Shown in pieces: positions 1-64,000 of a stretch of 64,000 bases of DNA. The stretch lies in NCBI GenBank assembly GCA_009781475.1, contig WQYB01000001.1, positions 68,489-132,488 on the forward strand. The letters run 5' to 3'. Source of the DNA: Treponema sp. GTDB taxonomy: Bacteria > Spirochaetota > Spirochaetia > Treponematales > Breznakiellaceae. Under the pieces are notes generated by a model that had not been told where the DNA came from, made no database searches, and saw nothing but the letters and a program-made list of their open reading frames with translations. A program made the translations under genes and the position numbers. Position 1 is the first letter of the stretch. Each line of letters starts with the position of its first letter.

Positions 1-1
1 A

Positions 2-796
2 ATCGGAGAGAATGGTCCTGCGCGTTATGTTAATCATGAAGGTAATACAAGTTATAGTACAGCAAATGCTGCTACTGCCCGTGAAAACAGACTATTATAC
101 ATTGACTATATGTATAGTAAAGCAAGAGAAAATGAACTTATCCCATTTTTTTGGGAAAGTGGTCATTCTCAGGATGGTGAAGTGCCGTCATTAGCTGGTC
201 ATTTTGGCTTAATAAACCGCAGTAATGGGCAACCAAGAGATGCAGAAAGCGATACTGTTATTAAACGCATGATGGCAGCAGTTAATAATACTGTTCCTCT
301 TCCTCAAGGCGGTGGCATTACTACTACTTCTTCTGCTAACGCAGATACAGCCGCAATTTTTTCATCATGGTCAGCTTTTAATGCTCCGAATTCTTCAATA
401 ACTCATACAACACCATCAGGCAGGCAAAAAATTCAAGGCAATGTCGCAGAAGGCGGTTATGCAAATATTACTGCTAACCTAAATGATTCTGAACTGACAC
501 AAATGAGGACAATGAAATCTTTTTCTTTTATGGTTTTAGGAGACGGCAAACAATACAGAGTCATGATACCAACAACAGAAAGTAATGTAGCTTACAACCA
601 TTATGGTTTTGCTTTTACTGCAGCCAGTACAGAAACAAGGATTACTGTTAATGTACCTGTTAATCTTTCGCAAGATAATTGGGGAGGACATGGTGTTGTC
701 AATTTTTTTCAAAACAATATTCAAAGTTTACAATTTAGTCTTTCCGGAACAGGAACATTTGACTTGACTGTTTGGGATATAAGGATAATTCAGTAA
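2..796 (+). CDS. GH5-type glycanase, C-terminal part, with carbohydrate-binding-like domain
   Basis: This gene is cut by the left edge; the frame is open from base 2 and ends at a TAA at 794-796. The first ~95 visible residues look like the end of a GH5 (beta-1,4-glucanase) TIM barrel: IGENG near the edge would hold the nucleophile Glu in the usual G-E-F/x-G context, then LLYIDYMYSKARENELIPFFWESG and HFGLINRSNG match the conserved last strand (W-D/E-x-G, then FGLxxR). After a short Ser/Thr/Gly-rich linker, a ~135-residue beta-rich domain ends at WDIRIIQ. Its pattern (KSFSFMVLGDGKQYRVMI, FDLTVWDIRI) resembles CIA30/CBM11-type domains. Inference: a secreted plant-polysaccharide hydrolase of a gut spirochaete. 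Family assignment rests on motifs only; the signal peptide and acid/base Glu lie outside the window. Confidence 0.65.
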   Translation: MGENGPARYVNHEGNTSYSTANAATARENRLLYIDYMYSKARENELIPFFWESGHSQDGEVPSLAGHFGLINRSNGQPRDAESDTVIKRMMAAVNNTVPLPQGGGITTTSSANADTAAIFSSWSAFNAPNSSITHTTPSGRQKIQGNVAEGGYANITANLNDSELTQMRTMKSFSFMVLGDGKQYRVMIPTTESNVAYNHYGFAFTAASTETRITVNVPVNLSQDNWGGHGVVNFFQNNIQSLQFSLSGTGTFDLTVWDIRIIQ

Positions 797-1008
797 GAGG
801 AAGTTCTTTCTTTTTCAAGTTGTAATTCCTCAGCTAGATAGCCGTCACTTCGGCAGTGCATATCTGAAATACCGTTGATTATTTCTATATATAAGTTTGA
901 TTTATAGAAAATATCAAAAGCATCACGTAACGGAACTCCGGTATACTCTGCATAAGTTTTAATTACACCGGCGCATTTATGTCCTATAAGAGTACGGTTT
1001 GCTGTCAT
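790..1008 (-). CDS. DUF3791-type small protein (second copy)
   Basis: This 72-residue protein is the last gene of a three-gene leftward cassette. Its start codon overlaps the stop of the DUF3990 gene by 4 bases (ATGA), so the two are translationally coupled. The residues VIKTYAEYTGVPLRDAFDIF and the closing SDMHC...GYLAEEL follow the DUF3791 pattern (helix, then xxLHxxGxxYxxxDI). It resembles the first gene of the cassette in length and pattern but is clearly diverged. It runs convergently into the glycanase gene and overlaps its last 7 bases. Function is unproven; the likely role is partner or antitoxin of the DUF3990 protein. Confidence 0.7.
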   Translation of the reverse strand: MTANRTLIGHKCAGVIKTYAEYTGVPLRDAFDIFYKSNLYIEIINGISDMHCRSDGYLAEELQLEKERTSSY

Positions 1009-1517
1009 GTCAATGCCTCTGAACCAGTGAAGTGTAAATAATTATCTATTAAGATTTGTGATTTAAAACAATACTGTAAATTTGGTTTATTATATCTTAG
1101 TCTTCCGATTGCTTCATCAGCTCCGATTAAACCTTCAAAATATAATTGAAGTGTATCAAAAACTTTATCATTGGCAACACCGCCAATAACCAAGTCCCAA
1201 TCAGTATCAGCAGATTTTCCTAATCGACAAGCTGTAATAAAGTTTAGCCATTCTATGTTATGACTGTCAAATTCAAGTATTTTTACATTGTTGGATAGTT
1301 TATCTTCCGGCTTTGGTACTTGCAGCGTAATTTCCGGCAAGAATTCAAAAATTGATAAAAAAGCCGCACTTCGATCGCGCAAAAACCTTTGTGCCCAGCT
1401 TTTTGCTTGTTCTTTTACAGGTGTAAGATAAAAACCTTTTCCAAAATCAGTTCTAAGCCGTGAAAAAGATAATTCAGGCTTTTCAATAATCATATATGAG
1501 CCATGATACAGTATCAT
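1005..1517 (-). CDS. DUF3990 protein, possible ADP-ribosyltransferase-like toxin
   Basis: This 170-residue protein begins MILYHGSYMIIEKPELSFSR and continues with DFGKGFYLTPVKEQAKSWA, the hallmark of DUF3990. The early YHGS and the GxGFYLT strand resemble the His and Tyr motifs of H-Y-E ADP-ribosyltransferases; that functional reading is inference. The gene is coupled by 4-base ATGA overlaps on both sides to DUF3791-family genes. This small, tightly coupled arrangement next to unrelated genes suggests a toxin-antitoxin module. No experimental function is claimed. Confidence 0.75.
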   Translation of the reverse strand: MILYHGSYMIIEKPELSFSRLRTDFGKGFYLTPVKEQAKSWAQRFLRDRSAAFLSIFEFLPEITLQVPKPEDKLSNNVKILEFDSHNIEWLNFITACRLGKSADTDWDLVIGGVANDKVFDTLQLYFEGLIGADEAIGRLRYNKPNLQYCFKSQILIDNYLHFTGSEALT

Positions 1518-1741
1518 TCTAAAACACCTTGTTTTCGCATTTGTTCTTTTAATTCGAAAACTATATATTCTTTACCTTGCGTATGAAGAGCGTCATAACA
1601 AGGAATTATATAATTATCCAGAATATCACTGTTTTCTGTGAGTTTTTTATATATTTTATCGCCTGTAATCCCTAAATCGTCAGCCAATGCTTCAATACAG
1701 AATACAGCAAAAAACGATTGTTCATGGGTTATATTTTGCAT
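1514..1741 (-). CDS. DUF3791-type small protein (first copy)
   Basis: This 75-residue protein opens the cassette. It contains FFAVFCIEALADDLGITG, a typical DUF3791 first helix, and CYDALHTQGKEYIVFELKEQM, matching the LHTQGxxYxVxE core. An AAGG sequence (1749-1752, read on the minus strand) precedes the ATG, and a good sigma70-type promoter sits about 25-50 bases upstream. Its stop overlaps the DUF3990 start by 4 bases. DUF3791 genes commonly sit beside DUF3990 genes, so an antitoxin or chaperone role is plausible but inferred. Confidence 0.75.
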   Translation of the reverse strand: MQNITHEQSFFAVFCIEALADDLGITGDKIYKKLTENSDILDNYIIPCYDALHTQGKEYIVFELKEQMRKQGVLE

Positions 1742-1766
1742 AAATCAACCTTAATAATAAATTCTT

Positions 1767-1795
1767 ATTATATCAATTATATTTGATTTAGACAA
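1767..1795 (-). promoter_or_regulatory. sigma70-type promoter of the DUF3791/DUF3990 cassette
   Basis: On the minus strand TTGTCT (1795-1790) is followed after exactly 17 bases by a perfect TATAAT (1772-1767). Transcription would begin near 1760, leaving a leader of about 20 nt before the ATG at 1741. Confidence 0.65.
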
Positions 1796-1926
1796 TAACG
1801 CTTTTTTCCATAAAAAACCTATACGGTATTGCCATAAAAACAATCAAAATAACACACGCTTGTTTTTTAATATTTTATGTGCTAAATTCTAATAAGTAAA
1901 AGAAAATTTTAATTTAAGGAATTATA

Positions 1927-2859
1927 ATGCCAATCTGTACTGATTGCGGTACGCAGGTAGATGAAGGGAATGTATTCTGCGTTAATTGCGGTAATATTGT
2001 AAAAAAAATGTCTGCCGCTTCAAACTCCGCTTCTGTGAGTGCAACGGTTTCTAAAAATGCTTTTATTGATTTAAAAAAATTTGTTTTATTAGAAGGCGGC
2101 TCCGTTAATATCGGAAGCCCTATTACAGAAAAAAAACGAAATGACGATGAGGGTCCGCAGTTTAATGCAACTATCAGTTCTTTTTATATGGGAAAATATC
2201 CTGTCACGCAAAGTGAATATTTAGCGGTAATGAGAAAAAATCCCAGCAATTTCCCCGGAGATGATCATCCGGTTGATATGGTTTGCTGGTATGATGCGGT
2301 TGAATATTGTAACCGTTTAAGCAAAAGTGACGGTCTTTCTCCGGCTTACAGTTTATCTGGCAGCACTGATCCTGATACTTGGGGAGAACAAGGTTCAAAA
2401 TGGGATTCAATAATTATAGTTTTGGATTCTAATGGTTATAGGTTGCCGACAGAGGCGCAGTGGGAATACGCTTGCCGTGCAGGGACAACTACACCTTTTT
2501 ATACAGGAGAAAATATCACATCTGCTCAGGCAAATTATAACGGAACATCTCCATATACCGGAGATCCCGGGGAATATATAAAAAAGACTACACCAGTTGG
2601 AAGTTATCCTCCTAATTCATGGGGTCTTTATGATATGCATGGAAATGTATGGGAATGGTGCTGGGACTGGAAAGAAAATTACGAGCCGGGAAATAAAACT
2701 GATCCAACAGGACCTCAATCTGGTAAGTATCGAGCGGAAAGAGGCGGCTCATGGTGCAGCGGCGGAAGTAATATTCGTTCGGCATGCAGAAGTTACGATT
2801 TTCCTTCGATAAAGGGTTATAACGACGGTTTTCGTCTTGTTCTTCCAAAAGATACTTGA
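1927..2859 (+). CDS. Zinc-ribbon plus SUMF1/FGE-fold protein
   Basis: A 310-residue protein. The first ~25 residues form a zinc ribbon (CTDCG...CVNCG). Residues ~50-305 are a formylglycine-generating-enzyme/SUMF1 fold: MGKYPVTQSEYLAVM, NPSNFPGDDHPVDMVCWYDA, YRLPTEAQWEYACRAG, GLYDMHGNVWEWCWDW, RGGSWC and DGFRLV are all typical. Only one Cys of the FGE catalytic pair is positioned plausibly (SWC; the next Cys is in RSAC), so genuine formylglycine synthesis is doubtful and a C-lectin-like or effector role is as likely. No signal peptide is seen, so it is probably cytoplasmic. AAGGA at 1916-1920 precedes the ATG. Such zinc-ribbon/SUMF1 fusions are frequent in treponemes. Confidence 0.85.
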   Translation: MPICTDCGTQVDEGNVFCVNCGNIVKKMSAASNSASVSATVSKNAFIDLKKFVLLEGGSVNIGSPITEKKRNDDEGPQFNATISSFYMGKYPVTQSEYLAVMRKNPSNFPGDDHPVDMVCWYDAVEYCNRLSKSDGLSPAYSLSGSTDPDTWGEQGSKWDSIIIVLDSNGYRLPTEAQWEYACRAGTTTPFYTGENITSAQANYNGTSPYTGDPGEYIKKTTPVGSYPPNSWGLYDMHGNVWEWCWDWKENYEPGNKTDPTGPQSGKYRAERGGSWCSGGSNIRSACRSYDFPSIKGYNDGFRLVLPKDT

Positions 2860-2895
2860 ATTATAATGAAACTATAAATTTTAAAAACAATAAAT

Positions 2896-3252
2896 TTAAA
2901 TAGCTCTGGTTCCGCCGGTGCGAAGACCTGCTTCGAAAAGTTTACCGCAGGATATAAACATGGGGTGTTTGGTTCCTGCAAGGATTATATCGGCATCTTC
3001 AGCCATTTCTATCATATCCCGTCCCGGAACTTTGCCGCGTACGAAAATAATAGCGTGAATATCCAAAAGTTCTGCGGTTCGAATAACCTGAGGATTAACA
3101 AGTCCGGTTAAGAGTAATACCCTGTCTTTTACAAAAGCCATTACATCACTCATTAAATCAGCTCCGCAGGCAGAAGCTACCTCTCGATCTGCTTTTTCTT
3201 CACCAATAAAATATTGCCCTTCCAACAACGTAACTGCTTCTGACACCTTCAT
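2896..3252 (-). CDS. DRTGG-domain protein
   Basis: About 118 residues, almost entirely one DRTGG domain (MKVSEAVTLLEGQYFIGEEK, then RVLLLTGLVNPQVIRTAELLD, AIIFVRGKVPG, ending RTGGTRAI). I place the start at 3252, not at the longer in-frame start at 3270, because AGGAGG sits at 3256-3261 just upstream of this ATG. The family is a regulatory or nucleotide-sensing domain found near CBS and serine-kinase genes; its specific role is unknown. It has its own promoter (next entry) and is divergent from a small basic-protein gene. Confidence 0.8.
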   Translation of the reverse strand: MKVSEAVTLLEGQYFIGEEKADREVASACGADLMSDVMAFVKDRVLLLTGLVNPQVIRTAELLDIHAIIFVRGKVPGRDMIEMAEDADIILAGTKHPMFISCGKLFEAGLRTGGTRAI

Positions 3253-3279
3253 GTTTCCTCCTCTGGACATTACTTAATT

Positions 3280-3307
3280 ATTATACTATATTTTACCATA
3301 TTGTAAA
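3280..3307 (-). promoter_or_regulatory. sigma70-type promoter of the DRTGG gene
   Basis: Minus strand TTTACA (3307-3302), a 16-base spacer, then TATAAT (3285-3280), about 28 bases before the ATG at 3252. Confidence 0.55.
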
Positions 3308-3325
3308 GCCCAAAGGGAGGATATT

Positions 3326-3436
3326 ATGGCCGAACATATAATGCACAAAAAAGACACAAAAAAAGCACCCCAAAAGACTCTTAAAGAAAAACGTGAACAA
3401 AAGAAAGCCAAGAAAAATAACAAAAAAGAAGACTAA
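3326..3436 (+). CDS. Small lysine-rich basic protein (36 aa)
   Basis: This short open frame encodes a 36-residue peptide beginning MAEHIMHKKDTKKAPQKTLK and ending NNKKED; nearly half the residues are Lys or Arg. A very strong Shine-Dalgarno GGGAGG (3315-3320) sits 5 bases before the ATG, which is the main reason for calling it. No domain is recognised. Its charge suggests nucleic-acid or ribosome association, but that is inference. It lies between the DRTGG gene and a palindromic repeat. Confidence 0.6.
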   Translation: MAEHIMHKKDTKKAPQKTLKEKREQKKAKKNNKKED

Positions 3437-3460
3437 AGTTTAATACAGAATAAGAATAAA

Positions 3461-3534
3461 TTACCACGGAGTTTCACGGAGGAAGAGTTGCTTTCGGATA
3501 AAAACCTCCGTGTTCCTCCGTGTCCTCTGTGGTT
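3461..3534. repeat. CACGGAG palindromic repeat, family A, intergenic copy
   Basis: Left arm ACCACGGAGTTTCACGGAGG and right arm CCTCCGTGTTCCTCCGTG...CTCTGTGGT are imperfect inverted repeats around a ~20-base centre. The same arms recur in the lptD-like gene (39283-39365) and in hemW (55763-55845), there with one extra ACACGGAGT module. The hairpin lies just upstream of the macA-like gene. Confidence 0.85.
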
Positions 3535-3581
3535 GGAATCTTTATCTTAACTATTTTTGCTTTTAGTTGTTTATTTATATA

Positions 3582-4874
3582 ATGAGTAGATTTTTTATAC
3601 CGGGTATTTTAATTATCTTACTATGCGCTTGTACGGGTAATGGTAATAAATCCGCTTCTTACGAATTCACAAATATACGCCGTGGTACGCTGGAACGCAC
3701 AGTTTCATCCAGCGGGACTATCAATTCAACTGCAACTGTAAGGGTTTTGCCCCGCATGAGCGGCAGGGTCGAAGCAGTTTATGTTGACTATAACGACAAT
3801 GTCTACAAAGGGCAGGTTTTAGCCCGTCTAAATACCGATTTACTTCGTCTTCAAAGGGATCAGTTAAGCGCATCCGTTCAAAAAGCAAGAGCAAATTATG
3901 AGCTTCAATTAATTAATTACCGCACACAGGAAATCCTGGCGCAAAGAAACCTTATTTCCGAGTTTGAGCTTAGAACATCCAAAACATCCCTTGATAATCA
4001 GGCTGCCGATTTGGCTGTTGCCGAAGCAAACTTAAGAGTAAAAGATACGGAAATAACCCAATATGCTTTTATTACATCCCCGATAGACGGTATTGTTCTT
4101 GACCGTAATATTAATGTTGGTGATACAGTTGTAGACAGTTCCGGCAGTAATTCTTCAAGTATTTTTACGATAGCTGAAAACCTGCGTGAAATGCAGATTG
4201 AAGCGACAGTAAGCGAGCTTGATGTTACATCGATTCATAAGGGGCAGCGGGTACGTTTTACTTTGGAAAGCCTGCCCGGCAGAAGATTTTCCGGCATAGT
4301 GGAAAATTTGCGTATGGTTCCTGTTATTGCCAATAATATTGTTTCATACACTGTAATTATTAATGTTGATAATAGTGACGGCTCTCTTTTACCGGGTATG
4401 ACTTGCGCTGTAGAATTTATCGTAGAACGAAACGAAAATATTCTGCTTGTTTCAAATGCCGCTTTACGCTATCAGCCTACAACATTAAGTACAGAACAGA
4501 TTTCTGACATGGTTTTTACGGCAAGCCTAACAAACATGAATGAAGAACAAAGACAGGCTGCAATAGAAGCAAGGGAACGTACAAGAGAGCAAACATCTCA
4601 AAGGCAAAATCAGAATAATAACCAGAGTTTTAACCAATTAATGATGGGTCCGCAGCCGGGTCAAAGGACAGGCGGGCGTCAGGCAGCGCAAGGCACTGCG
4701 AACCAGGGAAGGGGATCTAGCGCAGTTGTTATGCGTAATTTATGGTTTGTAAATAATGACGGCAAATTGGAAGTAATTCAGGTGCGTACCGGGATAAGTG
4801 ACGGCTCGTTTACAGAAATTTTTGTTTCAGATGATATGGAAGATTTACAGGTAATTTTAAGAGAGAGGCTTTAG
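3582..4874 (+). CDS. MacA-like periplasmic adaptor lipoprotein of an ABC efflux pump
   Basis: About 430 residues. A lipoprotein signal peptide (MSRFFIPGILIILLCACTG) puts Cys at the mature N-terminus. The membrane-fusion features follow: barrel-sandwich/lipoyl halves (SGRVEAVYVDYNDNVYKGQVLARL and FITSPIDGIVLDRNINVGDTV) flanking a helical hairpin rich in Gln/Arg/Leu, then beta-barrel and membrane-proximal parts. An Asn/Gln/Gly-rich low-complexity insert lies near residues 335-385. The ATG at 3582 is preferred over the in-frame TTG at 3567 because it gives a normal signal peptide; neither has a clear ribosome site. It is followed with a 1-base overlap by the ATPase, then the permease and a TolC gene. 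Confidence 0.9.
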   Translation: MSRFFIPGILIILLCACTGNGNKSASYEFTNIRRGTLERTVSSSGTINSTATVRVLPRMSGRVEAVYVDYNDNVYKGQVLARLNTDLLRLQRDQLSASVQKARANYELQLINYRTQEILAQRNLISEFELRTSKTSLDNQAADLAVAEANLRVKDTEITQYAFITSPIDGIVLDRNINVGDTVVDSSGSNSSSIFTIAENLREMQIEATVSELDVTSIHKGQRVRFTLESLPGRRFSGIVENLRMVPVIANNIVSYTVIINVDNSDGSLLPGMTCAVEFIVERNENILLVSNAALRYQPTTLSTEQISDMVFTASLTNMNEEQRQAAIEARERTREQTSQRQNQNNNQSFNQLMMGPQPGQRTGGRQAAQGTANQGRGSSAVVMRNLWFVNNDGKLEVIQVRTGISDGSFTEIFVSDDMEDLQVILRERL

Positions 4875-5662
4875 TGTTAGCTGGAATACCGGTAATACAA
4901 ATGTCTCAAATAAAACGTGAATACCGCATGGATGTAAAAAACGATGTTGTTGTCCGCGCCTTGCGGGGAGTGGATTTTTTTGCGCAGGAAGGTGAGTTTG
5001 TTTCTGTCATGGGACCTTCAGGTTCCGGAAAATCAACATTAATGAATATACTTGGCTGTCTTGATAAACCTACAAGCGGAACATATACATTGGACGGCAT
5101 TGAAACTTCAAAATCAAACTCAGATACATTTGCATACATAAGAAATAGAAAAATAGGTTTTGTCTTTCAATCTTTCAATTTGCTGGCACGGACTACCGCG
5201 CTTGAAAATGTTGAACTTCCTCTTTTTTACCGTCAAAAAGAAAAAAATAAAAGTTTAAATAAAAAAGATAGAGCGATTGCCGTTTTAAACGAAGTAGGTT
5301 TGGGAGACAGAATGGATCACTTTCCATCGCAGCTTTCAGGCGGACAGCAGCAGCGTGTTGCTATTGCAAGAGCGATGGTAAATGATCCTGCTTTTATTCT
5401 TGCAGACGAACCGACAGGAAATCTTGACACGGGAATGACTCTGGAAATTATGGGGCTTTTTCAGCAATTAAATAACAAAGGCAAAACAATCATCATGGTA
5501 ACACATGAGCCGGAACTTGCTGTTTACACAAAGCGCATTATCACACTGCGAGACGGAAAACTTGTTTCTGATAAACCTGTTTTAAATAGACGAAACGCCG
5601 CAGACGATCTTGTTCAATGGAACAATACACACTTTCGTGATGGTTCGTGTGGTTCGTGGTAA
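4874..5662 (+). CDS. MacB/LolD-type ABC transporter ATPase
   Basis: 262 residues starting at a GTG that overlaps the adaptor's TAG by one base. Walker A is GPSGSGKST, the signature is [14 protein letters not shown], Walker B is [12 protein letters not shown] and the H-loop is MVTHEPE. It energises the efflux system with the neighbouring permease. The C-terminal tail [12 protein letters not shown] is odd for the family and is encoded by a TTCGTG-rich repeat-like sequence (5633-5661), suggesting the natural C-terminus was replaced. Confidence 0.93.
5633..5661. repeat. GTTCGTG-type direct repeat at a gene end
   Basis: TTCGTGATGGTTCGTGTGGTTCGTGG consists of three TTCGTG units spaced about 9 bases apart. 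It spans the last codons and stop of the ATPase gene. It looks like one arm of a palindromic repeat family different from the CACGGAG type; no second arm is visible. Confidence 0.45.
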
Positions 5663-5683
5663 AAAATTTGTATTGAGGTTAGT

Positions 5684-6901
5684 GTGAATATACTTCAGCT
5701 TTTACATACGTGTTTTCGCTCCATCATGCGCAATCGTATGCGCAGTTTACTTACATCTTTGGGAGTTATCATTGGTGTCGGCTCTGTAATAATCATGGTA
5801 GCTCTCGGCGAAGGATCACAGCGCGAGATCGAAGCGCGTATCACTGCAATGGGAACAAATCTTTTGCAAATAATGCCGCAAAGGCAAATGAGCAGATCGG
5901 GGCAGCAGGTAATGATGCGTATGACCGGTTTTACAAAAAGAGACATCGAAAAACTTCGTGAAGAATCAAGTTTTATTACGGCAATATCAGGTATTGTACA
6001 AAGCAATGCAAATGTAGTCGGGCTGCAGGGAAATGCACAAGTGTCGATACAAGGAGTGGAACCTGATTTTTTTATAACCCGTAACTGGAAAGTTATTGAA
6101 GGTTTTTATTTTGACGATGAAGATATACAATTAAGAAATAGGGTAGCAGTCCTTGGGCAGACAACCGCAAGAAATTTATTCGGGCAGGCAAATGCCGCGC
6201 TTGGCGAACAGATTAGAATAGGCACAAATTATTTTTTGGTTATAGGTATTTTGGAAAGTAAGGGAGCGAGTTTCGGCGGCAGCGATCAGGATGATATTGT
6301 ACTGGTTCCGATGGATACAGCTATAACACGGCTTGCAAACGCGCGTAATATCAATCAAATTGTTTTAAGCGTAATCAGTAAAGATTACATGGATGCGGCG
6401 CAAAAAGAAGCGGAATTAATTTTGCGTGAATCACGAGGTATCCGCGAAGGAGCGGCTTCAGATTTTTCGATAATGAACCAGGCGGATATGATCGATATGG
6501 CATCGGCAACTTCAAGAACGCTTACCACATTGTTAGCTGCAATTGCCGGCGTTTCGCTTTTAGTCGGAGGCATCGGCATTATGAATATAATGCTCGTTTC
6601 CGTTACTGAAAGAACACGCGAAATCGGAATCAGAATGGCAGTCGGCGGAAGAAAACGCGACATTCTTTTTCAGTTTTTGACAGAATCGGTTATTCTTAGT
6701 TTAATGGGAGGAATACTTGGGATTGGTATGGCATTTTTAGTATGCAGGTTATTATTAATGATAGGAATACCTACGGCAATTAATCCATTAATTGTTGCGG
6801 CATCTACATTATTTGCAGCGTTTGTTGGAATAATTTTTGGATATTACCCCGCGCTCAAAGCCGCCAGATTGTATCCAATCGATGCCTTGAGGTATGAGTA
6901 A
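5684..6901 (+). CDS. MacB-type ABC transporter permease (FtsX family)
   Basis: 405 residues with one N-terminal membrane helix (RSLLTSLGVIIGVGSVIIMVAL), a large periplasmic MacB core domain (residues ~45-270) and three C-terminal helices including SLLVGGIGIMNIMLVSVTERTREIGIRMAVG, the classic FtsX/MacB motif. It begins at GTG with GAGG a few bases upstream. With the adaptor, ATPase and TolC genes it forms a complete tripartite exporter; substrate (macrolide, peptide, lipid or siderophore) cannot be read from sequence. Confidence 0.93.
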   Translation: MNILQLLHTCFRSIMRNRMRSLLTSLGVIIGVGSVIIMVALGEGSQREIEARITAMGTNLLQIMPQRQMSRSGQQVMMRMTGFTKRDIEKLREESSFITAISGIVQSNANVVGLQGNAQVSIQGVEPDFFITRNWKVIEGFYFDDEDIQLRNRVAVLGQTTARNLFGQANAALGEQIRIGTNYFLVIGILESKGASFGGSDQDDIVLVPMDTAITRLANARNINQIVLSVISKDYMDAAQKEAELILRESRGIREGAASDFSIMNQADMIDMASATSRTLTTLLAAIAGVSLLVGGIGIMNIMLVSVTERTREIGIRMAVGGRKRDILFQFLTESVILSLMGGILGIGMAFLVCRLLLMIGIPTAINPLIVAASTLFAAFVGIIFGYYPALKAARLYPIDALRYE

Positions 6902-6914
6902 AAATGGAAAATAT

Positions 6915-7000
6915 TTCACACAGAGGCACAAAGGCACGGAGGTCTATGAATAACTTAGAAAAATCTCCGTGTCCTTCGTGACTCCGTGTCTCCGTGTGAT
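6915..7000. repeat. CACGGAG palindromic repeat, family B, intergenic copy
   Basis: Left arm TTCACACAGAGGCACAAAGG and right arm CTCCGTGTCTCCGTGTGAT are inverted around a ~35-base centre. It sits between the permease and the tolC-like gene. The closest copy is at 32136-32212 inside the TPR gene; a half copy is in neuB. Confidence 0.85.
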
Positions 7001-7019
7001 TAAATTTTGGAGAAAAATT

Positions 7020-8354
7020 TTGAAAAAAGTAATATTAGTATTTTGTTTTATGTTATTAGGTATTTTAGTTTTTGCGCAGGAGATTGATTTGGAGCAGGCA
7101 AGAACACTAGCTCTTGCAAATTCCCGCTCTCTTTCAAGATACGAACTTGCAATCCGTAACAGTATATTAAACGAAAGAAATCAACTGTATACAATGCTGC
7201 CGCAAGTTTCAGCTAATTACAGATCTTCCATGAATTTTATGCAGGATTGGGAGTTTATAAACCCAATAGATACATTAAGAGCAGATGCATCTATTTCCAT
7301 AACACAAGTTATTTTTCAGGGCGGTAAAGGTTTTATAGAAAGAGCGATAAGATCGATAGAAACAGAAAATATAAGAAAAGACGCTCTTGGTGAATATTTT
7401 AATGTTCTTGATACAATAGATAACGCTTATTACGCTGTGTTGGAAGCTATGGCAGTATTGGAAGCCGAAGAATCTTCGCTGCAAGCGTCGAAATTAAGTT
7501 TTGAAATTGCAGAAATAAGAGCGGAAAACGGCATGATAAATCAAGGTGATTTTTTAAGAGCGCTTGCGGACAAAGAAGTTAGAGAAAATTCTTTTAATCA
7601 AGCCCAGCGTAATCTTAATTTAAATTTAACAAGGTTTCGTAATTTACTGGGAGTTAACGTTAATGTTTTTCCGCAGTCTATCAACTTTGAAGTATACGAT
7701 GAAGTTCTTTTACATCTTTCAAGAATTTCCAATGAAGAAACAAATGAACTATACAATAAGTTTTGGAATATACTAACTTCTTCAAATCCTTCGATTGCAA
7801 GAGCGTCATTGAATAACCAAAGAGCGGAATTAAATTTAACAAGTATCGCAAGAGATTATTCACCTGTAATAAGCGCAAGTATTTCTTCAAGTGTATTGAA
7901 TTATTCTTTTTTAAATGGTTTTGAACCTGCAACCGGCAGAGGAAGTATTTCGCTTACAGGAACCATTCCGCTTGATTTTTGGGTTTTGGCAAACAGGGTA
8001 GAGCGAAGCAGAAATACACGAGACTCAACCGCCATTGATTATATCAATACAGAAAAATCATTGGAAATGGAACTTTTAAACGCGCTTTCAAATCTTTTAA
8101 CACAAGCAGGTTCGGTTCTTTCTTCAAGACGTTCGCTTGAGTATACAACAAGGCATTATGAGTTTGTGTCTGAGCGTTACAGATTATCGTTAAGTTCTGT
8201 TTCAGATTTAAACGAAGCGACCACTCTTTATATAAACAGCCGCAATAATTTAAACAGGGTTAGTTACGGTTTTTTACAAAGCCTTTCCCGCTTGCGTTCC
8301 TTATGCGCCCTGGACGACGAAGATAGATTAATAGACATATTACTTGGAAAATAA
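7020..8354 (+). CDS. TolC-like outer-membrane efflux protein
   Basis: 444 residues starting with TTG at 7020, supported by GGAG at 7009-7012 and a signal peptide directly after it (KKVILVFCFMLLGILVFAQE). The longer frame from 6969 merely translates the adjacent palindromic repeat (SFVTPCLRVIKF) and should not be used. Two homologous helical halves typical of OEP/TolC are visible (LEQARTLALANSRSLSRYEL and repeated Asn/Arg/Leu-rich coiled-coil segments such as AEIRAENGMINQGDFLRA). It would be the outer-membrane channel of the efflux system encoded just upstream. Confidence 0.9.
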   Translation: MKKVILVFCFMLLGILVFAQEIDLEQARTLALANSRSLSRYELAIRNSILNERNQLYTMLPQVSANYRSSMNFMQDWEFINPIDTLRADASISITQVIFQGGKGFIERAIRSIETENIRKDALGEYFNVLDTIDNAYYAVLEAMAVLEAEESSLQASKLSFEIAEIRAENGMINQGDFLRALADKEVRENSFNQAQRNLNLNLTRFRNLLGVNVNVFPQSINFEVYDEVLLHLSRISNEETNELYNKFWNILTSSNPSIARASLNNQRAELNLTSIARDYSPVISASISSSVLNYSFLNGFEPATGRGSISLTGTIPLDFWVLANRVERSRNTRDSTAIDYINTEKSLEMELLNALSNLLTQAGSVLSSRRSLEYTTRHYEFVSERYRLSLSSVSDLNEATTLYINSRNNLNRVSYGFLQSLSRLRSLCALDDEDRLIDILLGK

Positions 8355-8355
8355 T

Positions 8356-8427
8356 GTCCGCTGATTATCGCGGATTTTCACGGATGAAGAATTTATCATC
8401 TGCGTTAATCCGCGTAAATCCGTGGAC
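8356..8427. repeat. Palindromic repeat, family C (GCGGATT/ACGGATT type)
   Basis: GTCCGCTGATTATCGCGGAT...ATCCGCGTAAATCCGTGGAC: two arms of ~28 bases form an imperfect hairpin. It fills the space between the convergent tolC and aldo/keto reductase genes, reaching the last base of the reductase stop codon. It could act as a bidirectional terminator. A diverged relative is at 20994-21084. Confidence 0.75.
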
Positions 8428-9521
8428 TATTTTGTTATTTCTTTTAGTCTTTTAATTATATCAATATGTTGCGTGCAGGATTTTTCACAAAGTCCGCATT
8501 CCGTACATTTTGCAGCGCCTTGTTTGTCTAAACTCCAATGCCATTTAAGCCGGTCTCCAATCGGATCGTTTGAATGCTTGTTTAGCAATTTATGATTGTA
8601 AGCATCCATATACTGCGGAATTGGAATATTAACAGGGCATTCACTGATGCCGCTTGTTACGCAATATGCGCATCCTGTGCAAATACCTTCGAATGAAACG
8701 CCCGCTTTTGATTTTACTTCTTCAAGCTCAGCGAGTGTACGGGGTTTATAATCTTTCATCGCCTGTAATGCGTCATTTAAGTGTTCGATTGTATCAAAAC
8801 CTACAAGTGTGTTTGTAATTTCGCTATGATCCCAAAGAACGCGGAGTGCTGCGGCAGTAACGCTTTCGCCTTCTCGTTTGATAAACTTAAACAATTCAGG
8901 ATGATCGGGGATCACTCCGCCGCCAAGAGGGTTCATTACAACAGCGCCCAGTTTTTTTGCAATAATAGCGTCAAACGCTTCCTGCCTTGTTTTAAAATTA
9001 TAGGCACTATAGCCGAATAAAACACCTTCGATAATATCTTCCATAAGAAGTTCTTTTATTTCGTTTTTTATTAAATGGCTGGAAATACAAATATGTTTTA
9101 TTAAACCTTCTTCTTTTAATTTTAAAAATGTCTGCAAAATGCCGGCTTTTTTTCTGTTTTCCCAGTTTTCAAGACTTGTTATGCACCATATATGATAAAA
9201 ATCGATTGAATCAATATTTAAACGTTTAAGCTGCGCTTCGATCTCGCGCCTTATTCCATCCGCTGTACTTTCAAAAGTTTTTGTCGCGCTAAAGTAGGGA
9301 AGCCCTTTTTCTCTCATTTGCGCAAACGCTTTGCCGAAAACTGTTTCGCTTTTTATATCAAAATAACCCGGAGCTGTATCAAAATAATTTATTCCGCCTT
9401 CGGCAGCGGCTACCATTAGACGCACACATTCATCGTGGTCATCAATATTTTTAAACCTCATTCCGCCAAAACCAAGTAAAGAAACTTTTTTTCCTGTTTT
9501 GCCATATTCTCTGTAAATCAT
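8427..9521 (-). CDS. Aldo/keto reductase with C-terminal [4Fe-4S] ferredoxin domain
   Basis: 364 residues. Residues 1-265 form an aldo/keto reductase barrel (YREYGKTGKKVSLLGFGGM; catalytic-type Asp/Tyr in NYFDTAPGYFDIKSE; DSIDFYHIW). The C-terminal part has a Cys cluster CTGCAYCVTSGISECPVNIP and a second CTECGLCEKSC, characteristic of the AKR subfamily fused to a ferredoxin-like domain in anaerobes. GAGGAAAAAA precedes the ATG. Likely a redox enzyme of unknown substrate. Confidence 0.93.
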   Translation of the reverse strand: MIYREYGKTGKKVSLLGFGGMRFKNIDDHDECVRLMVAAAEGGINYFDTAPGYFDIKSETVFGKAFAQMREKGLPYFSATKTFESTADGIRREIEAQLKRLNIDSIDFYHIWCITSLENWENRKKAGILQTFLKLKEEGLIKHICISSHLIKNEIKELLMEDIIEGVLFGYSAYNFKTRQEAFDAIIAKKLGAVVMNPLGGGVIPDHPELFKFIKREGESVTAAALRVLWDHSEITNTLVGFDTIEHLNDALQAMKDYKPRTLAELEEVKSKAGVSFEGICTGCAYCVTSGISECPVNIPIPQYMDAYNHKLLNKHSNDPIGDRLKWHWSLDKQGAAKCTECGLCEKSCTQHIDIIKRLKEITK

Positions 9522-9545
9522 TTTTTCCTCCGATATTTATTTTTG

Positions 9546-10469
9546 TTATTTTGATAATTCATCAAGATTATACGGTGTTTCCTGATAAACATAATTTAAC
9601 CAGTTGTCAAAAAACAGGTTTGCATGTGCACGCCAACGGACTACAGGAGCTTTTGAAGGATCGTTATCAGGATAATAATTTTTAGGCACTTCAATCGGCA
9701 GTCCTTTTGAAACATCGCGGCGGTATTCGCGATCAAGTGTGAGCGGATCATATTCCAAATGACCGCTTACATAAATTTCTCGTCCGCCTCTGGCGGTAAC
9801 AATAAAAACCCCTGCTTCTTCTGTTTCGGATTGAATTGTAAGTTTTTTTTCCTTTACAATTGCATCCCTGTAACTTGCTGTATGCCTTGATTGCGGAGCT
9901 AAAAACTCATCGTCAAATCCGCGGAAAAGAGCGTGATGCTGCTCTTCTACGGCATGAGGAAAAATGCCGAAAAGTTTTTTTTCAAGCGGATATTTATCTA
10001 TCCCGTAACGGCGGTAAAGACCGGCTTGCGCTCCCCAGCAAATATGCAGTACAGAAAAAACATTTTCATTTGAATAATCGATAATATTTACAAGTTCATC
10101 CCAATAATCTACAGATTCAAAAGGCAGAGTTTCAACAGGAGCACCCGTTATAATTAAACCGTCAAAACGCACTTTTTGCCTTACAATCTCTTGAGCGCTG
10201 ATATAAAATTTTTCCAAATGCCCTGGCGGCGCATTTTTAGAGGTGTGAGTACCCATGTTTAAAAAAGTAATATCAACCTGTAATGGGTTATTTCCCAATA
10301 AACGTAAAAGCTGTATTTCTGTATCTATTGTTGTAGGCATCAAATTAATAATACCTACCTTAAGCGGTCTAATATCCTGAGATTTTGCGATAGTTTCGGT
10401 CATTACAAAGACCCTTTCCTTTGACAATGCGTCATAGGCAGGTAATTCTTTAGGTATTATTATAGGCAT
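9546..10469 (-). CDS. metAA: Homoserine O-acetyltransferase (MetA family)
   Basis: 307 residues covering the whole MetA family. The catalytic Cys is in LHICWGAQAG, the His in SRHTASYRDA and the Glu in GHLEYDPLT. The acyl-selectivity position, equivalent to residue 111 of the E. coli enzyme, is Glu113 here (GAPVETLPFE); in characterised MetA proteins Glu at this site goes with acetyl-CoA and Gly with succinyl-CoA, so O-acetylhomoserine is predicted. It acts in methionine synthesis, drawing homoserine from the pathway of the aspartokinase-homoserine dehydrogenase encoded 8 kb away. No Shine-Dalgarno is evident before the ATG. Confidence 0.92.
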   Translation of the reverse strand: MPIIIPKELPAYDALSKERVFVMTETIAKSQDIRPLKVGIINLMPTTIDTEIQLLRLLGNNPLQVDITFLNMGTHTSKNAPPGHLEKFYISAQEIVRQKVRFDGLIITGAPVETLPFESVDYWDELVNIIDYSNENVFSVLHICWGAQAGLYRRYGIDKYPLEKKLFGIFPHAVEEQHHALFRGFDDEFLAPQSRHTASYRDAIVKEKKLTIQSETEEAGVFIVTARGGREIYVSGHLEYDPLTLDREYRRDVSKGLPIEVPKNYYPDNDPSKAPVVRWRAHANLFFDNWLNYVYQETPYNLDELSK

Positions 10470-10615
10470 GGTTTAGTTTACTATTATTTATTATAATATA
10501 AAAGGAGCTTTAATTATTTAGCATTAATTTATACCAAATATTAGTAATAATTAAAACCTCACAAAGTGAGAAATATAATATAATACCGCTAATTTACCTA
10601 AAAAAGCGTTTTTTC

Positions 10616-10645
10616 TTGACCTTTATAGAAGGATCATAGTAGAAT
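10616..10645 (+). promoter_or_regulatory. sigma70-type promoter of the HD-GYP/hybrid kinase operon
   Basis: TTGACC (10616-10621), an 18-base spacer, then TAGAAT (10640-10645). Transcription would begin near 10652, on top of the upstream ATG at 10650, so this promoter argues for the ATG at 10680 as the real start. Confidence 0.65.
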
Positions 10646-10679
10646 TTGTATGGCAAAAAGTATAGGAGCAAGTGATTTA

Positions 10680-11699
10680 ATGAAAACAATATTTGTCGTT
10701 GATGACAGTGATACTAACTTATCTATGGCAGAAGCGGTATTGGAAGATCAATATCGTGTTATGACAATGCCTTCAGCGTCAAAAATGTTTTCGCTTTTGG
10801 AAAAATTGCTTCCTGATTTAATATTGCTTGATATTGAAATGCCGGTTATGGACGGGTTTCAGGCATTAGCTGAATTAAAATCAAACGGAAAATGGTCAGA
10901 AATACCTGTTATTTTTCTTACAGGCAGAACGGATGCCGAAGTAGAAGCGCGCGGATTGGAAATGGGTGCGATTGATTTTGTAACAAAGCCGTTTTCAGCG
11001 CCGGTACTTTTAAACAGAATCAGAAATCATTTAAATATCGATGAAATTGTCCGTGAACGTACAGCTCAATTACACAGATTGCAAAATAGTATTGTAGCAG
11101 TTCTTGCGGACATGGTTGAAAACCGTGACAAAGGAACAGGCGGACACATTGAAAGAACATCGATATATATAAAAATACTTATAAATGAAATGAAAGAAAG
11201 AGGCGTATATTTTGATGAAATCCAAAGCTGGGATGTTGATAAAATGATTTCGTCAGCACGAATGCACGATCTTGGAAAAATTTCGATTACCGATGCAATT
11301 GTAAATAAACCCGGAAAATTAACTGAATCCGAATATGAAACCATGAAAAAACATGCAGAAGAAGGCGAGCGGATAATTAACGAAATCATTTCACGTACAG
11401 GTGAAGGTGAATTTTTGCGTAACGCTAAACTTTTCGCCGGTACTCATCATGAACGCTGGGACGGAAAAGGTTATCCGCGCGGATTAAAAGGTGATGAAAT
11501 TCCGCTGCAAGGGCGTATCATGGCTATAGTCGATGTTTATGACGCTCTTATTTCCGAAAGACCCTATAAAAAAGCGTTTTCCTATGATGAAGCTGTTGAC
11601 ATTATAATTCAGAACTCCGGTTCTCATTTTGATCCAAAAATAGTAGATATATTTATTGAAGCAAAAGAACATATTAAATCGGCGAAGGTAGGCTATTAA
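10680..11699 (+). CDS. Response regulator with HD-GYP cyclic-di-GMP phosphodiesterase domain
   Basis: 339 residues from the ATG at 10680 (AGGAG at 10664-10668). Residues 1-120 are a receiver domain: DD at 8-9, phospho-acceptor Asp51 in LLDIEMPVMDG, Thr81 and Lys103. Residues ~135-330 are HD-GYP: HD at 196-197 (MHDLGKI), HHERWDGKGYP at 256-266, then DVYDAL. The full motif predicts hydrolysis of cyclic di-GMP under phosphorylation control. The stop overlaps the start of the hybrid kinase (TAATG), so the two are almost certainly partners. Confidence 0.93.
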   Translation: MKTIFVVDDSDTNLSMAEAVLEDQYRVMTMPSASKMFSLLEKLLPDLILLDIEMPVMDGFQALAELKSNGKWSEIPVIFLTGRTDAEVEARGLEMGAIDFVTKPFSAPVLLNRIRNHLNIDEIVRERTAQLHRLQNSIVAVLADMVENRDKGTGGHIERTSIYIKILINEMKERGVYFDEIQSWDVDKMISSARMHDLGKISITDAIVNKPGKLTESEYETMKKHAEEGERIINEIISRTGEGEFLRNAKLFAGTHHERWDGKGYPRGLKGDEIPLQGRIMAIVDVYDALISERPYKKAFSYDEAVDIIIQNSGSHFDPKIVDIFIEAKEHIKSAKVGY

Positions 11700-14600
11700 T
11701 GCGTTCGTTAATTAAAAAACTGTGGACTTTTGTCACTCATGTGCAGGTTTTATCTGTTTTTCTTGCTTTTACGTTAATGGTTGCGCTTAGCTATTTTTAC
11801 ATGAGTAATATCGAACGTTCTCATTTATTAAAAAATGTTGATAATGCATTTAAAAGTACACAGTCTTTTATACATGCCGATCTTACAGAACCGGAAACTA
11901 CATTGGGAGTAATTGCGGAAAATATAAAAAGAATGATTTTACGTAACGCTGCATCGGATACAGTACATGATTATTTATTGAATACTACAGAATTTCTAAC
12001 TACTGATCAGCGGCTTATGACTTATGCTACAGCTGTTTACGGTTTTTTTGATGTGTTTGATGATTTATTTATGCCGGGAATTGACTGGACACCGCCCGAT
12101 GATTATGATCCAGCAGAACGTCCCTGGTTTTTGGCTGCGGTTGAAGCAGATGGAAAAGTTTCTCTTACAGAGCCGTATATAGATGTAGTTCACGGAACTA
12201 TTATATTAACATTTTCCCGCTGTATTTTTGATGATAGCGGAAAAAGACTCGGAATTATTTGTCTTGATATTACAATGAACAAGATATATGAATTCGCCAT
12301 TAATACGCATGTCACAGAAGGCAGTTACGGCATATTATTCGACAAAGATTTAAATGTTATTGCACATCCCATTCCTGAACGGTTTCTTGGCAGAAATATT
12401 GCTCAAATGAATGACGGCGAAGCAATAAAGGAAATATTGATAAGAGACGGAAGCATTTCCGAGCGAAAAGTATGGGATTATGACAGAAACGTATCTTTAG
12501 GTTTTTTTCAGCGTTTTGATAACGGCTGGTATTTGGCAATAATCGCATACCCTGATAAATATTATCAAAGTATAAGAGAAATTTTAATATTTCTTTCTGT
12601 TGTGGGTTTTATTCTTGCTATTACATTGATTTTATTTTTATTAAGTGTTGTTTACGGCAGAAAAAAAGCGGAAGAAAGAACGAAATTAATGCTTGATGCT
12701 CTGCCATTATGCGCCTCTTTTTGGGATAGAAATTTTAATGCGATTGATTGTAATCAGGAAGCGATGAATCTTTTTGGATTATCTAATAAAAAAGAATATC
12801 AGGAAAGATTTTATGAACTGTCGCCTGAATATCAGCCGGATGGAAGTTTGTCATCAGAAAAAGCAAAAGAATATCTTACAAAAGCATTTGAAGAAGGATA
12901 TTGCCGTTTTGAATGGATTCATAAAAATTTTAAAGGTGAATTAATACCGGCAGAAATAACAATTGTCAGGGTAAAACACAGAAACGAAAATATAGTCTGC
13001 GGATATACCCGTGATCTGCGTGAAATGAATGCAGCTATGGCAAAAATTCGTGAAGCGGATGAACGAACAATGATAATGCTTGATTCAGCTCCTTTAAGCA
13101 TTACGATGTGGAATAGAGATGTAAAACTTATAGATTTTAATTACGAATCAGCGCGTGTTGTCGGTATATATACAAAAGAAGAGTATCAGGAAAAGTTTTT
13201 ACAGCTTACTCCTGAATTACAGGAAGACGGTGAAAACTCCATAGAAGTTTTTGAAAAATTCATAGATACCGCATTTAGTGAAGGGCGGGCTCATATAAAT
13301 TGGAATCATAATACAATAAAAGGTGAAACCGTTCCTTTCGATGCCAAAGCAGTCCGTCTTAATTTAAAAGGTGAACCTGTTGTAGTTGTATATTGCCATG
13401 ATTTACGTGATCTAAACGACGCGATTTCCAAAATGAGAGAAGCTGATGAATGCAGGCACGCTATATTTGATACAACGCCGCTTGGAAGTTTCATGATTGA
13501 CAATGCTTTAAGAATTCTTGAATGTAATCAGGAAATTTTAAGGTTATTTGATGTTTCCAGTAAAGAGGAATATATTGAAAGATTTTTTGATTTTTCTCCT
13601 GAGTATCAGCCGGATGGAACACGCTCGTATGAAAAATCACACGAACTTATTAATAGAGCATTTAACGAAGGTTACTGCCGCTTTGAATGGATGCACAGAA
13701 AATTAAACGGCGAACTTATACCATGCGAAATAATACTTGTTTGCGTATTTTTCAGAAATGAAAAAGTAGTATGCGGTTATACCCGGGATTTACGCGAGTT
13801 AAAAGCAATTATTACAAAAATGCGCGAAGCAGATGAATGTACTCAGGTTATGTTTGATTCAACTCCTTTAGCATGTTTTTTGATTGACAATACTATAAAA
13901 GTTCTGGAATGTAATCAGGAAATTGTAAGATTATTCGGATTAACAGGAAAAGAAGATTTTATTAATAATGTATATAGCTTATTCCCTGAATATCAGCCTT
14001 CAGGTGAAATAACTGTAGATTTAGTTAATAAGTATATTAATGATGCGTTTGAAGAAGGATATTGCTGTTTTGAATTAAACCATATAAGACCTGATGGTGA
14101 AATAGTGCCTACAGAAGTATCGCTTGTAAGGGTAAAATTCAGGGGATTATACGCTGTTGCAGGTTACATAAGAGATTTAAGAGAAATTAAAGCCATGATC
14201 GCAGAGATGCGCAGGGCTGAAGTAGCAGAAGAAAGCAGCAAAGCAAAAAGTGATTTTCTTGCAAAAATGAGCCATGAAATACGCACACCGATGAATGCAA
14301 TTCTTGGAATTACAGAAATTCAGCTGCAGGATGAAACTCTTCCGTTAATAACCAAAGAAGCGCTGGAGAGAATATATAATTCAGGCGATTTATTGCTTGG
14401 AATAATTAATGACATACTAGACCTTTCAAAAATAGAGTCAGGTAAGTTTGAACTTTCAACCGCGCAATATGACATTGCAAGTCTTATTCACGATACTGTT
14501 AAACTTAATATTATACGTTATGAAAGCAAACCGATTGAATTTAAGTTATTTATAAGTGAAGATGTCCCGTTAATACTGGTTGGCGATGAACTGCGTATAA

Positions 14601-16027
14601 AACAAATATTAAATAATCTTCTTTCCAATGCGTTTAAATATACACATGAAGGACAAATTGAATTAAATCTTTCCTGCGAACCAAAAAGAAACAGTTCAGG
14701 TGTCAGCCTTATTATCCGCGTCAGTGATACAGGTCAGGGTATGACTTCGGATCAAATAAAAAAACTCGGCGACAAGTTCAGCCGGTTTAACATGGAAGCC
14801 AACCGAAAAACAGAGGGTACTGGGCTTGGCATGAACATAGCACGCAATTTAATTCAGCTTATGAAAGGCGATCTTTTAATTGAAAGTACACCCGGTATGG
14901 GATCTGTGTTTACAGTACGGCTTCCGCAGGATTGTTCTAATTCAGAATTAATCGGCAAAGAGATTGCAGAAAATCTAATGAAATTGAATTTGAAAAATAC
15001 GGTTAAAATGAGAAATGCGCAGATAACACAAGAGTTTATGCCGTATGGACGTGTATTGGTAGTTGACGATGTTGAAACAAATTTATATGTTGCCCGCGGT
15101 CTTATGGCTCCTTATGGAATATCAATTGATACTGCTTTAAGCGGCTTTGAAGCAATTGATAAAATAAGAGATAAAAATGATTATGATATTATATTTATGG
15201 ATCATATGATGCCAAGGATGGACGGAATTGAAGCGACTAAAAATATAAGAAATCTTGGTTATTCAAATCCAATTGTCGCTTTAACTGCAAACGCTCTTGC
15301 AGGACAGGCGGAAATGTTTATACAAAACGGCTTTGATGATTTTATTTCAAAACCGATTGATATACGTCAATTAAACTCTGTATTAAATAAAATGATACGG
15401 GACAAACAGCCGCCTTCTGTATTGGAAGAAGCCCGTAAACAAAGAAATACCCTGTATGCCGCCGGTAAACATAATATCGCTATTGAACCTCAGTTAGCTG
15501 AATACTTTGTGCGTGATGCGAAAAAAACAATCAATGTATTTGAATCTATGTGTGAAAATAAATTCCGCAGGATAGACGATCTTAATATTTTTATTATTAA
15601 TATTCATGCAATGAAAAGCGCTCTTGCAAATATCGGTGAAAACGATCTTTCAAATAAAGCATCTGAACTGGAACAGGCAGGACGCGACCAGAATACAGGT
15701 CTTATTTTAACATCGCTTCCGGGATTTTTAAAATCTTTACAGGATGTTATAGATAAACATAAAACTGAAGATGATAATACAGACGATATTGATGTAGTTT
15801 TAAATGATTCAGATTATTTATTCCTGCGGGAAAAACTGCAGTTAATCGAATCTTCCTGTAAATCATATAATAAAAAGACTGCAAAAGAAGCTCTAACATC
15901 TTTAAAAGAAAAAAAATGGACGCGTTCAATTAAAGAAAAATTAAGTCTGATTGCAGAACACCTGTTACACAGCGAATTTGACGAAACAGCAAATATTGCA
16001 AATGAATTATTAAAAGAGAATAGTTAA
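11699..16027 (+). CDS. Hybrid sensor histidine kinase with Cache sensor, four PAS-like repeats, receiver and Hpt
   Basis: 1442 residues. Order: membrane helix (~14-32), periplasmic dCache-type sensor (~35-290, with WFLAAVEADGKVSLTEPYID), second helix (~296-318), four tandem ~129-residue PAS-like units beginning near 322, 452, 580 and 710, HisKA with His859 in KMSHEIRTPMN, HATPase (N, G1 and G2 boxes: NNLLSNAFKYT, VSDTGQGM, GTGLGMNIA), receiver with Asp1168 in FMDHMMPRMDG, and an Hpt-like tail with His1303 in NIHAMKSALANIGE. A complete His-Asp-His relay is therefore present in one chain, with the upstream receiver-HD-GYP protein as probable output. Signal unknown. Confidence 0.93.
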   Translation: MRSLIKKLWTFVTHVQVLSVFLAFTLMVALSYFYMSNIERSHLLKNVDNAFKSTQSFIHADLTEPETTLGVIAENIKRMILRNAASDTVHDYLLNTTEFLTTDQRLMTYATAVYGFFDVFDDLFMPGIDWTPPDDYDPAERPWFLAAVEADGKVSLTEPYIDVVHGTIILTFSRCIFDDSGKRLGIICLDITMNKIYEFAINTHVTEGSYGILFDKDLNVIAHPIPERFLGRNIAQMNDGEAIKEILIRDGSISERKVWDYDRNVSLGFFQRFDNGWYLAIIAYPDKYYQSIREILIFLSVVGFILAITLILFLLSVVYGRKKAEERTKLMLDALPLCASFWDRNFNAIDCNQEAMNLFGLSNKKEYQERFYELSPEYQPDGSLSSEKAKEYLTKAFEEGYCRFEWIHKNFKGELIPAEITIVRVKHRNENIVCGYTRDLREMNAAMAKIREADERTMIMLDSAPLSITMWNRDVKLIDFNYESARVVGIYTKEEYQEKFLQLTPELQEDGENSIEVFEKFIDTAFSEGRAHINWNHNTIKGETVPFDAKAVRLNLKGEPVVVVYCHDLRDLNDAISKMREADECRHAIFDTTPLGSFMIDNALRILECNQEILRLFDVSSKEEYIERFFDFSPEYQPDGTRSYEKSHELINRAFNEGYCRFEWMHRKLNGELIPCEIILVCVFFRNEKVVCGYTRDLRELKAIITKMREADECTQVMFDSTPLACFLIDNTIKVLECNQEIVRLFGLTGKEDFINNVYSLFPEYQPSGEITVDLVNKYINDAFEEGYCCFELNHIRPDGEIVPTEVSLVRVKFRGLYAVAGYIRDLREIKAMIAEMRRAEVAEESSKAKSDFLAKMSHEIRTPMNAILGITEIQLQDETLPLITKEALERIYNSGDLLLGIINDILDLSKIESGKFELSTAQYDIASLIHDTVKLNIIRYESKPIEFKLFISEDVPLILVGDELRIKQILNNLLSNAFKYTHEGQIELNLSCEPKRNSSGVSLIIRVSDTGQGMTSDQIKKLGDKFSRFNMEANRKTEGTGLGMNIARNLIQLMKGDLLIESTPGMGSVFTVRLPQDCSNSELIGKEIAENLMKLNLKNTVKMRNAQITQEFMPYGRVLVVDDVETNLYVARGLMAPYGISIDTALSGFEAIDKIRDKNDYDIIFMDHMMPRMDGIEATKNIRNLGYSNPIVALTANALAGQAEMFIQNGFDDFISKPIDIRQLNSVLNKMIRDKQPPSVLEEARKQRNTLYAAGKHNIAIEPQLAEYFVRDAKKTINVFESMCENKFRRIDDLNIFIINIHAMKSALANIGENDLSNKASELEQAGRDQNTGLILTSLPGFLKSLQDVIDKHKTEDDNTDDIDVVLNDSDYLFLREKLQLIESSCKSYNKKTAKEALTSLKEKKWTRSIKEKLSLIAEHLLHSEFDETANIANELLKENS

Positions 16028-16030
16028 AAA

Positions 16031-17221
16031 TCATTTAATCAATTCATAGTCATGAAGCGCTTCATCTATTAATTGTTCAAGTTCAAGTTTTTCGTATAAT
16101 TCGTTTGCTTCATTAACATTACCTCGTAAAACAGGGTGAGGGGGGCTAAATAGTGTACAGCAGTCAACAAACGGCTGAATCGAAGTTTCAAAAGTGCCTA
16201 TTTTTTTTGCTTTTAAAATAATGTCTTCTTTACTAAAGCCGATTAAAGGGCGAAGGACAGGAAGTTTAATTCTATTTTCTGTGCATGTTAAGTTTTCTAT
16301 TGTCTGGCTTGCAACCTGCGAAAGGCTTTCACCTGTTATAAGACATTTGCATTTAAGTTTAATTGCAGCCTTTTGCGCCGCTTCCATCATTGCCATTCTT
16401 AAAAGTACAGTTGTCCAGGCAAGGGGAGATCTCTCTTTTATCCGCATTTGAACTTTTGTAAAATTTAAAATATATGTGTGAATTCCCATACAGTAAGAGC
16501 CTGTAATATCTGCAAGCTGTATAACTTTTTGTTTTGCTTCAAGTGATGTATACGGATATGAATGAAAATGAATCGCTTCGATAATCATTCCGCGGGATGC
16601 CATTAAAAAACCTGCAACCGGAGAGTCTATACCGCCTGATAATAATAACATTCCCCTGCCTGCGCATCCTACAGGAAGTCCTCCGAAACATTTTTTACCG
16701 CCGGAATAAACAAAAGCCTTTTCGCGGATTTCAATTCTGATAATATCGCCGGGATTATGAATATCAACAATAAGACCGCTTACAGCTTCTGATACGGCAT
16801 CTCCTGCCATGCAGCAAAGTTCGTAGGAGGTGTGCGTAAAACTTTTATCGGTTCTGCGGGCGTCAATTTTAAAAGTTTTTATACCGCTTGCAGAAAGTTT
16901 TTTTCCTTCTTCAACACAGGCTGAAAGAACAACATCTATATTTTTTTCGCAGACTGTTGTTTTTGCCCAGCCGGAAATTCCAATTATACGCGATAATATA
17001 TCTTCAATTTCGACCGATTTTTCCTGCGGAGCATGAACGTAATAACGCCCGGAAGTAAATTTTATTTTTATTTTGTTTTCGGTATCATTATCGAGCTTAG
17101 ATAACATTTTTTGTATATTGCTTTTTAAAATACCTTCAAAACTTTTTCTGTTTTCGCCTTTTAATGTTAATTCGGATGGTTTTAAAAGCCAGGTTGCAGT
17201 ATTGGTTTTAATTAAAGAAAT
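16031..17221 (-). CDS. thiI: tRNA 4-thiouridine synthase ThiI, apparent ATT start
   Basis: 396 residues if started at 17221. ThiI transfers sulfur to U8 of tRNA and contributes to thiazole synthesis. Features: NFLD/THUMP N-terminal part (ELTLKGENRKSFEGILKSNI, FTSGRYYV), THUMP (DARRTDKSFTH), PP-loop LLSGGIDSPVAG, and a short C-terminus without rhodanese domain, as in Bacillus-type ThiI. The first ATG (17107) would remove the conserved LKGxNRxxFE segment. The frame is open up to a stop at 17264-17266 with no ATG/GTG/TTG; a perfect GGAGGT (17233-17228) stands 6 bases before ATT at 17221. The gene overlaps the end of the upstream cysteine desulfurase by 10 bases. Confidence 0.9.
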   Translation of the reverse strand: MSLIKTNTATWLLKPSELTLKGENRKSFEGILKSNIQKMLSKLDNDTENKIKIKFTSGRYYVHAPQEKSVEIEDILSRIIGISGWAKTTVCEKNIDVVLSACVEEGKKLSASGIKTFKIDARRTDKSFTHTSYELCCMAGDAVSEAVSGLIVDIHNPGDIIRIEIREKAFVYSGGKKCFGGLPVGCAGRGMLLLSGGIDSPVAGFLMASRGMIIEAIHFHSYPYTSLEAKQKVIQLADITGSYCMGIHTYILNFTKVQMRIKERSPLAWTTVLLRMAMMEAAQKAAIKLKCKCLITGESLSQVASQTIENLTCTENRIKLPVLRPLIGFSKEDIILKAKKIGTFETSIQPFVDCCTLFSPPHPVLRGNVNEANELYEKLELEQLIDEALHDYELIK

Positions 17222-18360
17222 TTTAATACCTCCGAAATTCCAAAAATAAGATGTTCTATATCTTCATCGGATGTTAAATACCCCTGTGAGATTCGAATCC
17301 CCTCTATTCTTAATTTTTCTTCGATGCCCATTGCGGTAAGTACAGGTCGCTCCGGTGATGATGATGAACAGGCAGATCCTGTAGAAACTGCGATGCCAAG
17401 ATCGTCTAATGCCCGCGCCATAACTTCACCTGGAATATCTTTAAATGCAGCCTGTAAAATATAAGGAGAGAACCTGTCGTCATTTATTAAACGTTCTTTT
17501 GGAATAATTGTACAGCGTTCAATAGCAGTAAGCGAAGTAATTAATTTATTCCATCTGTTTTTAGCTTGTTCAAAAAATAATGAAACCTGTTCAATACCAC
17601 CTAATTTTTCAAGGCAGGTCGCAAGAGCAACGGCTCCCTGTGTGTTTTCAGTTCCGCCTCTGATTTTATTCTCCTGACCGCCGCCTGTGTAAAAAACATC
17701 TATTGGTTTTTTAAGGTATAAAAGTCCAAACCCATGAAGACCTGAAATTTTATGCGCACTTATCGAAGCAGAATCAATTTCCCAGTTAACTAAATCGAAA
17801 GGAATTTTACCAATCGATTGAACAAGATCACAATGAAGATGAATTGGAGCGCCGTTATGTTCGTTAAGAATTTTTTTAATGGAAGGAATATCTGTAATAG
17901 CTCCTGTTTCATTGTTAACCGACATTATTGCAGCAAAACGGACATCATCGAATTGATTTAAGGTTTTTTTTAGAGTTTCGCATGTTACTCTGCCGGCTGA
18001 ATCGACAGAGATGTTTCCAACAGGTTTACCCATTTTTTCAAGAGTTTCTATTCCTTCTCTAATCGAAGCATGTTCGGTTAAAGAAGAGATAACTCTGCCT
18101 TTACCGGGTCGTTTTAAATTGGAAAAAAGAGCTATGCTGTTGGATTCTGTTCCGCCGGAAGTAAAATATAGGGTATCTGGCGGTACTTTTAAAACAGATG
18201 CGCATCGCCTTCTTGCGTCTTCCAAAGCGGATTTTGCCGCTCTGCCTTCATTGTGCTGAGACGAAGGGTTTCCATAAGGTACTAGCGTACTATTTCCGTG
18301 ATATGGAGCGGAGGCTGCCCAATCAAAGTATGTCCGTTTTTCTTTGTTATTACTTTGCAT
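17212..18360 (-). CDS. NifS/NifZ-like cysteine desulfurase
   Basis: 382 residues, PLP-dependent aminotransferase class V. FDWAASAP at the N-terminus, FTSGGTESNSIAL phosphate loop, PLP Lys in SAHKISGLHGFG and the persulfide Cys in STGSACSSSSPERP. It overlaps thiI downstream. In Bacillus subtilis a dedicated desulfurase (NifZ) paired with a rhodanese-less ThiI supplies sulfur for s4U; the same pairing here supports that role over general Fe-S assembly. Confidence 0.92.
   Translation of the reverse strand: MQSNNKEKRTYFDWAASAPYHGNSTLVPYGNPSSQHNEGRAAKSALEDARRRCASVLKVPPDTLYFTSGGTESNSIALFSNLKRPGKGRVISSLTEHASIREGIETLEKMGKPVGNISVDSAGRVTCETLKKTLNQFDDVRFAAIMSVNNETGAITDIPSIKKILNEHNGAPIHLHCDLVQSIGKIPFDLVNWEIDSASISAHKISGLHGFGLLYLKKPIDVFYTGGGQENKIRGGTENTQGAVALATCLEKLGGIEQVSLFFEQAKNRWNKLITSLTAIERCTIIPKERLINDDRFSPYILQAAFKDIPGEVMARALDDLGIAVSTGSACSSSSPERPVLTAMGIEEKLRIEGIRISQGYLTSDEDIEHLIFGISEVLKFL
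17219..17233 (-). promoter_or_regulatory. Shine-Dalgarno and non-canonical ATT start of thiI
   Basis: Minus strand GGAGGT-ATTAAA-ATT: consensus ribosome site with ideal 6-base spacing before ATT. This decides the thiI start because no canonical start exists that retains the N-terminal domain. AUU initiation is established for infC of E. coli, where IF3 controls it. Confidence 0.6.
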
Positions 18361-18448
18361 ATATTATTTTTATCCCGGTCACTACTGTAAAAATATAGAA
18401 AAATTATGTAATATTCAATGGTAGATATAATAAGATTGAGGTAAAAAC

Positions 18449-20980
18449 ATGACAGTAATAAAATTCGGCGGAACTTCAGTTGGAAGTCAAAAAGGCATAG
18501 AAAGCATAATAGGCATTTTAAAAGAAGCTGTAAATGTTCCGGTAGTTGTAGTTTCAGCTTTTAACGGAGTGACTGACACCCTGATTTGTATAGCGAATAA
18601 GGCATTAAATGGAGAACAGTACAAAAGTGAAATTGAAAAACTAACAAAGCGGCATATTGACTGCGCTTCGATCTTTTTAAAAAACGCCGGTAAAAAAACT
18701 GCGGTTAATGAAATTGATAATAATATAAAAACACTTTTACAGGTTTTAGACGGCATTACTCTTTTAAGTGAACTTTCGCCGCGCAGTCTTGATCTTATAA
18801 TGAGTTTTGGTGAAAAACTTTCTGCCAGTCTTTTAACATCTATTTTAAATGAAAATAATATAAAAGCAGAATTTTTGGATGCACGCAGATTGATAAAAAC
18901 TGACGCTAATTTCGGGAAAGCAGATATTTTAATGAAAGAAACCGGGGAAAATATCCGTTCATTTTTTAAATTAAATAAAACTATGCAGGTAACTACAGGT
19001 TTTATAGGTTCAACTATAGATACAGATATTCTAACTAATGATAAAAAAGAAAAATTTCCTTTTACAGGTTTGTCTACAACACTGGGAAGAGGTGGTTCTG
19101 ATTTGACAGCTGCTGTTTTTGCCTCTTCACTTGGAGCGAAAAAACTGGAAATTTGGGGAGATGCTGATGGTATTCTTACAGCCGATCCCTCTCTTGTAAA
19201 AAATGCATTCCGTATCGAAGAAATATCGTATAACGAAGCAATGGAAATATCTCATTTTGGAGCGAAAGTATTATTCCCTCCGTCAATAAAACCGGCATTT
19301 GAAAAAGGAATACCAATTTTTATGCGTAATATATTTAATGTAAAAGGCGGCGGTACAAAAATAACCGCAAATGCAGCTCACGGTAAATATCAAATTCGAG
19401 GGATTAGTTCCATAAGCAGTGTTGCATTGGTAAGATTGCAAGGTTCAGGTATGGTAGGCGTTGCAGGATTTTCTGCCCGTGTTTTCACAGCTTTAGCAAA
19501 AAAAGGCATCAGTGTTATGCTGATATCACAAAGTTCAAGCGAATATTCAATTTGTTTTGCGATACTTCCGCAGGATGCACAGCAGGCAGACATTACATTA
19601 AAAGAAGAATTTGCAAGCGAAATAAAAAACGGTTCAATCGACAAACCTGTTATCGAAAATAATCTTTCAATAATCGCTGTTGTAGGCTCTGCAATGAAAA
19701 GCGCTTACGGCATTTCGGGAAAAGTTTTTCACGCGCTTGGCAGAAACGGAATTAATATTGTGGCAATTGCGCAAGGATCGTCAGAGACAAATATTTCTGC
19801 AGTAATACGTTCACAGGATGAAGGTAAAGCCCTTAACGCCATTCATGACGTTTTCTTTTTTGAGTATCAGCGTTCTGTAAACCTGTTTTTAATAGGCACT
19901 GGTCTTATCGGCGGAACATTACTGGATCAAATTGCAGAAGCCCGTGAAAAACTTGCAGACAACATGATCAAGGTTAATTTAATTGGAGCCGCCAATTATG
20001 ATAAAATGATTTTTTACAACGGACAAGGTTCGCAGGAAGGTCTTGATCCTCTAAAAACAAAAAAAATGTTAACAGCAGTTGGTAAAGTAGACGGCACTGA
20101 AGTAATAGAACCAAACCAGAAAGGCGCATTGGCTTTTATCGAAAAGATGGCTTCTTTTAATCTCCCCAATTCATGTTTTTGCGATTGTACTGCAAGCGAA
20201 GATATTGCAAATCTTTATGAAAAAGTACTGCATTATTCGATACCGATTGTTACGCCGAATAAAAAAGCAAATTCTTCTTCCTTGGATTACTATAAAAAAC
20301 TTACATCATATTCAAAATCAAGAGGAGTGCCGTATCTTTATGAATGCACAGTTGGAGCAGGGCTGCCAGTAATTTCAACATTACGCGATCTTTTTCTTTC
20401 CGGCGACAAGGTAACAAGAATCGAAGCTGTGTTGTCAGGAACATTAAGTTTTATTTTTAATAATTTTGACGGTTCCATTCCTTTTTCTGCTTTAGTAAAA
20501 GAAGCGAAAGTAAAAGGTTATACAGAACCTGATCCCCGTGACGATTTAAACGCTATGGATGCGGCGCGTAAGGTATTAATTCTTGCAAGAGAATGCGGTC
20601 TTTCTATTGAGTTTAAAAATGTTACGATAGAGCCGATTCTGCCGCAGGCTTGTTTTAAAGCAAAAGACATAGACGGCTTTTTTACAGAGCTTCAAAAAAC
20701 AGATGCGGATTACGAAAAGAAACGTTCAGCTGCAGCAAAAGAAGGCAAGCAATTGCGATACATTGCGGTTATAGAGGAAGGAAAAGCAAAACTTTCTTTA
20801 CGCGCTGAAGGAGAGGGAAGTCCTTTCCGCTCGTTAGTAGATAGCGATAATATTGTGGTTATCACAACCAACCGTTATTCAAAACTTCCGATGGTTATTA
20901 AAGGTCCGGGAGCGGGTGCACAAGTTACCGCAGGAGGAATCTTCGCAGATATTTTAAGAACTGCCAGAACGTTAGTTTAG
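18449..20980 (+). CDS. thrA: Bifunctional aspartokinase-homoserine dehydrogenase
   Basis: 843 residues. The N-terminal aspartokinase (VIKFGGTSVGS; GRGGSDLTAA; DPSLV) runs to ~300, followed by two ACT regulatory repeats (SISVMLISQSSSEYSICF and INIVAIAQGSSETNISAV). Homoserine dehydrogenase starts near 470 with the NAD(P) motif LFLIGTGLIGGTLL and contains VTPNKKANS, EATVGAG-like ECTVGAGLPVI and YTEPDPRDDLNAMDAARK. It supplies homoserine for Thr and Met; ACT domains imply end-product feedback. GAGG precedes the ATG. MetL is the alternative name; the sequence alone does not say which amino acid inhibits it. Confidence 0.94.
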   Translation: MTVIKFGGTSVGSQKGIESIIGILKEAVNVPVVVVSAFNGVTDTLICIANKALNGEQYKSEIEKLTKRHIDCASIFLKNAGKKTAVNEIDNNIKTLLQVLDGITLLSELSPRSLDLIMSFGEKLSASLLTSILNENNIKAEFLDARRLIKTDANFGKADILMKETGENIRSFFKLNKTMQVTTGFIGSTIDTDILTNDKKEKFPFTGLSTTLGRGGSDLTAAVFASSLGAKKLEIWGDADGILTADPSLVKNAFRIEEISYNEAMEISHFGAKVLFPPSIKPAFEKGIPIFMRNIFNVKGGGTKITANAAHGKYQIRGISSISSVALVRLQGSGMVGVAGFSARVFTALAKKGISVMLISQSSSEYSICFAILPQDAQQADITLKEEFASEIKNGSIDKPVIENNLSIIAVVGSAMKSAYGISGKVFHALGRNGINIVAIAQGSSETNISAVIRSQDEGKALNAIHDVFFFEYQRSVNLFLIGTGLIGGTLLDQIAEAREKLADNMIKVNLIGAANYDKMIFYNGQGSQEGLDPLKTKKMLTAVGKVDGTEVIEPNQKGALAFIEKMASFNLPNSCFCDCTASEDIANLYEKVLHYSIPIVTPNKKANSSSLDYYKKLTSYSKSRGVPYLYECTVGAGLPVISTLRDLFLSGDKVTRIEAVLSGTLSFIFNNFDGSIPFSALVKEAKVKGYTEPDPRDDLNAMDAARKVLILARECGLSIEFKNVTIEPILPQACFKAKDIDGFFTELQKTDADYEKKRSAAAKEGKQLRYIAVIEEGKAKLSLRAEGEGSPFRSLVDSDNIVVITTNRYSKLPMVIKGPGAGAQVTAGGIFADILRTARTLV

Positions 20981-20993
20981 TTGGAAAACATGA

Positions 20994-21084
20994 AACACGG
21001 ATTAACGCTGATTATACGAATTAACACGGAAAAACATAAAAATTAATTCGTGAAAATCCGCTTAATTCGCGAAAATCCGCGTTT
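20994..21084. repeat. Palindromic repeat, family C, diverged copy
   Basis: ACACGGATTAACGCTGATTA...GAATTAACACGG on the left and TTCGTGAAAATCCGC...TTCGCGAAAATCCGCG on the right form a degenerate inverted repeat between the aspartokinase and aminotransferase genes. It shares ACGGATTAACGC and AAAATCCGCG words with 8356-8427. Confidence 0.7.
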
Positions 21085-21112
21085 ATTGTTAAAAGTTTAA
21101 GGAGTTAATTCT

Positions 21113-22312
21113 ATGGCTATAGCGGAAAAGATAAAAGATGCCTTAGCATCATCTTCGATGATTCGAAAAATGTTCGAAGAAGGATTAAAATTAAAAAAAG
21201 AACACGGCTCTGATAAAGTTTTTGATTTTTCACTTGGAAACCCCGATGTTGATCCGCCGCGGGCTTTTCACGATTTGTTTGTAAAGTTTGCGCAGGAAGA
21301 TGAAAAAGGCTCGTACGGTTATATGCCGAATGCAGGATTCCCCCATGTAAGGGAAGCCCTGTCAAAAAAAGTATGTAAAGAACAAAATGTAAATATCGAC
21401 GGTTCTCATATAATAATGGCTTCAGGTGCTGCAGGCGGGCTTAACGCCGTGTTTAAAACAATATGTAATCCAGGCGATGAAGTTATCGTAACACGACCTT
21501 TTTTTATGGAATACCGCCCGTATACAAATAATCACGGCGCTAAATTAATTGAAGTAGACTCTCTTGATAATTTTGACCTGGATATAAATGCTATCGCGCA
21601 AAGCCTAAATGAAAAAACAGCGGCAGTAATTATTAATTCACCTAACAATCCTACAGGAAAAATATATTCGGCAAAGACTCTGGCTTCTCTAGCCGATGTA
21701 CTTAAAGAACATGGAAAAAAAACAGGAAGGCTTCCGTACCTTGTTTCTGACGAACCTTACCGCGAAATCGCATACACAAGCGAAGTTCCGCCGATTTTAA
21801 GCTGTTACAGCGAATCAATCGTTATAAGTTCTTATTCAAAAAGTCTTTCTCTTCCCGGTGAACGTATTGGTTTTATCGCTGTAAGCCCTGATATTTCCGA
21901 TAAAGAAAATCTTATAAACGGCATTATATATGCTACAAGAATACTTGGTTTTGTAAACGCACCTGCGCTCATGCAAAGGTTAGTTGGTTCACTTACAGAT
22001 GCAAAAGTTGATGTTTCGATTTATGCACGAAGAAAAGACGCTTTTATGAAAGTATTAAACGAAGCCGGCATTGAATATGCGATACCGGAAGGCGCGTTTT
22101 ATTTATTTTGCAAAGTTCCGCAAAGTAAAGGAAACGGGCAAAAAACAGGTAGCGATTTGGAATTTGTTGAACACTTAAAAAAATATTTAATACTTGGAGT
22201 ACCGGGAAGCGGTTTTGGAAAACCCGGCTGGCTGCGGTTTGCATATTGTACCGATGAAAAAATTATCAGTAATTCATGTGAGGCTTTTAAAAAAGCAATG
22301 GAAAGCTGGTAG
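21113..22312 (+). CDS. Class I/II pyridoxal-phosphate aminotransferase (aspartate aminotransferase-like)
   Basis: 399 residues. Substrate/PLP motifs: FSLGNPDVDPP, GSYGYMPNAGFPHVREALS, NSPNNPTG, Asp-Glu-Pro-Tyr in LVSDEPYREI, PLP Lys in SSYSKSLSLPGERIGF and the Arg in GWLRFAY. Overall it resembles fold-type I aspartate/aromatic aminotransferases. Its position 130 bases after the aspartokinase gene suits a role in aspartate-family metabolism. AAGGAG precedes the ATG. Confidence 0.88.
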   Translation: MAIAEKIKDALASSSMIRKMFEEGLKLKKEHGSDKVFDFSLGNPDVDPPRAFHDLFVKFAQEDEKGSYGYMPNAGFPHVREALSKKVCKEQNVNIDGSHIIMASGAAGGLNAVFKTICNPGDEVIVTRPFFMEYRPYTNNHGAKLIEVDSLDNFDLDINAIAQSLNEKTAAVIINSPNNPTGKIYSAKTLASLADVLKEHGKKTGRLPYLVSDEPYREIAYTSEVPPILSCYSESIVISSYSKSLSLPGERIGFIAVSPDISDKENLINGIIYATRILGFVNAPALMQRLVGSLTDAKVDVSIYARRKDAFMKVLNEAGIEYAIPEGAFYLFCKVPQSKGNGQKTGSDLEFVEHLKKYLILGVPGSGFGKPGWLRFAYCTDEKIISNSCEAFKKAMESW

Positions 22313-22323
22313 GGGAGAAAAAA

Positions 22324-22629
22324 ATGGCTTATCAAAGTTTTAGTTTTGTAACAATTCTTGTAGTTCTTGTAATTATTGGAGCTGTAGCTTTTGCTATAGG
22401 TTTTATTTTTGTCAGTATCATAAAATATTTTTTGAGAAAAGAACATGAAAAAGAACTTATTCGTATTATCGAAAGAATTGATTCTCAAAAAGAATTATTT
22501 TTAAAAGATAATGAATACTTACAGAGTATTTTAAAACCAAAGGGAATGAAAATCACAATTGAAAACGAAGAAATCATCATTTATTATAAATATTGGAAGT
22601 ATAATATAAATAAGAGCAGATATTCCTGA
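22324..22629 (+). CDS. Small membrane protein of unknown function
   Basis: 101 residues: one long membrane helix (ILVVLVIIGAVAFAIGFIFV, residues ~11-34) followed by a charged Lys/Glu-rich helix (EKELIRIIERIDSQKELFLK) and a short beta-like tail. Strong GGGGAG ribosome site 5-6 bases before the ATG. It is 11 bases downstream of the aminotransferase and probably cotranscribed. No domain recognised. Confidence 0.7.
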   Translation: MAYQSFSFVTILVVLVIIGAVAFAIGFIFVSIIKYFLRKEHEKELIRIIERIDSQKELFLKDNEYLQSILKPKGMKITIENEEIIIYYKYWKYNINKSRYS

Positions 22630-22643
22630 ACTAATAAATTAAT

Positions 22644-22994
22644 TTACAACTTAGGATTTTCTACTTCGACTTTGTCCGCATCTTTGTACGGCGCAAGACT
22701 TGCGATCATTTTTACGGTAGAAGATGACTTATTAATCACATAATGTATTTCACCCGGTTCAATGTGAATAAGCTGCCCTGCGGATACTTCACAGGGTTTT
22801 CCGTCAACGACAATTGTTATTGTTCCTTCGATCACATAAAAGTTTTCTTCCATTACTTCATGGTAGTGAGCCTGAAAATCCTGCCCTGGTTTAAACTGCA
22901 CTAAGGCAAAGTTCATACGCGGTCCCTGCATTAAATATTTTGGACCCCAATCGCCGAACCGGTATTCTTTATCTTTTTCATCTACTATGTACAT
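22644..22994 (-). CDS. Small cupin-domain protein beside lsrK
   Basis: 116 residues forming one cupin fold: metal-binding-like first motif (FQAHYHEVMEENFYVIEG) and second motif (IHIEPGEIHYVINKS). AGGAGG-like sequence precedes the ATG. It lies 9 bases after lsrK on the same strand, so it is very probably cotranscribed and acts on a related small molecule, perhaps a phosphorylated autoinducer-2 breakdown product. That link is inferred from position only. Confidence 0.85.
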   Translation of the reverse strand: MYIVDEKDKEYRFGDWGPKYLMQGPRMNFALVQFKPGQDFQAHYHEVMEENFYVIEGTITIVVDGKPCEVSAGQLIHIEPGEIHYVINKSSSTVKMIASLAPYKDADKVEVENPKL

Positions 22995-23003
22995 AATTTC
23001 CTC

Positions 23004-24581
23004 CTATAAACCTGGCGCACACCACATATAATTTGTTAAACTGTCGTCGCTTAATTTAAGCATAGATTGATACACCGATCTTAAATTTTGATATGCCGCA
23101 TCATAAACTTCACGGTTTTTTGTATTTGGTAAAAAAGTTTTTTCGATTTTTACAAGTGAACGCGCCGTTTCTTTAATATTCGGATACAAGCCGATACCCT
23201 TACCTGCCATTATTGCAGCGCCAAGTGCAGTAGCTTCTTTTACAATAGGAATATCAACAGGGATTCCAAGAACATCCGCAAGTATCTGTGACCATAAATC
23301 GCTTTTTGAAGCTCCTGCTGCAAATACTATTTTTTCAGGTTTTTTTCCTGTTGCCGCTTCCACAAGGCGTAAATGCCCAAGTGTTACGAGACAGGCGTTT
23401 TCCATAATTGCACGGTAAAAGGCGGCTTTATTATATTTTTGCGGATCAAGAGAAAAATTTATAAATGCAGGTGCGGCGTGTTTCCAGTTTATGTAATTCA
23501 TTACATCAGAAAAAGTGCAGATAATACCGTGGCTGCCTGCAGGAACATTACGCGCCGCTTCTTCAAGAATAGTGTAAGGATCAATATTTTTTTCTGCGGC
23601 AATACGTTTTTCTTCGGTGCAAAATGTGTCTCTGAACCAGCGCATAACAAGCCCGGGATTAAATGCAATTGCTTCATATTGCCACAGGTCTTCCACTGCA
23701 TGACAGTTAACACGCACGTCGCATTTCGGCGAACAAACCGGCGAACTTGTGTTAAATTCATACTGCCAGAAGCTGCCTCCAAAAACAACAGCTTGCCCTT
23801 CTTCTACAACGCCGACACCGATTGTTCCAAGCTGGCAATCTCCTCCGCCTGTTACAAGAGGTGTTCCTTTTAAAAGCCCGCTTTCTGCGGCTCCCTTTTC
23901 AGAAACTTGCGCGATTACAGTACCGCATTCTTTTACATCAGGAAAAATATCATCGCGGATACCGCATCGCCGCGCGATATCAATATCCCAATTTCGTTTT
24001 TTTAAATCAAAAAGCCCTGTAGTTGATCCATTGCTCGGTTCTACTGCCAGAACACCCGGCGAAGAATCTCCTGCGGAAAGTTTAAAAATAATCCAGTCGT
24101 TAATCATGCCAACGTATTTTGTTTTTTTATAAATATCAGGTTGTTTGTTTTTTACCCATAAAAGCCGAGGAAGAGCGCCGAGCGCAAAAGTCTGTCCCGA
24201 TTTTAAATAAAGTTCTTTTTCCAAGTTTGGATCGATTTGTTTTAACTGAGTAACTTCATCTTTTGCGCGCGCATCAACATTAGCGCACGCCCAAAGCTCC
24301 TTGCCGTTTTCATCGTAAAGAACAATTCCTTCTCTCATGCAAGTGGTAGACACTGCCGATATTTGCTGCGCACTTATTATGGTTTGCGCCAATACTTCTT
24401 TAATGCAGGCGTTTGTTAATTTCCAGTTTGTATCCCAGTCAAAGTCCATGCTTCCCGGGAAGCGCGGGTCTTCATTATGTTTCCATTCTTTTTGAACGCA
24501 GCCAATCTGGTTTCCGTCAGAATCAAAAATAATAGATCGGACACTTCCTGTTCCGGCATCAATTGCCATCAAATAATTCAT
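23004..24581 (-). CDS. lsrK: Autoinducer-2 kinase LsrK (FGGY family)
   Basis: About 525 residues. Strong family-specific matches to E. coli LsrK throughout: LMAIDAGTGSVRSIIFD, CMREGIVLYDENGKELWACA, NVDARAKDEV, GGGDCQLGTIGVGVV, MRWFRDTFC, WSQILADVLG, VKEATALG and a terminal WCAPGL. It phosphorylates the ring-opened form of autoinducer-2. I use the ATG at 24581 because the residues after it align with LsrK and because a promoter -10 box ends 7 bases upstream, predicting a leaderless mRNA; no Shine-Dalgarno exists. Divergent from lsrF. Confidence 0.92.
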   Translation of the reverse strand: MNYLMAIDAGTGSVRSIIFDSDGNQIGCVQKEWKHNEDPRFPGSMDFDWDTNWKLTNACIKEVLAQTIISAQQISAVSTTCMREGIVLYDENGKELWACANVDARAKDEVTQLKQIDPNLEKELYLKSGQTFALGALPRLLWVKNKQPDIYKKTKYVGMINDWIIFKLSAGDSSPGVLAVEPSNGSTTGLFDLKKRNWDIDIARRCGIRDDIFPDVKECGTVIAQVSEKGAAESGLLKGTPLVTGGGDCQLGTIGVGVVEEGQAVVFGGSFWQYEFNTSSPVCSPKCDVRVNCHAVEDLWQYEAIAFNPGLVMRWFRDTFCTEEKRIAAEKNIDPYTILEEAARNVPAGSHGIICTFSDVMNYINWKHAAPAFINFSLDPQKYNKAAFYRAIMENACLVTLGHLRLVEAATGKKPEKIVFAAGASKSDLWSQILADVLGIPVDIPIVKEATALGAAIMAGKGIGLYPNIKETARSLVKIEKTFLPNTKNREVYDAAYQNLRSVYQSMLKLSDDSLTNYMWCAPGL

Positions 24582-24582
24582 A

Positions 24583-24617
24583 TTGTTTATTATACGATTA
24601 TATTTTATAATGATCAA
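24583..24617. promoter_or_regulatory. Interleaved divergent promoters of lsrK and lsrF
   Basis: Plus strand: TTGTTT (24583-24588), 17 bases, TATAAT (24606-24611) for lsrF. Minus strand: TTGATC (24617-24612), 17 bases, TATAAT (24594-24589) for lsrK. Each -10 lies within the other promoter's spacer region, so RNA polymerase cannot occupy both at once. Confidence 0.65.
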
Positions 24618-24640
24618 ACATATTATTAAGTGAGGGTATT

Positions 24641-25522
24641 ATGGCTGATAAAGATGGATTAAAAGTACAAAAAAATTATCATATTGATGTTCCGTTTAAA
24701 ACAAACGGTAACTTGCATGTAAAAGGTGCTGCAAATCTTGATTGGGGAATGAAAAAACATCTGACAAATATTTTCAATCCAAAAACCGGTAACACGGTTA
24801 TGTTTGCTTTTGATCACGGTTATTTTATGGGTTCTGTTTCCGGTCTTGAACGCCTTGATATTTTAATCCCTCAATTAATGGATCATGTTGATGTATTGAT
24901 GGCGACAAGAGGCGCTCTTCGCACTTGCGTAAAGCCGAATTTTAAAAAAGGCATCGCTTTGCGTGTTTCGGCGGGTTCGTCAATGATTAACGAAGATTTA
25001 AGCCACGAGCTTATTTCAGTTGATATCGAAGATGCGATACGCATGAATGCAGATTGTATGGCAGTTCAAACTTTTATCGGCGCAGACGGTCAGCTTTCCA
25101 GTATCGATAATTTATCAAAAGTTATTAATGCAGGTAACCGTTACAGTATTCCAACACTTGGCGTTATCGCCGTTGGGAAAAACATGGAAAGAACAGCGCA
25201 GTATTTTAAACTTGCAACACGCATTGTAGCAGAGCTTGGAGCGCACATTATTAAAACGTATTATTGTGATGATTTTGAAGAAATAGTCGCCGCCTGCCCT
25301 GTTCCAATAGTAGTAGCAGGTGGAAAAAAACTATCAGAAAAAGACGCGCTTCTAATGGCATATAAATCGATGCAAGGCGGAGCACGCGGTTTGGATATGG
25401 GCAGAAATATTTTCCAGAGCAATAATCCTGTCGAAATGGCAGACGCCATTGGAAAAATTGTTCACAAAAAATTTACTGACAAAGAAGCATGGGAATATTT
25501 CAGAGAGAAGACAAAGAAATAA
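24641..25522 (+). CDS. lsrF: LsrF, 3-hydroxy-5-phosphonooxypentane-2,4-dione thiolase
   Basis: 293 residues of the DeoC/FbaB class I aldolase fold, with LsrF-like stretches: ANLDWGMKKHLTNIFNPKTG, VMFAFDHGYFMGSVSGLERLD, DVLMATRGALR, HIIKTYYCDDFEEIVA (active-site Lys), CPVPIVVAGGKK and LDMGRNIFQSNNPVEM. LsrF cleaves the isomerised autoinducer-2 phosphate with CoA to acetyl-CoA and dihydroxyacetone phosphate. GAGGG precedes the ATG. It is divergent from lsrK; no lsrG or lsrACDB is present in the window. Confidence 0.92.
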   Translation: MADKDGLKVQKNYHIDVPFKTNGNLHVKGAANLDWGMKKHLTNIFNPKTGNTVMFAFDHGYFMGSVSGLERLDILIPQLMDHVDVLMATRGALRTCVKPNFKKGIALRVSAGSSMINEDLSHELISVDIEDAIRMNADCMAVQTFIGADGQLSSIDNLSKVINAGNRYSIPTLGVIAVGKNMERTAQYFKLATRIVAELGAHIIKTYYCDDFEEIVAACPVPIVVAGGKKLSEKDALLMAYKSMQGGARGLDMGRNIFQSNNPVEMADAIGKIVHKKFTDKEAWEYFREKTKK

Positions 25523-25538
25523 TTAAATGAGGTAGAGT

Positions 25539-25757
25539 ATGGTAGCAATTAAAGGCAGATATGATGGAATGTCTGTTGTTTTAGACAGAATTCCAAAAAT
25601 AAATCAATGTGATGTCATCGTAACTTTTTTGGAAACTCCTGTTAATGTATCTGTTGATGATGGTTCATTAGATTTTCTTTTCAAGGATTATATTGACGAT
25701 GGAATACGTGAACCTATTATGAATTTTGGTAAAGCTGTAGGAAATGAACAATGGTAA
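25539..25757 (+). CDS. Antitoxin-like protein of a MazEF-type pair
   Basis: 72 residues beginning MVAIKGRYDGMSVVLDRIPK, the pattern of small antitoxin proteins encoded before PemK/MazF toxins. GAGG lies before the ATG. It overlaps the toxin gene by 7 bases. The basic/beta N-terminus would bind DNA and the acidic C-terminal tail (DYIDDGIREPIMNF) the toxin; this is family-based inference. Confidence 0.75.
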   Translation: MVAIKGRYDGMSVVLDRIPKINQCDVIVTFLETPVNVSVDDGSLDFLFKDYIDDGIREPIMNFGKAVGNEQW

Positions 25758-26089
25758 ATGGTGTTCCTCAGCAAGGTGACATCATTACAATTGACCTTGA
25801 TCCCAGAGTAGGACACGAACAACAGGGATTTCGTCCGGTAATTGTATTGAGTAATAATATTGTTTCTCAATATACTAATGTCGTTATTGCAGCACCAATA
25901 TCGACAACACAACGCAGATTACCTCTCTATCATAACCTACCTGATAACTTAAAAACAAAAGGTACAGTTTTGCTCGATCAATTGGTAACCCTTGATTATA
26001 AAGCACGTTCCTTTAACTTTATAGAAAAAACATCACCCGATTTCTTAGAAAAATTATTGAATGTTACTAGAAGAATATTTACTGTATAA
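25751..26089 (+). CDS. PemK/MazF-type endoribonuclease toxin
   Basis: 112 residues with the MazF core: PQQGDIITIDLDPRVGHEQQGFRPVIVLSN, then VVIAAPISTTQRRLP (Thr of the active site) and GTVLLDQLVTLDYKAR. Family members cleave mRNA at short sequences. Encoded directly after its antitoxin with a 7-base overlap and downstream of lsrF, with which it might be cotranscribed. Confidence 0.88.
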   Translation: MVNGVPQQGDIITIDLDPRVGHEQQGFRPVIVLSNNIVSQYTNVVIAAPISTTQRRLPLYHNLPDNLKTKGTVLLDQLVTLDYKARSFNFIEKTSPDFLEKLLNVTRRIFTV

Positions 26090-26184
26090 ATTAAATTGTA
26101 GGTAGTATGATCCGCATAGAGAGAACGTAAAGCCGCTTTTAATAAATATTTTAAGTAAAAAATGATTAAGAATAGTTATTTATC

Positions 26185-27390
26185 CTAAACACTCTGCGGT
26201 GCATCAGTATGATTGGGTCCAAAACCTTTAATTAAAACAAGCGGCTCAACAGGGCTTGTGTTTGTAATTGTAATTCCATTTTTTGCCGCATCTTCTGACA
26301 CAAAAAACTCGTCGGCGCTTTGCTGGCCGAAACGCAGCATTCCCGGGGCTTCGCAGTGATGAATGCCGAACTTGCCGTGTCCCTGAGTTAATATAACGCT
26401 ATATGCTGCGGGTTCTTTTAAAGTTATTGTTTTGCCGGGATTAACAGATAATTCTTTTGCGCTGAAGTATCCTTCGTTTGCGTAAGAGATCCATTTTTCT
26501 TCGTAGTCTGAATTTTTTACAATAGAAATTGGAGGTCTTCCGAAACGTTTTTTGTAATGCGGATCTGTATTTTTTTCCCAGTCAAGCAAGCTAAAGATAT
26601 AATCGATATCATCTTTTTTGTCCGCAGGGCATTCGCCGTTCATAAATTCTTTCGGGTATGTTACGCCTGAAACAACATTTTCATGAACAGAGTTAACATC
26701 GCCGTTCCAGTTAAGTTCGTATGTCATTACAGAGCCGGGCGCATGAATAACACCGGCAGGTGAATACCAGCCTGATCCAAGTTCAATGCGCCATGCTCGG
26801 GAAAGTTCTGTTATGCGTGTATCGCCTTTATTGTAATCGCGTAAGCGTTGTTTTACTTCTTCCGGTTTTGTGTCGGGGTCGTAGCCGAAATATGTCGCGT
26901 TCATCTCTCCTGTGTGGCTTGCAAACTGATGGGGAAAATAATAACATTCGGGTTTTCCAAGTTTGCCGACTCTTGCAGCAGCTTCCATATCAAGATGCAG
27001 ATGATGGAATAGGGGAGTATTAAGATCGTAGAACTTTGAAAAAACAGGAAAACCGCCGTATTTGTTCATCAGTTCTTTGCCGATTATGTTTTCACCTAAC
27101 ACTTCAATTGCTTCTTTTAAACTGAACTTTTCATCGCTATTGTAATCGACAGCAACAAAACTTAATCCTTCTGTAGGACCTGCAAGGGGTCCGTTTTGGG
27201 CGATATTGGTAGAAGCCATCCAGCGTTCTTTAATGGAACCGCGTTGGAGCCCGTATGCAAAATAATCATCAGGATGAAGGCGAAGCCGTCTTCCTTCGAC
27301 ACCGAATGGACGCGGTATAAAATTGGGGTTAAGGCGGAAAATGCCTTCTCCCTTTTTTAATGTGGTTTCGATTAAGTTTTTATCCGCCAT
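26185..27390 (-). CDS. Mannose-6-phosphate isomerase-like cupin protein
   Basis: 401 residues resembling type I phosphomannose isomerase-like proteins. A metal-site-like segment HHLHLDMEAAARVGKLGKPE and PHQFASHTGEMNATYFG are visible, with a C-terminal cupin-like region (NPGKTITLKEPAAYSVILTQGHGKFG). The N-terminus (GEGIFRLNPNFIPRPF, GRRLRLHPDDY) belongs to a subgroup of unknown substrate. It follows neuB by about 40 bases on the same strand, suggesting a shared role in sugar precursor supply. Confidence 0.7.
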   Translation of the reverse strand: MADKNLIETTLKKGEGIFRLNPNFIPRPFGVEGRRLRLHPDDYFAYGLQRGSIKERWMASTNIAQNGPLAGPTEGLSFVAVDYNSDEKFSLKEAIEVLGENIIGKELMNKYGGFPVFSKFYDLNTPLFHHLHLDMEAAARVGKLGKPECYYFPHQFASHTGEMNATYFGYDPDTKPEEVKQRLRDYNKGDTRITELSRAWRIELGSGWYSPAGVIHAPGSVMTYELNWNGDVNSVHENVVSGVTYPKEFMNGECPADKKDDIDYIFSLLDWEKNTDPHYKKRFGRPPISIVKNSDYEEKWISYANEGYFSAKELSVNPGKTITLKEPAAYSVILTQGHGKFGIHHCEAPGMLRFGQQSADEFFVSEDAAKNGITITNTSPVEPLVLIKGFGPNHTDAPQSV

Positions 27391-27430
27391 ATCATCCTCC
27401 AGTTTTTTACATTATAACATAGATTTCGAT

Positions 27431-28603
27431 TTATATATCTTCAAATCTGATACCTTCGCCTGATGGAATAAAGTTTTGTGCAGTTCTTCCTTCGATTTCT
27501 TTTTCCCAAACAGGTTCAAGACCCGGGCGAAGGATTTTTTCTGTTCTTAAAACAGCGTAATCGCCTTTTTTAATTATTTCGTCTTTTTGAATATCTCTAA
27601 GCGCATGAATCGAACGGTTTGTTAAACGGTAATTTGCTTCCTCTGAAGGAGCCAGTCTTTTTATGCCGTTTCCTAAAATTTGCTGTATCAGTTCTTTTCC
27701 TCTTTCGCGGCTATAATGAGCAATTATTTCGTTGGAGTTTAACTGAGCTGCATACTTAACAGCTTTTGTCATTTTAAGGAAATCAACAGGTTCCAAAGCT
27801 ATAGGGTCGTCTAATCCGGGGTCGTTTCTGGAAAGACAAAAATGCTTTTCGATTACACAAGCTCCCATACCTGCCGCCAGTGCAGGGACAAGCTCGGGGT
27901 CTAAGCTATGGTCGCTAATCCCGACAGAAACACCAAAGATTGCTGAAAGATTAGGTAAAACCCGTAAATTGTAATCAGTCTCCGGCGCAGGATACGATGT
28001 GACACAATGGAGGAGACATACATTAAATCCTTTACTTAACTCTGTGCCTCCGTGTCTCCGTGTGAACTCTTCTCGAAAGATATTAATTGCTATTTCTATG
28101 TCAGCCAATCGGGAAACGCCCGACGAAAGCAATACTGGTATTGACATACCTTGCACATCCCAAGATGCGACATCTTCCAATAAACTTGTAAAATTTAGCT
28201 CCGGAGATGCGATTTTTACCACTTTTGGCTGCATATTTCTTAAAATTGAAGCGCTTTTTATACCAAATGGGGTGCAAAGGAACAAAAGCCCCATATTTTC
28301 GGTATATTCTTTGATTTTTATGTAGAACTCATTCGGCATTTCCAGAGATTTGAACTGGTCGTATAATCTAATCATTCCGCCGGGAAGGGGGACTAATCCT
28401 GTGTTTGGATGGAGAATTTCATCAGCATATACCATCTGAAACTTGACACAACCGGCTCCGGCTTCCGCTGCTGCGGCTGTCATCTCTTTTGCTTTTGATA
28501 AGTCGCCATTATGGGAAGTACCCAATTCTGCTATAATAAGCGGCATTTTGGGTGAATAGCTTTTTCCATCGATTTTCAGAGAAAATCCATCATTTTCTGT
28601 CAT
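27431..28603 (-). CDS. neuB: NeuB-type sialic acid/nonulosonate synthase, interrupted by a palindrome-derived insert
   Basis: About 390 residues. NeuB condenses PEP with an N-acetylated amino sugar to make sialic or related nonulosonic acids. Barrel motifs: IIAELGTSHNGDLSKAKEM, VKFQMVYADE, LCTPFG, KIASPELNF, VLLSSG, LLHCVTSYPAPETDYNLR, GISDHSLDPE and IEKHFCLSRNDPGLDDP; a SAF domain closes the chain (RLTNRSIHALRDIQKDEIIKKGD). A stretch reading FTRRHGGTELSKG in a barrel loop is repeat-derived. I prefer the ATG at 28603 over 28618 because a promoter's -10 box ends right at 28619. It is divergent from a zinc-ribbon gene. Confidence 0.9.
   Translation of the reverse strand: MTENDGFSLKIDGKSYSPKMPLIIAELGTSHNGDLSKAKEMTAAAAEAGAGCVKFQMVYADEILHPNTGLVPLPGGMIRLYDQFKSLEMPNEFYIKIKEYTENMGLLFLCTPFGIKSASILRNMQPKVVKIASPELNFTSLLEDVASWDVQGMSIPVLLSSGVSRLADIEIAINIFREEFTRRHGGTELSKGFNVCLLHCVTSYPAPETDYNLRVLPNLSAIFGVSVGISDHSLDPELVPALAAGMGACVIEKHFCLSRNDPGLDDPIALEPVDFLKMTKAVKYAAQLNSNEIIAHYSRERGKELIQQILGNGIKRLAPSEEANYRLTNRSIHALRDIQKDEIIKKGDYAVLRTEKILRPGLEPVWEKEIEGRTAQNFIPSGEGIRFEDI
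28040..28066. repeat. Half copy of family B palindromic repeat inside neuB
   Basis: CTCTGTGCCTCCGTGTCTCCGTGTGAA matches the right arm of the family B repeat at 6915-7000; only one arm is present. It is translated in frame within neuB as TRRHGGTE. Confidence 0.75.
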
Positions 28604-28611
28604 ATAAGTAC

Positions 28612-28647
28612 TCGACATATTGTAAAAGTTTTTGTATACTATAGCAA
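28612..28647. promoter_or_regulatory. Interleaved divergent promoters, neuB and zinc-ribbon/yebC/ruvC
   Basis: Plus: TCGACA (28612-28617), 17 bases, TATACT (28635-28640). Minus: TTGCTA (28647-28642), 17 bases, TACAAT (28624-28619). Same overlapping layout as between lsrK and lsrF. The minus-strand start point would fall near 28612, leaving a ~9-nt leader for neuB. Confidence 0.6.
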
Positions 28648-28668
28648 GCTAAATTAATAGGAGGCTTT

Positions 28669-28893
28669 ATGATAAGCATAGCTTGTGACATTTGCAAGAA
28701 AAAATTGGATGAAGTAATAACCGATCGTACGTTCTTTTATTATGCTAATCGCAGTATCTGCGAACCCTGTAAGGACAATCTGGAATATTCAATTAAACCT
28801 ACTGTCAGAAACAAAGAACCTTTTTCAATGGAATGGTACGAAAAAATGGTTCGTGATTCACTGGATAAAGCAGTTCAAAAAGGCAGAATCTAG
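28669..28893 (+). CDS. Small zinc-ribbon-like protein
   Basis: 74 residues with two paired Cys motifs (CDICKKK and CEPCKDN) that could bind one Zn, then a polar helix-rich tail. AGGAGG precedes the ATG. It heads a run with yebC and ruvC. Function unknown. Confidence 0.75.
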   Translation: MISIACDICKKKLDEVITDRTFFYYANRSICEPCKDNLEYSIKPTVRNKEPFSMEWYEKMVRDSLDKAVQKGRI

Positions 28894-28948
28894 TTTTAAT
28901 GTTCCAGAGGAATTAATATTTTCTCATCCTATATGTTAAGGAGTTATC

Positions 28949-29689
28949 ATGTCGGGCCACAGTAAATGGGCAACGATTAAACACGCTAAAGGGGCCGCCG
29001 ATGCAAAACGCGGTCAGATGTTTACAAAGTTAATAAAAGAAATTTCCATCGCTGCACGGATGGGCGGCGGAAGTTTAGACGGCAATCCTCGTTTACGTAC
29101 TGCAATTCTTAAAGCCAGAGGCGCAAATATGCCCAAAGATAATATCGACAGGGCAATTAAAAAAGGTACAGGCGAGCTTGAAGGTGTAAATTACGAAGAA
29201 CTAGTTTACGAAGCGTATGCACCGGGCGGTGTGGCGATATTTATCGAAGTTCTAACAGACAATAAAAACCGAGCTGCAGCTGATATTCGAAACATTCTGA
29301 CACGAGCTGGCGGACAGCTTGCTACATCCGGTTCTGTTTCAAGGCTTTTTAAACGGCAAGGTGTCATTACTATTGACGGTGAAAAATATACAGAAGACGC
29401 TGTAATGGAAGTAGCGCTTGAAGGCGGAGCGGAAGATGTTTCACAAATGGAAGGAATTATCGAAGTTACTTCTGCGCCTGAAGATTTTGAAAGTGTAATG
29501 AATGCGCTTCAAACCAAAGAGTTTGAAACAATGAGTGCGCAAGTCAGCATGGTCGCCGAAGCTGAAGTTACTCTGGACAATGACGGAACCGCTAAAGTTT
29601 TAAAGCTGATTGATAAACTTGAAGAAAACGATGATGTGCAAAACGTTTATACCAATATAGCAATTCCGGATGGATTTGACGCAGCTTAA
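28949..29689 (+). CDS. yebC: YebC/PmpR family protein
   Basis: 246 residues, full family length. N-terminal GHSKWATIKHAKGAADAKRGQMF and EISIAARMGGGSLDGNPRLR are diagnostic; DDVQNVYTN lies near the C-terminus. The family is annotated as a DNA-binding regulator and some members aid translation of proline-rich stretches. It directly precedes ruvC, a widespread bacterial neighbourhood. AAGGAG precedes the ATG. Confidence 0.95.
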   Translation: MSGHSKWATIKHAKGAADAKRGQMFTKLIKEISIAARMGGGSLDGNPRLRTAILKARGANMPKDNIDRAIKKGTGELEGVNYEELVYEAYAPGGVAIFIEVLTDNKNRAAADIRNILTRAGGQLATSGSVSRLFKRQGVITIDGEKYTEDAVMEVALEGGAEDVSQMEGIIEVTSAPEDFESVMNALQTKEFETMSAQVSMVAEAEVTLDNDGTAKVLKLIDKLEENDDVQNVYTNIAIPDGFDAA

Positions 29690-30168
29690 TGCGGCGTATA
29701 TTGGGTATTGACCCCGGTCTTGCTAGTACGGGCTGGGGTGTTTTAGATGATATAAACGGAACTATTAAGTACATAGACCATGGTATTATTATTACAAAGG
29801 CGGACTGCAAAAGAGCAGATCGCCTTTTTTTTATTTTACAGTTTATGCGTTCAATTATAGAAAAATATAAACCAACCGAAGCTGCTATCGAAACATTGTA
29901 CTTTGGTAAAAATGTTTCCAGCGCTATTCCTGTTGCAGAAGCACGAGGGGTAATTTCCGCTGCAGTAGCGGAAAAAGGTATATATCTGCATGAATTTACA
30001 CCTAACACAATTAAAACCGGTGTAACAGGTACTAGCAAAGCAGACAAAAAACAAATACAGCAAATGGTAAAAATAATTTTAGGACTGGAAGAAGTTCCAA
30101 AACCCGATCATGCCGCAGATGCTCTTGGAGCGGCAATATGCGCAATTAACTACAAGAAATTATCTTAA
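29689..30168 (+). CDS. ruvC: Holliday-junction resolvase RuvC
   Basis: 159 residues. Acidic active-site residues appear in LGIDPGLASTGWG, AAIETLYFGKN and KPDHAADALGAAI. It cleaves four-way DNA junctions with RuvAB. ATG overlaps the yebC stop (TAATG). The last 9 bases overlap the end of the convergent TPR gene. Confidence 0.96.
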   Translation: MRRILGIDPGLASTGWGVLDDINGTIKYIDHGIIITKADCKRADRLFFILQFMRSIIEKYKPTEAAIETLYFGKNVSSAIPVAEARGVISAAVAEKGIYLHEFTPNTIKTGVTGTSKADKKQIQQMVKIILGLEEVPKPDHAADALGAAICAINYKKLS

Positions 30169-32232
30169 TGACCTTAATAAAGCGCGTAACTCAGGGTTTG
30201 CTGCACTTTCAGTCGGCGGTCTGTTTGCTCTGTTTACCTGCAGGATTACTTCGTCACCAGGTTCAATTCGATCGAAAAAACCGTGCCTTGCTAGGTTTCC
30301 AATTGCTATTTCTTCATCAACATTTGTAATTGTCAGCCTTCCGACAAGTTCATCATCATTATATACAAGTGCGATTCCTTCGTTTGCAACCTGAACACGT
30401 CCGCGTTTTACTATATCGTATACTACATTTTGCTGTATGCCGTCGGCTCTTCCTTTATTTATAAGAGCTTGTCCCTGTCTTCTAACCAATAAACTGCCTC
30501 GAATAGGCATTGAAGAAGAAAGCTGAGTAACAATACCCCGTGATGCTTCCCGCAGACGGTCGGTTCCTGTTCTGAAAGTGTTAAATGTTCCCGCAGGAGA
30601 TCCTGTTCTTCCTACAAAAAGATCAGCTTTTATTGATATGTCGCGTTCGTTTTCATTTACTGAAACAAGCATAAAATAATCAGCGCCGTTTTCTCTTGCC
30701 ATCCTGAAAGCCTGCGAAAAAGACGGCTGGCGGACTTCAAGCTGCAGCGGAATGATATTGCGATCATGAATTAAAAGTTCTCTTACAACACCGGCAGCAA
30801 CAGAACCGGCGTCGGCATGATAAAAACTGGATTGACCATCCAGAGCAAAGACTGCGACTTTCCAGTACCGCTGCGATACATCAACAGGATTAACCTGCCA
30901 TTGCCTGAAAAGAGCGTTGGATAAAAGTGAATTATATGCTTCCACAGCATCATTGACAGCTCTGTTTGCCAAACCTTGATCCTGGAGGAAAAGTAGTTCT
31001 TCAAGATAACGTGCAGGGTAACCTTGCATCCGAAGTAATTCGGCGTATTCACGTCTGTCTTGAGCAAATGGATTTAATCTTAATCCCCTGCGGTATTCAA
31101 AAAGCGACTGATCAATCAGATTACGCTGACGGAAATTTCTTGCCCTGTTAAAATGCCATGCTGCAAATCTGGCACGGCGCGGATCTTCAAGATTGGTTGA
31201 TGAAATTAAAGTTTCTTCCAAAATAGCACGGATAAATTCGGCATTTTCATTGATTGTGATAGCGGTAGAAAGAATTGTAATTGCTTCCTGGGCTCGTCCC
31301 ATTCTAATGAAAGAAAGTCCCTTCAAGTACCATGCGCTCATATCCTGCCTGTTATTCGCTATGGCAATATCGCATAAGCGGGATGCTTCATCATATTCCC
31401 TGTTACGGTAACGAAGAGATGCCATAAGTGATTGAGATGCCGCATGACCGGGTCTGTAATAAAGAGCTCTTTGCGCATAACGAATGGCTTCTGTGATGTT
31501 GTTATTCATGGAGTAGATGTAAGCTGCGTAATAATAAACACGGTAATCGTCCGGGTGCTGCCTTAAGGCATTATTTATATATGTAATGGCTGCTTGATTG
31601 TCGCCAAGAGAAAGAGTAACAAGCGCGAGTGATATTAAAAGACGGCGATCATCAGGGAAGCGCCGTACTGCGTCTCTGTAGCGCAGCATTGCCTCAGATG
31701 GCCTATTTCTTGCAATATCAAGCTCGCCTGCGGCGAATAATGCTTCCCTGTTATACGGCTCTACTGTTAGTATTTGATTTACAAGAGTTGATGCTGTATC
31801 AAGATGACCAAGTGCGATTAAAATAAAGACTTCAAGGTTTGCAATAGACATATTGCTGCGTGAAAGCTGCCTTGCTCTTCTTACCCATGTTAGAGCTTCG
31901 TCAAATTCTGACAGTTCGTAGTAACATTCGGCTAAAGCAGCAGTTCCTTCTGCATGAGAGGGGTTTAATCTTAAACATTCAAGGAAGGATTCAATGGCAG
32001 AATACCAGTTTTCGTCTGCCATGTGGGATTTGCCGCGTTCAAAATGCGCCGCAGCAGCAGGTGTCTGCGCCTCAATAGAGATTGGAAATAATGAAATTAT
32101 AAATAAAATAGAAATCAGAATTATCGGAAATTTAATCACACGGAGACACGGAGACACGGAGTTAATTAATAATGATCTTTGTGTTCTCCGTGCCTTTGTG
32201 ACTCCGTGTGAAGTTATTCTACAAAAATTCAT
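30160..32232 (-). CDS. Secreted tetratricopeptide-repeat protein with repeat-derived N-terminal extension
   Basis: 690 residues. Many TPR units run from ~residue 60 to 390 (AAAHFERGKSHMADENWYSA, AEGTAALAECYYELSEFDEA, YRVYYYAAYIYSMNNNITEA). The second half is beta-rich, with a FlgT/LpoB-like piece (VAVFALDGQSSF) and a C-terminal domain around VVYDIVKRGRVQVANEGIAL. The ATG at 32232 has an excellent GGGAGGG ribosome site. Residues ~7-32 are translated from a palindromic repeat, and only then comes the hydrophobic signal segment (PIILISILFIISLF...SIEAQ). Probably periplasmic; exact function unknown. Confidence 0.8.
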   Translation of the reverse strand: MNFCRITSHGVTKARRTQRSLLINSVSPCLRVIKFPIILISILFIISLFPISIEAQTPAAAAHFERGKSHMADENWYSAIESFLECLRLNPSHAEGTAALAECYYELSEFDEALTWVRRARQLSRSNMSIANLEVFILIALGHLDTASTLVNQILTVEPYNREALFAAGELDIARNRPSEAMLRYRDAVRRFPDDRRLLISLALVTLSLGDNQAAITYINNALRQHPDDYRVYYYAAYIYSMNNNITEAIRYAQRALYYRPGHAASQSLMASLRYRNREYDEASRLCDIAIANNRQDMSAWYLKGLSFIRMGRAQEAITILSTAITINENAEFIRAILEETLISSTNLEDPRRARFAAWHFNRARNFRQRNLIDQSLFEYRRGLRLNPFAQDRREYAELLRMQGYPARYLEELLFLQDQGLANRAVNDAVEAYNSLLSNALFRQWQVNPVDVSQRYWKVAVFALDGQSSFYHADAGSVAAGVVRELLIHDRNIIPLQLEVRQPSFSQAFRMARENGADYFMLVSVNENERDISIKADLFVGRTGSPAGTFNTFRTGTDRLREASRGIVTQLSSSMPIRGSLLVRRQGQALINKGRADGIQQNVVYDIVKRGRVQVANEGIALVYNDDELVGRLTITNVDEEIAIGNLARHGFFDRIEPGDEVILQVNRANRPPTESAANPELRALLRSLR
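32136..32212. repeat. CACGGAG palindromic repeat, family B, within the TPR gene
   Basis: TCACACGGAGACACGGAGAC on one side and CTCCGTGCCTTTGTGACTCC on the other flank a ~25-base centre. It corresponds to the family B element at 6915-7000 in inverted orientation. It is read in frame between the start codon and signal peptide of the TPR gene. Confidence 0.85.
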
Positions 32233-32255
32233 TTCCCCCTCCCTTAATTAAACAA

Positions 32256-33002
32256 TCATTCCTTCTTATGCGTTACGATTTTAATGGAATTGATTTTATG
32301 CCCATCCATTTCCTGAATGATAAAATCATAATCCTTATATTCAATTTTTTCGTTTTTAACAGGTATTTTGCCGAAAAGATCAAAAACAAAGCCGCCAAGC
32401 GTATCAAAATCATCAACAGGAAGAGAAAGCCCTGTTTCTTCGGCAAGGAACCCAAGATTTACCCTGGCATCGCAAAGCCATATTCCCTGTCCAAGTTCAA
32501 CGACATCATCGGTTTCGTGATCAAACTCGTCCTGTATATCGCCGATTATTTCTTCGATTATGTCTTCCATGGAGACGATACCGGATACTCCGCCGTATTC
32601 GTCAACTACTACAGCAATGTGAACTTTTTTCCTGCGTAATTCACGCAGAAGATCATCAATATGCTTTGAAACAGGAACGAAAAATGGTTTTCTAACCAAA
32701 GCGTTTATATCAAATGGCTTATCATCAACTAGAATTTTTAATACATCCTTAATATGCAAAATGCCGACAACATTATCCACAGTATCCTTATATACAGGAT
32801 AACGTGAATGTTCGCTTTCACTGATTCGTTTAAGCAGTTCTTCTTTTGAATCATCTATTGAAATGAAAACAGTATCTGTTCTGGGAACCATTACTTCTTT
32901 GACAGTAGTATCAGATAATTCCACAACACCGCGGATCATCTGTTTTTGATCGTCTTCAAGTTCTTTAATTGCCTGTGAATTTATTTTAAAAGGAGTTTTC
33001 AC
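32256..33002 (-). CDS. tlyC: TlyC/CorC-type paired CBS-domain protein
   Basis: 248 residues without membrane helices: two CBS domains (VKEVMVPRTDTVFISIDDS; SRYPVYKDTVDNVVGILHIKDVL; VPVSKHIDDLLRELRRKKVHIAVVVDEYGG) and a C-terminal CorC/HlyC transporter-associated domain. Homologues are annotated as hemolysin TlyC in spirochaetes, or CorC/YbeX. It overlaps ybeY by 4 bases and ends the phoH-pgpH-ybeY-tlyC cluster. Confidence 0.92.
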   Translation of the reverse strand: MKTPFKINSQAIKELEDDQKQMIRGVVELSDTTVKEVMVPRTDTVFISIDDSKEELLKRISESEHSRYPVYKDTVDNVVGILHIKDVLKILVDDKPFDINALVRKPFFVPVSKHIDDLLRELRRKKVHIAVVVDEYGGVSGIVSMEDIIEEIIGDIQDEFDHETDDVVELGQGIWLCDARVNLGFLAEETGLSLPVDDFDTLGGFVFDLFGKIPVKNEKIEYKDYDFIIQEMDGHKINSIKIVTHKKE

Positions 33003-33475
33003 TTTTTTACTCCATTATAAAATGATTCTATTTTTTCATCCTTTAACTTAATCAGAATTTCCTCCTGTAATTTTAGCATTGGCTCATTTGAGTCCAAAGT
33101 TTCATGATCCATTCCGTCTAAGTGCAGGATACCATGAATTAATAGTCTGCGTAACTCCTCATCTTGCGGTATTTGGAAATATTCGGCGTTTTCTCGTAAG
33201 GTATCAAGAGAAATAATTATATCTCCCGGTAAATAGACGGTTTTACCGTCTTCTATGATAGTTTCACCAAGGTTAAATGAAAGAATATCGGTGGGTTCGT
33301 TTTTATCCCTATATTTATTGTTTAATTCAGTTATTTTATCATTACCGCAAAAAAGGATGGATAATTCCCAATTATCACGCTTCAACTCTTTAAGTACTTT
33401 TAAAGCATAATTACAGGCGCTTGAACTCCATATTGGCAGAATACAGCCGTCAGAGTTTATTGCCACATTATTCAT
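32999..33475 (-). CDS. ybeY: Endoribonuclease YbeY
   Basis: 158 residues from the ATG at 33475; the longer frame up to 33541 lies inside pgpH and lacks a ribosome site, whereas AAGGA precedes 33475. The zinc motif HGILHLDGMDHE (H-x3-H-x5-H) and KYRDKNEPTDILSF are diagnostic. YbeY acts in 16S rRNA maturation and ribosome quality control. It overlaps pgpH by 8 bases. Confidence 0.95.
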   Translation of the reverse strand: MNNVAINSDGCILPIWSSSACNYALKVLKELKRDNWELSILFCGNDKITELNNKYRDKNEPTDILSFNLGETIIEDGKTVYLPGDIIISLDTLRENAEYFQIPQDEELRRLLIHGILHLDGMDHETLDSNEPMLKLQEEILIKLKDEKIESFYNGVKK

Positions 33476-34916
33476 CTTTATTGTCCTTATTTTCCTTTTG
33501 CTGTTTTGGATATTCAATTCTTGAGTGATAATAACCTGCAAGCACCCTTACAAAAGACTTTTTTATTATTTCAAGTTCACGGAAAGACAGATCAGAATCA
33601 GAAAGCTGTCCATGTTCAATTTTTGCTTCAAAAAGCTGCTGAATAAATTTTTCCATTTTCGGCGCTGTGGGTTTTATTAAAGTTCTTACTGCGGCTTCGG
33701 TAATATCGGCAAGCATTACAATCGCCGACTCTTTTGAATGCGGAGGAGTACCGGGGTAAGAAAAGTCTTCAGAGTTCACTGATACTTCATTTTCTGTGGC
33801 TTTATTATAAAACCATGAGATGATTGAATTACCGTGATGTTCTGCAATTATGGAAATTACATCATTGGGAAGACCCAAGCTGTGCGCTTTTTCTACACCA
33901 AGTTTTACATGGCTTCGTATTATTGTAGCTGAAAGACGAGGAGCAATTTCATCATGTCTGTTATGATCTGTTTGATTTTCTACAAAATAATCAGGGTTTT
34001 CCATTTTACCAATGTCATGATAATAAGCTCCGACACGTGCAAGCATTGCGTTTGCTCCTATGTCCTGACATGCCTGTTCTGCCAGATTTGCAACCATAAG
34101 TGAATGGCTGTAGCTGCCGGGGGCTGTTGTAAAAAGTTTGCGTAAAATTGGAGCGTTTAAATCCGACAGTTCCATTAATCTGAAAGGAGTTACCGCATTT
34201 AAGACATGTTCCAATGGCGGCAGAAAACCGAGTGTAAGCATTCCCGATATTACTCCGTTTAAAGCTGCCCAGAAAAGCAAAGCCGGATATTCAAAAATAT
34301 TAGCCTGCCTGATAAGCAGTACAACAATTACTGCAAGACAATTTGCCGCTGCAATTATTAAACCGGCTTTTATAAGGCTCATTCTGTTTTGAGCTTTGTA
34401 AAGTACTGTAGAAGCTGTTACTCCGTTTACTAAAGCGATTATAAAAGAATAATTGTCAAATGATCCTGCGATATAAACACCTAACGGAAGTGCGATTGCC
34501 ATAATTAATGCAAGTCTTTTTCCCAAAAAGACAGCAAGCAGCATAATAAAAAGACCTGTTGGAATTGCCAGAGCAGAAGGAAAACCTTCAAAACCGGGTG
34601 AAAGGTTATTTATTAATACTGCCGCAATTATATAAGAGCCGGAAATGGAAGAAAGCAGATAACTTTCCCTGTTGCTTAATTCTTTTCCCAGATTGGTACG
34701 GTTTTGAAGTATAATATAAATTATATATATTAAAATGAAAAGCAATATAGTTCCTAAAATATTCCTAAAACCGTTTATAGATTCATTATTCTGACTTGCG
34801 ATAATTACGAATATTGAAATTATGCATAATACAAAACTGAAAAGAAAGCGGCTTGAGCGCAGATATTTAAATATATTTGACAAATTATTTTTAAATGGTT
34901 TAGTTTTTGTTTTCAT
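33468..34916 (-). CDS. pgpH: PgpH-family membrane HD phosphohydrolase, short form
   Basis: 482 residues. Several membrane helices from ~28 to 245 (for example FSFVLCIISIFVIIAS, LAIPTGLFIMLLAVFLG) are followed by a cytoplasmic HD domain: PGSYSHSLMVANLAEQA, YYHDIGKMENPDYF and EHHGNSIISWFY. PgpH enzymes hydrolyse cyclic di-AMP. Typical family members are ~700 residues with a large extracellular 7TMR-HDED sensor near the N-terminus; that part is missing here, so ligand sensing would differ. It sits between phoH and ybeY as in many bacteria. Confidence 0.9.
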   Translation of the reverse strand: MKTKTKPFKNNLSNIFKYLRSSRFLFSFVLCIISIFVIIASQNNESINGFRNILGTILLFILIYIIYIILQNRTNLGKELSNRESYLLSSISGSYIIAAVLINNLSPGFEGFPSALAIPTGLFIMLLAVFLGKRLALIMAIALPLGVYIAGSFDNYSFIIALVNGVTASTVLYKAQNRMSLIKAGLIIAAANCLAVIVVLLIRQANIFEYPALLFWAALNGVISGMLTLGFLPPLEHVLNAVTPFRLMELSDLNAPILRKLFTTAPGSYSHSLMVANLAEQACQDIGANAMLARVGAYYHDIGKMENPDYFVENQTDHNRHDEIAPRLSATIIRSHVKLGVEKAHSLGLPNDVISIIAEHHGNSIISWFYNKATENEVSVNSEDFSYPGTPPHSKESAIVMLADITEAAVRTLIKPTAPKMEKFIQQLFEAKIEHGQLSDSDLSFRELEIIKKSFVRVLAGYYHSRIEYPKQQKENKDNKDE

Positions 34917-35901
34917 TATATGCCTGTATTATTTTTTTTATTAAAGGGTTACGCGCTACGTCAACCGTGTGTAAAAATGAAAAATGCAGTCCTTCAACTT
35001 CTCTTAAAATATCAAGAGCATTTAATAACCCCGATTCTGTTTTACGCGGAAGGTCTATTTGCGTTGAATCTCCTGTGATAATGGCTCTGGCTCCCGTTCC
35101 GATTCTTGTAAGGAACATTTTCATCTGTTCTTTTGTCGTGTTTTGCGCTTCATCAAGTATAACCATGCAGTCATTCAGGCTTCTGCCTCTCATGTACGCA
35201 AGAGGCGCTATTTCGATTGATCTTGTTTCTTCCATTCTGTTTATTACATCATAAGGAACCAGTGATTCCATCGCATCATAAAGAGGTTTTAAATAAGGAT
35301 CAATTTTTTGCGAGAGATCACCCGGCAGAAATCCTAAGTTTTCACCTGCTTCTACAACAGGACGGGTAAGGACTAGTTTGCGTATTTTTTTTGACAAAAG
35401 CATATATAAAGCGTACGCAATTGCAAGAAATGTTTTCCCGGTTCCAGCAGGACCTACGCAAAAACAAATTTCATTATTTATCATTCCCTGTATATAGTTA
35501 GCCTGATTTTTACTTCGCGGATAAACCCGTTTAAATCCATGCGGTATTTGAATCATCGAATCATGGAAAAGCTCTTTAGATTTTTCTTCATGTGTCTCTT
35601 GATTGGGAATAAATTCATCTGCGAGAGCTTTAATGTAATCAGCGGAAGGCTGTTCACCTTCTTTTACCGCCGCTATCAGGTTATCCATCATTGTTCTAAA
35701 GCGTTTGACTCCGTTTACATCCCTGCTTTCAAAATGAATTTCATTTCCTCTTGCTGTTATAAAACCGCCAAGGGAACCCTCAATAATCCGTAAATTACCG
35801 TCATTTGCTCCGCAAATACCGGAAAGTAATTCCCTGCTGTCAAAAGCTATAGTTAATCCTTCCTCCAAAAAAACCTCTTTATTTAATTTTATATCCTGCA
35901 A
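34900..35901 (-). CDS. phoH: PhoH-like ATPase
   Basis: 333 residues. Walker A in CVGPAGTGKTFLAIAYAL, Walker B in CMVILDEAQNTT, and RGRSLNDC plus TRIGTGARAIITGDSTQIDLPR typical of PhoH. Usually implicated in RNA metabolism with YbeY. It overlaps pgpH by 17 bases, supporting one operon. Confidence 0.94.
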   Translation of the reverse strand: MQDIKLNKEVFLEEGLTIAFDSRELLSGICGANDGNLRIIEGSLGGFITARGNEIHFESRDVNGVKRFRTMMDNLIAAVKEGEQPSADYIKALADEFIPNQETHEEKSKELFHDSMIQIPHGFKRVYPRSKNQANYIQGMINNEICFCVGPAGTGKTFLAIAYALYMLLSKKIRKLVLTRPVVEAGENLGFLPGDLSQKIDPYLKPLYDAMESLVPYDVINRMEETRSIEIAPLAYMRGRSLNDCMVILDEAQNTTKEQMKMFLTRIGTGARAIITGDSTQIDLPRKTESGLLNALDILREVEGLHFSFLHTVDVARNPLIKKIIQAYNENKN

Positions 35902-35935
35902 AATGAGCTCGTCAAGTGGAGAAGAAATGATGATA

Positions 35936-38900
35936 TTATCTTGTTACCCATCTGTTATTTTTCCCGTCATAGGCAATATCAGAATAAATTTCTGTAATTG
36001 GCGTCCATCTGACTGTAAATGATACATCAGCTACAATAGAAAACATATGAACAGGTGAAATTGTATTGCGGTGCGGATACATAGATATATCCAGTTCAGC
36101 TCTCCAATCACCTAAAAAGTGAGTTAATTTAAAATCAAATTTTTGCATTTTAAAACCTGAGCGGCGGCGTTTATCATCATCAAAAAAATTAAACGAATCA
36201 AATAAATCAGTAAATATATTGTTCTGCGGACCTTCTGGATACATAAATGTAAGATTATCCATACCAGGCATTCCTTTAAAGTAACGCATTATTACAGAAT
36301 TTTGGGTTGTTGCCGAAAATTTTAATTCGAGAAAACCCGGTATATTTAAATTTAATCCAAATGATAATTGAAAATTTGAATTTGTATGCTGGCGTAAATT
36401 AAAGTTTAATGATGCATTTGTATTAAAAGAAACAAACAAGCGGTTATTGATTAATTCGGTGCTTGGAGTAGTTTGATTATACGAAAATAATAATTCTTTT
36501 GGATTTAATATCTGATTTCCGTATTCTACCCATTCACCTCCGAATACAGGAAGTGTTTCAAACCTGTATCTGTAGGACTTATCGGCTGTAAATGCTGTTC
36601 TGAAATTCCATAATACCAATGATGTTGATATATGTGTAATATCGTTATCTTCTTCAGGTTTAATAATCATATTGTATGTAAATATACATTTATCATTAAA
36701 CTTAAGAGCTTGCGTAAAATTAATTGGTTTGAATATCCAATCGCTTTCCGGCGGTCTTTCTGTTCGGAAATTTAAATTTGTTTCGGAAATCCAAAAACGC
36801 AATGCAATACGGGTTTCAATCATTCCGTCAAGAGGAGGTAAATCGGCGCTTATAGAAATACTTTGAACTTTATCTCTTATATTAGCAGCTAATGATCCTG
36901 TAAGCCTGTGATTGTTAAGACCGTATATATCGATACCGTTTATTCTTTCTTCTTTTGCCCATGAACCCCACTGCGGAGTAAGTTCAGGACTGTCTCCGCC
37001 TGAATATCTTTTTGATCTTACCAATGTTCCTCTTAAACTGTATTGAATGCTGGATTGGCTGAATATTAGATTATCATGAAGCGGGCGAATAGAACTGTTA
37101 TATGCATAAAATGTTGAATAGTTTGTCTGACTGTATTGCTGTCTTCTGGCTTCCATCATTCTGTTTTCGTCAACATTGCCGCTGCCGTCAAGGAAAGCGT
37201 CTTCGTTTAAATAACCGTAATCTCTCCAAGTACCATTGCCGGATAATGTAAAAACATTGGAAAATAATCCGCTTGAATGATCTGCACGGAAATTTAAAGC
37301 GCTGTTTCCGCTGATGCTGGTAAGTATTGATTGAGTTTCATCCCAGGAAACCTGATCGAGGGTTTTCCAGTTTGCTGTCATAAATTGAAGCTCTGTGGAG
37401 CTGGCAGGACTTATCTGGTAATCAATTGATAATCTTGTATTTCCGGTTCCGGGAATTCTAAAAGTTTGCGTTAAAACAGGAGGAGTTAAAATATCTTTTG
37501 AAGCTGTATTATTTTCGGTATTTTCTTCATCAGCAGTCCACGGAGAAATCGGATTTCCAATTCCTTCCAAAGGATTTATTCTTTCACGGGTAGATATATC
37601 ATTTGGTCTGGTTAGGGATTGCTGTCCTCCAAATGAATATGGAGTTCCGGATATTACGCTTGACAGATTATATATTGTAAATTTATCGGGCGCAAAAAAG
37701 AAACGAGCGGGATTGTTATTATAAAATGAATCATTTCTGATAGTAAAATCTTCAATTGTTCTGAATGTTAAAGTTGTAGAAATATTTGTTATTGCAATTC
37801 TGGAGATAAAAGGAGATACAGAGGAAGTCGGAATATTCAAATTTCCGTTAACATGCCATTGATGTGTTCTTATTTCATTTTGAGTTAAAGGATCATCTCC
37901 TAATGCAGACCCTTGCTGAATCATATTAATCCAGTCCATGCTTTCTGCGCGGTTTAAAAAATCCCTATCAACAAAGGGATCAGAATAGAAAGGAAAACTC
38001 CATGAAATATTTCCCCTAGTACCGCTGATTGAACTATTAAATGTCATTCTATAACGGAAAGGAGCTGAAAAAGAAAAAAGATTGGAATGATTCCAGTCAT
38101 AAGAGCCGTCATAATCAGGTGCATAAGGAGTATAAACACCGTTAATCAGAGAAATTGTTCTTGTAAAACCAACTCCCAGTGAAAATTCTACCGGATTAAA
38201 AATCCCTGTTTTGGGAACAGTTAGATCAAGACCGATATACATTCCAAGATTAACATAATAATCTATAAATGCTTTTAAGCTAAGTTCATTGGGATCGACA
38301 ATTTTTCTGCCTGTGCTTCTTAAGAATAATCCTTGCAGTTCTTTTTCAGTATCATTTGAATTAGCCAGAAGTCTGCTTATTGAATTTGATTCGTCCGGAT
38401 TGGAGCGGGGCTGCCCGAATATATAAGTAGTTGTTTGAACAAATCCGCCTTCACGGCTGCGGTATCCGATAACAGGATGAAAAAAAAGTTCGTCACCCGG
38501 AAAATAAAAGAAAGGAATATAAAGTACTGGTATTACTCCAACTCTTAATACAGCGTTTAAAATTGCAAAATCAGAACCGGGTAATAGCCAAATCCTTGAT
38601 GCGCTTATAGACCAAAGCGCTTCTTCATTTGATCCATTTGTAATTTCTGCATCTCTTAGAATTGTAACATCCTGATCTGTACGTGTAATAACCGAACCTG
38701 AAAAAAGATATGTAGTTTCGTCATTTTCAATACTTCTTGTAGAACTTCCGTCAAGAAAAATACTTGCCCAATTATCAAGATTAACAGTTATATTTTCTCC
38801 CCTGAATGTTTCAATTCTGTCGCCGTCATCCTTTTCATAAAAAACCTGCCCTGATGCGGTAAGTATATTTCTGGTTCGGTTAAAAAGTACTTCATTCGCT

Positions 38901-39406
38901 CTTATTTTATGGATTGTATTGCCGTCTTTTAATGAAATAAAAACATCGCCTCTTAAACGGGCATACTCTTCATCGATTACATCAATTGTAAAATATTCAG
39001 ATACTTGCGCTGATTCAATAATTATTACTTTTTGATTATCATTATTTTGTGATGTTTGCGGTAAATCAAAATAGTTCTGTAAACGTCTGGAAAGATCTTC
39101 TCTTGAGCCGCTTTCCGAAAGTCCGAGTGTGCGGCTCCAAAGAGCAAGTTCGCTTAAGGTTGAAGTTCTTATCTCCATTTCTATACGCTGTCTTTCCGGA
39201 GAAAGTGAATAATTAAAATCGGGTTCTTCAGCTTCCTGAGCTTGTAATATTGAAAAAGAATTTAAGAAAATAAAGAATAAAAAACCACAGAGGACACGGA
39301 GGAACACGGAGGTTATGGTTCGAAAACTCATTCTTCCTCCGTGAAACTCCGTGTACTCCGTGGTAAAATTTCTTGTATTTTTATTCTTCTTATTTTCAAA
39401 TCTCAT
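35936..39406 (-). CDS. LptD/OstA-like outer-membrane barrel protein with repeat-derived insert
   Basis: 1156 residues. After the signal peptide ([16 protein letters not shown]) and a helical stretch comes an OstA/LptA-like domain ([43 protein letters not shown]) and a very long Asn/Ser/Tyr-rich beta barrel. It resembles the treponemal LptD-like protein TP0515; the substrate is unclear because treponemes lack classical LPS. The ATG overlaps the uvrA stop (ATGA), fixing the start, so residues ~14-42, encoded by a palindromic repeat, are inside the real gene ahead of the signal helix. Confidence 0.82.
39283..39365. repeat. CACGGAG palindromic repeat, family A, within the lptD-like gene
   Basis: AACCACAGAGGACACGGAGG at one end and GTGAAACTCCGTGTACTCCG at the other flank a ~30-base centre. 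It is nearly identical in its arms to 55763-55845 and, inverted, to 3461-3534. Read in frame as [10 protein letters not shown] and SVFLRVLCG in the host protein. Confidence 0.88.
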
Positions 39407-42246
39407 TTTTTTCCAGTTTTTCGGGCGCGCTTTAGCATGTCCGCAATATAAAAACCAGTGTAAGATGTTTCACATTTTGCAATTTGCTCGGGCGTACCAG
39501 TAGCTATTACATATCCGCCTTTTTCGCCGCCTTCAGGACCTAGATCAATAATATAATCGGCTTGTAAAAGGACATCAAGGTTATGTTCTATCATTATAAC
39601 TGTATTTCCCTGTTCTACCAAGCGTTGTATAACTTCCATTAACTGTTTTACATCAGCAAAATGAAGCCCCGTTGTAGGTTCGTCGAGGATGTACATGGTT
39701 CTGCCTGTAGAGCGTTTAGAAAGCTCCAGAGCCAGTTTAACACGCTGAGCTTCTCCGCCGGAAAGGGTCAGCGCCGATTGTCCCAGTTTTACATAACCCA
39801 AACCTACAGAAAGCAATGTTTCCATTTTTCTGGCAATCTGCGGAATGGGAGCGAAAAAAGCGGCAGCTTCTTCGATAGTCATATCAAGGATTTCGCTTAT
39901 ATTTTTGCCTTTATAGCGGATTTCCAGGGTTTCTCTGTTAAATCTTTTACCGTGGCAGACATCGCATGTTATGTATACATCCGGCAGAAAGTTCATTTCG
40001 ATTTTTTTTGTTCCGTCTCCTTCGCAATGTTCGCATCTGCCGCCTTTGACATTAAACGAAAAACGTCCCGGTTTATAACCTCTCATTCTGGATTCGGGTA
40101 GATTAGCGAACATGTCTCTTATGGCAGTAAAACCTTCGACATAGGTGATCGGGTTTGAACGGGGAGTCCTTCCTATAGGACTTTGATCGATGTCGATAAC
40201 TTTGTCGATATGTTCGTAGCCGTCTAATCTTTTGTGTGCGCCTTCTGTATGGTTTGAATCATAAACCTTGTTAGCAAGCGCGGGATATAAAACATCTGAT
40301 AATAATGTAGATTTTCCCGAACCGGAAACTCCTGTAATACAGGTAAAAAGTCCAAGCGGAATTTGTACATTGATGTTTTTTAAATTATGCTCGCTTGCTC
40401 CTTTTATTTTTATAAAAGCGCCGTTGCCTTTTCGTCTTTCTTTTGGAATATCGATGCGAAGAAGTCCTGCCAGGTATTGACCTGTAAGGCTTTTTTTTAC
40501 TTTCATTATATCTTCGGGTCTTCCCTGCGCGACAACGTGTCCGCCATGAACACCAGCACCCGGTCCCAAATCTACGATATGGTCGGCTGTTCGCAAAGTT
40601 TGTTCGTCATGTTCGACTACAATTAAAGTGTTGCCAAGGTCGCGCAGGTACAATAATGTGTCGATAAGGCGTTGGTTGTCTCTTTGGTGAAGCCCGATAG
40701 ACGGCTCGTCTAAAATATATAAAACACCTACAAGACTTGATCCTATCTGCGTTGCAAGCCTGATACGTTGGGCTTCACCACCGGAAAGAGTAGAAGCCTT
40801 ACGCTCAAGGCTAAGATAATCCAACCCTACATTTTTCATAAAGCCAAGTCGGGCGTTTATTTCTTTTAAAATCTGATATGCGATTTTATTTTCGCTTTTA
40901 TTTAATTTTATATGTTCGAAAAACTTTAAAGAATCCGTTACAGAAAGTTTTGAAAGTTCCCAGATGTTTTTCCCCGCGACAGTGACAGCTAACACTTCCG
41001 GCTTTAAACGTTTTCCGCCGCAATCTTCGCAAGGTTTGTGACTCATAAATTTTTCAAGCCAGTCTTTTACACCCTGCGAAGAAGTATCGATATAACGGCG
41101 TTTTAATTCTTCCAGTATTCCTTGAAATTTTGACTGGTATTCAAAATGGCTAGTGCCTTCTTTGTTCACGTAACGCACCTTTACTTCTTCATCGCTGCCG
41201 TAAAGAATTGCGTTTACTATTTTTTTCGGCAACTTGTTAAAAGGCATATCAAGACTGAATTTATGGTGTTTGGCAAGACCCTGAAAACGGCTGCGGTTCC
41301 ATGCGCTGTCGGGGTTATATGGAATAACTCCGCCTTCGTTAAATGACAAACTGCGGTCTGGAATTACAAGGTCAGGATCAAATTCCAGCTTTGCGCCAAG
41401 ACCTGAACAGCCGGGGCACGCTCCGAATGGATTGTTAAAAGAAAAAAGCCGAGGTTGCAGTTCAGGAATCGAAACACCGCAGTCCGGGCAAGAGTTTTTC
41501 TGCGAAAAAATTTGTTCCGAGTTTTTGCCGTCTTCTGTAATCAAAACAATCATTAAACCGTCTGTAGTCTGTAAAGCGGCTTCTACCGATTCTGCCAGTC
41601 TTGCGCGGATTTCTTTTTTTATTACAAGCCTGTCTACGATAATTTCGATTGAATGTTTTTTTTGTTTATCAAGTTTTATATTTTCGTCCAGGTTAACTGG
41701 AACACCGTCTATACGCGCACGGGCAAAACCTGCTTTTCGGGCATCTTCGATTATTTTTTGATGTTCACCTTTTTTCCCGCGGATAACGGGAGCTAAAAGC
41801 TGTACTTTTGTTCCTTCTTTAAACTGCATAATTGTTTCAATTATTAAATCTACTGGTTGCTCGCGGATTTCCTTGCCGCAGATGGGGCAGTGGGCTATGC
41901 CGATTCGTGCGTAAAGCAGGCGGTAATAATCGTAAATTTCTGTTACAGTGCCGACAGTTGACCTGGGATTGCGATGCGTAGTTTTTTGTTCGATGGAAAT
42001 TGCCGGGGAAAGCCCTTCGATATAATCTAAATCAGGCTTGTCCATCCGCCCCAGAAATTGACGGGCATAAGCGGAAAGGCTTTCTACATAACGGCGCTGT
42101 CCTTCTGCGAAAATTGTGTCAAATGCCAGGGAGCTTTTGCCGGAACCCGAAAGCCCTGAAATTACGATAAGATTGTCACGAGGCAGTTCCAAATCGATAT
42201 TTTTAAGGTTATGCTCCCGAGCTCCCTTGATGATAAGTTTGTCCAT
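39403..42246 (-). CDS. uvrA: Excinuclease ABC subunit A
   Basis: 947 residues, full length. Two ATPase halves: Walker [10 protein letters not shown] near residue 32 and GVSGSGKST in the second half; signatures [17 protein letters not shown] and [16 protein letters not shown]; Walker [13 protein letters not shown] and [12 protein letters not shown]. Zinc modules CPDCG...CPGCSG and CEHCEGDG...CDVCHGKR are intact. Damage recognition in nucleotide excision repair with UvrB; the coupling factor Mfd is encoded in the same window. No obvious ribosome site before the ATG. Confidence 0.98.
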
Positions 42247-42327
42247 AATTTACAAGGATAACACAAATCATGACCGCTGCCTAGTAACTGCTAAACATTT
42301 GTTTAGTTATACTAAAATTATAAATAG

Positions 42328-42356
42328 TTGCTATATATTTAACAATAAAGTAATAT
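42328..42356 (+). promoter_or_regulatory. sigma70-type promoter of the double-NDK gene
   Basis: TTGCTA (42328-42333), a 17-base spacer, then TAATAT (42351-42356). The predicted start point (~42363) is within about three bases of the ATG at 42366, and no Shine-Dalgarno exists, so the transcript would be leaderless. Confidence 0.5.
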
Positions 42357-42365
42357 ATTAAGAAT

Positions 42366-43535
42366 ATGAGTATTGGTTTATCCTATGTTTTTGTAACTCC
42401 ATACACCATCGCAAAAAGCAGGACTGGAGGGGTACTTTCAAGGCTGCTTTCAAGAACCGGTTTAGATTTGATTGGGGCTCAAATATTTACGGCTGATCAG
42501 CAATTTGCCGATGATTTTGCCGCTTCTTTAAGAGAACGTTCTCCTAAAAATCAATTAATGCTTTTAGCAGATTATGTTAAGCAATATCTGGGTCCTTCAG
42601 GCGGCCGCCCTCATAGAACACTTATGCTTCTGTTTAAAGGGGATAACCCCTGTGAACAGCTTTTAAAAGTATGCGGGCATTTGTACACACAGCATGTAGA
42701 AGTTAATTCACTCGTCGGAGAAACAATAAGGGATACATATTCAGATCTTATTTTTGATGCTAATAATCCGGAAGAAGTACGCTACTTTGAACCTGCTGTT
42801 ATTACTCCAAGACATCAGGAAGAAGCCAATAAAGATTTAAAGTTTATCGCCAAGTTTCTTGAAGGGAAGGAAAATCTTGTTCAAAATGTTGTATATGATG
42901 ATCCTTCAAAGATTGAAAGGACGCTTGTAATAATAAAACCCGATAACTGGACTCACAATTCATCAAGACCGGGAGCCATTATCGATATGTTTTCACGAAC
43001 AGGATTAAGAATTATTGGCATAAAAATTCACCAATTTTCCCTGGCAGAGGCTTTAGATTTTTACGGTCCTGTAGAAGCCCAGCTTAAGGAAAGGCTTGCT
43101 CCAAAATACGGAAAGCAGGCAAGGGAACTATTGGAAAAAGAATTTCAATTTCCATTAAATGATAATATTGAAAAAATACTTGCAGAAAGTTTAGGAATAG
43201 AGTGTGCAAAAAATCAATTTAGCCATGTTGTTGAATTTATATCTGGAAAAAGACCCGGATGCCATACAGCGGAAGAAATACAAAAAGCCGGAAATGTTAA
43301 ATGTATGATTTTGGTTTATGAAGGACAGAACGCAATTAATAAGATACGTGATGTATTAGGTTCTACAGACCCCAATAAAGCAGCCGACGGAACAGTACGC
43401 CGTGAATTTGGAAGCAACATAATGGTAAATACAGCTCATGCTTCTGATTCAACGGATAGTTTTGAACGCGAACAAAATATTGTAAGGATTAATCATAATC
43501 CTGTTGTTTCATTAATTAATGAAAATATAAAGTAA
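42366..43535 (+). CDS. Tandem nucleoside-diphosphate-kinase-fold protein
   Basis: 389 residues with two NDK-like halves. Half 2 (~185-375) has the kinase hallmarks: ERTLVIIKPDNW, MFSRTGLRIIGIKIHQFSL, VYEGQNAINKIRDVLGSTDP, RREFGSNIMVN and the phospho-acceptor His358 in NTAHASDS. It carries a long extra helical segment (~235-290) compared with ordinary ~140-residue NDKs. Half 1 (~5-140) keeps the fold pattern (YVFVTPYTIAKSRTGGVLSRLLSRTGLDLIGAQI) but lacks the His motif and is probably non-catalytic. Likely role: NTP balancing or a regulatory variant. Confidence 0.8.
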   Translation: MSIGLSYVFVTPYTIAKSRTGGVLSRLLSRTGLDLIGAQIFTADQQFADDFAASLRERSPKNQLMLLADYVKQYLGPSGGRPHRTLMLLFKGDNPCEQLLKVCGHLYTQHVEVNSLVGETIRDTYSDLIFDANNPEEVRYFEPAVITPRHQEEANKDLKFIAKFLEGKENLVQNVVYDDPSKIERTLVIIKPDNWTHNSSRPGAIIDMFSRTGLRIIGIKIHQFSLAEALDFYGPVEAQLKERLAPKYGKQARELLEKEFQFPLNDNIEKILAESLGIECAKNQFSHVVEFISGKRPGCHTAEEIQKAGNVKCMILVYEGQNAINKIRDVLGSTDPNKAADGTVRREFGSNIMVNTAHASDSTDSFEREQNIVRINHNPVVSLINENIK

Positions 43536-43547
43536 GGAGGTTTGTCA

Positions 43548-44360
43548 ATGAAAAAAGCAATATATATTTTATTATTTATTATTTTAATTTTTTCAGGCTG
43601 CGCGACCAATCCTGTAACAGGAAAAACATCAATAGCTATAATTCCAAATAGCATGCTTTTTCCTATGTCTTTTACTCAATATGATACTTTTCTGCGGGAA
43701 AATTCTGTCGTAAGAGGCACTGCCGAAGCTCAAATGCTTACAAGGGTAGGTATGAGGCTTGCGGATGCTGCTCAGAAACTGCTTGCTGCTGAAGGACAGC
43801 CGAATTATTTAAGTGATTACCGATGGGAATTTACATTAATACGGGATAATTCAATAAACGCATGGGCAATGCCGGGAGGCAAAATTGTTTTTTATACCGG
43901 AATTCTTCCTGTTACACGAAACGAAACAGGAATAGCAGTTGTTATGGGACATGAAATTGCTCATCAAATTCTTAATCACGGGCAGCAGCGGATGAGTGCG
44001 GACTTGCTCCAGCAAATCGGCGCTATCGGAGTAGCTGTAGCTACATCCAATCAATCTCCTGAAACTCAAGCGCTTATAATGACAGCTTACGGCGTTGGCT
44101 CGGAATTGGGAGGCACTTTACCTTTCAGCCGTCAGCACGAATATGAAGCAGACAGATATGGTTTATTATTAATGGCAATAGCAGGGTATAATCCCGATGA
44201 AGCTATTGTTTTTTGGGAAAGAATGTCTTCGATGGGAGGAGGCAGTGTACCGGAATTTTTAAGCACACATCCTTCTGATGCAAACAGAATAAGGAACCTT
44301 AGAAATTTTGCACCGGAAGCAAAACAAAGAGCAGTTACGTTTGGCGTAACGTTTAATTAA
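43548..44360 (+). CDS. M48-family metalloprotease lipoprotein
   Basis: 270 residues from the ATG at 43548 (AAGGAGG at 43534-43540). Lipoprotein signal KKAIYILLFIILIFSGC, then WAMPGGKIVFYTGIL, zinc motif MGHEIAHQILNHG (HExxH) and the third ligand Glu in RQHEYEADRYGL. It resembles LoiP/YcaL/YggG peptidases of the envelope. It follows the NDK gene and precedes an MCP gene. Confidence 0.92.
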   Translation: MKKAIYILLFIILIFSGCATNPVTGKTSIAIIPNSMLFPMSFTQYDTFLRENSVVRGTAEAQMLTRVGMRLADAAQKLLAAEGQPNYLSDYRWEFTLIRDNSINAWAMPGGKIVFYTGILPVTRNETGIAVVMGHEIAHQILNHGQQRMSADLLQQIGAIGVAVATSNQSPETQALIMTAYGVGSELGGTLPFSRQHEYEADRYGLLLMAIAGYNPDEAIVFWERMSSMGGGSVPEFLSTHPSDANRIRNLRNFAPEAKQRAVTFGVTFN

Positions 44361-44385
44361 AACTCAGATTAATTAGGAGGTCTTT

Positions 44386-46851
44386 ATGAAATTAAAAATG
44401 CGTATACCGTTTCTTTTTGGTTTGGTTGTATTAATAACCGCGTTAGGTATGGGAATTGTAATGTATTTAATCAGTTCTTCAAATCTTGAATCAGTTGTCG
44501 TCGAATCAATAGGCGATAGAAATGAATCCAATGCTGAACTTATAAGCGTTACTTTGAATGGGCAGCTCGATATTTTACAGGAAATTGCAAATAGAGCAAG
44601 ATCTAGAACAATGGATTGGGAACAGGTACAGCCGTCATTATTGCCTGATATAACCCGTATTGGCGCTACTGATATGAGTTTGATTTACCCAAATGGTATT
44701 TCTTATGATGTAAGAGCAGGTAATACCCTTGACCTTTCAGACCGTGAATATTTTAAAAAGGCTATGACGGGAGAAAAAACTATTGAAGTAGTATTCAGCC
44801 GTCAGTCAAACAGTCTTATGGTTATGTTTGCTGTCCCTGTTTATCCTAATGACCAGCCTGGCGCTCCTGTTATTGGTGTAATAGTAGCAGCAAAAGACGG
44901 CAGCCGTACTTTATCAAATATAGTAATAAACTTAAAAAGCAGTATGCCAAGCGCCTACAGTTATCTTATAAATAATCAGGGAACTGCAATTGCGCATCCG
45001 AATAATACACTGGTAACAAATGAATTTAACCCGATTAAAGAAGCCGCAAGTAATTCTTCCTATAGAGCACTTGCAAACCTTGTGGAAAATGCTTTGATTG
45101 AAAGAAATGGATTTGGACTTTATACATTCGATGGAAAAGTTTTAATCGGAAAGTATAATGAAGTCCCCGGTTATCCCTGGCTATTATTCAGCTCGATTGA
45201 ACAAGATGATATTAAAAGCTATTTGATTTACTTGCGTAATGTCGCCGTAATAGTCGGTTTAGCTTTTTTTCTGTTTGGAATAATTCTTGCAATATTTATA
45301 GGCGGAGCAATAACAAGACCTGTCAGAGAAGTTGTAGATACTTTAAAGGATATTTCAGAGGGTGAAGGAGATCTGACCCATGCTATTCATGAAGTAGGAA
45401 AAGATGAACTTACAGAATTGGCATTTTATTTTAACAAAACATTTGGAAATATCAGAAACATGATAACGATAATAAAACATAAAGTCGGCGCTCTTACCAA
45501 TACCGGTCATGAGCTTTCCGTAAATATGACAAAAACTTCAAATTCAGTTGATGATATTTCAAAGAATTTTGAAAACATTCAGGATCTTGAAGAAAAACAG
45601 CATCAGGGTTCTATTGAAGTAGACAAATCGCTCAATATTATCAGAGATAATATTGATTATCAGGCAAAATTGATCGAAGAACAGACAGAAAGCGTTAATA
45701 CATCATCTTCCGCAATAGAAGAAATGACAGCTAACATTCATTCTGTTAACAAGTCACTTGTGGAAAATAACAAGTGCGTTGAAAATCTTGCAGACGCTTC
45801 CGAAGAAGGAAGAACAGCGCTTCAGGGAGTTGTACAGAAAATTCTTGATATTGCCAAAGATTCGGAAGGTCTATTGGAAATTAACTCTGTAATGGATAAT
45901 ATTGCAGCTCAGACAAACCTGCTTTCCATGAATGCCGCAATCGAAGCTGCACATGCAGGAGAAGCGGGAAAAGGGTTTGCCGTTGTTGCGGATGAAATAC
46001 GAAAACTTGCCGAATCTTCATCACAGCAGTCAAAAACAACAGCTTCTATGTTAAAGAAAATTAAAACATCCATAGACAGTATTACAAAATCATCTAACGA
46101 TGTTTTATCGCGCTTTGAAGCAATTGACAACGGCGTAAAAACTGTTACCGAACATGAAGTTAATATCCGTAATGCAATGGAAGAACAGGCTATCGGAGGG
46201 CAGCAAATACTTGAATCTGTTGGACGTTTAAAAGAAATTACAATATCTGTTCAAAAAGGTTCGGAAAAAATGTCTGATTCCGGTACTAATCTTATAAGAG
46301 AAACAGATTCCTTCATCAAACTCAGCAGCGATGCCATTAAAGGAATGAACGATATAGTAAACGGCGCTTTAAAAGAAATAAAAGTTGCTGTAACTCATGT
46401 AACGGAAATGAGCGAAAAGAACAATCAAAACTTCGGCGATCTTAAATCTGAAACATTAAAATTCAAAGTAACAACCGGTAATGAAAAGAAAAAAGTTCTT
46501 GTTATCGATGATGACAGAAATCATCTGACAATGACAAAGAGCTTCCTTGACCAGGATTACGAAGTTATTACTGTAGAAACCTGTGAAGAAGCCTTAAGAA
46601 GTCTATTCAACGGACTTATTCCAAACTTTATCCTGCTCGATCTTATGATGCCTGAAGTTGACGGATGGGAAACATTTGAAAGATTAAAAAGAATTACCGT
46701 ACTTAACAAAACTCCGCTTGCAATATTTACATCATCAGATGATCCTGCGGATCAAAACAAGGCAAGGGAAATGGGCGCAATTGACTATATCAGGAAACCA
46801 TGCAAGAAGAGCGAACTTTTGGAAAGATTGGATAAACATATTAATAAATAA
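44386..46851 (+). CDS. Methyl-accepting chemotaxis protein fused to a C-terminal receiver domain
   Basis: 821 residues. Membrane helix (~7-30), dCache-like sensor (~35-275, [20 protein letters not shown]), second helix (~285-307), HAMP (~306-360), coiled-coil signalling domain with the conserved tip [21 protein letters not shown] near 504-530, and then, unusually, a receiver domain (~700-821) with DDD, phospho-acceptor Asp752 in [12 protein letters not shown] and Lys in IRKPCKK. The receiver may be phosphorylated by the CheA it activates, giving built-in feedback. AGGAGG precedes the ATG. Confidence 0.93.
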
Positions 46852-46855
46852 TGGT

Positions 46856-47386
46856 TTATTCGCTGTGGTAATCTATTAATGTAGTTATAGGAGTGGGGTC
46901 TAAAATTTCCTGATAATTCAGAAATGGAAGCCCCACTATCCCGAAAATTTCCGGAACTATAGCGCCGCCTTCGATTAAAATCGATCTTGCGGCGTTTAGT
47001 GTGCCTCCTGTTGCAATTAAATCGTCTGTAAGTAAAACTCTTTTGCCTTTGGGGACATCGGCGCTGTGAACTTCTATTTCTGCTTGTGCATATTCAAGTG
47101 AATATTTTTTAGAAAGAGTAATACCCGGCAGTTTTCCTTTTTTTCTTATAGGAATTAAAGGAATGTTAAGTCTTTCAGCAAAAGGAGCGGCGAATAAAAA
47201 ACCGCGGGCTTCAATTGCAGCAATTCCTTCAATTTTTTTATCTTTATATATTTCAGCCATTTTATCGATGCAGTATCTAAAAGCAATAGGAGCTGCAAGA
47301 ATACTGGTAATATCATAAAAAAGAATTCCTTTTTTCGGAAAATCCGGTACTTTTCTTATATAATCATCCAAATTAAATTCTGCCAT
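46856..47386 (-). CDS. apt: Adenine phosphoribosyltransferase
   Basis: 176 residues. PRPP motif VLLTDDLIATGGTLNAA, N-terminal YIRKVPDFPKKGILFYDIT and GFLFAAPFAERL are typical Apt. Purine salvage: adenine plus PRPP to AMP. Converges with the MCP gene with a 4-base gap. GAGGG precedes the ATG. Confidence 0.96.
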   Translation of the reverse strand: MAEFNLDDYIRKVPDFPKKGILFYDITSILAAPIAFRYCIDKMAEIYKDKKIEGIAAIEARGFLFAAPFAERLNIPLIPIRKKGKLPGITLSKKYSLEYAQAEIEVHSADVPKGKRVLLTDDLIATGGTLNAARSILIEGGAIVPEIFGIVGLPFLNYQEILDPTPITTLIDYHSE

Positions 47387-47426
47387 ATTTCCCTCTTTAA
47401 ATTATAATATAAAAAGGCTTAAGAAT

Positions 47427-47828
47427 TTAATTTTCGGTTATATTTTTAAGCCATTTTTTTAAATTAGCATTATCGATTACGGTTTCATTATCATTTTTTT
47501 CGGCAAGAAACGGCGGAGAAACTGCAGCATCGCAAGTATTTAATATTTTTGCAAGATATTGGGCAGCTTTTTCATTTACAGAAAAAATACCGCATTTTCT
47601 GGAAGCCAGGTTTATATGTGAAAGCATTTTTTCAATATAGGAAAAAGATTTTGGACTGTGTCTTTCGCAGCCTATAAAAAATGTATCTACAGGAAGCAGC
47701 ATTGTTGTGCAGAATCTTTTTGATGGAATGATTTTTATTTTATATCCGGAAAGCGACTGCGAAATTGCAAGTGCAATCGAACGAATTGATTTTTTTCCGT
47801 CTGTAATAATTAAAACTTTCTTGCTCAC
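47427..47828 (-). CDS. Flavodoxin-like small protein
   Basis: About 133 residues if started at the GTG at 47828, which has AGGA eight bases upstream; an ATG at 47837 and a TTG at 47864 (overlapping the previous gene's stop) are alternatives. SKKVLIITDGKKSIRSIALAIS and TFFIGCERHSPKSFSYIEKML suggest a flavodoxin-like alpha/beta fold, but the phosphate loop is not canonical for FMN. Function unknown. Confidence 0.65.
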   Translation of the reverse strand: MSKKVLIITDGKKSIRSIALAISQSLSGYKIKIIPSKRFCTTMLLPVDTFFIGCERHSPKSFSYIEKMLSHINLASRKCGIFSVNEKAAQYLAKILNTCDAAVSPPFLAEKNDNETVIDNANLKKWLKNITEN

Positions 47829-47860
47829 TTTTATCATCCTATACGAATAAAATATTGATG

Positions 47861-48826
47861 TCAATTATTTGGAATGGAGCCCATACCCTGAACTGTATAA
47901 TTCACAATTGACCAGAAATTATCTTTTTTCTCAAGAAAATATGTATAATGCCTTAATTCTGTAAAGGCAGCATGCCTGTATCTTTGAAGGACTACTACAG
48001 TTCCTTCATCATTATTATATACAGTCCTTAAAATTTCAAATGATGTAGGGATTTGATGTATATCTCCGTCTACAACTGCGTTTTGCAGGTTTGCTCTGTA
48101 TTCGCTGACCATTCGCCGCCTTCCGGCTTCATTTTCAGCAGTATACCTGCGTCTTTGAGCAGGGTCTCGCTGAATCATTGATTCAATATCCAGATAAAGA
48201 AAAAATCTTTCCCACTGCGACAGTTGACGGGCTGAAAGCATGTAAGAGATTACTTCATCGGGAGGAATTCGCTGTTTTACCAAAACAGCTCCTGTAGCGA
48301 CATCCATTTCAAGCGGAATACCGTCAGATCCCTGAATTAAAGCAGGGCGCAAATTTAAACTTAAAAAGTTGGATTCAACAGCAGAAACTGCATTTGAACG
48401 GAATAATTCAGGGTAAACCAAAGCCTTTACCCTAAATGAACCGGGCTGCTCAAAACTTATATATTCACGTAAATCCTCTACAAAAGAAAAGGATTCGCCG
48501 CTTTCAATGGCAATTTCTCTGAAGAAAACATGGTTATTTGTAGTTCTTTTGCGCGTCAGCATATCAGCTTGCGGTAATGGACGATTAGACATTGTTCTTA
48601 TATCAAAATCGATGGAAAATGCCCGATCATCTGCAAGTTTAAACCTGTAGGGAACAGGGCTATTATTAGTAATGGTAATTTGTATATAAATTGGGTCAGA
48701 TTCCACATAGTAAACACGTCTGTCAAAAAAACGGATGTTAAATTCGACCTGTCCGGCATCTGAAGCGTACAAAGTAAAAAGACCGGTAAAGATAAAAACA
48801 AAAACAAACCAATAAACTTTTCTCAT
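47861..48826 (-). CDS. Secreted protein of unknown function
   Basis: 321 residues with a signal peptide (VYWFVFVFIFTGLFTLYASDA), an immunoglobulin-like beta domain (YYVESDPIYIQITITNNSPVPY) to about residue 150 and a helical/charged middle part. The tail (TVVVLQRYRHAAFTELRHYTYFLEK) is reminiscent of small NTF2-like folds. AGGA precedes the ATG. Probably periplasmic; no known family recognised. Confidence 0.7.
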   Translation of the reverse strand: MRKVYWFVFVFIFTGLFTLYASDAGQVEFNIRFFDRRVYYVESDPIYIQITITNNSPVPYRFKLADDRAFSIDFDIRTMSNRPLPQADMLTRKRTTNNHVFFREIAIESGESFSFVEDLREYISFEQPGSFRVKALVYPELFRSNAVSAVESNFLSLNLRPALIQGSDGIPLEMDVATGAVLVKQRIPPDEVISYMLSARQLSQWERFFLYLDIESMIQRDPAQRRRYTAENEAGRRRMVSEYRANLQNAVVDGDIHQIPTSFEILRTVYNNDEGTVVVLQRYRHAAFTELRHYTYFLEKKDNFWSIVNYTVQGMGSIPNN

Positions 48827-48852
48827 AAAATATCCTGTAAACTAAAATCGGG

Positions 48853-48869
48853 GTGTTCAAAATGAACAC
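48853..48869. promoter_or_regulatory. Palindrome upstream of mfd, candidate operator
   Basis: GTGTTCAAAATGAACAC is a perfect 6+6 inverted repeat. It overlaps the -35 region of a possible mfd promoter whose -10 is TATTAT (48877-48882). Half sites resemble those of dimeric repressors; the identity of the binder is unknown. Confidence 0.4.
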
Positions 48870-48900
48870 ACTTCTATATTATAGTAATCGGTAGATTTGT

Positions 48901-51900
48901 ATGAATTCCTTATCTTTTCATGAGCTTTTACAGAAAGTGAAAACTTCAAAAGAAGTCTCTATTCTAAATTCTACGCTAAAAGAAGGGAAATTTCCAATAG
49001 AAATCGAAGGAAGCGAAGGGTCTTTAAACGCTCTATTAATAGCTAAAATTTACCTTAATTTTGAAGGTATTTCCAAAGATAAAAACCAATGTTTTGTTAT
49101 TGTTCCTCATGAAGATACCGCAGATGATTTATTGCTGGATTTGGATAGTTCCGGTATTCCCTGCCATAAATTTCCATGGTGGGGTTCTACCGTATACAGG
49201 GAACTTACCCCCGGTGCGGCTGTTTTTAAAGACAGAGTAAAAGTTATAAGCGATTTATCCCGCGGGCAAAGCGGTATTTACATTATTCCGCAGCGGGCAT
49301 TACTTACACCAATATCCCCTTTAGATTATATAAATAATCTTTTAATTACATTAAAACCCGGTGATCAAATTGATACTTTTTACCTTTCTGAAAAACTTTC
49401 TTCATACGGATATACCCGCGTTCCTAGTGTACAGATAAACGGAGAATATGCGCTTAGGGGAGAAGTGCTTGATATTTATATGAGCGCAGATCTGATATAC
49501 AGGGTTGTTTTTGATTTTGACAAAGTAGAGACAATAAAACCCCTTGATCCTGTAATGCAGGGAACAGCCGGTAATAAATTACAGGAACTGACAATCTACC
49601 CCATGAAAGAAGTTATATGGTCTGATGACAGAATTGAAATACTGGAAAAAAATCTGTCTTTTTGTAAAGAGTTTGCTGACGGCGGAAAATCAATTATTGA
49701 AGAATTAATTTCGCGGCGTTGTGTAAAAGGCGAAGAAATGTTTTTTCCTCTTGCATTTGAAAAAACAGGCTGCCTTTTGGATTATCTTGGCAGAAACGGA
49801 ACTTTAATATTGGCTGACAGGGAAAGGCTTGAAAATACTTATGATAGTCTGATGCGGGAATACCAGGGTTTGTATTCAAGAGCAGTAAAAGAAAAGCTAA
49901 ATTATCCAATGCCGCAGCGCCTTCTTTTTAATTTTAACGGCATTCTGGAAAAGAACAAGGAAAAAACTTCCCGTATAATTTCCTTTAGAGCTATTAAAGG
50001 AGAACCAAAACCCGGAGTTTCTCATATCGAGTTATCAAGCGAACCCGGCAGAAGTTTTTTTGGCAACATAAATTATCTGATAGAAGAATTTTCAATGCTT
50101 ATCAGTAACGGCTGGTTCATAACAGTTGCAGCCGAATCGCAGGTACAGGCAGATCGTATAAAAGTGATGCTTGAACCATGCAAAAGCATTAATCTTTCGA
50201 TTATGGCAGTTCCGCTGACTGCAGGTTTTTCATTGCCCGACATAAAGTTCATGGTTGTTCAGGAGAATGAAATTTTCGGAAGAAGAAAAAGAGCACCAAG
50301 ATCATTAAAAACTGTGCGTTCAAGCCCTATTGATACATTTTTGGAAATTAACCCCGATGATTACATTGTTCATGTAAATCATGGTATCGGACAGTTTAAA
50401 GGCATCGAAAGACTTACTTCATTCGGACATGAAAGAGATTATATAAAAATTGAATACGCCGGAGAAGAAACAGTTTTTGTTCCTGTTGAACAATTAAATC
50501 TTGTTCAGCGTTATATAGGAAATGAAGGACAGGCTCCCAGGCTTGATACGCTCGGTTCAAAAAGCTGGGAAAACCGCAAAAATAAAGTTAAAAAATCTGT
50601 AGAAGATATTGCCGAAAAATTAATCGAACTATATTCAAAGCGCAAACAGGCGCAAGGTTTTGCTTTTCCAAAAGATACCGAGTGGCAGCTAATGTTCGAA
50701 GCCGCTTTTCCTTTTGAAGAAACTGAAGATCAGCTTAAGTGCATACAGGAAATTAAAGACGATATGGAAAGTATATCACCTATGGACAGGCTAGTATGCG
50801 GCGATGTAGGTTACGGCAAAACAGAAGTTGCGCTGCGTGCCTGTTTTAAAGCTGTAATGAGCGGCAAACAGGCTGCTTTTTTAGCGCCTACAACAATTCT
50901 TGCCGAACAGCATTATGATAATTTCCTGGAACGCTTTTCGCGTTTTCCTGTAAATGTAGCCATGCTTTCGCGATTTGTAGACAAGAAAAAAACCCGCATT
51001 ATTCTTGAACAGATAAAAAAAGGCGAAATTGATTTATTGATAGGCACTCATCGGATTATTCAGAGGGATGTAATTTTTAAAAATCTTGGTTTAATAGTTA
51101 TAGATGAAGAACAGCGCTTCGGCGTTAAAGACAAGGAAAAATTAAAAGAATTAAAAACAAATGTCGATTGCCTGACTCTTTCTGCAACGCCGATTCCGCG
51201 TACATTACATATGAGCCTTGTTAAAATTCGTGATATGAGTCTTTTGGCGACAGCTCCTCCTGGGCGTCATCCAATAGAAACTTATGTTGAAGAATACGAT
51301 AATTATCTGATAGCGCAGGTTATCCGCCGTGAGGTTGAAAGAGGCGGACAGGTTTTCTTTCTTCATAACCGCATTGAAACGCTGAAAGATACACGTTATA
51401 AACTGGAACGGCTAATACCGGAAGTTTTAATTGAATCTGCTCACGGGCAAATGGAAGCGAGAGAATTGGAAGATGTTATGCGGCGTTTTGTTCACGGGGG
51501 ATTTCATGTTTTAGTTTCAACTACAATTATAGAAAACGGAATCGACATCCCTAATGTAAATACAATTATAATTGACAGAGCCGACATGTACGGAGTTTCG
51601 CAGCTTTATCAGCTTCGAGGCAGGGTAGGAAGGTCTGATCGCATTGCTTATGCGTATCTTTTTTATCCTGAACAAAAATCACTTTCAGAAATAGCCATGA
51701 AACGGCTGCAGACAATTTCTGATTTTACAGAACTTGGAAGCGGTTTTAAAATTGCAATGAAAGACATGGAAATAAGGGGAGCCGGAAACCTGCTTGGTAA
51801 AGAGCAATCCGGCGATATTTATTCTGTTGGTTTTGATTTATACATAAGATTGCTTGACGAAGCTGTTAAACGTCTTGAAGATTCCAATTATGAAGCGGAA

Positions 51901-52344
51901 ACAGAAACATTACTTGAACTTGAATACTCGGGTTTTATTCCAGATTCATATATAGATTTACCGCAGCAAAAGATGGAAGTTTATAAAATGATAGCAGCAA
52001 TCCGTGAAAAAGATGATTTAGACAGAGCTTACATCGATTTATTGGACAGGTTCGGTCCGCTTCCTGATGAAATACAGTCTCTTTTAGCATTAGCCGAAAT
52101 AAGAATAATCTGCCGTCAGCTTGCAATTTCTTCATTAAAAGAGAGAGCAGGTGTTATAAGAATTGAATTTGCAAAAGTTTCTAAAATAAAAGTAGACAGG
52201 TTAATTCGTCTTATGCAGGAACAATCCGGAAAAATAAAACCAGATCCCAAAAAGCCCAATGCGCTGCTTTTAACGGCAGGCAACATTGGCTTAAAGGAAA
52301 AGAGCGAATTTTTAAGAGAAAAACTGTCAGCCCTGGCAGGCTGA
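48901..52344 (+). CDS. mfd: Transcription-repair coupling factor Mfd
   Basis: 1147 residues. UvrB-like N-terminal module, RNA-polymerase interacting domain (NPDDYIVHVNHGIGQFKGIERL, typical CarD-like), then SF2 helicase motifs: Walker A CGDVGYGKTEVALRA, FLAPTTILAEQH, DEEQRFGV, SATPIPRTL and RGRVGRSDRIAYAYL. The C-terminal TRCF domain is present. It removes stalled polymerase and recruits UvrA, also in this window. The stop codon lies inside a terminator hairpin. Confidence 0.98.
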   Translation: MNSLSFHELLQKVKTSKEVSILNSTLKEGKFPIEIEGSEGSLNALLIAKIYLNFEGISKDKNQCFVIVPHEDTADDLLLDLDSSGIPCHKFPWWGSTVYRELTPGAAVFKDRVKVISDLSRGQSGIYIIPQRALLTPISPLDYINNLLITLKPGDQIDTFYLSEKLSSYGYTRVPSVQINGEYALRGEVLDIYMSADLIYRVVFDFDKVETIKPLDPVMQGTAGNKLQELTIYPMKEVIWSDDRIEILEKNLSFCKEFADGGKSIIEELISRRCVKGEEMFFPLAFEKTGCLLDYLGRNGTLILADRERLENTYDSLMREYQGLYSRAVKEKLNYPMPQRLLFNFNGILEKNKEKTSRIISFRAIKGEPKPGVSHIELSSEPGRSFFGNINYLIEEFSMLISNGWFITVAAESQVQADRIKVMLEPCKSINLSIMAVPLTAGFSLPDIKFMVVQENEIFGRRKRAPRSLKTVRSSPIDTFLEINPDDYIVHVNHGIGQFKGIERLTSFGHERDYIKIEYAGEETVFVPVEQLNLVQRYIGNEGQAPRLDTLGSKSWENRKNKVKKSVEDIAEKLIELYSKRKQAQGFAFPKDTEWQLMFEAAFPFEETEDQLKCIQEIKDDMESISPMDRLVCGDVGYGKTEVALRACFKAVMSGKQAAFLAPTTILAEQHYDNFLERFSRFPVNVAMLSRFVDKKKTRIILEQIKKGEIDLLIGTHRIIQRDVIFKNLGLIVIDEEQRFGVKDKEKLKELKTNVDCLTLSATPIPRTLHMSLVKIRDMSLLATAPPGRHPIETYVEEYDNYLIAQVIRREVERGGQVFFLHNRIETLKDTRYKLERLIPEVLIESAHGQMEARELEDVMRRFVHGGFHVLVSTTIIENGIDIPNVNTIIIDRADMYGVSQLYQLRGRVGRSDRIAYAYLFYPEQKSLSEIAMKRLQTISDFTELGSGFKIAMKDMEIRGAGNLLGKEQSGDIYSVGFDLYIRLLDEAVKRLEDSNYEAETETLLELEYSGFIPDSYIDLPQQKMEVYKMIAAIREKDDLDRAYIDLLDRFGPLPDEIQSLLALAEIRIICRQLAISSLKERAGVIRIEFAKVSKIKVDRLIRLMQEQSGKIKPDPKKPNALLLTAGNIGLKEKSEFLREKLSALAG

Positions 52345-52350
52345 CGGTTT
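52321..52350. terminator. Bidirectional terminator hairpin at the end of mfd
   Basis: AAACTGTCAGCC - CTGGCA - GGCTGACGGTTT: a 12-pair stem (one T-G pair) with a 6-base loop. It contains the mfd stop codon. On the minus strand it is followed by a T-run (GTTTTTC), serving the convergent lipoprotein gene; on the plus strand only GGTTT follows. Confidence 0.75.
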
Positions 52351-52351
52351 A

Positions 52352-52918
52352 CTAAAAATTAGTCTCGAACAGTAATATCGACGTTACAAGATGCGGCTGC
52401 ATTGCGGCTGCTTCTGGAGATTTGGAAAAACCTGTTGTATTCTCTGATGCAGCAGCAAAACTGTGAGTTCTTGCAACCGGCAGTTTTTCATAAATCCATA
52501 AATAATAATTATAGTTTTTTACACCGGTTTCAGGATCGATAGATTTTTCTTCATAATGCCAGGTTACAAAGTATTCTTTACCTGCCTGAAAATTATATGT
52601 AAATTGACTTCTTACATATTGTCCGCCGTATCCTGGAAAAAAAACTCTAACATCAATATCAAATGTAGATCTTCCGGCAGGTAATGTAACTAATGGAGTT
52701 AAATATCCATAACCATGCCAATCATTATAAACAAAAATACCATTGTATCTGTTTACCTTTGTCCAGAATAATACAGTTGCTTTTGGGTTATCAGGAAACT
52801 CAGGGTCAATTACAACATGATTAACCGTATCAAATGATACTGTCAAACCATCTGTTGATATACATGATCCAAAAACAAACAAAAAACAAATTAAACTGGA
52901 AATCATTAGCTTTTTCAT
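52352..52918 (-). CDS. Lipoprotein, paralogue of the next one
   Basis: 188 residues. Lipoprotein signal KKLMISSLICFLFVFGSC. The body is beta-rich: ATVLFWTKVNRYNGIFVYND, TLPAGRSTFDIDVRV, FTYNFQAGKEYFVTWHYEE. It shares the signal peptide, the YNGI, PAG and YNF-x-G-x-EY patterns with the 155-residue gene at 52971. AAGGAG precedes the ATG. Surface or periplasmic protein of unknown function. Confidence 0.75.
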   Translation of the reverse strand: MKKLMISSLICFLFVFGSCISTDGLTVSFDTVNHVVIDPEFPDNPKATVLFWTKVNRYNGIFVYNDWHGYGYLTPLVTLPAGRSTFDIDVRVFFPGYGGQYVRSQFTYNFQAGKEYFVTWHYEEKSIDPETGVKNYNYYLWIYEKLPVARTHSFAAASENTTGFSKSPEAAAMQPHLVTSILLFETNF

Positions 52919-52970
52919 AACGTTCTCCTTAAAAACCCACAGTAATTGTAATAGTATTCCACTTTTATAA

Positions 52971-53438
52971 TCATTGATTTATAAAAAGAACAAAATCCAA
53001 AAGGTTTTCTCTATCTGGAGTACCAAATGAAGGAACGCTTTGTTGATAAATATCAACACCCCATTCTCTTTCTTTATAAGCAACCAAAATTACGTATTCA
53101 AGTCCAGGTCTAAAATTATACCTAAATATAAAGTTGCTGCCTTTCCAAATAGTATTTCCGCTGGCATGGAGTACATCTACTGTAAAATTTGCTACACCTG
53201 CTGGAATAGCAACATATTTCCATTCTGATTTAGTATTTCCAAAAGATTTTTTATGAGGAACCGGAATGCCGTTATATTCTGTTACTTCCACTCCAGAATA
53301 AAAAGCAATAGTAGCTGATCGCTCTAATGGTACGCTTTCATCAAAAACAATTAACATGCCTTGAAGCATTTCTGTTGTTACACATGATCCAAAAATAAAC
53401 ATAACACAAATTAAACTAAAACCGATAAGTTTTTTCAT
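52971..53438 (-). CDS. Lipoprotein, paralogue of the previous one
   Basis: 155 residues. Signal KKLIGFSLICVMFIFGSC with lipobox Cys, then TIAFYSGVEVTEYNGIPVPH, AIPAGVANFTVDVL and FRYNFRPGLEYVILVAYKE. The close likeness to the downstream gene indicates tandem duplication and divergence. AAGGAG precedes the ATG. Unknown function. Confidence 0.75.
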   Translation of the reverse strand: MKKLIGFSLICVMFIFGSCVTTEMLQGMLIVFDESVPLERSATIAFYSGVEVTEYNGIPVPHKKSFGNTKSEWKYVAIPAGVANFTVDVLHASGNTIWKGSNFIFRYNFRPGLEYVILVAYKEREWGVDIYQQSVPSFGTPDRENLLDFVLFINQ

Positions 53439-53593
53439 AAAGAACTCCTTGTAAAAATAAATTTATATAAAAACCATTTGTTTTTAAAATGGCATTTACC
53501 AAGAGAAAATAAAATATAATATAAACAGGATAAAAAAATAATATTTTCCGGTAATTTCCGCTATATTGATCAAACTAGCCAGAATATGATAAA

Positions 53594-54601
53594 ATGCTGG
53601 AAATGCCAAAAGATACCAAAAAAATTGACTTTTTCGACCATGTTCAGGTTATTACTGAAAAATACCTGTCTCACCGGGCAAAAGTACGCCGTATTAAAAA
53701 GGAAAAACGAAGAGCAAAACACTTCCTTTTAGACTGGATCGAAGCGTTTATATGGGCTGCCTGTATGGTTCTATTAATTAACCAATATTTGGTTCAGGCA
53801 TACCGTATTCCTACAGGTTCCATGATAAATACGTTGAATATAGGGGATCAGATATTTGTAAATAAATTGATTTACGGACCTGAGTTATTACCCGGTTTTA
53901 TTAAACTGCCAAGCCCGATTAAACCCAAAAGGAACGATATAATCATTTTTGAAAGCCCTGCATATATTTCTCAGGGGACTGTTTTTGATATTGCACAAAG
54001 AGTTATTTATATGCTTACCCTATCTTTAGTGGATATTGATAAAGATGAAAGAGGGCAGCCAAGGGTTCATTTTCTTATAAAAAGAGCGGCAGGGCAGGCT
54101 GGAGACCGTTTTAAGATTGAAAATGGCGAAATGAAGATAATGTTTGCAGGCGAGGATCGCTGGGTAGATGAAAGGGAATATAATGCAGCCAGGGGATGGA
54201 ATCATAATATCAGCAGATTAGTGTCTCAGGAAAGCTATTCTGCAATTAATTCAGCGGGGAAAGCTGCCGGCTGGTCTGATGTATTGATCCCTGTATCACA
54301 GGAGCTGATTTCCAAAACAACAGCGCTTGACAGAATGCAGAATATTGACAGTTTCGCCTACTACAACGCAAGATATGAAACACAAAGAAAAGCTGCCGTA
54401 AACAATACACGTTATGCTTCCCGTCACGCAAGAGATCACATGCTTGGCTGGTATATCCCCGAAGGAAGGATTTTCCCGATGGGAGATAACCGGGACAGTT
54501 CTAACGACGGGCGTAATTTCGGACCTGTAAGGATGTCAAAAGTGCTTGGCAGCGGAATGTTTATTTACTGGCCTCTTTGGCGGATGAACAGCATTGATTA
54601 A
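53594..54601 (+). CDS. lepB: Signal peptidase I
   Basis: 335 residues. One membrane helix (IEAFIWAACMVLLINQYLV), catalytic Ser76 in RIPTGSM, general base Lys163 in HFLIKRAAGQAGD, and the C-terminal MGDNRDSSNDGRNFGPV box. It is larger than usual because of an insertion (~185-265) between boxes D and E. It cleaves Sec/Tat signal peptides. A second, variant copy follows 29 bases later. The start is uncertain between 53594 and the ATG at 53603. Confidence 0.95.
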   Translation: MLEMPKDTKKIDFFDHVQVITEKYLSHRAKVRRIKKEKRRAKHFLLDWIEAFIWAACMVLLINQYLVQAYRIPTGSMINTLNIGDQIFVNKLIYGPELLPGFIKLPSPIKPKRNDIIIFESPAYISQGTVFDIAQRVIYMLTLSLVDIDKDERGQPRVHFLIKRAAGQAGDRFKIENGEMKIMFAGEDRWVDEREYNAARGWNHNISRLVSQESYSAINSAGKAAGWSDVLIPVSQELISKTTALDRMQNIDSFAYYNARYETQRKAAVNNTRYASRHARDHMLGWYIPEGRIFPMGDNRDSSNDGRNFGPVRMSKVLGSGMFIYWPLWRMNSID

Positions 54602-54630
54602 TTTATGATATAATAAATTTAAGGAAGTTT

Positions 54631-55344
54631 ATGTTTGATAAGTCAACGCAATATTCATACAAAGCCCAGAAATATCAGCGTTACAGAATACTTAAGTATT
54701 TGATAATTTTCTTTATTTTATACATTGTTTATAATTGTCTAACCGCTTTTTTCTTTTCTGTTTGGGTAGTCGACAATAATACAATGCACCCCGGAATTAG
54801 CGCAGGCGACAGAGTAATTTTTTCATCTTTCAAGGCTCCCTGGAGCATAAACGATGAAAATCCGTTTCCGTACAAACGAGGCAGTGTTGTATTGGTCGAT
54901 ATGAGGCATGAAAGAAATCAAAGTATGCCTTTGCGTGCTGTTGATGGAATTGTCAGATTTTTTACTGCACAGCAGGTAAGTATTTTTTCCGGCGGGCAGT
55001 ATTATATTAAAAGGGTAATAGCACTTCCCGGTGATGAAATTACAATGAACAATCATATATTCAGGGTAAAAGCATCCGGCAGTATGTACAGTCTTACAGA
55101 ATATGAGTTATCTGACAAACCTTACCACCCTGCAATACCGCAGGCTTCTGATCTATGGGATGATTCAATTCCGTTTTCCGGAAACATGGATACAATATTA
55201 CTGGGACCTGATGAATATTTTGTTATCTCGGATGATAGAAGTAATACAAATGATTCAAGGACATGGGGAGCGATATCATCATCTATAATTACATCAAAAG
55301 CGGTAATAAGAATTTGGCCTTTAAATAAAATTGAATTGTTTTAA
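54631..55344 (+). CDS. Signal peptidase I-like paralogue with Thr at the nucleophile position
   Basis: 237 residues. Membrane helix (YLIIFFILYIVYNCLTAFFF), then VVDNNTMHPGISAGDRVIF: the residue aligning with the catalytic Ser of the neighbouring lepB is Thr51. Lys127 (YYIKRVIALPGDEI) and the final SDDRSNTNDSRTWGAIS box are kept. Either Thr acts as nucleophile, or it is an inactive or specialised subunit. AAGG-type ribosome site precedes the ATG. The end overlaps hemW. Confidence 0.88.
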   Translation: MFDKSTQYSYKAQKYQRYRILKYLIIFFILYIVYNCLTAFFFSVWVVDNNTMHPGISAGDRVIFSSFKAPWSINDENPFPYKRGSVVLVDMRHERNQSMPLRAVDGIVRFFTAQQVSIFSGGQYYIKRVIALPGDEITMNNHIFRVKASGSMYSLTEYELSDKPYHPAIPQASDLWDDSIPFSGNMDTILLGPDEYFVISDDRSNTNDSRTWGAISSSIITSKAVIRIWPLNKIELF

Positions 55345-56569
55345 TAATGCATCAGTTTACATTCATATTCCGTTTTGCGCCTCTCTTTGCGATTATTGTG
55401 ATTTTTTTTCTGTAAAAATAAATGATGTAAATGACGGATATATTGATTCATATTTAAATGCGCTTTTTACCGATATTAATTATCAGATAGAGTATTTTAA
55501 TATAAAAAATATTCCAACGGTTTATATAGGAGGCGGTACTCCTTCTGTACTTGGAAAAAAAATAAAAAAACTTTTTGACGCATTAAATAAGATTCCGGAT
55601 TTTAAACCAATTGAGTTTTCCATAGAAGCAAATCCGGAATCCATTACAGAAGATTTTCTTAAGTTATGTAAGGATGGCGGTGTAAACAGATTAAGTCTTG
55701 GCGTGCAGACTTTTTTTGAACCATCGAGGGTTGCTGTTAACCGTAATCCTAAAAGAATAATAACCACAGAGGACACGGAGGGACACGGAGTTATTAATAC
55801 TAAAAAAATATACTCCTCCGTGAAACTCCGTGTACTCCGTGGTAAATTTTCTTATTATTTAAAATATAAAAAGCAACTTGAATTAGCGGCAAAATATTTT
55901 CAGGATAACCTTTCTATAGATTTAATTACAGGGCTGCCGTTTCAGGATGAAAAAGTAATAATCGATGATATAAAAAAAGTTTTGGAATATAAACCAGCGC
56001 ATATTTCTCTTTACAGTCTTTCTGTAGAAGATGGAACACCATTACAAAAAAAAATAAAAAAGGGTAGTGTTAGTTTACCAAATGAAGATAAGGCAGATTC
56101 ATTGTGGCTTACAAGCCGTGATACGCTTATTAATGCCGGTTTTGAGCAATATGAAGTTTCCAACTTTGCTATTGACAGCAAAAAATGCCTTCATAATATG
56201 AATTACTGGTTAATGAATAATTGGATTGGAGCCGGTGCTTCTGCTTCCGGTACTATTATAGATGAAAATACAAAAACTGCCAGACGCTTTACGTATAACA
56301 AAGATATAAAAAAATATATAAATAATCCTTCGCTTCATTCTGCAAATTTAATTGAACTTGATACTAAGACATTAATAAAGGACTGTATTTTAATGGGATA
56401 CAGATGCAAAGAAGGTCTAGATAATGAATTGTTCTGCCAGCGTTTTGGCTGTTCAATCGCGGATTATATTCCCAAAACTCTGGAACGTTGGAAAAATAAA
56501 GACAAAATGCTTTTTTTAAACAGTTTTATTAAAAATGCGTTTGCAGAATTGGATGAAAAATCTCATTAA
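55331..56569 (+). CDS. hemW: HemW-type radical SAM protein containing a translated palindromic repeat
   Basis: 412 residues beginning at a TTG (55331) that overlaps the preceding gene; no ATG is available before the Fe-S motif. IHIPFCASLCDYCDF is the CxxxCxxC radical SAM motif; YIGGGTPSVL, EANPESI, RLSLGVQTF, LSIDLITGLPFQ and HISLYSLSVEDGTP are HemW/HemN signatures. Related to heme trafficking or coproporphyrinogen metabolism; HemN-specific residues were not tested. Between VNRNPKR and YLKYKKQLELAAKYF, residues 145-172 are encoded by a family A repeat (ITTEDTEGHG...SVKLRVLRG). The frame stays intact. Confidence 0.9.
   Translation: MNCFNNASVYIHIPFCASLCDYCDFFSVKINDVNDGYIDSYLNALFTDINYQIEYFNIKNIPTVYIGGGTPSVLGKKIKKLFDALNKIPDFKPIEFSIEANPESITEDFLKLCKDGGVNRLSLGVQTFFEPSRVAVNRNPKRIITTEDTEGHGVINTKKIYSSVKLRVLRGKFSYYLKYKKQLELAAKYFQDNLSIDLITGLPFQDEKVIIDDIKKVLEYKPAHISLYSLSVEDGTPLQKKIKKGSVSLPNEDKADSLWLTSRDTLINAGFEQYEVSNFAIDSKKCLHNMNYWLMNNWIGAGASASGTIIDENTKTARRFTYNKDIKKYINNPSLHSANLIELDTKTLIKDCILMGYRCKEGLDNELFCQRFGCSIADYIPKTLERWKNKDKMLFLNSFIKNAFAELDEKSH
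55763..55845. repeat. CACGGAG palindromic repeat, family A, within hemW
   Basis: AACCACAGAGGACACGGAGG on the left and CGTGAAACTCCGTGTACTCC on the right are inverted arms around an A/T-rich centre. It is read through in frame. Arms match 39283-39365 almost base for base while the centres differ. Confidence 0.88.
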
Positions 56570-57042
56570 TTTTCATTATTTATTTTTTGCGCATAATCAA
56601 CAAGATTTATTTTTATCGGTAAAGGCGGTGTAGCAAAAGAAAAAAGAGATTTTCCGTTGCTATTTGAAAGCATAAAATCTCCTGTTTTTATTATATCCAT
56701 TCCAATAATAAATTCCAGATCAGGCGGACTAAATATACATACAGCTGGTTTAATATTTTGTACAAGAATCATATTTGGTAATCCAATATGAACTAATACT
56801 TGATCACATCGTTCGAGACTATTAATTCCTTCAATCATTATAGAATCAATTGGTTCTAACCCTAGTTTTATTAATGCATTAGGTGAAATACAAGATATTG
56901 TGGCTCCCGTATCCCAAATTGCAAATGTTTTAAAATATCTATCCATATCTGCCGGATTAAAAAGTTCAATCTCTGTAGGTAATTCAAGTGTTAGTTTTTT
57001 ATAATCAATAAAAAACGCGTCATGATTTTTACGCATGAACAA
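56566..57042 (-). CDS. Retropepsin-like (clan AA) aspartic protease
   Basis: 158 residues. Catalytic-type motif AIWDTGATISCISPNAL and the later hydrophobic-Gly box FIIGMDIIKTGDF match the single-domain retroviral-type fold that works as a dimer. No signal peptide, so it is probably cytoplasmic. It overlaps the upstream DUF5678 gene by 14 bases, so both come from one small transcript. Substrate unknown. Confidence 0.82.
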   Translation of the reverse strand: MFMRKNHDAFFIDYKKLTLELPTEIELFNPADMDRYFKTFAIWDTGATISCISPNALIKLGLEPIDSIMIEGINSLERCDQVLVHIGLPNMILVQNIKPAVCIFSPPDLEFIIGMDIIKTGDFMLSNSNGKSLFSFATPPLPIKINLVDYAQKINNEN

Positions 57043-57283
57043 ATCTTCTGATAGGGCTTATACGCGGATGATCTTCTATGTATGCATCATTTGGATCTAC
57101 CGGGATGTTTTTTAAGCAAAATGTACCTGGCGCTTTTACTCTGATTGTTTCTTTGTAAGCATCTCCAATATTATCATAAGCACCTATTACCGTATCACCT
57201 ACAATTACAATCGCTTTGCCAATATATTTTTCTCTTAGAATATCCCTATTTTCTTGATAATATTTATTCTCTGTTTCGAACAT
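57029..57283 (-). CDS. DUF5678-type small protein
   Basis: 84 residues from the ATG at 57283, which has AGGAGATATT immediately upstream; the longer frame to 57370 passes through the promoter and terminator region. REKYIGKAIVIVGDTVIGAYDNIGDAY and APGTFCLKNIP are the DUF5678 pattern. It is coupled to the retropepsin-like gene, hinting at a substrate, regulator or partner role (inference). Confidence 0.75.
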   Translation of the reverse strand: MFETENKYYQENRDILREKYIGKAIVIVGDTVIGAYDNIGDAYKETIRVKAPGTFCLKNIPVDPNDAYIEDHPRISPIRRFVHA

Positions 57284-57302
57284 AATATCTCCTATATTAT
57301 TA

Positions 57303-57331
57303 TATATAACATAAGAACAGTTATAAAACAA
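57303..57331 (-). promoter_or_regulatory. sigma70-type promoter of the DUF5678-protease pair
   Basis: Minus strand TTGTTT (57331-57326), 17 bases, TATATA (57308-57303), about 20 bases before the ATG. Confidence 0.55.
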
Positions 57332-57355
57332 GGTAAAATGATGAAAAATATTAAG

Positions 57356-57371
57356 AGTGTCCACAGACACT
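57356..57371 (-). terminator. Terminator-like hairpin after the fliD...HD-GYP operon
   Basis: AGTGTC - TGTG - GACACT on the minus strand, followed by CTTAATATTTTTC. A short 6-pair stem with a T-rich tail, about 40 bases after the HD-GYP stop. Confidence 0.45.
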
Positions 57372-57408
57372 TATTTCACCTTTATTAATTCTTTGTGCCT
57401 TCGAATCA

Positions 57409-58449
57409 TTAATCAGAATGTTCGTCATAAATACTTTCAAAGACATCTGTAATTGTTTTAAAAACTTCTATTAGGCTTGGATCAAAATGAGTTCCGCTTT
57501 GCTCAAGTATTTTTTCTACAGAAATATCATGATTCATTGCTGGTTTATAGCAGCGCTCCATACGCAGAGCATCGTAAACATCAGCGATTGTGACAATTCT
57601 TGCTGCAAGCGGAATCATTTCGCCTTCAAGCTGAAATGGATAACCGGAACCATCCCATTTTTCATGATGGGAAAGGGCAATTTCTTTTGCCATTGGGTTT
57701 GGATAAGTAGAAAGAAGGTAAGCGCCGTTTTTAGTATGATCACGCATAACAGACCATTCAAAATCGTTTAACGGACCTTTTTTATTTATAATATCATCAG
57801 GAGTGCCTATTTTCCCGACATCGTGCATTGCAGCCAAAAAAGCGATGTTATCGATAAAATCTGCGTCTATGCGTCTGTATGTTTCGCCGCCGTTTTTAAA
57901 AAGTTCCAGTGCAAGCCGTCGTGAATATTCATTGACACGTACTATATGTTTGCCTGTATCATTATCTTTTAGTTTTGATGCTTCCAGTAAAGAAACGAAA
58001 ACAGAACGCAGCAGTTTTTTATTTTCTTCGGTAAAATCATCAAACATTACAACAAAATCACTGTGTGAGCTGATATCCATTTCCAGTGTAAAAATATAAA
58101 CTTTTATCTGAGCTGTTACGGTGTCCCGTGTTTTTAAAAGAGCAGCTCCTTTCCAGGAAAATCCATGCTCGCCGTTAATAATAGTTTCTCTGATCATTCT
58201 GGCATCATCTATCGAAAAAGCCCTTCCGAATAAATCAAAAAAATAATTCCCTGTAAGACCATGAAAACCGCTGAACATTTTCTGGCATGATTCATTTGCA
58301 TAGATTATTTTTAATTGTTTATTAATTATTAAAACAGGCAGAATGCTGGATTTAAACGGAGTATATGACGGCGATAAAACCTGTTCTTCATCATCCTGCT
58401 CTGTCAATTCATCAATGGATTCAAGTTCATCTTCATTAATTGGGTTCAT
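57409..58449 (-). CDS. PAS-HD-GYP cyclic-di-GMP phosphodiesterase
   Basis: 346 residues from the ATG at 58449 (GAGGT seven bases upstream); the longer frame lies inside tsaB. An acidic N-terminus is followed by a PAS-like domain (SSILPVLIINKQLKIIYANESCQKMF) and a full HD-GYP domain: HIVRVNEYSRRLALEL, MHDVGKIGTPDDI, HHEKWDGSGYPFQ, DVYDALRMERCYK and SGTHFDPSLIEVF. Predicted to hydrolyse cyclic di-GMP. It overlaps tsaB by 14 bases and ends an operon that also encodes a PilZ receptor. Confidence 0.92.
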   Translation of the reverse strand: MNPINEDELESIDELTEQDDEEQVLSPSYTPFKSSILPVLIINKQLKIIYANESCQKMFSGFHGLTGNYFFDLFGRAFSIDDARMIRETIINGEHGFSWKGAALLKTRDTVTAQIKVYIFTLEMDISSHSDFVVMFDDFTEENKKLLRSVFVSLLEASKLKDNDTGKHIVRVNEYSRRLALELFKNGGETYRRIDADFIDNIAFLAAMHDVGKIGTPDDIINKKGPLNDFEWSVMRDHTKNGAYLLSTYPNPMAKEIALSHHEKWDGSGYPFQLEGEMIPLAARIVTIADVYDALRMERCYKPAMNHDISVEKILEQSGTHFDPSLIEVFKTITDVFESIYDEHSD

Positions 58450-59110
58450 CGTTAATACCTCGAATGTATTGCGGTCCGGAATATAAATATTCTGTAAAAT
58501 CATTATCCTGTATTTTAATGGCTTTTGCAATGGCGATTAGCTCTTTGGCATTCCCTTTATTTTCATATTTTAAAGTTAATGTATCTTTAATTTCCTGCGG
58601 CAGAGTATCATATAATTTATCACAGCCGTATCCTGTTAAAATTATATTTTTCTTATTATCTTTATTAAATTCTATTATTTTCTTTGCAAGTTTACCTGAA
58701 TCAGCTTCAGCATCTTCAATAAGACGTTCGTTTCCGTTAAAAAATGAATAATAATATGCATTTTTTCTGGATTCTATAACTGCCAGTATAATATTATTTT
58801 CACAAAGATTAAAAGCGATACAATCCAAAGTAGGAATGGGTAAAAAAGGTATTGAAAGAGAAAGAGAAAGCCCTTTAGCAATTGAATAACCTATACGAAG
58901 TCCTGTAAATGAACCAGGTCCCTTCATACATAAAACCGCGTTTAAGTCTTTTGGTTTTAAACAGGCTTTTTTCATTGTACTGTCTATACAATCCATTATT
59001 GTCTCGGATTGCATCATTTCACTGTTTGATAACGAGTATTGTAATTCATCACCGTTTGAAACAGCGACAGAAAGTATCCGGCATGCCGAATCTATGGCAA
59101 GAAGATTCAT
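58436..59110 (-). CDS. tsaB: tRNA t6A biosynthesis protein TsaB
   Basis: 224 residues. N-terminal NLLAIDSACRILSVAVSNG and AVLCMKGPGSFTGLRIGYSIAKGL are the TsaB (YeaZ) hallmarks. It partners TsaD and TsaE in making threonylcarbamoyladenosine on ANN-decoding tRNAs. It follows tsaE by about 15 bases. Confidence 0.95.
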   Translation of the reverse strand: MNLLAIDSACRILSVAVSNGDELQYSLSNSEMMQSETIMDCIDSTMKKACLKPKDLNAVLCMKGPGSFTGLRIGYSIAKGLSLSLSIPFLPIPTLDCIAFNLCENNIILAVIESRKNAYYYSFFNGNERLIEDAEADSGKLAKKIIEFNKDNKKNIILTGYGCDKLYDTLPQEIKDTLTLKYENKGNAKELIAIAKAIKIQDNDFTEYLYSGPQYIRGINDEPN

Positions 59111-59125
59111 AAAACATTACCTCTT

Positions 59126-59557
59126 TTATGGTTCTAAGGATTTTTTTAAACCGGTAATATTTATTTGCCTTGAAAAATCTCCGGTAATTTTCAATGTAAT
59201 TAATATTTTTTCTTCCGGTAAAACATTAATTATTCTTTCACTCCATTCAATTATTGAAATTCCATTTGAAAATACTGCTTCCAATCCTCCTGTATTTTCA
59301 AAATCATTTTCATCATTTAAGCGATAAACGTCAATATGAAAAAGGGAAGGAAGACCGGTTCGTAAATATTCATTTATTATTGTATAGGTAGGACTTGTTA
59401 TTTCTTCTTCTATTCCAAGCCCCAAAGCAATACCTTTTGTAAGATATGTTTTACCGCTGCCGAGAGTTCCCTGTAAAGCTACAACAGAACCGGCACAAAG
59501 GATATTTGCTATTTTTTTTCCTAAATCGATTGTTTCTTGCGGTGATTTTGAAATTAT
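59126..59557 (-). CDS. tsaE: tRNA t6A ATPase TsaE, non-canonical start
   Basis: About 143 residues. SKSPQETIDLGKKIANIL, Walker A ALQGTLGSGKTYLTKG, SPTYTIINEY, HIDVYRL and IIEWSERI are classic TsaE. The first in-frame ATG/GTG/TTG (TTG at 59425) would delete the Walker A loop. The frame is open back to a stop at 59597-59599 without any canonical start. AGGA (59568-59565) is followed after 7 bases by ATA (59557) and after 10 by ATT (59554); I mark the former. Start uncertain; the protein's identity is not. Confidence 0.88.
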   Translation of the reverse strand: MISKSPQETIDLGKKIANILCAGSVVALQGTLGSGKTYLTKGIALGLGIEEEITSPTYTIINEYLRTGLPSLFHIDVYRLNDENDFENTGGLEAVFSNGISIIEWSERIINVLPEEKILITLKITGDFSRQINITGLKKSLEP

Positions 59558-59570
59558 GGAGTAATCCTGT

Positions 59571-59834
59571 TTAATCAGGAAGCCCGCCGTTGTTATCTAA
59601 TTCTGATATATATGTTTTTAATTCCCTGTTTACAGGAATCAGCGGATAATCAATTGTATCAATAAAAGAGACTGCAATTTCTTTATGTCCTGTAGGTTTT
59701 GATTCGATAGAAAAATCAATGCGGAAATCTGTTGGTCTGTCATTTAATTCGATGACAGCAACACCTGTATATAGCCTTCTGTAATAGATTGGAACATCTT
59801 TTCTGATCATGTCTTTGATACTGATAATTTTCAT
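59571..59834 (-). CDS. Small protein of unknown function between pilZ and tsaE
   Basis: 87 residues from the ATG at 59834 (GAGGAAAG upstream). MKIISIKDMIRKDVPIYYRR and VIELNDRPTDFRIDFSIESK suggest a small alpha/beta fold; the end reads SELDNNGGLPD. It is in the middle of the flagellar/PilZ operon and looks like a lineage-specific gene. Confidence 0.7.
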   Translation of the reverse strand: MKIISIKDMIRKDVPIYYRRLYTGVAVIELNDRPTDFRIDFSIESKPTGHKEIAVSFIDTIDYPLIPVNRELKTYISELDNNGGLPD

Positions 59835-59850
59835 TTTGCTTTCCTCACCT

Positions 59851-60975
59851 TTACTCACGACCGTATTCATAAACAAAAGAGTTGATAGTATTCATGGATT
59901 TCTGGGAAACCCTTAAAAATCTGACATGAATAACAGTATTTATCCCTGTTTTGTTTGATCTTAAAACCTGCCCTAATGCCGCTACTGTGGCATCTCCCTG
60001 AGTAAACTCAATCTTGAATCTGGCTCCAACTTGTACCGGAGCCATAACTTTGATTGAGCAGCCGCCAACCGAAATATCAGCGATGTTTCCGTTAAAACGG
60101 CGTTTATCAACAATAAGGCGTTGTTTTTTTCCGCTACCTTCAACATACACTAAATTCATGGTACAGGCAATAGTCGCATGCCTTCTGCGGTATCTTCTTT
60201 GTGACAGAAATCTTAACTGATTAGAATGAGCAAGCTGCATCGCAGGGTGACCATCTCTTGTTGCATGACCTATTACCCGTGATTCAAAGGAAAAACCTTT
60301 ATTGTTTTTTGTAAAAAACATTACGGAGGTTCTGGTTCCTTTTTGTATTTTTATCTGGCTTCCCAAAACAGTTTTTGGAGATTCAACTACAAGATTATCA
60401 CCTTTTGCAGATAACAGATTTACATTTATTTTATCCCTTCCGTAGCTGATTATAAAAACAGTATCTTCTTTTATCTGCTGAGTCGAAGTTAATCCTCCGA
60501 TAATTGTATTTTCTAAAACATTTCTTGTTGAAAAAAGTATAGCAAGTTTACGCTGAGTTTCATTTGGAGACTCTTTTCCGTTTTCTATAAGACGGAAGGC
60601 GCGTCTGAAATGCCTGTCTAGTAAAGCAGGACTATTAATGGATTTTTCAGGTTCTGTAACCATATCTGTTTTAAAAACAAAATCCAGCATTCTTGTCTGT
60701 TCATGATTTAAACCAATATTCCTTGCTATGCGGTGTAATGTAAAACCGGAGAAAATACCGGACATTCCGCCGCCGCCTCCGCCGCCTGAGCCGGATTTTT
60801 TACTTCCGCCGCCGCCGCCTTTTTTACTAGAATTATTTAAAATAACAATAACTGCAATAATTACAGCAAAAATACCAAAACCTACAATAAGACTTACAGG
60901 AGAAGTACTGGAATCCATATTAAAATCTGTTGCGTTTATTTGTAATGGAATTAATGAAAGAAAACTACCTGTCAT
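59851..60975 (-). CDS. PilZ-domain protein (cyclic-di-GMP receptor candidate)
   Basis: 374 residues. N-terminal membrane helix (SLIVGFGIFAVIIAVIVIL), a Gly/Ser/Lys low-complexity linker (~50-72), a middle domain (~75-235) resembling the YcgR N-terminal fold, and PilZ (~236-374) with the ligand motif RRYRRRH plus DISVGGCSIKV. These match RxxxR and D/NxSxxG, so cyclic-di-GMP binding is well supported. The start overlaps the upstream gene by 4 bases (ATGA). Located in a fliD operon, it may tune motility. Confidence 0.88.
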   Translation of the reverse strand: MTGSFLSLIPLQINATDFNMDSSTSPVSLIVGFGIFAVIIAVIVILNNSSKKGGGGGSKKSGSGGGGGGGMSGIFSGFTLHRIARNIGLNHEQTRMLDFVFKTDMVTEPEKSINSPALLDRHFRRAFRLIENGKESPNETQRKLAILFSTRNVLENTIIGGLTSTQQIKEDTVFIISYGRDKINVNLLSAKGDNLVVESPKTVLGSQIKIQKGTRTSVMFFTKNNKGFSFESRVIGHATRDGHPAMQLAHSNQLRFLSQRRYRRRHATIACTMNLVYVEGSGKKQRLIVDKRRFNGNIADISVGGCSIKVMAPVQVGARFKIEFTQGDATVAALGQVLRSNKTGINTVIHVRFLRVSQKSMNTINSFVYEYGRE

Positions 60976-61838
60976 TTATTACCCTGTGTTTTTTCCTGTT
61001 TATGAATACTTTCCATTACTGCATTGTATAAATCTTTTAATTTCGGAGATGCTTCATACTCTGTAAGATCTCCTACTAAAACAGAATCATTTTTTTCATA
61101 CGCTTCCAAAAGATCTTTTAACACACATCCAAATTCAGTTAATAACTGGGTAATAGGTTTTTCTCTATTTTCAGCGGCAGGTTTTTCTCTGAATAAATAC
61201 CCCTGTATATCAAGCTGCTTTATTATTCTGAATATTTTTTCTGTTACGGCGGAGAAAACCTGAATTGTCTGGGCAGCCCTTGAATCTTTTCCGGTTTGAA
61301 TATCCAAAGGAAGATCTACAAGTCTTTCACAAATTTCATTTAATATTTGTTCGATATTTTCCAATTCTTTTTTTGGATCATGTACTTCACGCTGTATTTC
61401 TTCTGTTATCGAAATTAAGGTATGAGCCGATACTTCGCCGCTGGAAAATGTATTTACGCAAAAAGCGTAAAGATCAGGTATTTCGACGGAAATAAATTGA
61501 GCAGTAGCGCTTTCTTTCCATTTGGAAAAATAATTTGTTTTGTCTTCAAAATTCAAACCGGAGTATTCATTAATGTCTTCCAGAAGATTGATAATACTTG
61601 CTGCTGTTAATTCTGCAATTACATTTGTTTGAACATCTATGCGTTTTACGGATTTTATATCTTTTTTGAATAATTCTTCGATCATTGAAGCGCTTACAGT
61701 TTGACTGTCAATTTTTATTTCAGAGATTCGATGCCCTGAATCTGTAAGCCATTGTTCAAGATTTGTTAAAACCTCACCTATTGTACTTTCATTATCCAAA
61801 CTTGCGTCAAGTATTTTATCGTTGATTTTTATTTCCAT
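60972..61838 (-). CDS. Flagellar-operon protein of unknown function
   Basis: 288 residues, cytoplasmic, mostly helical and acidic: MEIKINDKILDASLDNESTI, NLLEDINEYSGLNFEDKTNY, ITEEIQREVHDPKKELENIEQ. No known domain recognised. It follows fliD by 10 bases and precedes pilZ with a 4-base overlap, the position of a conserved spirochaete gene. Inferred role: flagellar assembly or regulation. Confidence 0.75.
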   Translation of the reverse strand: MEIKINDKILDASLDNESTIGEVLTNLEQWLTDSGHRISEIKIDSQTVSASMIEELFKKDIKSVKRIDVQTNVIAELTAASIINLLEDINEYSGLNFEDKTNYFSKWKESATAQFISVEIPDLYAFCVNTFSSGEVSAHTLISITEEIQREVHDPKKELENIEQILNEICERLVDLPLDIQTGKDSRAAQTIQVFSAVTEKIFRIIKQLDIQGYLFREKPAAENREKPITQLLTEFGCVLKDLLEAYEKNDSVLVGDLTEYEASPKLKDLYNAVMESIHKQEKTQGNK

Positions 61839-61848
61839 GATTTACCGG

Positions 61849-63930
61849 TTACCTGTTCCTGTTTTGCTGATTAAAATTATCCAAAGAATTAGACAACTGT
61901 TCCATTCTGGCGTATGCAGCTTCCATTCTAGCGTATTGAATGCGAAGTTCCTGTTCTTTTGCAGCAAGCTGACGATCAAGATTGGCAACACGTCTTTCAT
62001 CCTGATTTATACGAGAATCAATTGTATTGGTTTTTAAAGAAATTATTCCGCCGGTTTCTACAAAAGGTCTTAAAAGAGCGTCAACGTTAAACGCAACACC
62101 TGTATCGGCAAGTAAATCACCTGTAGTATCGCTTGCAAAAAGTTCTCTTATAGCTGGAACTCTGTTTTCAAGCGCGGCATCAAGAACTCTTTCGTCAATT
62201 TCAAGATAACCGCGAAGCTGTGCCGGATTGTATCCAACACTTCTTGAAGCGTTAGTGCTTATGCCGATTTGAGCCAAAAGAGTCAGTTCACGTTCAAGGC
62301 TTGTAGGGTAGGGAGCGGATACAGTCCGCTGAAGATTGTTTTTTAAGTTGCGTAATGTTGAATCACCGGAAAAAGCGCCGAGTCTTTCCCTCATTGCAGT
62401 TGCTTCTTCTGCAGTTAAATATGTTATTTCATCGACAATTCGGGTATCTCCGCGCTGTGTATTTGTCCGAATATCCGGCATTGAAGAAGCGCTTGTGCTT
62501 GTAAGGACATTTATTTCAGTCATAAGCCTGTTGTAATGCCAAACAAATGAAAAGATAGCGTCTTTTACGGCGTCAACATTGGCAACAATATTTAAATCTA
62601 CAGGTCTTTCAGAAACACCTCTTACATTCAATGTAACACCGGGTATAAGATCGCTTATTTGATTGGAAGGACGTGTAATTTCGATACCTTCCATGGAGAT
62701 GATCGCATCACGCGAAGTAGAAACTGCGTTTAAAGGTCTTAAACCTCCGCTTGTAGAAGTAGGGTCGAGTATTTCAACTTTTCCGATTGATATTTCACGA
62801 TGAGTGTTTGAATTTTCTATACTAATTGATGTTATTGTTTTTCCTCGCGCAATATCGGAAAGATTATATTGTCTTGATGTAAAAGAAGAAGAATCGCTGA
62901 TTGCAGGCAGTTTTGCCGTAGTACCGTCGGAAAAAACAAGGTTTAAAACTTCCATGTTATCCTGACGCACAGGAGGAGGAGGCGGAGTAAAATCGGGAAG
63001 CGGTGCGTTTGACGGCTGGTTTTGAACTGTAATTCCGCTGTAAGTTACAGAACCTGCAGGAACATCAGGTCCCGGCGGAGGCTGCGGTATATTATATACA
63101 TCACCTGTTTCTACTCTTGTTTGAGTTTCCAATCTGAGAACCAAAGGTGAATCAGAGCCTATAGTCATATTTACAGGAATAGCTGCTGTTGTACGCGGAG
63201 CCAGTTTCAAAATTCCGTCATTTACTGTTACGTTTGAAGCAGTTGCATTATTTCCGTCGATAGTGCCTGCGCGAATATTATTTTCTGTTAAACTGATGTT
63301 TCTTTGAGTATCGTTACTTATTTCCATCATGCCGGTATTTGTGGCAAGAGCAATTGAGTCGCCGGAAAACGAAAGCCTGTTTTCCGAACCTGTTACTTTT
63401 GATTCAATGAGTAGTGATATAGTACCTGGTTGTACTGCGATAAGCGAAGCGCCTAATTTATCACGCCCGCGGTTATTTAAAACACTGACAAAATCTCTTA
63501 ATGTTCCGCCGCGGTAATTAATAGAAATTTCATCATTTCCTACTGTAAAATTATATGTACCGGCTTCAACTCTCATTCTTTCATCAAGAGGTCTTGATAA
63601 AAAACGATCAGCCTGGGCTGTTTGCTTAACTGTAAATCTAAAAGACTGTTCTGCTGCTTCTCTTGTTGTGGTAGCAGTCATTACTGCTTCGTCCGAAGAT
63701 CTGCTTATTCTTTCGTTAAAAGGGTTTTGAAAAGAAAAAAGAAAACGTGCGCTGTCACGCAGTGAAGTAATTCTACGGCCTACTTCCTGCCAGTAACTTC
63801 TTTCATTTTGGAGATTATCTATATTGGTTAGGACTCTGTCTCTGGGGATCTGTTCAAGACGCATAAGATCCTGAACGATTTGTTCTGAGTTAAATCTGCT
63901 TCTGACACCAGGTATATAAACATCTGACAT
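61849..63930 (-). CDS. fliD: Flagellar filament cap / hook-associated protein FliD
   Basis: 693 residues from the ATG at 63930 (GGAGGGGAG upstream). N-terminal IPGVRSRFNSEQIVQDLMRLEQIPRDRV and LRDSARFLFSFQNPFNERI are FliD_N; the C-terminal region (RLGAFSGDSTLRNLKNNLQR, LAQIGISTNASRS, RGYLEIDERVLDAAL, then coiled coil ANLDRQLAAKEQELRIQYAR) is FliD_C. A Pro-rich insert (PPPPP near 325-345) and long central domain make it larger than the enteric ~470 residues, as in other treponemes. It caps periplasmic flagella. Confidence 0.96.
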   Translation of the reverse strand: MSDVYIPGVRSRFNSEQIVQDLMRLEQIPRDRVLTNIDNLQNERSYWQEVGRRITSLRDSARFLFSFQNPFNERISRSSDEAVMTATTTREAAEQSFRFTVKQTAQADRFLSRPLDERMRVEAGTYNFTVGNDEISINYRGGTLRDFVSVLNNRGRDKLGASLIAVQPGTISLLIESKVTGSENRLSFSGDSIALATNTGMMEISNDTQRNISLTENNIRAGTIDGNNATASNVTVNDGILKLAPRTTAAIPVNMTIGSDSPLVLRLETQTRVETGDVYNIPQPPPGPDVPAGSVTYSGITVQNQPSNAPLPDFTPPPPPVRQDNMEVLNLVFSDGTTAKLPAISDSSSFTSRQYNLSDIARGKTITSISIENSNTHREISIGKVEILDPTSTSGGLRPLNAVSTSRDAIISMEGIEITRPSNQISDLIPGVTLNVRGVSERPVDLNIVANVDAVKDAIFSFVWHYNRLMTEINVLTSTSASSMPDIRTNTQRGDTRIVDEITYLTAEEATAMRERLGAFSGDSTLRNLKNNLQRTVSAPYPTSLERELTLLAQIGISTNASRSVGYNPAQLRGYLEIDERVLDAALENRVPAIRELFASDTTGDLLADTGVAFNVDALLRPFVETGGIISLKTNTIDSRINQDERRVANLDRQLAAKEQELRIQYARMEAAYARMEQLSNSLDNFNQQNRNR

Positions 63931-63956
63931 AGACTTAAATCTCCCCTCCAACAAGT

Positions 63957-63978
63957 ATTATAGATTCAAGAATCTATA
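63957..63978. promoter_or_regulatory. Perfect 20-bp palindrome at the fliD promoter
   Basis: TATAGATTCAAGAATCTATA (63959-63978), 9+9 with a 2-base centre. On the minus strand it runs into a TATAAT -10 box (63962-63957); no good -35 is seen at the correct spacing. It looks like an operator overlapping the fliD promoter. Confidence 0.5.
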
Positions 63979-64000
63979 CCATTTCATTAAATAATAGACC

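Follow-up and report, generated by a model that had tools for sequence, protein, structure and literature searches.

The hemW gene of the window, by which we mean the whole stretch of 64,000 nucleotides analysed here, carries a complete palindromic element inside its reading frame (Table 1). The first base of the element falls exactly on a codon boundary and translation runs through it with no stop and no frameshift. The preliminary description was right that a two-armed palindrome is translated in frame, but it counted about 28 residues (145-172) where there are 27 (145-171). The element folds at -36.5 kcal/mol (z -7.0 versus shuffles), the small mismatch loops between its arms are conserved, and it is 86-88% identical over ~100 bp to the best dispersed copies, with ends that match the arms of the family. 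The tryptic peptide predicted from the insert is IITTEDTEGHGVINTK.

Table 1 Features discussed in the text (coordinates are those of the window unless a locus is named)
Feature	Position	Strand	Details
hemW (radical SAM heme chaperone HemW)	55331..56569	+	412 codons, TTG start as listed; TIGR00539 match
Two-armed palindromic element ACCAC...GTGGT	55763..55843	.	81 bp = 27 codons, HemW residues 145-171; genome-wide homologous copies
Left arm of HemW palindrome	55763..55790	+	modules ACCACAGAG GACACGGAG GGACACGGAG
Right arm of HemW palindrome	55816..55843	+	CTCCGTG AAA CTCCGTG TA CTCCGTGGT; internal 3-nt mismatch loops
Intergenic ACCAC-family copy	3463..3533	.	one arm shortened
ACCAC-family copy	39284..39364	.	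5' end of the ORF taken as lptD-like (minus strand); codons 11-44 if translated, adjoining signal-peptide-like stretch
TTCAC-type palindrome	6915..7000	.	type carrying the genome's own GxxExxY gene
Second TTCAC-type palindrome	32136..32212	.	same type as 6915..7000
Single right arm, TTCAC type	28040..28066	.	same type as 6915..7000
rsmG/gidB internal insertion	L020:2066-2806	minus	element aa 72-102, between helical N-terminus and SAM-binding GxGxG strand

A gene interrupted in this way might be a decaying pseudogene whose frame stays open across the repeat by accident, and the preliminary description had named this as something that would overturn its reading. PF06969 (HemN_C) does score under its cut-off in HemW, and the start codon is TTG. 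Against this, the frame is full-length, the radical SAM CxxxCxxC motif (present as HIPFCASLCDYC) and GGGTP are conserved, and a TIGR00539 profile search gave 238.5 bits (cut-off 205.4), the match falling in two stretches that are split at the insert. Comparison with HemW of G017, insert excluded, yielded dN 0.14 and dS 1.06 (dN/dS ~0.13), a contrast that mostly reflects the time before the insertion. By these sequence measures hemW is intact and under purifying selection, and we regard decay as highly improbable. HemW function appears to be retained with 27 extra residues because the insert is divisible by three in length and has no stop in that frame; alignment with E. coli HemN (1olt) breaks at the insert site, from residue 185 to 205.

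The insert is absent from 27 of 29 aligned HemWs of the same genus. The two closest, those of G017 (74% identity) and G013 (59%), hold other repeats where the insert stands (TTCACGCAAAGACGCAGAGGACGCAAAGAGCGCAAAG and TTCTCGCGGAGGCGCAGAGGCGCAGAGAACGCGGAG, respectively), both one-armed, in frame and built of other module types. What had been proposed as a refutation, an equivalent loop of unrelated DNA, is seen in these two species, but in an informative form, as their loops are further members of one kind of module repeat. One-armed, regularly spaced arrays at this site, in a loop of variable length within the genus, could point to a low-complexity hemW loop that grew in situ by slippage of 8-9-nt modules with no insertion of an element. 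We consider such growth very unlikely, since the window's insert has both arms and its ends and sequence are those of the dispersed family, and since the G013 insert corresponds to the arm of G013's own GxxExxY element (see below) over 51 nt, non-modular tail included. Repeats at the same site in three genomes may reflect either repeated insertion at one permissive site or an old insertion later replaced. A similar case is recB of X. campestris and X. oryzae, in which different REPs occupy one coding site (PMC3733652), as differing repeats do in HemW of the window's genome (G000), G017 and G013; the repeats and the gene are others.

The HemW palindrome has many relatives in the window's genome (3.29 Mb, a 93% complete assembly), where we found 53 palindrome matches at 40 distinct places. 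This genome has 96 occurrences of the arm motif CCACRGAGNNCACRGAG and none of the same motif reversed, as a control; the window itself holds 11 half-arms with arrays of at least two modules, compared with an expectation of 0 per shuffled window. Among the copies the arms are nearly invariant while loops and flanks vary, and the flanks of treponeme copies are AT-rich and partly inverted repeats themselves. An Rfam search of the window gave no match to a known RNA family. The intergenic copy reported at 3461-3534 is real, with slightly different ends, as is the copy in the lptD-like gene, although the latter is N-terminal and a Pfam search of that gene found no match.

Only two of the 40 copies are gene-internal (hemW and rsmG), ~8 extend into the start of a gene or a signal peptide, and all others are intergenic, most of the 40 lying within short intergenic gaps. 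The proposal of a mobile or expandable repeat that is tolerated in proteins is borne out insofar as the repeat is dispersed, stands in frame in a gene under purifying selection and is missing from the HemW of most relatives, but tolerance within coding sequence is not the rule. In rsmG/gidB the copy is likewise in frame, with residues 63-106 in place of ~5 residues of the E. coli protein. The ~8 palindromes that run in frame into gene 5' ends lie beside signal-peptide-like stretches, as if supplying signal-peptide n-regions (window 39284-39364; L016, L024, L028, L030, L032, L033, L035, L038); FliP and an amidase are examples of gene-start copies, and for some translation could in truth start within the element or 3' of it.

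The lengths of 15 of 36 copies are divisible by three, and 13 of these 15 are open in the HemW frame, so an in-frame event needed some luck, though not much. That ~9-nt modules keep the frame, as suggested earlier, is partly right; the spacings of modules in the arms are 8, 9 and 10 nt, and frame preservation does not hold in general, since the majority of copies would cause a frameshift.

GxxExxY proteins often start with repeat-like residues, and we therefore searched 60 relatives with TIGR04256. GxxExxY genes (TIGR04256/PF13366) sit between inverted arms of the same kind of 7-9-nt modules, and the TIGR04256 and PF13366 scores of the loop genes are far above the cut-offs. With the arm-score threshold set at 25, the 99th percentile of random windows, 18 of 20 full-length GxxExxY loci in the window's order lie above it (mean 41 versus 17 for random), as do 58 of 78 in a set from many phyla (80 loci taken, 78 with usable flanks); the roughly one quarter of cross-phylum loci without clear arms speaks against the link. 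Five module types surround GxxExxY genes (ACCACGGAG, CACGAAC, CACGGATT, CAGGAT and TTCAC/TTCTC CGCAGAG), each pairing with a protein subfamily and not with the host; two genomes hold two types each, and arm similarity tracks protein similarity (Mantel r 0.40, 0/2000). The HemW palindrome itself has inverted arms of tandem 7-9-nt modules, and its arm type holds a GxxExxY gene in the loop elsewhere in the same genus, namely at L081 in G008 (AATAACCACAGAGTACACGGAG...[gene]...CTCTGTGGTTAAATT).

Sphingomonas offers a natural experiment: GxxExxY lies there between fabD and fabG in 34 of 35 gene-bearing genomes examined; being fixed at one locus, it is not an ordinary self-jumping element. The fabD-fabG interval measures ~460-520 bp with the gene and 11-130 bp in most genomes without it. 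Across 33 species with 33 different left arms, left and right arms co-vary at this site (own 50.0 versus 30.7 permuted, maximum 38.2), and, with the host accounted for, module type still follows the GxxExxY variant (partial Mantel r 0.563, 0/5000; arms versus host 0.06). Dispersed arms, counted as present at three or more after subtraction of the two resident arms, were found in 42 of 50 genomes with the gene compared with 3 of 51 without it (p=1e-16). Exceptions are G156, in which an internally deleted GxxExxY still has an arm on either side, G101, which retains a right-arm remnant, and G090, in which the contig ends at fabG. On a fabD+fabG tree the presence of the gene changed ~15 times, and the gene-bearing partner was favoured in 11 of 13 untied independent pairs (p=0.011), which is modest support. 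Where copies were listed, in five genomes, a resident arm found its exact matches relatively most often within its own genome. In three genomes lacking GxxExxY the fabD-fabG interval is ~1.25-1.33 kb and apparently holds an acyltransferase-like gene (L269 in G129, L276 in G079, L284 in G107).

Within the window's order the picture depends on the arm type. TTCACAC arms are numerous in seven of eight genomes with the matching GxxExxY type versus 4 of 52 others (p=6e-6; the partial match in G026 was typed by similarity and that in G005 was left out), and show no link with other GxxExxY types. One genome of the same genus, G020, has 271 TTCACAC arms and a GxxExxY gene flanked by the TTCAC type. 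For ACCAC copies, the relation to GxxExxY of any type is not significant and the same-type test comprises three genomes only; the TIGR04256 search gave no match in G009 (150 ACCAC arms) or G032 (123), and in the 93% complete assembly of the window's genome it gave only the TTCAC-type L091 and no matching ACCAC type. Another gene as the ACCAC driver in G032 was considered and rejected, the long loops there holding unrelated genes, none of them shared. For the family of the HemW insert, copies and gene thus do not go together, which counts against the reading favoured below. The case that the HemW palindrome is a member of the GxxExxY-associated class is strong; its own driver in the window's genome may be lost or unassembled, or may be the TTCAC-type protein acting in trans. 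Many of the genomes sampled are incomplete assemblies, relatedness was handled crudely outside Sphingomonas, and both the search patterns and the arm thresholds (3 and 5) were set once the loci had been seen; since several hypotheses were tried in turn, all p-values are descriptive.

To our knowledge GxxExxY is a widespread bacterial family with no known function. The loop genes carry a D..ExK motif, the D, E and K of the PD-(D/E)XK signature being invariant (D58, E68 and K70 in the numbering of L182), and the predicted model (pLDDT 93.8) has a restriction-endonuclease-like fold whose best structural matches include SSO0001 (Z 9.9), which we take to be a Cas4 protein, and Hjc resolvases (Z 6-7.4); a search by sequence for a solved GxxExxY structure found none. 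From this model one may reasonably propose a nuclease that is structure-specific and acts on hairpins or cruciforms, with the proviso that a fold alone shows no function. Papers found to mention GxxExxY do not discuss repeats, and a family description elsewhere may already note them; searches by arm sequence and family name returned nothing relevant.

The explanation we favour, and judge probable, is that the HemW insert belongs, as a non-autonomous palindrome, to a widespread GxxExxY-associated element class, whose mobilisation we infer from the comparative data. The gene-bearing version carries in its loop the gene for the small PD-(D/E)XK nuclease, which may recognise hairpins or cruciforms of the arms and cut or copy them. 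Gene-less copies could then originate when the gene drops out of the loop or through mobilisation in trans, and one of them, moved in this way, would have inserted into a length-tolerant loop of HemW. We give about an even chance to the broader proposition that many tandem-module palindromes form one mobile class, driven by GxxExxY proteins that recognise their own arm modules in a manner resembling REPIN/RAYT with an unrelated nuclease, and that proteins such as HemW and RsmG can come to incorporate gene-less copies.

The palindromes could instead be hairpins of RNA or DNA maintained by the host as 3' ends, terminators or mRNA stabilisers, GxxExxY being a parasite that homes into their loops and the HemW copy a stray. 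Such a role would fit the way most copies fill short intergenic gaps (convergent ~11 versus divergent ~4), arm conservation far above that of the loops, the persistence of ACCAC copies in genomes without GxxExxY, and palindromes nested in the loops of others, which indicate that loops accept insertions. We nonetheless think it rather unlikely, because gene-less copies are nearly absent from Sphingomonas genomes without the gene, module type tracks the nuclease variant and not the host, and in G156 a palindrome is seen losing the gene. A REP/RAYT-type system, in which a Y1 (HUH) transposase mobilises the palindromes, is suggested by their REPIN-like character overall (short imperfect hairpins, dispersed and mostly intergenic) and by Y1_Tnp genes in 29 of 60 relatives. 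REP/RAYT elements have GTAG or CGTC end tags (PMC3733652), whereas the arms in the sequences read here start with ACCAC or TTCAC, end with GTGGT or GTGAA and have neither tag, and Y1_Tnp is missing from G018, G004 and the window's genome, all of them copy-rich. A RAYT driver was rejected for the window's genome (93% complete), which has 0 PF01797 (Y1_Tnp) matches, and such a system seems to us scarcely credible as the source of these copies.

The GxxExxY-associated class does share with REPIN/RAYT (PMC3116915, PMC8049555, PMC3733652) dispersed, imperfect, mainly intergenic palindromes, a small nuclease gene that is often single-copy at a stable locus and flanked by the same repeat type, and a gene presence that tracks repeat number. 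It differs in that GxxExxY is a PD-(D/E)XK protein and RAYT (TnpA-REP) a Y1/HUH tyrosine transposase, in that its arms are tandem 7-9-nt modules with no GTAG or CGTC tags, and in spanning many phyla, each nuclease subfamily having its own module type. The likeness to Rickettsia palindromic elements (Ogata 2000 and 2002, reviewed in PMC10969869) drawn in the preliminary description holds as a resemblance, with in-frame translation within genes adding ~30 residues, and fails as membership: those elements lie mostly inside ORFs, end in CGTC (criterion in PMC3733652) and have no known nuclease partner, whereas the copies here run ACCAC...GTGGT and are gene-internal in 2 of 40 cases. Bacterial MITEs (PMC10969869) are likewise short and gene-less, are bounded by terminal inverted repeats and have gene-bearing relatives, and an internal deletion is seen here in G156; unlike them, our palindromes have no recognised transposase or established target-site duplication.

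The association offers a testable role for GxxExxY and a common partner for dispersed module palindromes that had none, and points to the driver, previously unnamed, of this kind of mobile element. If correct, it would add to RAYT/REPIN another nuclease-plus-palindrome system, built independently of the first. The variants of arm module and nuclease are a ready natural collection in which to study recognition. As HemW and RsmG show, housekeeping proteins can take up such elements in the form of in-frame peptides.

Nesting of one repeat in another was seen in both groups. A small hairpin, GGCAACTNNAGTTGCC, lies within the arms of some treponeme palindromes as a second repeat targeting the first (G000 C37:19903-20006 and C16:30399-30503, loci L031 and L045; G008 L216-L228), and in Sphingomonas palindromes of the CGCGGAG type are nested within the loop of the CGCGAAG type (G066 C6:105458-105651, G163 C2:116154-116360).
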